Shown here: positions 1 through 33,051 of the stretch, one piece after another
Numbering within the stretch: position 1 is the first letter of the stretch
How the letters are laid out: every line of letters starts with the position of its first letter
Virus record (IMG/VR): IMGVR_UViG_3300020423_000007
Coordinates: 1-33,051 of that record
Origin: a virus
Strand: one strand, 5' to 3'
Length of the DNA: 33,051 nt
Position numbers and translations under genes: made by a program
The notes under the pieces: model-generated
Told to the model about the DNA's origin: nothing
The model's input: only the letters and a program-made list of their open reading frames with translations
The model's database searches: none

Positions 1-129
1 GATAAATTATGGTTCTTGGAATCTATTGAGAAACAAGTTTATAGTAGGGGTAGTTTAAGTATAAAACAGAGAAAAGCTTTAAATAAAATGTATAAACAAT
101 TTACAAAAAAAATAGAAAAGGGAAAATAA
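1..129 (+). CDS. C-terminal end of an unidentified protein (partial)
   Basis: The frame is open from the first base to the TAA at 127-129 and encodes 42 residues (DKLWFLESIEKQVYSRG... to ...KIEKGK), so the start lies outside the window. The fragment is Lys-rich and probably helical. It stops 5 bases before the next gene, the tight spacing seen throughout this region. It is too short to assign a family. The open frame and lysine-rich composition match the neighbouring small genes, so it is probably a real gene end. Confidence 0.5.
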   Translation, partial: DKLWFLESIEKQVYSRGSLSIKQRKALNKMYKQFTKKIEKGK

Positions 130-134
130 AATAA

Positions 135-590
135 ATGGCTCGTAAGAAGAAAATAGAGTATCACAGTTATTATGAAGGACATATTCGATATATGTCTTGT
201 CAGGTATGTGGTAGATATGAAAAAGTTGGAGATGAAGCTATTGCATTAAAGTGTAGTAGATGTATTTATATGACTATGAATGCTAAATACCCACAGGAAG
301 ATAAAGCTTACAAACCTACAGGTCGTCCAGCAGGATGGCATTGGAGAAAAGAGTTTGTAGATACGGATGGTACTGTGTATCATTTGGGTAAAGAACAACC
401 TAAACTTAAAGGTACATTGAAACCAACTAAGGTTAAACCTCCTAAGAAAAAGGTTAAACGTCGAACAAAACAACAAGTTCTTATAGATCGACATAAAGAA
501 AAAAAGGCAGCTCTTAAAAAAGCTGTAAAGAAACAAAAAGATTTTTTAAATCATAATATCAATAAAGGACGAAAAATGCAAGGAGAATAA
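135..590 (+). CDS. Small zinc-ribbon-like basic protein
   Basis: A 151-residue protein with a C-x2-C ... C-x2-C pattern (Cys22, Cys25, Cys40, Cys43) that would form a zinc ribbon or treble-clef knuckle. It is followed by a conserved-looking segment with GRPAGWHWRKEF and by a very basic tail (about residues 95-151, mostly Lys/Arg with PPKKK). Zinc knuckle plus basic tail suggests nucleic-acid binding, possibly a transcription or replication accessory factor, but no named family was recognised. The gene lies in a run of overlapping small + strand genes and ends 2 bases before the next start. The opposite-strand frame over it (246-536) is a shadow. Confidence 0.75.
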   Translation: MARKKKIEYHSYYEGHIRYMSCQVCGRYEKVGDEAIALKCSRCIYMTMNAKYPQEDKAYKPTGRPAGWHWRKEFVDTDGTVYHLGKEQPKLKGTLKPTKVKPPKKKVKRRTKQQVLIDRHKEKKAALKKAVKKQKDFLNHNINKGRKMQGE

Positions 591-592
591 AA

Positions 593-868
593 ATGGAAAA
601 AATTAAAGTAGGACTTGACGCATTTAATGATTTAGCTAAATCACATGATGCTCATGTTAAAGAAGTTGAGAGATTACAAAAAGAGTTGGATGAGTTAAAT
701 AAACTAAAATTAGTAGACCAAAAAGGTGAAATATTGTTAGAATGTAGAATAGGTGATGAATATCATCAATTACTTTTGGAAGTTGGATTGAACACTATAT
801 TAGAAAAGTTTTTAAAAAATAAAAGCAAGGAGTCAAAAAATGACAAGAAGACAGTTTACAGAAGCTAG
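593..868 (+). CDS. Small coiled-coil protein, unknown function
   Basis: A 91-residue charged protein. Residues about 15-45 (AKSHDAHVKEVERLQKELDE region) show heptad-like spacing of Leu/Val and are probably a coiled coil. The C-terminus is Lys/Ser/Asn-rich. Its start lies 2 bases after the preceding stop, and its last 29 bases overlap the next gene, whose AGGAG ribosome binding site lies inside this frame. No family was recognised; a small structural or regulatory phage protein is possible. Confidence 0.65.
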   Translation: MEKIKVGLDAFNDLAKSHDAHVKEVERLQKELDELNKLKLVDQKGEILLECRIGDEYHQLLLEVGLNTILEKFLKNKSKESKNDKKTVYRS

Positions 869-1022
869 TGGAGATTTTTCAATATATGGTGTAGTAAGAT
901 TTACAACATATATGATGTCAGCAGTGGCACTATATATGGAAAATTTACAAGTAGCTGCAATAGCATTTGGTTTTGGAGCCCTACTTGGGTTTCTTCGTAG
1001 AATAGCAAGAATTTGGGAATAA
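840..1022 (+). CDS. Small membrane protein (60 aa)
   Basis: A 60-residue protein with a hydrophobic stretch at about residues 18-53, broken near MENLQ, consistent with one long or two short membrane helices, and a basic end (FLRRIARIWE). A good ribosome binding site (AGGAG, at about 828-832) precedes the ATG and decides this start, although it overlaps the previous gene by 29 bases. Function is unknown. A holin-like role cannot be excluded but nothing specific supports it. Confidence 0.65.
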   Translation: MTRRQFTEASGDFSIYGVVRFTTYMMSAVALYMENLQVAAIAFGFGALLGFLRRIARIWE

Positions 1023-1025
1023 CAA

Positions 1026-1196
1026 ATGTCTAAAAAAGAATGGTTAAACCAACCGGTATTGTGTGATGAGTGGGGTAGACCACCATCTTTAGCTGATGTA
1101 CCATTAATGTATATGACACGAAAAGACGCATTACTTAAACAAGGTGGTAATGAAAAATCTATTAATAAGTTATACAAGGTAGTTAAGAATGGCTAA
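1026..1196 (+). CDS. Small unknown protein (56 aa)
   Basis: A short frame starting at ATG 1026, three bases after the preceding stop. It encodes 56 residues (MSKKEWLNQPVLCDEWGRPP... to ...KVVKNG). The centre reads as a compact soluble peptide (LADVPLMYMTRKDALLKQGG). Its stop overlaps the start of the next small gene at 1189, a typical translationally coupled arrangement. No family was recognised. It is supported by the absence of gaps between consecutive frames and by phage-like packing; the opposite-strand frame covering 833-1177 is rejected. Confidence 0.55.
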   Translation: MSKKEWLNQPVLCDEWGRPPSLADVPLMYMTRKDALLKQGGNEKSINKLYKVVKNG

Positions 1197-1338
1197 AAAG
1201 AAAAAAGTTGTACCGTTTCACATATCTCATAATTATAAACAATATGAGTTAAAGGATGGAACTAAGTTTTGGGCAAAAGATGATGAGTCATCTAAAGATT
1301 ATATTAAATTTGTAGAGGAAAGAAATGCCAAGAAGTAA
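1189..1338 (+). CDS. Small unknown basic protein (49 aa)
   Basis: ATG at 1189 lies inside the end of the previous frame, and the frame runs to TAA at 1336-1338. The product begins MAKKKKVVPFHISHNYK and is rich in Lys and aromatic residues, with an acidic middle (AKDDESSKD). The following gene starts at 1325 within it. This chain of 8-14 base overlaps (1026, 1189, 1325, 1542, 1628, 1911) is the main support. Function is unknown. Confidence 0.5.
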   Translation: MAKKKKVVPFHISHNYKQYELKDGTKFWAKDDESSKDYIKFVEERNAKK

Positions 1339-1549
1339 ACATCATAAGAAAAAAATGAGTGCATCTAAATGGAGAAAGTTGAGCAATATTCGTAGAGCTC
1401 TTCGTAAATATTTAGAAGCCAATGATGGTGATATTCCAGATTGGTTTATTGAAAATCATTTTTCTGATATAGGTAGATATAAGAAAAAAATTAATGTTGT
1501 TGGGGATAAAAGAAAAAAATCTAAATACAGGAAAGTAAAAAATGTTTGA
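1325..1549 (+). CDS. Small very basic protein, possibly nucleic-acid binding
   Basis: A 74-residue protein with basic ends (MPRSKHHKKKMSASKWRK at the N-terminus, KRKKSKYRKVK at the C-terminus) and a central helical segment (about residues 17-45: RKLSNIRRALRKYLEANDG). The charge suggests DNA or RNA binding, but no family motif is visible. It overlaps the previous gene by 14 bases and the next by 8. Confidence 0.6.
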   Translation: MPRSKHHKKKMSASKWRKLSNIRRALRKYLEANDGDIPDWFIENHFSDIGRYKKKINVVGDKRKKSKYRKVKNV

Positions 1550-1628
1550 ATTTGTTATAGTATGTTTGTTAATTTATATCGCAGTGAAACTTAGTGATAT
1601 AGATAATAATAGACCACCAGGATTTTAA
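1542..1628 (+). CDS. 28-residue single-pass membrane peptide
   Basis: A very short frame from ATG 1542 to TAA 1626-1628. It encodes 28 residues: an N-terminal hydrophobic helix (FEFVIVCLLIYIAV) then a polar tail (KLSDIDNNRPPGF). It overlaps the previous gene by 8 bases, and its stop shares a base with the next ATG at 1628, so it sits exactly between two coupled genes. Tiny membrane peptides of this kind are common in T4-like phages. Confidence is limited by length. Confidence 0.45.
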   Translation: MFEFVIVCLLIYIAVKLSDIDNNRPPGF

Positions 1629-1918
1629 TGCCTACAGATTATAAAAAAAGAGTGGAACAATGGATTCGAGAGAGTACAGAGAAAATGATAGAAGAAAAAA
1701 TTAAACCTATTATGAAAAAGCTTAAACATTTAAGAGCTACGTTTTTACAGTATGTAGATGAAAGATCAGTTCCTGGAGCATGGACAGACGAATTAAAAGA
1801 AGATTTTGAAATAATAGAATCATTAGAAACAGATTTAAATATTCGTAAGAGATTACTTCCAGGTGATATGAAACTTTGTAATAAATTGTATAATAAGTAT
1901 AGAGTTATATATGACTAA
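1628..1918 (+). CDS. Small helical charged protein, unknown function
   Basis: A 96-residue, probably all-helical protein. Alternating charged and hydrophobic residues over about 5-45 (KKRVEQWIRESTEKMIEEKI) are consistent with an amphipathic helix or coiled coil. ATG overlaps the preceding stop by one base, and the frame overlaps the deformylase gene by 8 bases, so it is probably co-translated with it. No family was recognised. Confidence 0.6.
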   Translation: MPTDYKKRVEQWIRESTEKMIEEKIKPIMKKLKHLRATFLQYVDERSVPGAWTDELKEDFEIIESLETDLNIRKRLLPGDMKLCNKLYNKYRVIYD

Positions 1919-2564
1919 AGTTATAAATTGTTTCAAAGAAGATAATCCAATTATCAATAAAAAACTTAGAAAGGTAAGTGTTGATGAAGGACTTAAAATT
2001 GCCGAGATTTTATTCACTACACTCAATGAGAGGAAAGATGGAATTGGTCTTGCGGCTAACCAGGTGGGTATTGACGCCGCTGTTGCTGTGGTTAATGTTA
2101 GGGAACCGCTTATTCTAATTAATCCTGTTATTAAAGAACAATGGGATGATATAATATATTATGAAGGTTGTTTATCATATAAAGGTAAGGGAATTGATAC
2201 TAAACGTTATAAGAATGTAGTTATTAAAACAGAACAAGAAGAATGTGATTGGTATTTTAGTGGAGTAGAAAATCCATCAGACGGTAGAGGTAGTTGGGAA
2301 CAAGAACAAAATTTAAAAAAAGATACAGAATCAAGATTACTTGAAACAATTTGTATTCAACACGAAATAGATCATTTAAATGGACTTACAATAATGGATA
2401 GAGAACATAAATTAGAACCACTTAGAATACCAAATAAGTTTGGAAGAAACGAAATAGTTGGTATTACAGATGGTAAAGAATTAGTAGAAATGAAATACAA
2501 AAAAGCAAAACCACTTATAGATAGTGGTAAATGGGAAATTTATATAGGAGGCCCGATAACATAA
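1911..2564 (+). CDS. def: Peptide deformylase
   Basis: Removes the formyl group from the N-terminal methionine of nascent proteins; a metalloenzyme acting in the cytoplasm at the ribosome exit. All three family motifs are visible: GIGLAANQ at residues 44-51, EGCLS at 85-89 (metal ligand Cys87), and HEIDH at 151-155 (ligands His151 and His155, catalytic Glu152). At 217 residues it is longer than many phage deformylases. About 30 extra residues (roughly 112-142, CDWYFSGVENPSDGRGSWEQ region) lie between motifs 2 and 3, and a tail follows the active site. Deformylases are known in marine T4-like phages. The last bases contain the first copy of a 26-bp repeat that is also the ribosome binding site of the next gene. 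Confidence 0.92.
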   Translation: MTKVINCFKEDNPIINKKLRKVSVDEGLKIAEILFTTLNERKDGIGLAANQVGIDAAVAVVNVREPLILINPVIKEQWDDIIYYEGCLSYKGKGIDTKRYKNVVIKTEQEECDWYFSGVENPSDGRGSWEQEQNLKKDTESRLLETICIQHEIDHLNGLTIMDREHKLEPLRIPNKFGRNEIVGITDGKELVEMKYKKAKPLIDSGKWEIYIGGPIT

Positions 2565-2567
2565 TGA
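2542..2567 (+). repeat. 26-bp direct repeat, copy 1, with ribosome binding site
   Basis: ATATAGGAGGCCC followed by GATAACATAATGA. It matches 3560-3585 at 25 of 26 positions (G2555 versus A3573). It holds AGGAGG at 2546-2551, 12 bases before ATG 2564. In this copy the sequence also encodes the last residues of the deformylase. Confidence 0.9.
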
Positions 2568-3565
2568 TAGATAAGAAGTTTATAGATAAAAATATTAATA
2601 GGTTTCACACACCTTATATTCCATATCGTGGAGTAAAGGTTCATGGAATTAAAGCAGTTCATAGAGATGATATAAACAATGATGTTCAAGAAGGTCAAGT
2701 GAGACGCAATGATGATAAAACATCAAGAAAAGATAAATTTGAAAAATCTTTTAGTGGTGGTATTGATTGGGAAAAACCAATTCCAGTTTTGGAGTTAAGG
2801 GCTGATGGTAAATATGATAGAATAGATGGTTTTGGAAGAGGTGCATATTTAGACGAAGTTACAAAATGGTATGTTTATCTTATCGTTACTGTTAAAAAAC
2901 CATTAGTTAGAAGAAAGTTAAGAACTTGGTTAAACCGTAAAACACCTAAAGATGATAATGACGAACAGACATTAATATACCAAATTCTTGATGCAATTAA
3001 CAAAAAAGAAATGCCTAATACTGTAAAACAAATTACAAAGTTTTTAGATGATACTGAACCATATATAGATGATATTTTTAAGGGTCGTATAATTACTTCT
3101 GTCATGGAAAAGGCAAAAACTAAACAGGCTGTTAAAAAAACTTGGACTTATTCTGATAAATCAATTAAAATCGATTGGGTTGATAGGCATTGGGCTGATA
3201 CACCAACATATGGTTTTTTTACTGGTAATAAGTTTAATGAAGATGGAGATGTTTATCAATTGGCTTTACCATATGGATATGAGAATAGAAAACTTTATAC
3301 GGTAATTGAAAATTATCTTGATGGTAAAAAAACAGAAATTATTCTTCATGTAACTAAAGGTGTTACAAATTTAGAAACTCTAAATAAGAATAGACAAAAA
3401 CTTTTAGATAATTTAAAAAGTATTATCAAATCGTGGAATAAATTATATAATAAGAAATTAAATTGGAAGAAGATATTTGATGGTATTCTTGGGTTCGCTC
3501 CTCAAGATAAAAGTGAAAATATAAAAAAATTAGTTCCATTAAGTAATTTCAAATTTAACATATAG
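2564..3565 (+). CDS. ParB/sulfiredoxin-like domain protein
   Basis: A 333-residue protein. Residues about 72-96 (KPIPVLELRADGKYDRIDGF, then GRGAYL) resemble the core of the ParB N-terminal/sulfiredoxin-like fold, in which a 'dG..R' motif follows a short beta strand; here it is GFGR at 89-92. The rest (about 105-333) is a basic mixed helical region of unknown family. ParB-like domains occur in DNA-binding, nuclease and CTPase proteins, so a DNA-related role is likely but unproven. The start is ATG 2564, placed by AGGAGG at 2546-2551, rather than ATG 2531 inside the deformylase gene. The gene lies between the two copies of a 26-bp direct repeat, suggesting it arrived as a unit. Confidence 0.6.
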   Translation: MIDKKFIDKNINRFHTPYIPYRGVKVHGIKAVHRDDINNDVQEGQVRRNDDKTSRKDKFEKSFSGGIDWEKPIPVLELRADGKYDRIDGFGRGAYLDEVTKWYVYLIVTVKKPLVRRKLRTWLNRKTPKDDNDEQTLIYQILDAINKKEMPNTVKQITKFLDDTEPYIDDIFKGRIITSVMEKAKTKQAVKKTWTYSDKSIKIDWVDRHWADTPTYGFFTGNKFNEDGDVYQLALPYGYENRKLYTVIENYLDGKKTEIILHVTKGVTNLETLNKNRQKLLDNLKSIIKSWNKLYNKKLNWKKIFDGILGFAPQDKSENIKKLVPLSNFKFNI

Positions 3566-3585
3566 GAGGCCCAATAACATAATGA
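3560..3585 (+). repeat. 26-bp direct repeat, copy 2, with ribosome binding site
   Basis: Second copy, differing from 2542-2567 only at A3573. It contains the TAG stop of the ParB-like gene (3563-3565), AGGAGG (3564-3569) and ATG 3582 of the next gene. The first base of each copy is 1018 bases from the other, almost exactly one gene length. Confidence 0.9.
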
Positions 3586-4634
3586 AAAAAGCTTTAACTT
3601 ATGATGATATAAATATTGTCCCAAAATATTCGGAATTGGAATCTCGTAGTGATGTAGATTTATCTACAAAATTTACTAAAAAGATAAAATTATCTATTCC
3701 AGTAGTATCTACACCAATGGATACTGTAACAGAATATGATATGGCACGAGAAATGATGGATTGGGGCGGCGCTGGTATTGTACATAGATTTATGTCTATT
3801 GAAGAACAGGCAGGGATAATGGAAAAATTATGGTATATACCTGGTACCGACCATATTGTAGTAAAAAACAATTTACCTAGATGTGCAGCTATAGGAGTTA
3901 AGGGTGATTATTTAGAGAGAGCACAAGAATTAGTTAAGAATGGATGTAATGTTCTACTTATTGATGTAGCGCATGGACATCATAAATTAGTAGGAGATGC
4001 AATTGAAGAAATCAAAACCAAGTTATCAGGAGTTGAAATCGTTGCGGGATCAGTTGCGACAGGAGAAGCGTGTGAATACTTATGTGAAAAAGGAGCAGAC
4101 GCGATTAGAGTCGGAATTGGAAATGGATCGTTATGTGAAACGAGAATCAGAACGGGCGTGGGAATCCCTCAGGTGTCTGCTCTCATTGATTGTGTTGCCG
4201 TTGCTGATACTTTTGATACTCCCATTATTGCTGATGGTGGTGTTCGCACTATTGGTGATGTGTGTAAAGGACTTGCTTGTGGGGCTGACACGATTATGTT
4301 GGGTTCCCTTTTATCTGGTACAAAAGAAACTCCAGGAACGATTGAAAAAATAGGCGAGTGGCCTAATGAAATGTTATATAAAAAATATAGAGGGTCTGCA
4401 TCTTTAGATTCAAAACACGATAGAGGTGATGATAAAAATGTTGAAGGTAATCACAAAGTTATACCCTATAAGGGTAAGGTCAAAAGAATTCTTAAAGATA
4501 TACAAGAGGGAATTCGTAGTGCTTTCAGTTATGTTGGCGCTAACGATATTTCTGAGTTTCATTCTAAGGTAGAATTGATACAAGTTACAGGGGCAGGTAA
4601 TATTGAGGGAAAACCTCATTTACTTAATAGTTAA
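3582..4634 (+). CDS. IMP dehydrogenase / GMP reductase family enzyme without CBS domains
   Basis: A TIM-barrel purine nucleotide oxidoreductase. IMPDH makes XMP from IMP with NAD+ (guanine nucleotide synthesis); GMP reductase runs GMP to IMP. The sequence shows [18 protein letters not shown] at the N-terminus, [11 protein letters not shown], the active-site loop [12 protein letters not shown] at 177-188 with catalytic Cys185 and the conserved Thr two residues later, the phosphate loop [13 protein letters not shown], and the end motif [10 protein letters not shown]. At 350 residues it lacks the CBS (Bateman) regulatory domain and has GMPR-like length. YRG..S, VIPYKG and the C-terminal GAG motif are IMPDH-like. 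The flap is shortened (DSKHDRGDD then NVEG) and the Tyr of the IMPDH Arg-Tyr pair is not evident, so the reaction direction is uncertain. A patch at about 4030-4300 is clearly richer in G+C than its surroundings. Confidence 0.85.
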
Positions 4635-4682
4635 TTAGTAACGATCATTCGTTGAGATTAATAAGTAATTGGGAGATTTATT

Positions 4683-4847
4683 TTGCAATTGGAAGAAATT
4701 AAAGAAAAATTAGAAGAAGCTTTAGAAACAAGTAATTGGGATATCATAATGGAAATAATTAGTGATATCGAAATAGAAGAAAATTATATGTCACCTTTTA
4801 CCAATGGTGGCGATGATGATGATGATGAGGAAAATTGGTTAGAATAA
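4683..4847 (+). CDS. Small acidic protein with TTG start (54 aa)
   Basis: A short frame starting with TTG at 4683, chosen because GGGAG at 4671-4675 stands 7 bases upstream; it runs to TAA at 4845-4847. The 54-residue product is very acidic, with a helical N-terminus (QLEEIKEKLEEALETSN) and a run of five Asp then Glu-Glu near the end (GGDDDDDEENWLE). Acidic small phage proteins can be DNA mimics or inhibitors of host factors, but this is only a possibility. It sits between the IMPDH-type gene and the cold-shock gene, 16 bases before the latter. Confidence 0.55.
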   Translation: MQLEEIKEKLEEALETSNWDIIMEIISDIEIEENYMSPFTNGGDDDDDEENWLE

Positions 4848-4863
4848 TAAGTAAGGAAATAGA

Positions 4864-5073
4864 ATGAATACAGGCACAGTAAAATGGTTTGATACTAAAA
4901 AAGGTTACGGTTTCGTAGCAGATTCAGTATCAGAAGGCAAAGATTACTTTGTACATTTTTCCGATATTCAAACAGAAGGCTTTAAGACTTTAGAAGAAGG
5001 TCAAAAAGTATCGTTTGAAATTGGTGAAGGTAGGCAAGGTCCAGTAGCAAAAAACGTTACAGCAACGGACTAG
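4864..5073 (+). CDS. Cold-shock domain protein (CspA family)
   Basis: A 69-residue single-stranded nucleic-acid-binding protein of the CspA family, an RNA chaperone with an OB fold. RNP1 is KGYGFV at residues 13-18 and RNP2 is YFVHFS at 28-33. The N-terminal GTVKWFD and C-terminal GPVAKNV segments are also typical, and the length is the full family size. AAGGA lies just upstream of the ATG. It directly precedes the tmRNA gene. A role in RNA folding or translation during infection is inferred. Confidence 0.95.
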
Positions 5074-5082
5074 GGAGTATGT

Positions 5083-5145
5083 CTTGGAGCAATATATAAT
5101 CTAATGAGCATCTATAAGATGTGGAAGGATGCGTATTGCTCCAAG
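5083..5145 (+). repeat. 12-bp perfect inverted repeat upstream of the tmRNA
   Basis: CTTGGAGCAATA at 5083-5094 is perfectly complementary to TATTGCTCCAAG at 5134-5145. A smaller hairpin lies inside (CATCT-ATA-AGATG, about 5109-5121). The structure ends 9 bases before the mature tmRNA 5' end. No U-run follows, so it is not a standard terminator. It could be a leader or processing structure. Confidence 0.75.
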
Positions 5146-5154
5146 CTATTATAC

Positions 5155-5584
5155 GGGGCTGTTATTGGTAATCGACTGGTGTTATTTGATAATAAAGTGC
5201 AACGGAGTTTGAGTAAGACTCGCTACAAAAGACTCACAAACCTAAATAGCGATAAATCGCTCGAAGGGTTGGTAATTGATTGGCATTTTGCTACATCAGA
5301 AATGGGATTCGACAACTATGTTGAAGAACCTGTATCAGATTATCAACCGACTTACGCTTACGCACAAGTCTCTGAGTTGTCTAACACTCGGACATAAAAT
5401 AAGTTAGACGGTCACTCGTTCATAGATTAGAGTATAAATAAATCTGTCAGTTAAATCAATCTGAGTAAATTGGTCTATGGTGGGTTTGTTGGTAGACTAC
5501 CGTATTTGGAAACCAACTAAGTTGTGAATGACTTTATATTTGAAAACAGACAGGACCGGCGTTCGAATCGCCGCAGCTCCACTA
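5155..5584 (+). ncRNA. ssrA: Transfer-messenger RNA (tmRNA)
   Basis: Rescues stalled ribosomes by acting as alanyl-tRNA and then as a short mRNA encoding a degradation tag. The acceptor stem pairs GGGGCTG (5155-5161) with CAGCTCC (5574-5580), 7 bp with one G-U. The T arm is perfect (CGGCG 5557-5561, loop TTCGAAT, CGCCG 5569-5573). The 5' part has the degenerate D-loop region (TTGG..ATCGACTGG). P2 is formed by 5192-5203 with 5521-5537. A possible PK1 lies at 5205-5235, and a well-formed H-type pseudoknot, PK2-like, at 5371-5409 (two 7-bp stems). A5581 is the discriminator; the encoded end reads CTA, not CCA. At about 430 nt it is longer than the 363 nt of E. coli. The tag frame is unresolved: an alanine-resume reading at 5252 gives INRSKGW then TAA at 5273, without the usual ALAA ending. 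A 97-codon frame across the gene (5104-5397) is judged spurious. Confidence 0.85.
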
Positions 5585-5623
5585 AAGATTATGAAAATAA
5601 TGGTAAAACATAATTTTAAAATA

Positions 5624-5631
5624 TATTTATA
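5624..5631. promoter_or_regulatory. Candidate AT-rich promoter element (TATTTATA)
   Basis: TATTTATA (the complement of the T4 late-promoter consensus TATAAATA) lies in the 68-base gap between the tmRNA and the 3D-domain gene. The same octamer recurs in other intergenic gaps (9348, 9380, 22356). Low confidence because the genome is AT-rich. Confidence 0.25.
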
Positions 5632-5652
5632 TTAAATAACGGGAAAGTAAGA

Positions 5653-6186
5653 ATGCGTAAATTAATTGATTCTAGTAGTGTGTTGGCATTTATCCTTTTG
5701 ATAACTTTTTCAAATGGATTTATTTCAGTCAATATATTAGAAAAAAATAAGAGATATTATAACTCTTTAATAGAAACTATTAAAGAGGAAAATGTTGCAT
5801 TAACTGAAACTCTAACAGAGTTAAAAAGTGAAGGAATGGACGTGACTGTAACTATGTACCAACCTGTTCGTTATCAAACTGATTCTACACCGAACATTCT
5901 CGCAGATGGAACGCGTATTAAGACGGAAGAAGCGTCTAATTATAAATTTATAGCGGTGAGTAGAAATCTTTTGAAACGATGGGGCGGCTGGTTAAATTAC
6001 GGCGATTTTGTTTTACTTAAAGGTACAGATCATAAAGATGGTGTCTATCAAGTAAGAGATACAATGAATAAACGTTGGGTTAATCGTATTGATATTCTAG
6101 AATCTGTTAGTGTTAAACCATATAAAATGAATGGTCAAATACATAAAACAGATTTAGTACATTTTAATAAAGTGAGTAATGAATAA
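5653..6186 (+). CDS. 3D-domain cell-wall protein with N-terminal membrane anchor
   Basis: A 177-residue protein with an N-terminal hydrophobic segment (about 8-29, signal anchor), a short helical linker (30-60) and a 3D (Asp-Asp-Asp) domain of the double-psi beta-barrel fold shared with MltA/RlpA lytic transglycosylases. The three Asp positions are most likely Asp77 (TDSTPNILADG), Asp136 (VRDT) and Asp147 (RIDI); VTVTMYQP at 64-71 is the typical first strand. A peptidoglycan-cleaving or wall-binding role in lysis is likely. It is the first gene after the tmRNA and may start a new transcript. Confidence 0.75.
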   Translation: MRKLIDSSSVLAFILLITFSNGFISVNILEKNKRYYNSLIETIKEENVALTETLTELKSEGMDVTVTMYQPVRYQTDSTPNILADGTRIKTEEASNYKFIAVSRNLLKRWGGWLNYGDFVLLKGTDHKDGVYQVRDTMNKRWVNRIDILESVSVKPYKMNGQIHKTDLVHFNKVSNE

Positions 6187-6199
6187 TTAAGGTTGTTGA

Positions 6200-7069
6200 A
6201 TGATAAGTTATATCGGTGGTAAAAACCGTATGGCTAAATGGATTGGGAATTATATTCCTAATGATATAGAAACATATGTAGAAGTTTTTGGTGGGGCATT
6301 TTGGGTATATGTCAATGGACAGATACATAAAAAACCCATTTTAAAAAATGTTATATATAATGATTTTAATAGATATATGACAAATTTATTTGCGTGTTGT
6401 AGAAATCCACAAGAATTTTTAAAGTCAATGGATGAAATTGTTGCACAAGATTCTGAGTTATTTTATCAATTTAAAACAGATGTATTTGAAAATAAAAATA
6501 TTAAAGATATAGAAATACCAGATTATGATTATGGGATGAAATATGCCTATATAGTTACACAAATATTTTCAGGGTTAAATCCAGAAAAAGGTAAATTTAT
6601 AGATTTAAAAGGAAAGTATAGTTCTAAATTTGATGCATTTAGAAGAAGATTAAAAAATCCTGCGGTTGTGGAAAAATTAAATAAAATAACTAATGTTGAA
6701 AATATGGATTGTGAAGAAGTTATTAAAAAATATGATAGTCCTAAAACATATTTTTATGTAGATCCACCTTATTGGAAAACAGAAAATTATTATTCATTAC
6801 ATGATTTTGATACAGATGATCATAAAAGATTAGCTGATGTATTAAAAAATATAGAAGGTAGATTTAGTTTGTCATATTATGATTTTGAACAATTACATGA
6901 TTGGTTTCCAGAAGATGAATATGAGTGGGAATTAAAAGATTTTGTAAAACCGGCTTCTGCACAAAAAGGCAAAAGCCAAAATAAAGGAACAGAGTTATTG
7001 ATTATGAATTATCAATTAGAAAATAAAAAAGAAAAAGTTAAAAATATAGAACATAAGTTTTGGAGTTAA
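6200..7069 (+). CDS. dam: DNA adenine methylase (Dam / D12 class)
   Basis: Transfers a methyl group from S-adenosylmethionine to the N6 of adenine in DNA. Visible motifs are motif X YIGGKNRM (4-11), motif I VEVFGGAFW (27-35, SAM binding) and catalytic motif IV DPPY at 188-191 within YFYVDPPYW. The order X-I-IV and the 289-residue length fit the D12/Dam family. No restriction enzyme gene lies nearby, so it is probably an orphan methylase protecting phage DNA or timing replication or packaging. Recognition site unknown. It starts 13 bases after the 3D-domain gene with a weak ribosome binding site (AAGG). Confidence 0.92.
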   Translation: MISYIGGKNRMAKWIGNYIPNDIETYVEVFGGAFWVYVNGQIHKKPILKNVIYNDFNRYMTNLFACCRNPQEFLKSMDEIVAQDSELFYQFKTDVFENKNIKDIEIPDYDYGMKYAYIVTQIFSGLNPEKGKFIDLKGKYSSKFDAFRRRLKNPAVVEKLNKITNVENMDCEEVIKKYDSPKTYFYVDPPYWKTENYYSLHDFDTDDHKRLADVLKNIEGRFSLSYYDFEQLHDWFPEDEYEWELKDFVKPASAQKGKSQNKGTELLIMNYQLENKKEKVKNIEHKFWS

Positions 7070-7072
7070 ATT

Positions 7073-7861
7073 ATGGTTACACTTACAACTGATCAAATTA
7101 TAGAACGATATAAAGAGTTAATGGAAATGGTAGAAACTCATTTAGAAGGGGAAACTCTCGAAGGAGTTAAATCTATCATTAGCCATTTTGAAAATAGATT
7201 AATGGAAGCACCAGCTTCAGGTAGATTAGATTACCACAATTGTTTCGTTGGTGGATTTTTAGATCATACGGTTAGAGTTGCTACAACTGCATTAAAGGTA
7301 AAGAAACAATTTGAGGATTTGGGCGTTGAAGTACAACATCCAGATTCGGATGTTTTTTTAGCCGCTATGTTTCATGACTGGGGAAAACTTGGGGATTTAG
7401 ATACACCATATTATAAAGAACAGGATTCAGAATGGCATCGTAATAAGCTTGGAGAATTTTATAAACATAATGAAATTGGAGAATATATGTCAGTAACAGA
7501 TAGGTCGTTATGGATACTTCAGCAGTTTAATGTTAATGTAAGTACTGAAGTTTGGAAAGCAATTAAAATGTCTGATGGAATGTTTGATGCTGGAAATGAA
7601 CAGTATTATAGAAAACCATCAGCTACTAGAAATGTGTTACATTATATAGTACATATGGCAGATTGGATGTCAACTATTGCTGAAAAACAACATCATGTAC
7701 AGGGTGAAGTAAAACAAAAAGAAAAAGAAGAAGAATCTGTTGAGAAGTTTAAAGAGCAAATGGAAGCTACTACTGAAGTATTATCAGCTACAGAAGAAAA
7801 ACAAGAAGTTAGTAGTGATAGAGCTAAAGAACTTTTTGAAGAATTGTTTGGAGATAAATAA
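7073..7861 (+). CDS. HD-domain phosphohydrolase
   Basis: A 262-residue metal-dependent phosphohydrolase of the HD superfamily. The signature is His65 (GGFLDHTVRV), His101-Asp102 (MFHDWGK) and Asp197 (VHMADWMS). Substrates of this superfamily include nucleotides, ppGpp, cyclic nucleotides and oligonucleotides; the substrate here cannot be told from sequence. A Lys/Glu-rich probable coiled coil (about 205-262) follows the domain. GGAG at the end of the methylase gene serves as its ribosome binding site. Its stop overlaps the next ATG by one base. Confidence 0.88.
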   Translation: MVTLTTDQIIERYKELMEMVETHLEGETLEGVKSIISHFENRLMEAPASGRLDYHNCFVGGFLDHTVRVATTALKVKKQFEDLGVEVQHPDSDVFLAAMFHDWGKLGDLDTPYYKEQDSEWHRNKLGEFYKHNEIGEYMSVTDRSLWILQQFNVNVSTEVWKAIKMSDGMFDAGNEQYYRKPSATRNVLHYIVHMADWMSTIAEKQHHVQGEVKQKEKEEESVEKFKEQMEATTEVLSATEEKQEVSSDRAKELFEELFGDK

Positions 7862-8133
7862 TGTTAGTAGAAATATTATTAGGAATTTTTATAGTGGCGT
7901 TTATAATTGAAGGATATGTAATTTTTAATCTTACAAGAAAATCAGAAATGTTAGAAACGTGGATAGAAGATTTTAGTGATAGAATGTATCGAGCATATAA
8001 TGATATGAAGGTTATTGATGCTAAAGGAGTATTTGAAGCCGACGATGAAGTTGGTGAGGTATTTACACAATTAAGAGATATAACAGAACAATTAAGTACA
8101 ATCGGATTAGAGGAGCAAGAAAGTGCCAGTTAA
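7861..8133 (+). CDS. Small membrane-anchored protein (90 aa)
   Basis: A 90-residue protein with one N-terminal membrane helix (about residues 2-25, VEILLGIFIVAFIIEGYVIF) and an acidic soluble part with probable helices (METWIEDFSDRMYRAYNDMK and EVGEVFTQLRDITEQ). It is coupled to both neighbours: start overlaps the HD gene stop by one base and the end overlaps the sigma-factor start by 11 bases. Similar short anchored helical proteins sit next to late-sigma genes in other T4-like phages, but no function is assigned. Confidence 0.65.
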   Translation: MLVEILLGIFIVAFIIEGYVIFNLTRKSEMLETWIEDFSDRMYRAYNDMKVIDAKGVFEADDEVGEVFTQLRDITEQLSTIGLEEQESAS

Positions 8134-8842
8134 AAGAAAAAAGAAAAGTAAAATATATTTTGGGCAAAAAACTGAAGATGCAATTATTAGATATAATAAA
8201 TGCGATAAAATACATATTAAAAATAGAATTTATGAGGAGCATATACAGGCAGCTTTTGATAAGTTAGCAGAAAATTTAATACATACATTTAAATTTTATT
8301 ATTTTGATGTACCATTACTAGATGTTAAACATGAAGTAGTGGGATTTTTATTAATGAATTTACATAAATACGATCCAACTAAAGGAAAGGCATTTTCTTA
8401 TTTTAGTATTGTTGGAAAAAATTGGTTGATATTACACAATAATAATAACTATAAAAAAATGAAACAACATACATCCATAGATTCATTAGATTTTAAACGT
8501 AATGTAGGTTCTGAAACAGCGAGATTAGAAGAGAATGAATATTATAATGATTTTGTTGAACAAATGGTAATTTTTTGGGATAATAATTTAACTAGTTTTT
8601 TTAAAAGAAAAAAAGATTTAAATGTAGCGTATTCTGTATTAGAGTTATTTAAACGGCGTGAGTCATTAGAAAATTTTAATAAGAAAGCTCTTTATATATT
8701 AATTAGAGAAATGACTGGATCTAATACTCAGCATATTACTAGAGTGGTTAATCAAATGAAACAACAGTATTTACTTTTAAATACAGAATATCAAAAAGAA
8801 GGTTCTATAGATACATCTAATACGGGATCTATATTTGCATAA
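8123..8842 (+). CDS. T4 gp55-like late-transcription sigma factor
   Basis: A 239-residue protein with a sigma-70 region-2-like core at about residues 40-112 (LLMNLHKYDPTKGKAFSYF, then SIVGKNWLI), matching the helix-turn pattern by which gp55 contacts host RNA polymerase and the late -10 element. A basic N-terminus and a polar tail follow the family style. It would direct transcription of late virion genes. The start is GTG at 8123, fixed by AGGAG at 8111-8115, 7 bases upstream, and overlaps the preceding gene by 11 bases. The tail operons begin about 570 bases downstream, beyond a terminator. Confidence 0.8.
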   Translation: MPVKRKKKSKIYFGQKTEDAIIRYNKCDKIHIKNRIYEEHIQAAFDKLAENLIHTFKFYYFDVPLLDVKHEVVGFLLMNLHKYDPTKGKAFSYFSIVGKNWLILHNNNNYKKMKQHTSIDSLDFKRNVGSETARLEENEYYNDFVEQMVIFWDNNLTSFFKRKKDLNVAYSVLELFKRRESLENFNKKALYILIREMTGSNTQHITRVVNQMKQQYLLLNTEYQKEGSIDTSNTGSIFA

Positions 8843-8855
8843 CTAATTTATATAA

Positions 8856-8884
8856 ATGATAATGAGATTTAGTCTCACTATCAT
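8856..8884 (+). terminator. Hairpin just after the sigma-factor gene
   Basis: ATGATAATGAGA (8856-8867) pairs with TCTCACTATCAT (8873-8884), 11 pairs and one mismatch around the loop TTTAG. It begins 14 bases after the stop codon. No U-run follows, so it may protect or process the 3' end rather than terminate. Confidence 0.5.
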
Positions 8885-8890
8885 CATAAT

Positions 8891-8952
8891 TAAAGATTCA
8901 ACCGATTTTTAGTTTCCACTAATAGACAGACTTAAAAACGACCGAATCTTTA
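8891..8952. other. 62-base long hairpin in the intergenic region
   Basis: TAAAGATTC (8891-8899) and GAATCTTTA (8944-8952) are perfect 9-bp arms. Inside, TTTTTAGTTT pairs with AGACTTAAAAA with one bulge, around a 12-base loop. It could be a small RNA, a transcript-end structure or a protein-binding palindrome. Nothing else identifies it. Confidence 0.5.
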
Positions 8953-8955
8953 AAC

Positions 8956-8993
8956 AAAAAAAGGGGAAAGAAATTAATCTCTCCCCTTTTTTT
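8956..8993. terminator. Strong bidirectional intrinsic terminator
   Basis: AAAAAAAGGGGA (8956-8967) is perfectly complementary to TCCCCTTTTTTT (8982-8993), giving a G+C-rich stem with a U-run on either strand. It lies between the sigma-factor gene (+) and the minus-strand gene at 9038-9259, so it can end both convergent transcripts. Confidence 0.9.
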
Positions 8994-9037
8994 ACATCTG
9001 ATAGGTATAGGCACACCCATCAAAATCATTCCACTGC

Positions 9038-9259
9038 CTACTTGCGGAATAAACCAACCAATACCAATAAAGCTACGAGTCCAGCGAAACCGCCTTCTCC
9101 AAACTGACTGATAATTGCTGTTAGGTTTCCAATAACATTGACACCAAAAATGCCTGTTCCGAAGATTACTTCGGAAATAGCACCTATGGCAACAAAGGAT
9201 AGCATCAAATGAGCTAAGTCATCAAGATATCCTTTAACCATTGTTACGACTTCCTTCAT
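9038..9259 (-). CDS. Small two-helix membrane protein (only minus-strand gene)
   Basis: A 73-residue hydrophobic protein, mostly uncharged, with two likely membrane segments (about residues 17-45 and 54-71) separated by a Gly-rich turn (SQFGEGGFAG), ending GLFRK. On the minus strand GGGAG stands 7 bases before the ATG at 9259, supporting both start and strand; a second Met at residue 7 has its own AAGGAAG. The terminator at 8956-8993 fits its 3' end. Two TATAAATA octamers on the same strand lie about 90-125 bases upstream. Size and topology would suit a holin or antiholin-like protein, but no family was recognised. Confidence 0.75.
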   Translation of the reverse strand: MKEVVTMVKGYLDDLAHLMLSFVAIGAISEVIFGTGIFGVNVIGNLTAIISQFGEGGFAGLVALLVLVGLFRK

Positions 9260-9347
9260 GGTTATTCTCCCGTTAGTTATGTATCATAAGGGTATTTTTT
9301 CCCTCTAAAATAACTATTTAAGTAACTAAATTTCCGAAGTTCTTATA

Positions 9348-9355
9348 TATTTATA
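9348..9355 (-). promoter_or_regulatory. Candidate late promoter -10 element (TATAAATA)
   Basis: On the minus strand this reads TATAAATA, the T4 late-promoter consensus, about 90 bases upstream of the minus-strand gene. The surrounding 9260-9413 region is an AT-rich divergent control region with no gene. Confidence 0.35.
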
Positions 9356-9379
9356 TACAAGAGGTTTTTATGTCAGTTA

Positions 9380-9387
9380 TATTTATA
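9380..9387 (-). promoter_or_regulatory. Second candidate late promoter -10 element
   Basis: A second TATAAATA on the minus strand, 32 bases from the first, roughly three helical turns. Read on the + strand the flanks (TTATATTTATATATG) also precede the + gene at 9414, so orientation is not certain. Confidence 0.3.
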
Positions 9388-9413
9388 TATGAATAATAAG
9401 GTTAAAATCAATC

Positions 9414-9815
9414 ATGTCAGATTATAAAGTATTTAAAGAAAAATCATTGGCCGATATCTTTGAAGATATTTACAACAACTCATCAGATAATAAAAAACAA
9501 CTAGATGTGCTGATTAGAGAAGTAGTGCAATTTGTAAAAGATGGTGATACTGCAGTTCAATTAATACCAGCGATTAAGGAATATTTGGAAATAAAAGTTA
9601 AAAATGATGAACAGTTAGTAAAAATGGCAGCCATTGTACAAAGATTGGTTGTAGGAGAGCAAAAAGGTTCTAGTGAGTTTGAATTTGGTTTGTCGGATAA
9701 AGAAAAAGAAGATTTGTTAAAATCTTTAGATCCAGTAGCTAAGGATTTACAAAAATATACAGATGAAATCAATAGTAAAATAGAACCAGAACCAACTAAA
9801 ATAGTAGAATCATAA
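9414..9815 (+). CDS. Probable virion-assembly protein, unidentified (133 aa)
   Basis: The first gene of the long rightward tail block. A 133-residue acidic, probably all-helical protein (IFEDIYNNSSDNKKQLDVLI; LDPVAKDLQKYTDEINSKI). No membrane segment or signal peptide. Its stop overlaps the start of the spike-like gene by one base, so the two are coupled and it may be an assembly or hub accessory factor. AT-rich control sequence lies immediately upstream; the ribosome binding site is weak (AAGG). Confidence 0.6.
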   Translation: MSDYKVFKEKSLADIFEDIYNNSSDNKKQLDVLIREVVQFVKDGDTAVQLIPAIKEYLEIKVKNDEQLVKMAAIVQRLVVGEQKGSSEFEFGLSDKEKEDLLKSLDPVAKDLQKYTDEINSKIEPEPTKIVES

Positions 9816-10924
9816 TGGATAAAGGTAAATTTTTTGAAAAAAGTGAACCTATAGGAACTAAAAGTGATGATGTAGGTGGTAGATTTGTTCTTAGAAGTGA
9901 AATTTATTCGTTAATAAAAAAGTATGCAGAAGATAATAGATTTGCATCTTTTGAAATAGATTTTTTGAAAGTGAGCAAAGTATGGGATACTGTAGATGAT
10001 GCAGCAGATGATATGAGTAAATTTGGAATGGTGTCAGGTAAATTTATTTATAGTGAATCACAAAAATTACAAAAAACTGCAAAAGCGTATCCGTTAAACG
10101 TTAGTTCATTTGAGTTACCACTTCCAAAAGAAATTATACCAGTTATAAAATATAATGAAACTAATTATTATTTAGATCAACTTACTTTAAATGGACTTAT
10201 ACCATCATATAGTCCTGAAATTGGTATGACTGATTTACCTTCAAATACATTAAAAACTATACAAGAAAGAGTTGAAGGTTATGATGCTCCTAAAAATCCC
10301 AAGAAAAGACCAATAGTAAATCAAGGTTCAAAGCAGATTAGTAGTAGATATGGTTCTTCTATTTTAATGGATCATAAAGAATCAAAACCTAGTATTAGAT
10401 TAAGTAATAATCAAAGTCAATCTCCACAAAATGCATCATTTTTCTCACCAACATTTTTTAGAGAAGGATCGACTATTTTATTGGATAGTGATACTACAGA
10501 AAATTTTCCCATGGCTTCAGTACAAAATGTACAGAGAATGAATGATAATAATGGTAATAAGATTATAATAAATTCTGATCAATTGATATTTCAAAGTAGA
10601 CAAGATTCTATACATATAAACAGTCCTGATACCATTTATATTAATGCACCAAATGTTAAAATTAATAATGAACCAGCAGTAATGGGATATGAGGTATCTG
10701 ATGTTCTGCATCAAATATTAGATATGTTGGGAAAAATTATATCAGGTATTTTATCTCATCCAACTACCGCAGGAGGATTCACTTCGGGTGCCCAACAAGC
10801 TGCAGCGGAAACATACCTTATGGATATACGTGAGCAGTTAGATGAATTTCTAGCTACAGATGGAAAACATGGTATTAGTAAATTAAAAGATGGTATATCT
10901 GAATCTAAAGCTGGTGATATATAA
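9815..10924 (+). CDS. Baseplate central spike-like protein (gp5/VgrG-type C-terminus)
   Basis: A 369-residue protein. Residues about 245-295 (GNKIIINSDQLIFQSR, DSIHINSPDTIYINAPNVKI) are short beta repeats of the type found in the triple-stranded spike of T4 gp5 and VgrG. The following segment (VSDVLHQILDMLGKIISGIL) is helical with a Gly/Ala-rich loop. The N-terminal part (1-150) is mixed and may be an OB-like or hub domain; no lysozyme catalytic motif was seen. Position just before other baseplate genes agrees with a spike or hub role. The exact T4 counterpart is not certain. Confidence 0.6.
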   Translation: MDKGKFFEKSEPIGTKSDDVGGRFVLRSEIYSLIKKYAEDNRFASFEIDFLKVSKVWDTVDDAADDMSKFGMVSGKFIYSESQKLQKTAKAYPLNVSSFELPLPKEIIPVIKYNETNYYLDQLTLNGLIPSYSPEIGMTDLPSNTLKTIQERVEGYDAPKNPKKRPIVNQGSKQISSRYGSSILMDHKESKPSIRLSNNQSQSPQNASFFSPTFFREGSTILLDSDTTENFPMASVQNVQRMNDNNGNKIIINSDQLIFQSRQDSIHINSPDTIYINAPNVKINNEPAVMGYEVSDVLHQILDMLGKIISGILSHPTTAGGFTSGAQQAAAETYLMDIREQLDEFLATDGKHGISKLKDGISESKAGDI

Positions 10925-12156
10925 TGGCTAAAACATTTGTAGGTAAAAATATAGAAAGAGGAGTTAATAGTGTAACAACTCCAGTTAATGAAGAAACTGT
11001 AAAATTAAAGAAGATGAATCGGAAGCTTAAAAAAGCTAAAAAACCAGGAATGGAAGGGTCTATATCGATAAAAGATCTTCAGGATATGGAAACAGCTTTA
11101 GCGGCTATTGACGCGATATTAAATAAAGTAGATGTATCTAAAGTTGATAAGTTAATTACTGGAGCTAGAAAATTTATAAGGATGACAAAGGCGGGACTCA
11201 AAGCCGCTAAAATATCTGCTAGTGCAGTAAATCCAACAGTAGGTGCAAATATGGAAGCAATGCAGGTTGGACAAAAATATATTGATGATGGTGAAGATAC
11301 TATAGATGGAGTAGCATTACCTGCCATGATAGGAGCAGGTACTCAGATTTCAAATAGTAAAGGATTAATGACAGAAAATGCTACATTAATCAAGGATGCA
11401 AAAGTAGTTAAAGAAAAAGGTGTAGACCCAAAACTAGCTCTTTTGCAGTCAAAGTGGACAAGGGCTTCAAGAGAAGGTAATGCAGTTACATTTTATTTAG
11501 AAAGTAGAGAAAATAAAGAATTTGTAAATGCCGACCCTCAACGATACCAAAGTGTTTTAGTAGAAGCAAAGGCTACAGGACAGTTAAGTAAAGTGCAATC
11601 TGGCGGAGAGGCTAATATACAAAACAGAATGAAAGTGGAAATAGATAATCATAAATTGATGGCAAATTTACAAACAGATTATAATGAATATTATAGTATG
11701 GTAAATGAGTTAAAAAGTAAAGAGGAAGAAAGAGAAGGATATATAGCTGATGACCCAGATATGTTTGCATCAGATATAGAAGATTTGAATGAGGAAATAA
11801 GTATTTTAAGATCTAGTAGAGATAGCAGTGGTGGTAGATTATTAGATACTAAGAAAACATATAAGGATAATTTGACTACTTTAAAATCTATAGGTGCAGG
11901 GAAATCTCCTACTGGAATGTTAAATAGTCGTGAAGTAATGACGCTATCAAGTTCTCAGAAAACAAGTTTATCTAAAGAAATAGACTCTGCAATGTCAATT
12001 GCAAGAAATTTTTCACGAAATCTAGGAATGAATGCAGTTTATATAGATAAAGCAGAACCTGCTATAAAATACGATTTTCAATTGTTGTGGGATCTTACAA
12101 AAGATCAAAATGGAATGTTTAAGCTAGTAATAGTTCTTGAAAATAGATCAGCTTAA
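10924..12156 (+). CDS. Probable tail/baseplate structural protein, unidentified (410 aa)
   Basis: A 410-residue protein coupled to the spike-like gene (start overlaps its stop by one base). A basic N-terminus is followed by helical and Ala-rich segments (LKAAKISASAVNPTVGANME; about residues 85-140) and a long charged coiled-coil-like stretch (about 235-310: NELKSKEEEREGYIADDPD, DIEDLNEEISILRSSRD). The C-terminus (AIKYDFQLLWDLTKDQNGMF) looks folded and beta-rich. The coiled coil would suit a hub or tape-measure-associated protein; length is short for a tape measure. No named family was recognised. Confidence 0.6.
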   Translation: MAKTFVGKNIERGVNSVTTPVNEETVKLKKMNRKLKKAKKPGMEGSISIKDLQDMETALAAIDAILNKVDVSKVDKLITGARKFIRMTKAGLKAAKISASAVNPTVGANMEAMQVGQKYIDDGEDTIDGVALPAMIGAGTQISNSKGLMTENATLIKDAKVVKEKGVDPKLALLQSKWTRASREGNAVTFYLESRENKEFVNADPQRYQSVLVEAKATGQLSKVQSGGEANIQNRMKVEIDNHKLMANLQTDYNEYYSMVNELKSKEEEREGYIADDPDMFASDIEDLNEEISILRSSRDSSGGRLLDTKKTYKDNLTTLKSIGAGKSPTGMLNSREVMTLSSSQKTSLSKEIDSAMSIARNFSRNLGMNAVYIDKAEPAIKYDFQLLWDLTKDQNGMFKLVIVLENRSA

Positions 12157-12194
12157 TTGTTAAAAATAATAGTTATTAAATAATGGAGTAAATT

Positions 12195-12701
12195 ATGAAA
12201 AAAGGCGAGATGATAAAAATAATAGAACGAGTAGTTCGTAAGGAAGTTAAAAAACAAATGAATGAGATATTTATTAAAGAAGGAAACTCTACTTCTCTCA
12301 CCGAATTAGTTTCAAAATCATTAACCGAAAAAGAGTTTAAAGAGCCAATTAGAAAAGAATATAAAGTTGGTAAAAAAGAAGAAATTAAATATACGAAAAA
12401 TAAAGAGTTAAATAAAGTTTTGAATGAAACTAAAGGTGGACTCCCCCAGGGTGATGGAACTGAATCTTATCCTACGATGGGTGGAGGAATATTCGATTCG
12501 AATAAAGTAACAGAGGTAGCAATGCAGAGCGGAGAATTTGGAAACACTGGTGAATTTAAAAGAGAATTGGGCGCAGCAATGACAGCTAAGTCAGCAGGAG
12601 TACCAATTGAAAAAGTTCCAGAATCTACAATGAAAGCTTTAACAAGAGATTATAGTGATTTAATGAAAGCGATAGATAAGAAGAAAACAAATGGCGTCTA
12701 A
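12195..12701 (+). CDS. Structural or assembly protein, unidentified (168 aa)
   Basis: A 168-residue protein with a very charged helical N-terminus (MIKIIERVVRKEVKKQMNEI) like the N-terminal tags seen on many marine T4-like phage structural proteins, a Gly-rich middle (GGLPQGDGTESYPTMGGGIF) and a helical end. GGAG stands before ATG 12195. The final 11 bases overlap the gp25-like gene, which argues for co-translation with the baseplate wedge. No family was recognised. Confidence 0.55.
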   Translation: MKKGEMIKIIERVVRKEVKKQMNEIFIKEGNSTSLTELVSKSLTEKEFKEPIRKEYKVGKKEEIKYTKNKELNKVLNETKGGLPQGDGTESYPTMGGGIFDSNKVTEVAMQSGEFGNTGEFKRELGAAMTAKSAGVPIEKVPESTMKALTRDYSDLMKAIDKKKTNGV

Positions 12702-13083
12702 TAGAGAATATGATCAAGATCCAGATGTTACTATAGGGATAAGATTGCCAATTGATGAAAATTGGACACCATCAGAATCTACTATGACTGCAGCTGAGTT
12801 TAATATTCAAAATTTACTTAAAACTAAATATGGTGAAAGAGTGGCTCATCCTACTTTTGGATGTGCTCTAGCATCTATTTTATTTGAGCAAATGGATGAT
12901 TCTATAAATGATAAAGTAGATGAAGCACTAAATGATGCAATAGATAAATGGCTTCCCTATCTTAGAATTGTAAATATAGATACCAAAATAGATAATCGTA
13001 ATAGAAGATTAAACATTTCACTTACTTATGCTCTAAAAAATGACCCAACTAGAACAAATACTACTATGATTGTATATACTTAG
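12691..13083 (+). CDS. Baseplate wedge protein, gp25 family
   Basis: A 130-residue member of the GPW/gp25 family (T4 gp25 has 132), a sheath-initiating baseplate wedge component. The family core is visible: NIQNLLKTKYGERVAHPTFG (about 38-57) followed by CALASILFEQMDD, then helices and a final beta strand (RRLNISLTYALKNDP). The gene lies directly before the gp6-like gene, the usual order in contractile tails. It overlaps the previous frame by 11 bases. Confidence 0.9.
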   Translation: MASNREYDQDPDVTIGIRLPIDENWTPSESTMTAAEFNIQNLLKTKYGERVAHPTFGCALASILFEQMDDSINDKVDEALNDAIDKWLPYLRIVNIDTKIDNRNRRLNISLTYALKNDPTRTNTTMIVYT

Positions 13084-13093
13084 GAGTTAAAAT

Positions 13094-15004
13094 ATGCCAA
13101 CTTATAAAAAAGATATATCATATTTAGGAAGAGATTTTGCAGGTTTAAGAGGAAACCTTATAGAATTTGCAAAAACATATTTTCCTAATACTTATAAAGA
13201 TTTTAATGAATCTGCTCCTGGCACTATGTTTTTAGAATCTGCAGCATATGTTGGAGATGTTTTGGGTTATTACATTGATGCTATGTTTAAAGAAAGTTTG
13301 TTACCTTATGCAGAAGAAAAAAATCAAGTATATAATATAGCACAATTTATGGGATATACTCCCAGATTGATATCACCATCCATGGCTACAGTTACTTTTT
13401 CACAGGAAGTTCCAGCTATGACTGATGACCCAACACAACCAGATTATGATTATGCTTTAAATGTTAAAGCAACTACTAGACTATTCGCTCCTAATTTTGG
13501 AGTTGAATATAGATTGTTAACTGATTGTAATTTTAAAGTAGACCAGGGAGATGTTGTAAAAGAAATTTCACAAACATCAACTAATGGAACTATTGAATAT
13601 TATAGATTACATAAAAAAGTAACAGTTGTAAGTGGGTATAGTAAAACAGAATCATTTACATTTGGAAGCCCAATTAAATATGATAGAATAACCTTATCAG
13701 AAGAAAATGTAACAGATATTATTTCTGTAACCGATGGAGATGGAAATACTTGGTACGAGGTTCCATTTTTAGCACAAGATATGGTTTTTTCAGAATTTCA
13801 AAATATAGAGTCTAATGATACATCATTAGTTCAATTTGATGCTACAAATCCTTATATTTTAAAAAGATTGAAAACATCAAAAAGATTTAGAACTTATGTA
13901 AGACCAGATAAAAAAACTGAAATGCGGTTTGGTGCAGGGACTTTAGTAACTCCTGACGAAGAATTAATTCCAAATCCTGATAATGTTGGTAGTAATCTAC
14001 CAGGGTCTCCATCTAAATTAGGAATTGCTTTTGATCCTAATAATTTTACAAATACTAGAGCATATGGTGAAGCTCCGTCTAATACTTCATTGGAAATTAC
14101 TTATGCATTTGATGGTGGTTCTAAACATAATGTTAGGTCAGGCGAAATAAATTCTTTTGCTTCTAAAATTGTTACAAGTTTACCTTCAACATTAGATGGT
14201 AGTAAAATAACGAGAGTTAATAATTCATTGAGTGTAATTAATGATGAACCATCTTCAGGAGGAATGGATGTAGAATCTGTAGAAGAAATTAAACAAAATG
14301 CTATGGCATATTTCCAGGCTCAAAGTAGGTCGGTAACTAAAGATGATTTACTTGTTAGAATTTATGCGTTGCCTGAAAGATATGGTAATATAGCTAAAGC
14401 TTATGTTGTGCAAGATGAACAAATAACTACACAACCTGGAGAAGAATTAACTTTTAGTAAAAATCAATTTGGATTAAATTTATATTTACTTGGGTATAAT
14501 AATAATCGTAAATTAACTAAATTAAATGATGTTACTAAAAAGAATCTTAAAATGTATTTAGATAGATTTAGAATGGTAACAGATGCTTATAATATAAAGG
14601 ATGCTTATATAGTTAATATAGCTATTAAATTTGATCTATTAACAAAAAAAGGTTATAATAAAAATGAAGTTTTAGTGAATGCAATTAATGAAATGAAAAA
14701 TTATTTTAATATAGATAGGTGGCAAGTTAATCAACCACTTGTAATTGCTGAGGTGGTAGCAAAGTTAATAGAAGTTGAAGGTGTGGTTGGAGTAGAAACG
14801 CCTAGTGATTCTAATCCACTAGGAACAAATATAGTAATAGAAAATAGATATGATACTGCAAAGGGATATTCAGGAAATGTATATGATTTAGGAGATCCAG
14901 CGGTGATCAAAAATGGTGTAGTTTATCCATCTAGAGACCCAGCAATTTTTGAATTAAAATATCCAGATACAGATATTATCGGTAGAGTAGTAGGAGACGT
15001 ATAA
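13094..15004 (+). CDS. Baseplate wedge protein, gp6-like
   Basis: A 636-residue protein (T4 gp6 has 660). The N-terminus is characteristic: DISYLGRDFAGLRGNLIEFA (7-26), then SAPGTMFLESAAYVGDVLGYYID (about 41-63), then FMGYTPRLISPSMATV. A central baseplate-J-like region contains EIKQNAMAYFQAQSRSVTKDD, and a C-terminal part (about 480-570) continues the wedge fold. gp6 dimers form the inner ring of the baseplate. GGAG stands before ATG 13094. The stop overlaps the next ATG by one base. Confidence 0.9.
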   Translation: MPTYKKDISYLGRDFAGLRGNLIEFAKTYFPNTYKDFNESAPGTMFLESAAYVGDVLGYYIDAMFKESLLPYAEEKNQVYNIAQFMGYTPRLISPSMATVTFSQEVPAMTDDPTQPDYDYALNVKATTRLFAPNFGVEYRLLTDCNFKVDQGDVVKEISQTSTNGTIEYYRLHKKVTVVSGYSKTESFTFGSPIKYDRITLSEENVTDIISVTDGDGNTWYEVPFLAQDMVFSEFQNIESNDTSLVQFDATNPYILKRLKTSKRFRTYVRPDKKTEMRFGAGTLVTPDEELIPNPDNVGSNLPGSPSKLGIAFDPNNFTNTRAYGEAPSNTSLEITYAFDGGSKHNVRSGEINSFASKIVTSLPSTLDGSKITRVNNSLSVINDEPSSGGMDVESVEEIKQNAMAYFQAQSRSVTKDDLLVRIYALPERYGNIAKAYVVQDEQITTQPGEELTFSKNQFGLNLYLLGYNNNRKLTKLNDVTKKNLKMYLDRFRMVTDAYNIKDAYIVNIAIKFDLLTKKGYNKNEVLVNAINEMKNYFNIDRWQVNQPLVIAEVVAKLIEVEGVVGVETPSDSNPLGTNIVIENRYDTAKGYSGNVYDLGDPAVIKNGVVYPSRDPAIFELKYPDTDIIGRVVGDV

Positions 15005-16128
15005 TGCATTATTTTGAATACGCTTCAGCAGATGCAACATTGTATGAGGGTCCAGTTACTCAATCTCAAAATACTGGAATGGATGAAATATTAGAAATAA
15101 GAAAAGATACTAATAATAATGCTTCAATAATAAATGTTTCAAGAGCGGTAATTAAATTTGATTTATCCTATATTTCACAGTCCATTCACTCTGGATTAAT
15201 TCCATCTTCATCATCAGATCCAAAATTTTATTTAAATTTATATGATGCAAATTCATCTAATTTAACGACTAGTCAATCTTTATATGGATATGCGGTAAGT
15301 CAATCTTGGACAGCAGGAGAAGGTAAATTTTATGATGACCCAAAAGATGAAGAAGGAGTGAGTTGGAGATATAGGCACGGAAAAGTAGATACTACACAAT
15401 GGATAAGTGGTAGTAATAATACTGGTGGTACTTGGTATACTGGAAGTGGAGCTGAAGCTTCTCAATCTTTTGAATGGGAAACTACTGATATGCGTATGGA
15501 TGTAACTGATATTATGTGGAGATGGTTACATGATACTGTACCAAATGAAGGATTTATGGTAAAGAGAAGTGGTAGTGTTGGTAATGCGGATGATAATGTT
15601 GAAGAAGGAAATACTACAAAATATGGTCATTTTGCATTTTTTAGTAGAGAAACAGATACAATCTATCAACCAAAATTAGAAGTAGTTTGGAACGATTCTG
15701 CGTGGGCAACTGGTTCTTTAAATCCATTAGTTACTGCAGATTTAGAAGATTTAGTAGTTTATATGAAAGGATTAAGACCTGATTATAAAGAAAATTCAAA
15801 AGTAAAATTTAGACTTGTAGGTAGAGAAAGATATCCTACTAAAACATATTCTTCAACTACCGTTTCTGATAGTGTAACTGTTAAATATTTACCAAGTGCT
15901 TCTTGTTATTATCAAATAAAAGATGCATTGACCGAAGATGTAATGGTACCTTATGGGTCTGGTTCTTATTTATCAAGTGATAGCTCGGGTAATTATTTTA
16001 ATCTTTGGTTAAATGGATTACAGGCTGAAAGATTTTATCAAATAGAATATAAAGTTGTAAGTGGAAGTGGTGTAAGTCAAACAGTAAATTATTATGGTGG
16101 TGATTTTAAATTCAAAGTGAGTAGATAA
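15004..16128 (+). CDS. DNRLRE-like tail or baseplate protein
   Basis: A 374-residue protein. Residues about 1-240 resemble a DNRLRE-type beta sandwich: a start with repeated polar strands (EYASADATLYEGPVTQS), INVSRAVIKFDLSYI, YGYAVSQSWTAGEGKF, a WRYRHG turn, and closing FFSRETDTIYQPKLEVVW. The C-terminal part (about 245-374) looks like another beta domain ending GGDFKFKVSR. The DNRLRE fold occurs in exported and virion-surface proteins. Located between the gp6-like protein and the large tail protein, so it is probably a wedge-linked or fibre-linked structural protein. Ser/Gly/Thr-rich, as are its neighbours. Confidence 0.55.
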   Translation: MHYFEYASADATLYEGPVTQSQNTGMDEILEIRKDTNNNASIINVSRAVIKFDLSYISQSIHSGLIPSSSSDPKFYLNLYDANSSNLTTSQSLYGYAVSQSWTAGEGKFYDDPKDEEGVSWRYRHGKVDTTQWISGSNNTGGTWYTGSGAEASQSFEWETTDMRMDVTDIMWRWLHDTVPNEGFMVKRSGSVGNADDNVEEGNTTKYGHFAFFSRETDTIYQPKLEVVWNDSAWATGSLNPLVTADLEDLVVYMKGLRPDYKENSKVKFRLVGRERYPTKTYSSTTVSDSVTVKYLPSASCYYQIKDALTEDVMVPYGSGSYLSSDSSGNYFNLWLNGLQAERFYQIEYKVVSGSGVSQTVNYYGGDFKFKVSR

Positions 16129-16745
16129 TGCCTTATAGTAAGGAAGAAATAAAGCATTTAGCATTTGTTAGAAGGTTAAGAGAAAAAAATGCAGTTCAAT
16201 ATCTTGCGGATAGAGATGTATATTTAACTGAATGGGTAAAAAACCCCGCATCTAGGGGGGGCAAGGCAGACAGATATGGCCGAGTGACCTATGGATGGGA
16301 AAAGGAACTTGGAAAAATCACACCAGGACAAGCTTTAAATATGGCACCTAGGACAGACGTAAATGGAAGACTGGTATATAATTTATATCAGGACATTCAA
16401 AGTGGAAATCTTCAACAAAGTATAAATTTTATTAGCCGACAAGTAGCTTATCCAGGCAGTACTATGGCTACAGGATATGATGTAGAACTTACAGTTAATT
16501 TTGTTGAAACTATCAGTCAGGGGAGAGACAGATTTGTTCCTCACTCTGCGGTAAAAGTTATAGATAATAGATTTAAAGAGGTAGATTATTTAACATCAGG
16601 TACTAGTGAATATACAAGTATTGCTGATACCACATCAGATACAACAAGCGGAGATACTGGTTCCACCAGTAGTAATTCCTCTAGTGGCGGAGGTTCTGGA
16701 GGTTCTGGTGGATCACAATATAGTAATCAAGTTACAATTACATAG
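16128..16745 (+). CDS. Structural protein with Ser/Gly-rich tail (205 aa)
   Basis: A 205-residue protein coupled to the previous gene by a one-base overlap. Residues 1-30 are a basic helix (SKEEIKHLAFVRRLREKNAV). The middle has a predicted beta domain (ATGYDVELTVNFVETISQGR). The C-terminal 45 residues are a flexible Ser/Thr/Gly-rich linker (TSGDTGSTSSNSSSGGGSGG). Such linkers occur in proteins bridging tail parts. A G+C-rich stretch lies at about 16240-16330, unlike its neighbours. No family was recognised. Confidence 0.6.
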   Translation: MPYSKEEIKHLAFVRRLREKNAVQYLADRDVYLTEWVKNPASRGGKADRYGRVTYGWEKELGKITPGQALNMAPRTDVNGRLVYNLYQDIQSGNLQQSINFISRQVAYPGSTMATGYDVELTVNFVETISQGRDRFVPHSAVKVIDNRFKEVDYLTSGTSEYTSIADTTSDTTSGDTGSTSSNSSSGGGSGGSGGSQYSNQVTIT

Positions 16746-16755
16746 TGGTGAATAA

Positions 16756-19700
16756 ATGAGTTATTTAATTCCAGATAATATAAAAAGTAATATAAGATAT
16801 GATAGGGATTCTTATAATCATGCAACTTATTCTCCGTTAGGTACGATGCAAAGTCCTATAGGTCCTAGAGATTTTATTTTAATGACTGCTGTTTATACTG
16901 ATTCAGGTATTGCAGCAGGTAGTAATATTATATCACTTGATACGGCTTTAGAAGAAAACCATAAAATTAATTTAGCTGATGCAGTAAATTCGATGGGAAT
17001 ATTAAGTGGTAACATTACACTACAATATAGTTTTTTACGTTGTGAAGCAGGTTCACATCAAACAGTATTAATAGATAGAGAACGAAATTTTTATAGAGAT
17101 ACAGTTGTAACAAATAATGGCAAAATGTATAAAAATACTGTTTCTCCTAACGGAGATCCAGATGAAGCTTTTTGGGCCAATGTAATTTCATCAAACGAAG
17201 ATATAGAAGAGTTTAGAGTTTTTTCTAAACGATTTACTTATGAAATTTCTAATATTTCACCAGCAAGAGATGAAATTGAAGTTAAATTAAAAAATGGTTT
17301 GACTGGGAATACATTTTACCAAAGTCAATTTGATGACTTTAAAACTGGACACGAAGATAAATTATCTTATAAGTCTGATGATATTAGTTATCAGATAGTA
17401 GATACTAATAAATTACAGGCATGGGATGCATCTAGTATGGCAGCAGGAGACCCCATTGTTTCATTTGGCAATTCACCCAACGTTGAAACTTTTTCTGATA
17501 TAACAGTAGAAATTCCCAAAGCTTTTATTGTATCTACTAGGGAAGAAGAAAATATAACGGTTACTAGAGAAGTATATATGGAACCTAAACCAGTTCATGT
17601 ACCTTCCGCTCAACAATCTCAAGAGTCCCCAATGGGGCAGTGGGTATATGTTATAGATTGGAGTGGAGACTCGTCCTCACCTGGATCATGGCTTCCAAAT
17701 GTAGAAGGATTAGAAATAACGGATGAGGGAGCAATATTATATCCAGGAAATTTGATTACAGGTATGCCATTAGATGTAGCTTCTAATCTAGAGACGTTTC
17801 ATGAAAATTCAAAAGAAACTCTAACAACTCCTCTAATACCAGGTTTTCCATCAACAGATGATTTAATTGTATATAGTCAATCAGATGTTGTTCAAACTAC
17901 TAATGACGCTAATGCAAACCCCCTAGATGATGCTGGGGCTGCTGACTTTGGTAATTCTGAAGCTTCAAATTTAAAAGCAATTCACTTTTCTGAACCTTTT
18001 AAAGCTTGGTTTAATAATAATGCTAATGGATTATTTCATCATCCCCTATATGGTAGTAAATTACCAACAGATTCGCAATTATTATTTTATTTTGTAGAAA
18101 AATCTACCTCTGGAACTTCTACTGAACATTTAGGTATGTTGCAAATATTATTATCTGATTTTCTTGTGAGTAGAGAAGATTGTATAGAGAAATTATTAGC
18201 TGATTATATGTATGTCGATCCTGACCCAACAGCAGCAAAATATTTTAGAGAAGTTGAAAATAAAGAGCGAGTTATGGTAACTGATTACGCGCCATATAGA
18301 GCTAAGCTTATTGGTTATGATCGAGAGGGTGATAAGGTAAGTTGTTTTAATATTAAACATGACTATGAGGGAGAGTGGGATGGTACGAGGAGATTAGCGC
18401 AGACAATTGAAGAAGCAGCCGAAGTAATTGGTATTACTTATGAATCTATAAATACTGATATAAAGGAAATTAATTTTTATATTGGGGCAAAGCAGATGAT
18501 GGATTTAACGTATTATGCCGTTGTAGGACAATCCGCATTACATCTTATTATAAATAAATTAGATTTAGACGACACAATGGTTTTAAAATTATATAATCCG
18601 TTATCAAATAATGTGCAGTTGGGTGATGATATATATTTTACTAGGGAAGTAGCATCACATAGAGAATTTGATTTAAATTTAAATGATTTTACACAACCAA
18701 TAATACCTGATACTATATTGAGATTACCGTCAGGAACTTCTGTTGGTGAGCCAATAGTTAGAAATAGATCAACTGAATATCAAAATTGGGATGATTTATT
18801 ATTTAAGAGTAGCTCATTAGCACAGGACATAGAAAGAGATATTATAAGTGGGTCTGTGAATCAAGTGCGCTTAAATATAGATTATTCAAATTATGATAAG
18901 TTTATGAAATTTGGTTCTGCAGAAAAGCGATTGGAAAATTTTAAAACTAAATTAGGAAAGATAGAATTACATAACGCTTACAGTCAATCAATTGCAGGCA
19001 CATATTATGATACAGGATATTTGGGAAATGACCCAAATACCGCAATAGCAAGTGCGGGAACTGATGCTAGAAAATGGGAAATTGCTAATAGTGAAATTAT
19101 AAATAATTTTGATGGATATGAACGATATTTGTATTTTGAAAGTTCTTCATTTAAATCTGGTAGTAGTTCTCAATATTCATCAGCTAGTGTTGATTTATTA
19201 TATGATGCATCATGGCCTAAGAAAAATACTACTAAACCGTATATTTTATCTGAAATAACTTCTTCAGAGGCAATAACATGGTATGATAATCAAATAATAA
19301 GTGCATCAGATTTTGATCATGAAAATAGAGATAGATTATTATATCATTTACCCGAGCATATTAGAGATGATACAGATAATACTGCTTTTACAAAATTTGT
19401 AGATATGACTGGGCATCATTTTGATAATATAAAAAATTATATTGATAGATTTGGTCAAATTTATGAAATTGATGAACAATTAGATAAAGGATTATCTAAA
19501 CAACTCATTTATAGTGTAGCAAAGGGGTTTGGTTGGAATCTACAAGACGGATATGATTTAGCTAAATTAGATAAGTTCTTTTTTGGTAAATCAGTAGATA
19601 AAACTAATTTTGCTACAACTCTTTATGCTAGCTCTTCATTACAGGATATTTCACGAGAAGTCTGGAAAAGAATTATAGCCAATATGCCTTTATTTTTAAA

Positions 19701-22338
19701 ATCACGTGGTACTGTTGAATCGTTGAAAGGATTAATAAATTGTTATGGTATACCATCTACAATATTGAGAGTTAGAGAATATGGTGGTCCAACTATTACG
19801 GATGTAGAACCTATATATGAAACAAGTAGGAAATTTACAAAAGCTTTAGATTTTAAAGCATCTCAATATGTTTCTGGTTCTTGGTCACATTCGTTAGGAT
19901 TGGGTAATGCACAAACAGCAAATTCTATGGAGTTTAGATTTAAAGCAGCATCAAGTTCTGATCAGACATTAGTTCAGGGTGGTAATGGAACTACTGGTGA
20001 CCAATTTGGAATTTATTTAAAAGATAATGGTTCTTCAGATAATATTGGTAGATTATCATTTACATTAAGTGGGTCTGCTGGATATGTTACTGCATCAACA
20101 GAACCATTACCATTTTATAATGGTGATTTTTGGTCTGTAATGTTGGCAAAAGAAACAGTTACAGATGAGTTATTGAAGGGAGAGGATGATGTAACTAATA
20201 TATTTGAAACTGGATCATTACAACGACCATTTAAAGATTGGGTTGACGCAACTGCTGAAATAGTGAGCGGAAGCACAGAAGTTTATACTGGAAAGTATGC
20301 TATTAAGGTTACACAAACTGGAGCCAAATCTGAAAATTCTGATAGAATTACCGCATTTTCATCTCCGTCTTTTAATGATGATGGACAAATAGGAGCATAC
20401 GGAGATGCTAGATTTGTAACTGCATCTATGGGAGAAGAATATGAATTTTCAGTATATGCTAAAACAGGAAATGTAAACGGAGGTCATCTATTCTTCACGT
20501 TATCAGAGTTGGCATCAGATGGAAAACAAATAAATTCTAGGACGTACGGTACCGTTGTTACTAAAAAATGGAAATTACATACTTTCAGGATTGGAGTTAG
20601 AGAAAAATCTACAGCTCATGTAGGACTAAAATTAGAATTCACCACTCATACAGGTTTATCGAACCGAACTATATTTTTAGACGGTGGAAAACTTACACGA
20701 ATTTTTGATGAACGAAACGAAGTTGTTGCTGGAGATAATAATGTTGTTTATAATTTAGTTGCTAAACAATATGATGCTGGCAGAGATGTAATTCAATATA
20801 CTGGTAATGCCAGATTGGATATACCAGGTGATCAAAATGCGGCATCAGCATCATATAATACTGCATATAATAATACTGGTTCACTTTATATAGGTGGATA
20901 TACTACAAATGATTTTGGTGGGCAATTTAGTGGTTCTATGATGGAATTTAGAATATGGAAATCTAGATTAGACGAAAAATACTTTGATGAGCATGTAGAA
21001 AATCCACAATCTTATGCGGGAAATAGTGTAAGTGCTTCATTTCAGGATATTGCTTTACGATATAGTTTTAATGAATCTAAGAATCATAATAGTGACACAA
21101 CTGTTAGGGATACTTCAACGGATCAATCTTCACCGATTGCTGGAATAGCTACTGGATTTGCAGATGAAACAAGTTATTCTGATGTTGTTGATAGAACAAA
21201 ATTTCCACTACCAAAATTAGGTGGGATTAGAAGAAATTCAAATAAAATAAGAATTGAAAAAGCACACTATCTAGACCGAATAGGCGAAAATATAAATTTA
21301 AGTCCAACAAATAGAGTTGAAATATCATCGTATGATAGAGCACCAGTAGATTTAAGTCGAGTAGGAGTATATTTTTCTCCAGCCGATGTTATAAATCAAG
21401 ATATAGTGAATCAATTATCAGATTTTAATTTTGATCAGTATCTTGGAGATCCAAGAGATGACGAAGAATCTCAATATAGAGATTTAGATACTGTAAAATT
21501 AGAATATTTTAAGAAATATACTGGTGCTAATAATTTTTGGGATTATTTAAGATTATTAAACTATTATGATCATTCATTATTTACACAATTAGAATCTTTA
21601 CTACCAGCAAGGAGTCAAGCTGTTGTTGGAGTATTACTAGAGAATAATATATTAGAAAGAAATAAACAATCTATAAACCACCCAACATTTGAAAATCCAA
21701 TTTTTGAAGATACTGTTAAATTAAAAGAAGAAGATGGTGGTTTTGTTTCATCAAGTGCTGTAAATAATTATTTAGAAGTTACTCAAAATGTAACTAGACT
21801 AGATAGGGAAATGGATGAAGATTCTACATATGAATTTTATTCAGATAATCAATATTATGAATCAACTATTAGTGGAGATATTTTTTCTAAACCATCAATA
21901 AGAGATTTAAATAGAGTAGATACTTTAGGACATTATGGAAGAAATTATACAACTGCTAGTATTTATTCAGGAGGACCAACAACTGTTTTTACGGAAGCAC
22001 TTACCACGATAAATAATCAAAGATCTTCCAAATTTAATAAAAAACCAATGTATATTTATAGTAGTAAGGAAAATTTTGCACAGGGAACAGCGGCTTCTGT
22101 TTCTTTTGTAACTTCTAGTTTTGAAAAAATAACTGAATATTCAACAGGATTACGTAGAATTAATTTTGAAGGTAGTAAAAATACAGATACTACTGCTTTA
22201 TCAACATTAGATGCTAATGGAAAGAAGGATTATAGTCCAGTTACCTACATATTAACAAATCCATATGCATTAGTAGGTGATGCACGTGAAAGTGTACAGT
22301 TAAGAACAGAATTTGATACTGGAAACGAAAATGATTAA
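16756..22338 (+). CDS. Giant tail protein with tail-protein-I-like, LamG and carbohydrate-binding modules
   Basis: A 1860-residue virion protein, probably part of the baseplate periphery or fibre base. Approximate layout: 1-250 N-terminal region with beta-rich segments (ISLDTALEENHKINLADAVN); 858-1011 a segment like phage tail protein I (DRLLYHLPEHIRDD; IIANMPLFLKSRGTVESLKG); 1028-1131 first half of a LamG/concanavalin-like sandwich; 1170-1315 a CBM4/9-like carbohydrate-binding module apparently inserted in it (GKYAIKVTQTG; TIFLDGGKLTRIF); 1331-1420 second LamG half (GSMMEFRIWKSRLDEKYFDE); 1538-1636 a helical conserved segment (FDQYLGDPRDDEESQY; NNFWDYLRLLNYYDHS). Sugar-binding modules suggest recognition of host surface glycans. 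No T4 one-to-one counterpart was recognised, though it occupies the position of gp7/gp8. Confidence 0.7.
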   Translation: MSYLIPDNIKSNIRYDRDSYNHATYSPLGTMQSPIGPRDFILMTAVYTDSGIAAGSNIISLDTALEENHKINLADAVNSMGILSGNITLQYSFLRCEAGSHQTVLIDRERNFYRDTVVTNNGKMYKNTVSPNGDPDEAFWANVISSNEDIEEFRVFSKRFTYEISNISPARDEIEVKLKNGLTGNTFYQSQFDDFKTGHEDKLSYKSDDISYQIVDTNKLQAWDASSMAAGDPIVSFGNSPNVETFSDITVEIPKAFIVSTREEENITVTREVYMEPKPVHVPSAQQSQESPMGQWVYVIDWSGDSSSPGSWLPNVEGLEITDEGAILYPGNLITGMPLDVASNLETFHENSKETLTTPLIPGFPSTDDLIVYSQSDVVQTTNDANANPLDDAGAADFGNSEASNLKAIHFSEPFKAWFNNNANGLFHHPLYGSKLPTDSQLLFYFVEKSTSGTSTEHLGMLQILLSDFLVSREDCIEKLLADYMYVDPDPTAAKYFREVENKERVMVTDYAPYRAKLIGYDREGDKVSCFNIKHDYEGEWDGTRRLAQTIEEAAEVIGITYESINTDIKEINFYIGAKQMMDLTYYAVVGQSALHLIINKLDLDDTMVLKLYNPLSNNVQLGDDIYFTREVASHREFDLNLNDFTQPIIPDTILRLPSGTSVGEPIVRNRSTEYQNWDDLLFKSSSLAQDIERDIISGSVNQVRLNIDYSNYDKFMKFGSAEKRLENFKTKLGKIELHNAYSQSIAGTYYDTGYLGNDPNTAIASAGTDARKWEIANSEIINNFDGYERYLYFESSSFKSGSSSQYSSASVDLLYDASWPKKNTTKPYILSEITSSEAITWYDNQIISASDFDHENRDRLLYHLPEHIRDDTDNTAFTKFVDMTGHHFDNIKNYIDRFGQIYEIDEQLDKGLSKQLIYSVAKGFGWNLQDGYDLAKLDKFFFGKSVDKTNFATTLYASSSLQDISREVWKRIIANMPLFLKSRGTVESLKGLINCYGIPSTILRVREYGGPTITDVEPIYETSRKFTKALDFKASQYVSGSWSHSLGLGNAQTANSMEFRFKAASSSDQTLVQGGNGTTGDQFGIYLKDNGSSDNIGRLSFTLSGSAGYVTASTEPLPFYNGDFWSVMLAKETVTDELLKGEDDVTNIFETGSLQRPFKDWVDATAEIVSGSTEVYTGKYAIKVTQTGAKSENSDRITAFSSPSFNDDGQIGAYGDARFVTASMGEEYEFSVYAKTGNVNGGHLFFTLSELASDGKQINSRTYGTVVTKKWKLHTFRIGVREKSTAHVGLKLEFTTHTGLSNRTIFLDGGKLTRIFDERNEVVAGDNNVVYNLVAKQYDAGRDVIQYTGNARLDIPGDQNAASASYNTAYNNTGSLYIGGYTTNDFGGQFSGSMMEFRIWKSRLDEKYFDEHVENPQSYAGNSVSASFQDIALRYSFNESKNHNSDTTVRDTSTDQSSPIAGIATGFADETSYSDVVDRTKFPLPKLGGIRRNSNKIRIEKAHYLDRIGENINLSPTNRVEISSYDRAPVDLSRVGVYFSPADVINQDIVNQLSDFNFDQYLGDPRDDEESQYRDLDTVKLEYFKKYTGANNFWDYLRLLNYYDHSLFTQLESLLPARSQAVVGVLLENNILERNKQSINHPTFENPIFEDTVKLKEEDGGFVSSSAVNNYLEVTQNVTRLDREMDEDSTYEFYSDNQYYESTISGDIFSKPSIRDLNRVDTLGHYGRNYTTASIYSGGPTTVFTEALTTINNQRSSKFNKKPMYIYSSKENFAQGTAASVSFVTSSFEKITEYSTGLRRINFEGSKNTDTTALSTLDANGKKDYSPVTYILTNPYALVGDARESVQLRTEFDTGNEND

Positions 22339-22355
22339 TAAACTTAATTTATATA

Positions 22356-22363
22356 TATTTATA
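22356..22363. promoter_or_regulatory. Candidate AT-rich promoter element (TATTTATA)
   Basis: TATTTATA in the 76-base gap before the gene at 22415, as in gaps at 5624, 9348 and 9380. It is followed at once by the hairpin at 22363-22380. Confidence 0.25.
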
Positions 22364-22380
22364 GATAACAAAGGTTGTCT
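22363..22380 (+). other. Hairpin in the leader of the 22415 gene
   Basis: AGATAAC (22363-22369) pairs with GTTGTCT (22374-22380), 7 pairs with one G-U, around loop AAAG. No U-run follows. It may be a weak terminator for the giant gene or a transcript-stabilising structure. Confidence 0.4.
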
Positions 22381-22414
22381 GTGATCATATATTACAAATC
22401 GAAGGAATTGAAAA

Positions 22415-23122
22415 ATGGCGTATTTAAATAAAACAACTCAGGTATTGAAGGCTATTCTTACCAATAAAGGTAGAGAAAAGCTAGCTCAAGGAGCTTTTAA
22501 TGTATCTCATTTCGCATTAGCAGATGATGAAATAGATTATACATTGTGGGATACCGCACATCCATCTGGTTCAGACTATTATGGAACAGTTATAGAAAAT
22601 TTACCATTATTAGAACCAGTTCCAAATGAAACTAGTGTAATGCGATATAAACTTTTAAGAAGTACAGATCATTTAGATAAAAGTGCTGGAATGAAGATGG
22701 CTACTATTGGAGGTTCTTTTAATAATAAAGTAAATTCTAATAGTGGAATATTAGATTTAAGTTGGAAAAATGTTAGTAATGTTGGAGATGAGGATTCTAT
22801 ACAATGTACTACAGTTAATTTACATTCAAACTCTGCTCCAGAGGGATATTCTTATACATTACTTAATACAAATATAGCTTATTTATATTTAGATGATAAT
22901 CCAACAACTGCGGGTAGATTTGCACAACCAACTGAACAATCTTTAAGATTCAGAGCTTCACAGACATTAATAGCGCCAGCAGGCAATAATACTATGAAAA
23001 TTAAAGCCAAAAGAATTACAAGTACACAAGATGCTTCAAAGACAACGTGTATAGTTACTGGATTAATGTCAGGTGCAACTGCAGCTTTGACAATTAGAAT
23101 TAATTATAAGGCAACTGAATAA
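22415..23122 (+). CDS. Tail-associated structural protein, paralogue A
   Basis: A 235-residue protein whose first 70 residues are closely related to the next gene: NKGREKLAQGAFNVSHFALA then DDEIDYTLWDTAHPSGSDYY versus LGRQQLATSGDLKISKFALA then DDGIDYNLFDVTHTSGPDYY. The remainder is beta-rich and polar (LDLSWKNVSNVGDE; KTTCIVTGLMSGATAALTIR). The shared N-terminal module is probably an attachment or oligomerisation domain; the C-terminal part would be specific. AAGGA precedes the ATG. Its stop overlaps the paralogue's start by one base. Confidence 0.65.
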   Translation: MAYLNKTTQVLKAILTNKGREKLAQGAFNVSHFALADDEIDYTLWDTAHPSGSDYYGTVIENLPLLEPVPNETSVMRYKLLRSTDHLDKSAGMKMATIGGSFNNKVNSNSGILDLSWKNVSNVGDEDSIQCTTVNLHSNSAPEGYSYTLLNTNIAYLYLDDNPTTAGRFAQPTEQSLRFRASQTLIAPAGNNTMKIKAKRITSTQDASKTTCIVTGLMSGATAALTIRINYKATE

Positions 23123-23601
23123 TGGCATTTTTGGATAAAAGCGTAACAGTATTTGTAGACGCAGTTTTGACAGAATTGGGTAGACAACAGTTAGCAACTT
23201 CTGGTGATCTTAAAATAAGCAAATTTGCATTAGCAGATGATGGTATAGATTATAATCTTTTTGATGTTACACATACTAGTGGACCTGATTATTATGATAA
23301 TGCTATTTTAAATATGCCTTTATTGGAAGTTATGACTAGAAGTGTAGCGGTAGCTGAAGATGGAAAAGATGGAGCAATGAAATTTCCGCTGAAAGATACA
23401 CTAGATGATACAGTAGATACTATTCTTATAACTGGGGTTCCAACATCTACAGAAACAGTAGGAGCTTTTGATTATTTTGTGATTTCACCAGTTACAGAAA
23501 ATTTTGGGGAAGATGAAGAATATACTCTAACTTTACCAGACGATGTTTTTATTGATGTATTTAAAGAAGGTGAAGTAATAACAGTAGAAGAGAGTGGATA
23601 A
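23122..23601 (+). CDS. Tail-associated structural protein, paralogue B
   Basis: A 159-residue protein with the N-terminal module of the preceding gene (about residues 1-75) but a shorter, acidic C-terminal part (KDTLDDTVDTILITGVPTST; YTLTLPDDVFIDVFKEGEVI). The tandem arrangement and one-base overlap indicate duplication followed by divergence of the C-terminus. Function unknown; a minor tail or fibre component is likely by position. Confidence 0.6.
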   Translation: MAFLDKSVTVFVDAVLTELGRQQLATSGDLKISKFALADDGIDYNLFDVTHTSGPDYYDNAILNMPLLEVMTRSVAVAEDGKDGAMKFPLKDTLDDTVDTILITGVPTSTETVGAFDYFVISPVTENFGEDEEYTLTLPDDVFIDVFKEGEVITVEESG

Positions 23602-23617
23602 GGTAGGGGATTAATAA

Positions 23618-23911
23618 ATGCCATTTAAGACAAGAACAGGTAAAAAATTTATATTGGTAGCTAAATCAGTTGTTGGTAAAACTACAGGAACATTTCCAGA
23701 TAAAACAGTAACTATTTCAGGTAAAGGAGAAAAATCTGGAAAGGAATTTTCAACTGACATTACTATTAAGGCAGGGACACCAAAACGTATTTTAAATGGA
23801 TATTTATTTAATGTTGATGGCACATTATCATCACCGCCTCCACCGCCAGATCCAGATCCTCCTGTAGTAAAACCAACCGCAGGATTTACTTACAAGTCTG
23901 AGGATGGTTAA
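23618..23911 (+). CDS. Small structural protein ending in the first strand of a PKD domain
   Basis: A 97-residue protein: a basic beta-rich domain (about 1-72: RTGKKFILVAKSVVGK, TFPDKTVTISGKGEKSG), a proline-rich linker (SSPPPPPDPDPPVVK) and then PTAGFTYKSEDG followed directly by the stop codon at 23909. That last segment is how PKD (Ig-like) domains begin, and the rest of such a domain is encoded by the next frame, one base back. The gene therefore looks like the front part of a longer fusion interrupted by a frameshift, or a protein designed to be followed by a separate PKD chain. Confidence 0.6.
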   Translation: MPFKTRTGKKFILVAKSVVGKTTGTFPDKTVTISGKGEKSGKEFSTDITIKAGTPKRILNGYLFNVDGTLSSPPPPPDPDPPVVKPTAGFTYKSEDG

Positions 23912-23913
23912 GA

Positions 23914-24198
23914 ATGGCAGGACAACAAACATTAACAGCACCAGCTACTGTAGTATTTACGGATGCTTCAATAGGAGAAGCATTATCACATAGTTGGAAA
24001 TTTGGAGATGGTACCAATTCGGAAAATTTAAATCCGATACATACTTATCAAACTCCAGGTACTTATACAGTAGAATTAACTGTAACAACTCCAGATGATT
24101 TATCTGATACTGCTACTGCAGATATAGTAGTATATCAACAAAGTTCTGGTAATGGCAACGGCAACGGTGAAAATGGTAAGGACGACGTAATAGAGTAA
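23914..24198 (+). CDS. PKD (Ig-like) domain protein, possibly the split half of the preceding gene
   Basis: A 94-residue protein that is almost entirely a PKD domain: TAPATVVFTDASIGEALSHS, WKFGDGTNSENLNPIHTY, PGTYTVELTV, then a tail with NGNGNGENG repeats and acidic residues. PKD/Ig-like domains decorate phage tails and capsids and can bind cell-surface carbohydrates. GAGG at 23900-23903 provides a ribosome binding site 10 bases upstream of ATG 23914, so independent translation is possible. The frame is -1 relative to the previous gene and is open back to a TGA at 23899. No classical slippery heptamer is present in the overlap. Confidence 0.7.
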   Translation: MAGQQTLTAPATVVFTDASIGEALSHSWKFGDGTNSENLNPIHTYQTPGTYTVELTVTTPDDLSDTATADIVVYQQSSGNGNGNGENGKDDVIE

Positions 24199-24228
24199 AT
24201 GAAAATTTTTAATGAAAATAATATTTAA

Positions 24229-24236
24229 TATAAATA
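24229..24236 (+). promoter_or_regulatory. TATAAATA octamer before the 24249 gene (promoter uncertain)
   Basis: An exact match to the T4 late-promoter -10 consensus in + orientation. It directly abuts GGAG, so a transcript starting downstream would lose the ribosome binding site of ATG 24249. It is therefore doubtful for this gene. Confidence 0.2.
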
Positions 24237-24248
24237 GGAGAACATAAA

Positions 24249-25316
24249 ATGCCAATAGGAGAAGCATCAGGAGTATTTCAACTCTTTGATACAGCCGAAG
24301 ATATAGTGGCGAACAGAGTTACTACAGTTTCAAGTGGTATATGGTCGAGCGGAGGAACTACATTAACTCAAGGATCTACAACTGCAGGATTCTTTTCATC
24401 GTCAGCGCAAAGTGCATCTAGTGGTGATTATTACGTAGATGTACATCAAGAAGCAACATCTTCATCTACAACTGAAGTGCAGTTTAGTGTGGCTTACGGA
24501 CATTACGCTGGGAGTGGATCAAAAAATGCTACGGACGGTACAAACGCCTCTCAGGCTATATATTCACAATTTAAAAATCTCATAGTATCTCCAACTCAAA
24601 CATATTTTAAGTATGGGGCAAGTGGAGCTGAACTAGAATCATCTTCATCTTATTTCATTACTGTATCAAGAGCCAGAATGCGAGAAAAAATTGATCCAGG
24701 TAATTGGGAAATTCGATTAGCCGGAACAGGAAGAACATTGCGTCTTATTGATGATAGTGATGCTACTACAGATTCAAGTGTATCTAAAGGAACTACATAT
24801 TTTAATATAGTTTCTGGAAGTATTAGTGGTGGAACAGCATCATATAAATATTCATCTGGAACAACTAAAATGTATTATGGTAGATTCTATCCATTTTTAG
24901 GTGCTTTCATGCTTGACTCAGGTGAATTAGATAAAAATCAAGCGGGAACTCAAGATGGAATTTCACTTTCTACTGGATTAAGTACTAATGCGGATGATAA
25001 TAATTCTAGCAAATTGTTTGATGTATTTAATAGTTCAGGTGGATATTTTCAAGCAAGACGTGAAGAAGATATTAAATCAACTCATTATTTTTGTAGAGTA
25101 AATAATAGACGATATAATTTTAGTCAAAACCCAACATATTATACTGGAAGTGGAGAGTTAACAAATCCAACTTATGTAACAGATCCTCGTACATATATTA
25201 CTACGGTAGGATTGTATAATGCTAATAGTGAATTGTTAGCTGTAGCTAAACTTAGTAAACCGTTCTTAAAAACTCCGGCAAGAGAAGCAGTAATAAAAGT
25301 AAGACTTGATTTTTAA
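24249..25316 (+). CDS. Tail or fibre structural protein sharing a C-terminal module with the next gene (355 aa)
   Basis: A 355-residue Ser/Thr/Gly-rich, beta-rich protein with no signal peptide (DYYVDVHQEATSSSTTEVQF; YYGRFYPFLGAFMLDSGEL). The last 45 residues (YITTVGLYNANSELLAVAKL then SKPF, ending in a basic/hydrophobic strand) match the end of the following protein (YITSIGLYNDNKELLAVAKL then ARPI), showing a shared C-terminal domain, likely for attachment to a common partner. GGAG precedes the ATG. Its role in the virion is inferred from position in the tail block. Confidence 0.65.
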   Translation: MPIGEASGVFQLFDTAEDIVANRVTTVSSGIWSSGGTTLTQGSTTAGFFSSSAQSASSGDYYVDVHQEATSSSTTEVQFSVAYGHYAGSGSKNATDGTNASQAIYSQFKNLIVSPTQTYFKYGASGAELESSSSYFITVSRARMREKIDPGNWEIRLAGTGRTLRLIDDSDATTDSSVSKGTTYFNIVSGSISGGTASYKYSSGTTKMYYGRFYPFLGAFMLDSGELDKNQAGTQDGISLSTGLSTNADDNNSSKLFDVFNSSGGYFQARREEDIKSTHYFCRVNNRRYNFSQNPTYYTGSGELTNPTYVTDPRTYITTVGLYNANSELLAVAKLSKPFLKTPAREAVIKVRLDF

Positions 25317-25329
25317 GTGAGGTGAGCCT

Positions 25330-26430
25330 ATGTTTAAGCCGATTGGAGAAGGCAACGCGACAATCACCCCGTTTAAAGTTTTTAAACAATACGAATTCAC
25401 TGACGCGGATAGTGGAAGTGGAGTTTTTGTTCTTGAAGGCACTAGCGGAAGTTATTTTAATTATAGTACTGCGTCTGCACAGTCAAAATCTATTGGTACT
25501 TTAAATGAATTATCAAAATCTCTTGGAAAAGATAAAGATACTTGGTATAGTGTAGGTACTTATTATAACCTTCCTGTTTATAATTCAATTAATCATTTAT
25601 ATTATAAATTTGAACAACAAAACAACCCTAGGGGAATTGCTCCACAACCACAATTTAGTTTTAATCAAGATCCTTGGCCTAGAGATTCATCTGGGTCATT
25701 TTTAAATAAAATACATAATAGTTTAAGAGTTATTAACATTCCCCGAAAATTTTTCGGAGAAGAAATAAAACCTGGGTCTGTACGACTAATTGATAATTCT
25801 TTGACAGATGAAACTCTTACTTTAGTAGATGATGAAAGAGGACATTTATATGATACTGTTTATTCATCTAGTTTTGCAAGAAGGTCTTCATCATTATCGG
25901 GATCTAATGTAGTGGTAGGTGATGCGATAGGAAATATATTTTATGATCAAGGTCTACTTGTAATTACTGATACGGGGTCAAAATATGGTAATGTGGCAAA
26001 ATTGGAAGGTACAGATGGTTTTGAATTAAAATTACAGGGAACTAAAACAATCAGAGAATATGAATTTTTATGTAATATACAAGAACATGAATATAATGGG
26101 ACCGATAATATAAGTGCAACTCCAGGTAGAAGTGGCTCACAATTACTTGGAAGCGATTTAACTGGATATTTTATGGAAGGAATTCATAATACTGTAACAG
26201 GATCAGTTTATAATGAAATTGGAACTCAAGAAGAATATGATACGAGCTCAGTATATAGACCATCTGGAGTATATTCAAATTTTGTAACACATTCAGCTTT
26301 TAATCCATATATAACAAGTATTGGGTTATATAATGATAACAAAGAACTCTTAGCAGTCGCTAAACTCGCAAGACCAATCAAAAAACCAAAAGAATACGAT
26401 ATATCATTTACTATTAGATTTGACAATTAA
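25330..26430 (+). CDS. Tail or fibre structural protein with the shared C-terminal module (366 aa)
   Basis: A 366-residue protein, beta-rich with many Ser/Gly (SSSLSGSNVVVGDAIGN; TGSKYGNVAKLEGTDGFELK). Includes LRVINIPRKFFGEEIKPGSV, then a C-terminal module shared with the preceding gene. It ends the rightward structural block; about 100 bases of AT-rich sequence follow. GAGGTGAG lies just upstream of ATG 25330. The first 120 bases are richer in G+C than the surroundings. No named family was recognised. Confidence 0.65.
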   Translation: MFKPIGEGNATITPFKVFKQYEFTDADSGSGVFVLEGTSGSYFNYSTASAQSKSIGTLNELSKSLGKDKDTWYSVGTYYNLPVYNSINHLYYKFEQQNNPRGIAPQPQFSFNQDPWPRDSSGSFLNKIHNSLRVINIPRKFFGEEIKPGSVRLIDNSLTDETLTLVDDERGHLYDTVYSSSFARRSSSLSGSNVVVGDAIGNIFYDQGLLVITDTGSKYGNVAKLEGTDGFELKLQGTKTIREYEFLCNIQEHEYNGTDNISATPGRSGSQLLGSDLTGYFMEGIHNTVTGSVYNEIGTQEEYDTSSVYRPSGVYSNFVTHSAFNPYITSIGLYNDNKELLAVAKLARPIKKPKEYDISFTIRFDN

Positions 26431-26471
26431 AATACTAATATATATTATATTTATTATCTAATAAAGTCTAT

Positions 26472-26491
26472 ACCTTTTTAATCTAAAAGGT
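26472..26491. terminator. Weak hairpin in the gap before the export cassette
   Basis: ACCTTTT (26472-26478) pairs with AAAAGGT (26485-26491) around TAATCT. There is no U-run, so termination is doubtful. It marks the border between virion genes and exported-protein genes, next to an AT-rich TATATTTATT stretch at 26446-26455. Confidence 0.3.
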
Positions 26492-26532
26492 CATAAAACA
26501 AACATATACTTATAACGAATTGGAGATTTGCC

Positions 26533-29298
26533 TTGAATTACATTGCTAAATTTTTAATGGGGTTAATAATGATGCTGAGTTTCGCAGAAGCTCAAACACC
26601 AATTATTAGACTTATACAATCAAGAGAATACAATACACCTAAATTTTGGTGGAGAGCTCAAGAAAATTTTAAGTTGAGAGGATACTTGGCCGATGACACT
26701 ACTGGATTGGCTAATCCGACCAATGGTAGTTATAAGAGTAAAACAAGAGGTGTAGCTTATAAGAATAATAACTTTGATGCCTGGAGAGATTCTGTAATGA
26801 CTATCGCTGTTACACTTGATGACAACGATGCATCTGTAACGGCTTTTAGATTGGATTTAGTATTTGATAATGATTTAATAGATTGGACTCATGATTCAAC
26901 ACGCGTGGAGAAAGGTGCATACATCAATGGTTGGACTGAGGGAGATAGTTCAGCTGGTGCACATTATTCATATGAAGTAGTTCGTTATGCTAATGTGGGA
27001 TATACAGATTCTTTAGCAGCTGGTGGAACACAAGATACTTCAAAATCTATTACATCTAATGATTATGATTGGTTAAGAATCACAATGGTATCACATAATG
27101 GTAATGTTAAAACATTTGGTGCTGGCGATTCTGTACAAACAGAATTATTAAAATTACATTTTAAAATAGATGATGTGGCGGATAATTTTTCCGCCAAATC
27201 ATTTAGAGTAGCAACGAAGTATTTATCTGGAACAGGATATTATACTTATGTAACAAATGGAAATTATTTAACAACTTATCAAGTTTATATAGATGGTAAT
27301 ACGGGACAAGATGGAGTTGGTATAGGTGGTGCTCGTGGTGATATTACATTACATCCAAAACTTGTAGATGTTGAGGGTTACTTTAGATATGTTCAAGGTA
27401 AAAATAGAGCAGTTGGAGCTGCATTTACTACAGCAACAGATAACACGTATCCATATTGGAAAATAAAATTTGAATTAGACCAAAGTAATCCACATTCTTA
27501 TTCTAATTGGTATAACATAGAATCAATTTCAGATGCTGGATTAACAACAGAGAATAATACTACTGATGATGTAATTGGTAATTTTCAACCAGGAGCTCCT
27601 GGATATTTTTATGATAAAAAATCAACAAGAGCAGACCAAGTAGTTCCAGCAGAGGGATTTCTTGGTATAAGTTATTATGATTCAACCTATACAGATTCTA
27701 ATGGATATTATAATATTCAATTACCAAGAAATAATGGATACCGAATGTCATTTTGGCCACCTGACTCAAGTGATAATATAGAGAATCATTCACAACTTGA
27801 ATTAGATAGGGAACAAATTACAAATGTAACCGATGCTATAATGTCATTTAATTTCCAATCTGGTAAACATCACAATTATAATAGTGGTGGTGGAAGAATA
27901 GATACATTAAATGCTATAGAATATTTTATTGGTGATGTAGATGGTGATGATTTGTTTCATTTGAATGACACTTATATTTTATGGAGTTATGTATCAGGTA
28001 TTATGAGTAATTATACACACCATAATGGAAACTCATATGAAGATTGGTCTACGATAGATACATTTTATGTTGCGGGAACACCTACAGCACGAGGATATTA
28101 TCAAACTCTAAACGGACAATCAAGACCACAAAAATATGAGTTTACAGTATTTGAAGATGGTGATTTTAATCAAGCTCAAGCTTTAACATATGGGCCTATA
28201 GAAACTATTAATCCATTGATGGATGATATTATAACTGGATTAGATACAATACATTATAATGTTGGTAATGGTACATCTGCTTGGATGAGCGAAGTAAATC
28301 CAGATTATACTATTGATAGTTTAGCATATTTCTTTACAGGTGATGTAAATACTACTGGTACAAAAGTTGGTAGTGATGCTTATCAAACACAAACTAACAC
28401 TACGACATATTATCGTTGGGGAAGTAATGCACCAAGTGAGTGGTCAGCAAAAGTTAATCCAGGAACAGGTTTAAGTTCACGAGCATTAAATAGAACTATG
28501 AATGATGTTGATGTATATCTTTCATTACCTGCAGACTCAACTGTAAGGGTTCAGTCAGGTAATCAGATAGAAGTTCCATTAACTATTACACCAAATGAGG
28601 GAATTCTAATATCTGGTTTTGAATTTGAGGTTGAGTTTGATACAACTATATTAGAATTTGTTGATATGAAAACTGATGTCTTACCAGGGCCATGGTTGAC
28701 TTATGTAAATGTTGATGAGCCTGTTAATAATTGGCAAAGAGTTGCTTTCGGTGCAGTTGATTATTCACCAAGCAACGCACCAGAAAGATATTGGATTGAT
28801 AAAGAAATGGCAGGATTGAAACTAATATTTCAAGCTAACTTTCCTGATACAGAATGGACTGAAGCACCAATTAGATTTGTTGGTAAACATGCAGCAGGTA
28901 GTCCAGCTGGTAGAGATTTAAGTATGAGTAGAGATGATGGTATGGTATTGGTGTGGAATAAATATTGGGCATTCGGTGGTGGAAAACCAGACAATGATGC
29001 TCTTACTTATAACTACCCAAATCCATTTACAGAAAATACAAAGTTTCAGTTTTATTTAGAAGAACCGAAAGATGTTAAATTGTATATTTTAAACTCAATA
29101 GGACAAAAGGTTGGAACACTTTTAAATGAACACGTGTTACCTGGATTGCATACTTTTGATTTTACAAATGAACCTACAGTTTGGTTACCAGAGGTTAGTG
29201 TTTATGAAAACCATCAGAAGTTAGAACCTGGAGTTTATATATTTGTATTACAGACAGATAACAAAATTAAAGCTAATAAATTTACGGTGGTGAAATAA
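26533..29298 (+). CDS. Large exported protein with cohesin/dockerin-like modules and a type IX secretion sorting domain
   Basis: A 921-residue protein with a signal peptide (MNYIAKFLMGLIMMLSFAEA, cleavage near AEA-QT). Modules in rough order: cohesin-like beta region about 86-215 (AFRLDLVFDNDLIDW); carboxypeptidase-regulatory-like strand region about 376-413 (TDSNGYYNIQLPRNNGY); dockerin-like segment 468-494 (GDVDGDDLFHLND) and a weaker one near 600 (GDVNTTGTKVGSDAY); second cohesin-like region about 660-795 (ISGFEFEVEFDTTILEFVDM); C-terminal sorting domain 829-921 (YNYPNPFTENTKFQFYL; LEPGVYIFVL; ANKFTVVK). That tail is the signature of type IX secretion type A sorting domains in FCB bacteria. 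Start TTG is fixed by GGAG 7 bases upstream. A surface-anchored or secreted scaffold is inferred; a T9SS cargo in a phage genome is unusual. Confidence 0.8.
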   Translation: MNYIAKFLMGLIMMLSFAEAQTPIIRLIQSREYNTPKFWWRAQENFKLRGYLADDTTGLANPTNGSYKSKTRGVAYKNNNFDAWRDSVMTIAVTLDDNDASVTAFRLDLVFDNDLIDWTHDSTRVEKGAYINGWTEGDSSAGAHYSYEVVRYANVGYTDSLAAGGTQDTSKSITSNDYDWLRITMVSHNGNVKTFGAGDSVQTELLKLHFKIDDVADNFSAKSFRVATKYLSGTGYYTYVTNGNYLTTYQVYIDGNTGQDGVGIGGARGDITLHPKLVDVEGYFRYVQGKNRAVGAAFTTATDNTYPYWKIKFELDQSNPHSYSNWYNIESISDAGLTTENNTTDDVIGNFQPGAPGYFYDKKSTRADQVVPAEGFLGISYYDSTYTDSNGYYNIQLPRNNGYRMSFWPPDSSDNIENHSQLELDREQITNVTDAIMSFNFQSGKHHNYNSGGGRIDTLNAIEYFIGDVDGDDLFHLNDTYILWSYVSGIMSNYTHHNGNSYEDWSTIDTFYVAGTPTARGYYQTLNGQSRPQKYEFTVFEDGDFNQAQALTYGPIETINPLMDDIITGLDTIHYNVGNGTSAWMSEVNPDYTIDSLAYFFTGDVNTTGTKVGSDAYQTQTNTTTYYRWGSNAPSEWSAKVNPGTGLSSRALNRTMNDVDVYLSLPADSTVRVQSGNQIEVPLTITPNEGILISGFEFEVEFDTTILEFVDMKTDVLPGPWLTYVNVDEPVNNWQRVAFGAVDYSPSNAPERYWIDKEMAGLKLIFQANFPDTEWTEAPIRFVGKHAAGSPAGRDLSMSRDDGMVLVWNKYWAFGGGKPDNDALTYNYPNPFTENTKFQFYLEEPKDVKLYILNSIGQKVGTLLNEHVLPGLHTFDFTNEPTVWLPEVSVYENHQKLEPGVYIFVLQTDNKIKANKFTVVK

Positions 29299-29405
29299 TG
29301 AGTGAATTACAATTTTTCTTCACATTAGCTGCTATGCTTCCAGCGTTATATTTCACAATGAAATTTGTTGTTTGGATAGCAGAAAAAATAGAGAGTAAAA
29401 AATGA
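29298..29405 (+). CDS. 35-residue single-pass membrane peptide
   Basis: A frame from ATG 29298, which shares a base with the cargo gene's TAA, to TGA 29403-29405, which overlaps the next ATG (29402). The product begins MSELQFFFTLAAMLPALYFT and ends KIESKK; one membrane helix of about 20 residues and a basic end. The exact joining at both ends supports a translated gene coupling the cargo to the barrel protein. Function is unknown; it may be an accessory peptide in the membrane. Confidence 0.5.
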   Translation: MSELQFFFTLAAMLPALYFTMKFVVWIAEKIESKK

Positions 29406-30238
29406 AAAAAATATTATTAAGTTTATTATTAATAAGTTCGTTGTTTGGCCAAGCCAATAGAATATTAACCATAGCACCTACTGCTCAAACGAGTTCAATT
29501 GGTAATGTGATGTTACCAATGATGAATCCAGCACGTAATCTTTATAATAAAGATATGTTTAGTTTCAGTAGAGTTAATTGGATGCCAAATATTGTAGATG
29601 ATATGAATTATAATTTTATAAATATGGATAGAGGGCCATTTGGTGTTAGTGTTATGTTTTTTAATTATGGAGAACAAAAGGCAACTGACATAGATGGAAT
29701 TATAGATGGAACATTTACCCCATTAAGTGCAGTATATAGTGTAGATTATGCACGTAAAGTTGGTAAATATAATTTAGGATTAAATGCAAAAGTAATAACA
29801 CACGACTTACATACACAGAAAGCAACTGGATTTCTTTTTGGTGTTGGTGGATATTTTCCTAAAGTGTATAAAGATTTAGATGTAGATGTTATGGTTCGTA
29901 ATTTTGGATTTGCACCAAAGTTTGGTAGTTATAAATCAGAATTACCTACAAGTCTAAATATAGCTGGAACATATCCATATAAAGATTTTATGTTTTATGG
30001 ACAATTTAATAAAATGACAAAACATCAAACATTTGGTATGGGAACAAGTTATAATTATAAAAATATGTTATGGGGTAAAGTTGGATATTATATGGATGAT
30101 ACACATGAATTAACTTATCCTACATTTGGATTAGATTTTAAATATGATAAATATATTATTGGTATGAGTTATATTTATGGAGACAAGACGTTACCATTAG
30201 GTAACACAATTAGATTAACAATAAACTTGGAGTTGTAA
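29402..30238 (+). CDS. PorV/PorQ-like outer-membrane barrel protein
   Basis: A 278-residue exported protein: signal peptide MKKILLSLLLISSLFGQ, then a segment typical of the PorV/PorQ/UPF0164 family (APTAQTSSIGNVMLPMMNPA, with the NPA motif), then alternating amphipathic strands throughout and a terminal strand ending in an aliphatic residue (TIRLTINLEL). PorV and PorQ are outer-membrane beta-barrels of the type IX secretion apparatus that carry cargo to the cell surface. Being next to a T9SS cargo supports a functional link. The family assignment rests on motif and architecture and is not certain; it might be a different FCB barrel. Confidence 0.65.
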   Translation: MKKILLSLLLISSLFGQANRILTIAPTAQTSSIGNVMLPMMNPARNLYNKDMFSFSRVNWMPNIVDDMNYNFINMDRGPFGVSVMFFNYGEQKATDIDGIIDGTFTPLSAVYSVDYARKVGKYNLGLNAKVITHDLHTQKATGFLFGVGGYFPKVYKDLDVDVMVRNFGFAPKFGSYKSELPTSLNIAGTYPYKDFMFYGQFNKMTKHQTFGMGTSYNYKNMLWGKVGYYMDDTHELTYPTFGLDFKYDKYIIGMSYIYGDKTLPLGNTIRLTINLEL

Positions 30239-30239
30239 A

Positions 30240-30632
30240 ATGGCAAAGAAAAAAGTAGTGGATGCAGAATCCGCAATTGAGGATATGAAAAATAAAAAGT
30301 TTGGATTATCAATTCAGAATATCATAGCACTTGTAACAGTATTATCAACAGGAATAGCAGGTTGGTATTCATTTACTGGTCGTATTGATGGATTAGAAGA
30401 AATAGTTACAGGATTTGCAGATGCAAGTGATATTGAGTTGGTAACACAAAAACTTACTTCATATGATGAAGATATAAAGTATCTACGTGATAAACTTGAT
30501 AACTTAAAAACACCCAAAATGAAATCTTATGATGGGGATATTGTGAAACTTCAGGGTGAGATTAATAAGTTAAAAGGTGAAATAGGCAGACTTGAAAAAT
30601 TACTTAAAGATCCATTAGCAGATTTTAAATAG
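30240..30632 (+). CDS. Membrane-anchored coiled-coil protein (130 aa)
   Basis: A 130-residue protein with a basic N-terminus, one membrane helix at about 24-46 (SIQNIIALVTVLSTGIAGWY) and a long coiled coil at about 75-125 (YLRDKLDNLK; LQGEINKLKGEIGRLEKLL). It starts one base after the barrel gene stop and precedes the CsgG-like gene by 9 bases. The topology suggests a periplasmic spacer or bridging protein. A spanin-like role is possible, but no cleavage site or lipobox partner arrangement typical of spanins was seen. Confidence 0.65.
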   Translation: MAKKKVVDAESAIEDMKNKKFGLSIQNIIALVTVLSTGIAGWYSFTGRIDGLEEIVTGFADASDIELVTQKLTSYDEDIKYLRDKLDNLKTPKMKSYDGDIVKLQGEINKLKGEIGRLEKLLKDPLADFK

Positions 30633-30641
30633 GAGATAACA

Positions 30642-31304
30642 ATGAAAAACAATTATCGTTTTGTATTGTTTTTTGTTTTCGGTTTGGTTGTATCCAATAT
30701 AATAGGATGTGCCGCTTCCGTTCAAACAGAACAATACGTTGGTGAGTATGAAAAAGAAAAATCTTTAGATGAAATTGTAATAACAAAAGTTGATGGATTA
30801 AAACTTTATGATTTAAAGTTTAACAAAGAGTTAGAAGAACGATACCCTGAATTAGCAGATAAAAGAGTTTCTATGGGTCTTGTTCAAGAACTTCAGAATG
30901 TAATCTCTTATGTTGGTAGATTTAATTTAGTGGAAGCTGAAAGAGATATGCAACTTTTGATTATGAATGATTTGAGAGCCAACGATGCTAAGATTACAAA
31001 AGCTAAATATTCCGCAAGTGTTAGTATTTATGATTTCGCAGTAAATCTAAAAGAAGAAATAAAGGCAGGTAAGGTGGAGACTATCAATGAAACAATCGTT
31101 GGTATTCAAGTTAAGTTAATTAATAACGAGAATACACAATATGTTGTTGGTAGTGGACAAGGAAGAGCTTCAACCGTAGGTAAAGGATTTTTAATGAATC
31201 CTAATATGGCTTGGAATCAATCTTCTTTGAGTTCCGCATCAAATAAAGCTATGGAGACCGCTGTAGTCAATGTTATAAAAGCAATTGACAGACGAGGTTG
31301 GTAG
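30642..31304 (+). CDS. CsgG-like outer-membrane lipoprotein
   Basis: A 220-residue lipoprotein: hydrophobic signal, lipobox SNIIGC with Cys23, and Ala at +2, compatible with outer-membrane sorting. The body resembles CsgG (curli export channel) and related small-repeat lipoproteins: VSMGLVQELQNVISYVGRFN (76-95), ASVSIYDFAVNLKEE, VGIQVKLINNENTQYVVGSG, and a C-terminal Ala-rich helix ending VVNVIKAIDRRGW. E. coli CsgG has 277 residues, so this is shorter. CsgG forms an outer-membrane channel; export of a surface protein is inferred. GGAG precedes the ATG. A second, related gene begins at 32459. Confidence 0.72.
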   Translation: MKNNYRFVLFFVFGLVVSNIIGCAASVQTEQYVGEYEKEKSLDEIVITKVDGLKLYDLKFNKELEERYPELADKRVSMGLVQELQNVISYVGRFNLVEAERDMQLLIMNDLRANDAKITKAKYSASVSIYDFAVNLKEEIKAGKVETINETIVGIQVKLINNENTQYVVGSGQGRASTVGKGFLMNPNMAWNQSSLSSASNKAMETAVVNVIKAIDRRGW

Positions 31305-31309
31305 AATGA

Positions 31310-32353
31310 ATGTGGCAGAAACTTTTACTTTTTTTATTATTAGGGAGTAGTATCTCTGCCCAATCGTTCCATTATTCTTATGTAGACCCGTGTGAACAAA
31401 CTATAGTTAGTAGTAATTATAAGATTTCATCAAATCAAGAAGGTTTTACTGTAACTTATTACAATCGTACTAAGTTTTTTACATTAGAAGAGGCGTTAAC
31501 AATAGTACGGTATGAAACTGATTCATTTGGAAATAAAATACCAGTATATGCTATAGAAGATTGGACACAATCCGTTTATGACGATTTTGAAGATTTATTT
31601 CCTTGTGCAGTAAAAGTAGCTGAAGAGATATTATCTTCAGTAATTGCAGAAAATGTTAGTGAACAATTTAGTAAATCAGATGAGGGTGGTGGAGAAGATA
31701 TTTCATCTACTCCACAACAGGTCAATTATGCAGTTCGTTCTTCTCCAGGTCCAGAAAGATGGATAACTTCATTTAATAGTGTTTATACGGCTACAAGTTT
31801 TGATGGTAGTAAACGACACGATGGCAATTTTAATTTTACAAATGATTTTAGAAAAGGCTCTCTTACATATGGACAAGGATTTAAGTTTAAAGCAAAAAAA
31901 CAAAATGTAGTAATAAATGGAAGTGCTTTAACATATAGAACATTTGAGGGTTGGGATTGGTTAGTATCAACTTCTTTTGCAAAATCATTAATGAAAAAGA
32001 ATTCTGAAGCATTTGTTCTTACTGGTTCATATGGAAATGTTAGTGGTAATGATTTTGGAAATTTAACAATGGTGTATGGGCAAAGATTTCCATTTGATTT
32101 AGGTCAAGTTAAAGTTAGTTTTTCTAATTATATTGCTTATACACTTATGAGGTATTATGAGGGTAATAATAAGGATGACAGATATTTATTATTGAGAAGT
32201 CCGATTATTTTTATGCCAACCATTTCAATGGATTGGAAATTAGGTACGGCTTTCTCATTTAACTTAGGTGTTTCAATGGGATATAACACCGTAGTTAATG
32301 ATTATGGGGAAAGAGATAAGACTTTTAGTATCTTATTTGGAACTTATTTTTAG
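31310..32353 (+). CDS. Predicted outer-membrane barrel protein, unidentified
   Basis: A 347-residue exported protein: signal peptide MWQKLLLFLLLGSSISAQ, an N-terminal soluble part with two Cys (FHYSYVDPCEQTIV and DLFPCAVKVAEE) that may form a disulphide, an acidic linker (SDEGGGEDISSTPQQ), and from about residue 150 a run of alternating strands ending in an aromatic residue (FSILFGTYF), the usual end of an outer-membrane barrel. ATG 31310 gives the clean signal peptide; ATG 31306 is quickly closed. No family was recognised. Placed between two CsgG-like genes, it could be an accessory pore or anchor. Confidence 0.65.
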   Translation: MWQKLLLFLLLGSSISAQSFHYSYVDPCEQTIVSSNYKISSNQEGFTVTYYNRTKFFTLEEALTIVRYETDSFGNKIPVYAIEDWTQSVYDDFEDLFPCAVKVAEEILSSVIAENVSEQFSKSDEGGGEDISSTPQQVNYAVRSSPGPERWITSFNSVYTATSFDGSKRHDGNFNFTNDFRKGSLTYGQGFKFKAKKQNVVINGSALTYRTFEGWDWLVSTSFAKSLMKKNSEAFVLTGSYGNVSGNDFGNLTMVYGQRFPFDLGQVKVSFSNYIAYTLMRYYEGNNKDDRYLLLRSPIIFMPTISMDWKLGTAFSFNLGVSMGYNTVVNDYGERDKTFSILFGTYF

Positions 32354-32363
32354 GAGAAATATA

Positions 32364-32447
32364 ATGATATACGCATGTGATAATCCAAATTGTGAATGTG
32401 AAAATTGTCAATGTGAAAATTGTCAATGTGAAAATTGTAATTGTTAA
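32364..32447 (+). CDS. 27-residue cysteine-rich peptide
   Basis: A short frame with AGGAG 6-10 bases before ATG 32364, ending TAA 32445-32447. It encodes MIYACDNPNCECENCQCENC then QCENCNC: nine Cys in 27 residues, spaced in C-x-C and C-x2-C steps built from a repeated C-E-N-C-Q unit. Composition resembles metallothionein-like or metal-binding peptides, but size is below known families. It lies between genes for exported envelope proteins, with no signal peptide of its own. Function unknown; metal binding or redox buffering is the simplest guess. Confidence 0.55.
   Translation: MIYACDNPNCECENCQCENCQCENCNC
32397..32441 (+). repeat. Three tandem 15-bp units within the Cys-rich peptide gene
   Basis: TGTGAAAATTGTCAA repeats at 32397-32411 and 32412-32426, and a third copy at 32427-32441 ends TAAT instead of TCAA. 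The repeats encode C-E-N-C-Q units. Likely made by slippage or unequal recombination, and copy number may vary. Confidence 0.85.
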
Positions 32448-32458
32448 GGGAAACAAAT

Positions 32459-33051
32459 ATGAATTACATTAAAGCAAAAGTAATAAATTGGGGATTTAAG
32501 TTGGCCACGTTAGGAGTCTTGGCATTTACATTATGTAGTGTTGCTAATGGCCAAGTAGAAATAGAACGAATGAGAAACGAGGCTAAAGAACGTAGAGAGC
32601 AGGCAAGACAAGAAGCTAAAGCTCAAAATTTACCAACCCCTGCAATTGTAGATGCTGATTTAATTAGACCAACATTAACTGTATCTAAGTTTGTTGGAAC
32701 AAGTGAAAATGTCGGTATAAAAGACGATAGAATCACTATGGGAATACAACAATTATTACAAGAATCATTCCAAGAATCAGATTATATTTTAACTGACGAT
32801 ACTGATGCTAATTTTACTGTATCGGCAGAGATAGTTTATATCGGTAGACCAAACGAAGCATTTAGTATAGTTGGTATATTCAATCGTAGAAAAACTAAAA
32901 CACAAGTAAGATTGAATGTATTGTTAACAGAGAATGCTACTGGTAAAGTAATATCAAGTAGAGGTATGGGTGAGATTGATACAAAGATATCTGCGACTGG
33001 TTTACAGATTGAAGAAGATGGTGTTCCATTTAGTAATAGTGAATTGGGTGG
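32459..33051 (+). CDS. Second CsgG-like exported protein (incomplete at window end)
   Basis: The frame starts at ATG 32459 and is still open at the last base, giving 197 residues. A signal peptide (FKLATLGVLAFTLCSVANGQ) is followed by a charged helix (EIERMRNEAKERREQARQEA) and a domain like CsgG: RPTLTVSKFVGTSENVGIKD, MGIQQLLQESFQESDYILTD, ANFTVSAEIVYIG, TQVRLNVLLTENATGKVISS, then GMGEIDTKISATGL. No lipobox Cys sits at the usual place, unlike the lipoprotein at 30642. It may be the partner of that protein, giving a pair of CsgG-like components in one cassette. Confidence 0.65.
   Translation, partial: MNYIKAKVINWGFKLATLGVLAFTLCSVANGQVEIERMRNEAKERREQARQEAKAQNLPTPAIVDADLIRPTLTVSKFVGTSENVGIKDDRITMGIQQLLQESFQESDYILTDDTDANFTVSAEIVYIGRPNEAFSIVGIFNRRKTKTQVRLNVLLTENATGKVISSRGMGEIDTKISATGLQIEEDGVPFSNSELG

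Follow-up and report, generated by a model that had tools for sequence, protein, structure and literature searches.

What a phage gains from a run of genes for exported envelope proteins placed directly behind its tail genes is the question raised by positions 26,533 to 33,051 of a linear IMG/VR virus record (IMGVR_UViG_3300020423_000007; the window is the whole 33,051 bases of this record). A preliminary description of this DNA had listed eight consecutive genes here, following the tail block with no strong terminator, and had read them as a phage-encoded cassette combining type IX secretion system (T9SS) and curli-type export features. All eight ORFs are present (Table 1), no intrinsic terminator lies in 26430-26533, and the predicted export of the cassette proteins agrees with a crude signal-peptide rule, which was positive for 92-100% of the members of the cargo, PorV, CsgG1, barrel and CsgG2 families compared with 21% of other ORFs.

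Judged from its genes, the source of the window is a T4-like myovirus, with baseplate wedge genes (gp25-like and gp6-like) at 12691-15004. Judged by the gp6-like protein, Microcystis phage Mel-JY01 (42%) is the nearest named phage and Flavobacterium phage immuto (36%) the next, with one metagenomic phage (37%) between them; tblastn searches of the Microcystis phage, whose host is a cyanobacterium and which is the closest named phage by baseplate, with the cargo, PorV, CsgG1 and barrel proteins gave no match. Upstream of the cassette, the stretch ATATATTATATTTATTA around the second hexamer of the promoter-like sequence is found again 5' of the cargo gene in most window-type loci, and the AT-rich motif is not enriched across the window as a whole. 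Stem-loops are predicted at the position of the leader hairpin in many relatives; their sequences differ and RNAalifold gave no consensus structure on this alignment.

Table 1 Features of the cassette and its leader in the window.
Feature	Position	Strand	Basis
Promoter-like TTGACA-17-TATTAT, just 5' of the cassette	26420..26448	+	11/12 matches, best of the region; consensus match only
Small hairpin region in the cargo leader, without U tract	26462..26496 (ends approximate)	+	predicted
T9SS cargo, TTG start	26533..29298	+	TIGR04183 and PF00963 above curated cut-offs; 35-member alignment
35-aa single-helix membrane protein	29298..29405	+	ORF
PorV/PorQ-family outer-membrane barrel	29402..30238	+	NF033709 over cut-off; PDB PorV match
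130-aa inner-membrane protein with one helix between a short cytoplasmic N-tail and a periplasmic coiled coil	30240..30632	+	20-member alignment
CsgG-like lipoprotein (CsgG1), best-conserved member	30642..31304	+	lipobox IIGC; Foldseek CsgG
Two-Cys (DPC/FPC) N-domain and 12-strand outer-membrane barrel	31310..32353	+	AF2 model
27-aa Cys-rich peptide	32364..32447	+	lineage-specific ORF
CsgG2, second CsgG-like exported protein, incomplete at contig end	32459..33051	+	hhalign

The cargo was found in 60 viral loci. Where the contig extends far enough, the order is tail genes, cargo, PorV, coiled-coil protein, CsgG1, barrel and CsgG2, followed by a protein of ~240 aa; three divergent loci (L049, L052 and L053) have other genes upstream of the cargo. 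An assembly chimera joining phage and bacterial DNA near 26430-26530, which has a negligible probability, was rejected because the junction recurs: the proteins of one contig (L057) are 100% identical to those of the window on both sides of it, and dozens of other, independent marine viral contigs keep the tail genes followed by the cargo. The cassette appears from sequence comparison to be swapped independently of the tail genes, the tail proteins of one locus (L063) being 92-96% identical to those of the window and its cargo 58%, and those of another (L003) 32-39% with a cargo of 86%. In a set of 18 dereplicated loci CsgG1 (79% median pairwise identity) and the coiled-coil protein (77%) vary least, and the barrel (64%), cargo (63%), CsgG2 (52%) and PorV (48%) vary more; four tail proteins have medians of 37-49%.

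Beyond the window-type phages a core can be recognised, consisting of a cargo with a cohesin and a T9SS C-terminal sorting domain (CTD), a small inner-membrane protein, CsgG1, a two-Cys N-domain/barrel protein and CsgG2. Forty dereplicated loci have at least 5 kb upstream and at least 4 kb downstream; two of them (L157 and L161) are chromosomal, and in 37 of the remaining 38 phage lineages the core order is kept, with the CTD cargo, DPC-barrel and CsgG2 around CsgG1, which confirms the conservation of gene order across related phage contigs. Since the loci from L075 onward were retrieved by CsgG1 alone, the search itself did not select for the other genes that co-occur there. The reading of the block as an envelope-protein module stands in part, as a phage-encoded, conserved cassette of predicted exported proteins with T9SS- and CsgG-type parts, and is narrowed in that PorV and the Cys-rich peptide lie outside the core.

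A scan with a joint CsgG1 alignment revealed at least 560 CsgG1-encoding viral contigs, of which 80 were taken further, and eight contigs in GTDB, mostly from FCB phyla; a profile search of genome contigs with the cargo alignment gave no matches. The smallest module-bearing phage records are under 100 kb long and the largest over 300 kb. The CsgG1 homologue also led to a cultured phage, Flavobacterium phage vB_FspM_immuto, which carries the core as gp014-gp019: gp014 is cohesin-like and dockerin-like (judged by eye), gp015 is the cohesin and CTD protein (44.8 bits), gp016 the membrane protein, gp017 CsgG1, gp018 the DPC N-domain/barrel and gp019 CsgG2. This phage has no PorV. In record coordinates, ~66 kb separate its block from the baseplate genes; the neighbours of the block are replication and nucleotide genes, and a glucosaminidase endolysin is 19 genes away.

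The cargo of the window comprises a signal peptide, cohesin-like and TTR-like regions, a dockerin-like EF loop (DVDGDDLFHLND), a cohesin and a type A C-terminal sorting domain. Its sorting domain scores 26.0 bits with TIGR04183 (cut-off 23) and its cohesin 25.9 bits with PF00963 (cut-off 24.1); tested members mostly reach 24.3-43.2 bits for the cohesin, a few falling slightly under the cut-off. By the crude rule 137 of 138 CTD proteins have a signal peptide, compared with 21% of control ORFs. Dockerin PF00404 scores 16.2-19.3 bits in some 634-aa cargos, under the Pfam cut-off of 22.9. Along the 634-aa type the domain order is TTR, dockerin, cohesin and CTD; PDB profiles match the dockerin (4uyp_B, E 2.8e-4) and the T9SS CTD (8glj_D), and the TTR and cohesin matches are weak. 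The type IX cargo with cohesin/dockerin-like modules of the preliminary description is supported as a predicted one, with a dockerin-like part that scores below the Pfam cut-off. The cargo of the window group is 921 aa long and looks like a fusion of parts resembling gp014 and gp015.

The 16 large phage records contain exactly one CTD protein apiece, and none of them has SprA, the T9SS translocon and the sole T9SS component searched for in this comparison. As a positive control, the identical search was over cut-off in six of eight cellular genomes with related loci; these six all belong to FCB phyla. This distribution suggests that the cargo should depend on the T9SS of the host, and export through it is the natural inference from these searches.

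The PorV-like protein scores 103.7 bits with NF033709 (cut-off 90), and its profile matches PDB PorV 6h3i_F at 1.4e-14. Both equivalog tests were missed by a wide margin, with 50.5 bits for PorV (NF033710, cut-off 250) and 61.8 for PorQ (NF033711, cut-off 220). A role as cargo shuttle is possible. Among the 16 large records it is present in 5/5 of the window type and 0/11 of the others; being absent outside window-type phages, it was rejected as a core member, so that the PorV/PorQ-like barrel described earlier is upheld as to family and limited to one phage group. Both of the small membrane proteins are also present: the 130-aa protein is conserved, and an ORF homologous to the 35-aa protein occurs in 7 of 11 other window-type loci checked. 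The 130-aa coiled-coil protein is weakly similar to DUF2730 and to Rz-like spanins. The geometry of the genes at 30240 and 30642 is like that of a two-component spanin, but the lipoprotein has a predicted CsgG fold and gp017 of immuto lacks a lipobox.

The two CsgG-like proteins are recognised by different means, CsgG1 by its modelled fold and CsgG2 by profile comparison with CsgG1. PF03783 matches neither protein of the window up to an E-value of 10. The AF2 model of CsgG1 is of low confidence (mean pLDDT 60); its top Foldseek match is CsgG (4uv2, E 1.1e-5, prob 1.00, TM 0.35-0.44), and it contains one long hairpin, compared with the two transmembrane hairpins that form the shared barrel of the CsgG pore. 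A CsgG1 homologue on a chromosomal Ignavibacteriales contig (L157) scores 28.6 with PF03783 (cut-off 20.8); the genes behind it encode a CsgG2 homologue, a protein whose transglutaminase-like match is sub-threshold, and a CHASE2 cyclase. CsgG2 aligns with CsgG1 at an hhalign probability of 95.7 in profile-profile comparison, and the two proteins align with immuto gp017 (CsgG1, 99.9) and gp019 (CsgG2, 98.0). The CsgG label thus reflects predicted fold and kinship, and a pore is predicted at most.

As for the curli-type export proposed earlier, the CsgG superfamily fold is retained and the type is not that of the pelagiphage curli operon; no CsgA, CsgB, CsgE or CsgF partner was recognised in the block by Pfam or NCBIfam. 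The other predicted barrel is supported by the AF2 model, which gives an N-domain followed by 12 strands. The N-domain has two invariant cysteines and aligns with immuto gp018 (hhalign 92.8); Foldseek matches of the barrel to OmpT, FapF and porins are unspecific. The Cys-rich peptide has a genuine ORF, lacks a signal peptide and is confined to the window and one close relative (L002/L032); as a lineage-specific ORF it is probably outside the module and was rejected as a member.

Companion genes accompany the module in several phages, namely gp013 of immuto, genes for 556-565 aa proteins after CsgG2 in other phages, and a gene in L082. Their products end in a similar dockerin-like unit (by eye) and have varying heads, Lectin_C, Laminin_G_3 or PA14, all above curated cut-offs; in window-type loci no such companion, lectin-bearing or other, was found. 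That the carbohydrate-binding heads change while the connector stays constant suggests that adhesive domains may be displayed by a surface-anchored cohesin.

We judge it about an even chance that these genes form a conserved phage operon for remodelling the outer membrane and surface of an infected cell, a T9SS-bearing bacterium of the FCB group. The cargo would be taken across the inner membrane by Sec and then through the outer membrane by the host T9SS, aided in the group of the window by the phage PorV-like shuttle, and would be displayed on the cell surface. Its cohesin and dockerin-like modules may multimerise or hold companions with lectin or PA14 heads, and the CsgG-like proteins could assemble with the barrel into a ring-plus-barrel complex of the outer membrane by which further components are exported or anchored. 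The likeliest benefit would be altered adhesion of the infected cell, by aggregation, capture of neighbours or receptor masking. The surface-coating, exclusion and matrix roles proposed in the preliminary description are, like these steps, tentative.

The module tends towards the lysis region, and its expression may fall near that of the lysis genes in time. Of 29 dereplicated non-PorV phage loci, 19 have a GH19 endolysin within 10 genes; a weakly spanin-like coiled-coil protein is encoded 3-7 genes after CsgG1, downstream of CsgG2, in 14/14 PorV loci; and holin-like genes occur near the module in several loci. In L139, the genes after CsgG2 are for a secreted protein of 150 aa, a protein that reads by eye as holin-like, GH19 and an M15 peptidase. 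The lineages are related and these counts are therefore not independent trials. The placement speaks for expression near the time of lysis and leaves room for a rather doubtful rival, which it fits equally well, in which the CsgG-like lipoprotein, the barrel and the inner-membrane coiled-coil protein would together span the envelope as a complex and permeabilise the outer membrane while the cargo weakens the surface layer. A lysis role has been proposed for phage CsgGF pores (PMC9004378), but it leaves no obvious part for a T9SS-exported cohesin/lectin scaffold, dedicated endolysin and spanin-like genes are present separately, and in immuto the module is placed apart from the endolysin as described above.

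Two further explanations carry less weight. That the genes are virion structural or tail-accessory genes is suggested by their position next to the tail genes in window-type phages, yet it is very improbable on the indirect evidence of the signal peptides of nearly all members, the distance from the baseplate genes in immuto and the exchange independent of tail genes in L063 and L003. A literature search for virion proteomics of immuto found none, PMC7077304 making no mention of these phages. Superinfection exclusion, in which the exported proteins would mask or remodel receptors against adsorption by other phages, is unlikely, if clearly less so than a virion role. Outer-membrane lipoproteins are a classical exclusion device, but exclusion factors are usually one small protein, whereas the complex here comprises several genes and is highly conserved alongside diverging tail proteins. 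Superinfection-related and competition roles have been suggested for the T9SS cargos of Cryophage (PMC7468147).

Surface remodelling of the infected cell would have partial precedents, phage curli-type pores and phage T9SS cargo each being already known. A CsgF/CsgG operon is present in pelagimyophages and in Melnitz, and either sibling capture (PMC7029224) or lysis control (PMC9004378) has been proposed as its role. This operon (CsgF, CsgG and CsgB-like; HTVC008M) resembles the module in joining a CsgG-type protein to other predicted exported proteins; unlike the module, HTVC008M has CsgF and amyloid-like proteins and no reported T9SS cargo. Kinship with its CsgG and CsgF was rejected, as comparisons in which one side was a single sequence gave hhalign probabilities of 2 and 1 for CsgG against CsgG1 and CsgG2 and no profile similarity between CsgF and the barrel family. 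The variable cargo genes of Cryophage, called a unique occurrence there, are like that of the module in encoding T9SS type A sorting domains and would use the host T9SS; by contrast, they are enzyme/PA14 genes in hypervariable islands, and the available part of the account describes no conserved CsgG-barrel module (PMC7468147). T9SS sorting domains also occur in some phages with crAss-type BACON domains (PMC6949934).

Among cellular systems, the PorV/PorQ and T9SS cargo of Bacteroidota are matched by a PorV-family protein and a CTD likewise over cut-off in the window, whereas the phage protein is far under the equivalog cut-offs and SprA was not found in the phages. Cellulosome scaffolds are similar in combining cohesin with dockerin-like and TTR-like units, both within a single protein and in companions; the module differs in being phage-borne and CTD-bearing, with lectin/PA14 heads rather than enzymes and a dockerin under the Pfam cut-off. 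PelC, a CsgG-fold lipoprotein ring, and FapF, a 12-strand amyloid exporter barrel, are among the fold matches of the module proteins, a likeness at fold level from low-confidence models, and no exported polymer was recognised for the module. No description of the combined T9SS-cargo and CsgG/barrel module was found in the open-access literature searched.

It is possible, if on the improbable side, that the module represents a widespread class of phage apparatus in FCB phages new to the literature, a surface scaffold of cohesin-dockerin type that depends on the host T9SS, with exchangeable carbohydrate-binding heads as part of the same tentative claim, combined with a CsgG-ring/barrel, by which infected cells would stick to or capture neighbours before lysis. 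The findings suggest that phage use of the host T9SS extends beyond one cryoconite phage, as a fixed multi-gene T9SS module appears in a large phage group, its CsgG-like member being encoded by at least 560 viral contigs. The module joins T9SS, CsgG-type secretion and cohesin-dockerin architecture in phages and provides a functional hypothesis for a large set of genes annotated as hypothetical. As the cultured phage immuto carries it, the question of why phages encode curli-like pores becomes directly testable.

Homologues of the module's two CsgG-like proteins are encoded side by side in a chromosomal operon of the Ignavibacteriales (L157), a possible cellular origin of the phage CsgG pair. 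As in this operon, a cyclase gene lies near the curli genes of the pelagiphage HTVC008M. Upstream of the type IX cargo gene, the promoter-like match is followed by the AT-rich stretch ATATATTATATTTATTA and then a small hairpin, both of which recur 5′ of the cargo in most phages with the PorV-bearing cassette. This region appears to be where tail/cassette sequence exchange has its breakpoint.

Features in the window and at related loci (L-numbers)
Feature	Location	Basis
Promoter-like match (top one of the region), AT-rich stretch and small hairpin	window 26420-26500	promoter: consensus match
27-aa peptide, CEN-CQC repeats	window 32364-32447	
Secreted ~150-aa protein, KIDDVGDxWK...	L139 11595-12047 and relatives	
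CsgG1-CsgG2-(weak transglutaminase-like)-CHASE2 cyclase operon, Ignavibacteriales	L157 10001-16040	
Protein with N-terminal membrane segment	window 5653-6186	
~240-aa conserved protein	L065 16132-16866 and relatives	
IMP dehydrogenase-like phage gene (PHROG dehydrogenase)	window 3582-4634	
Peptide deformylase phage gene	window 1911-2564	

The Cys-rich peptide probably binds metal; outside the window it was seen in just one near relative. The secreted protein, weakly similar to PPPDE peptidases, is encoded near the module, often on the opposite strand, in 17 of the 31 loci lacking a PorV-like gene.

The protein with a membrane segment had no match in Pfam; by eye it resembles 3D-domain murein-active enzymes and is possibly the endolysin of this phage. 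The ~240-aa protein is a candidate for a new spanin type of these phages: it has an N-terminal helix and a coiled coil, and its C-terminus is constant, reading PPRNQxSxGPxVGxxYxxxTGLTxPxxGxGVTYNxxKxWDW. The dehydrogenase-like and deformylase genes are candidate auxiliary metabolic genes.
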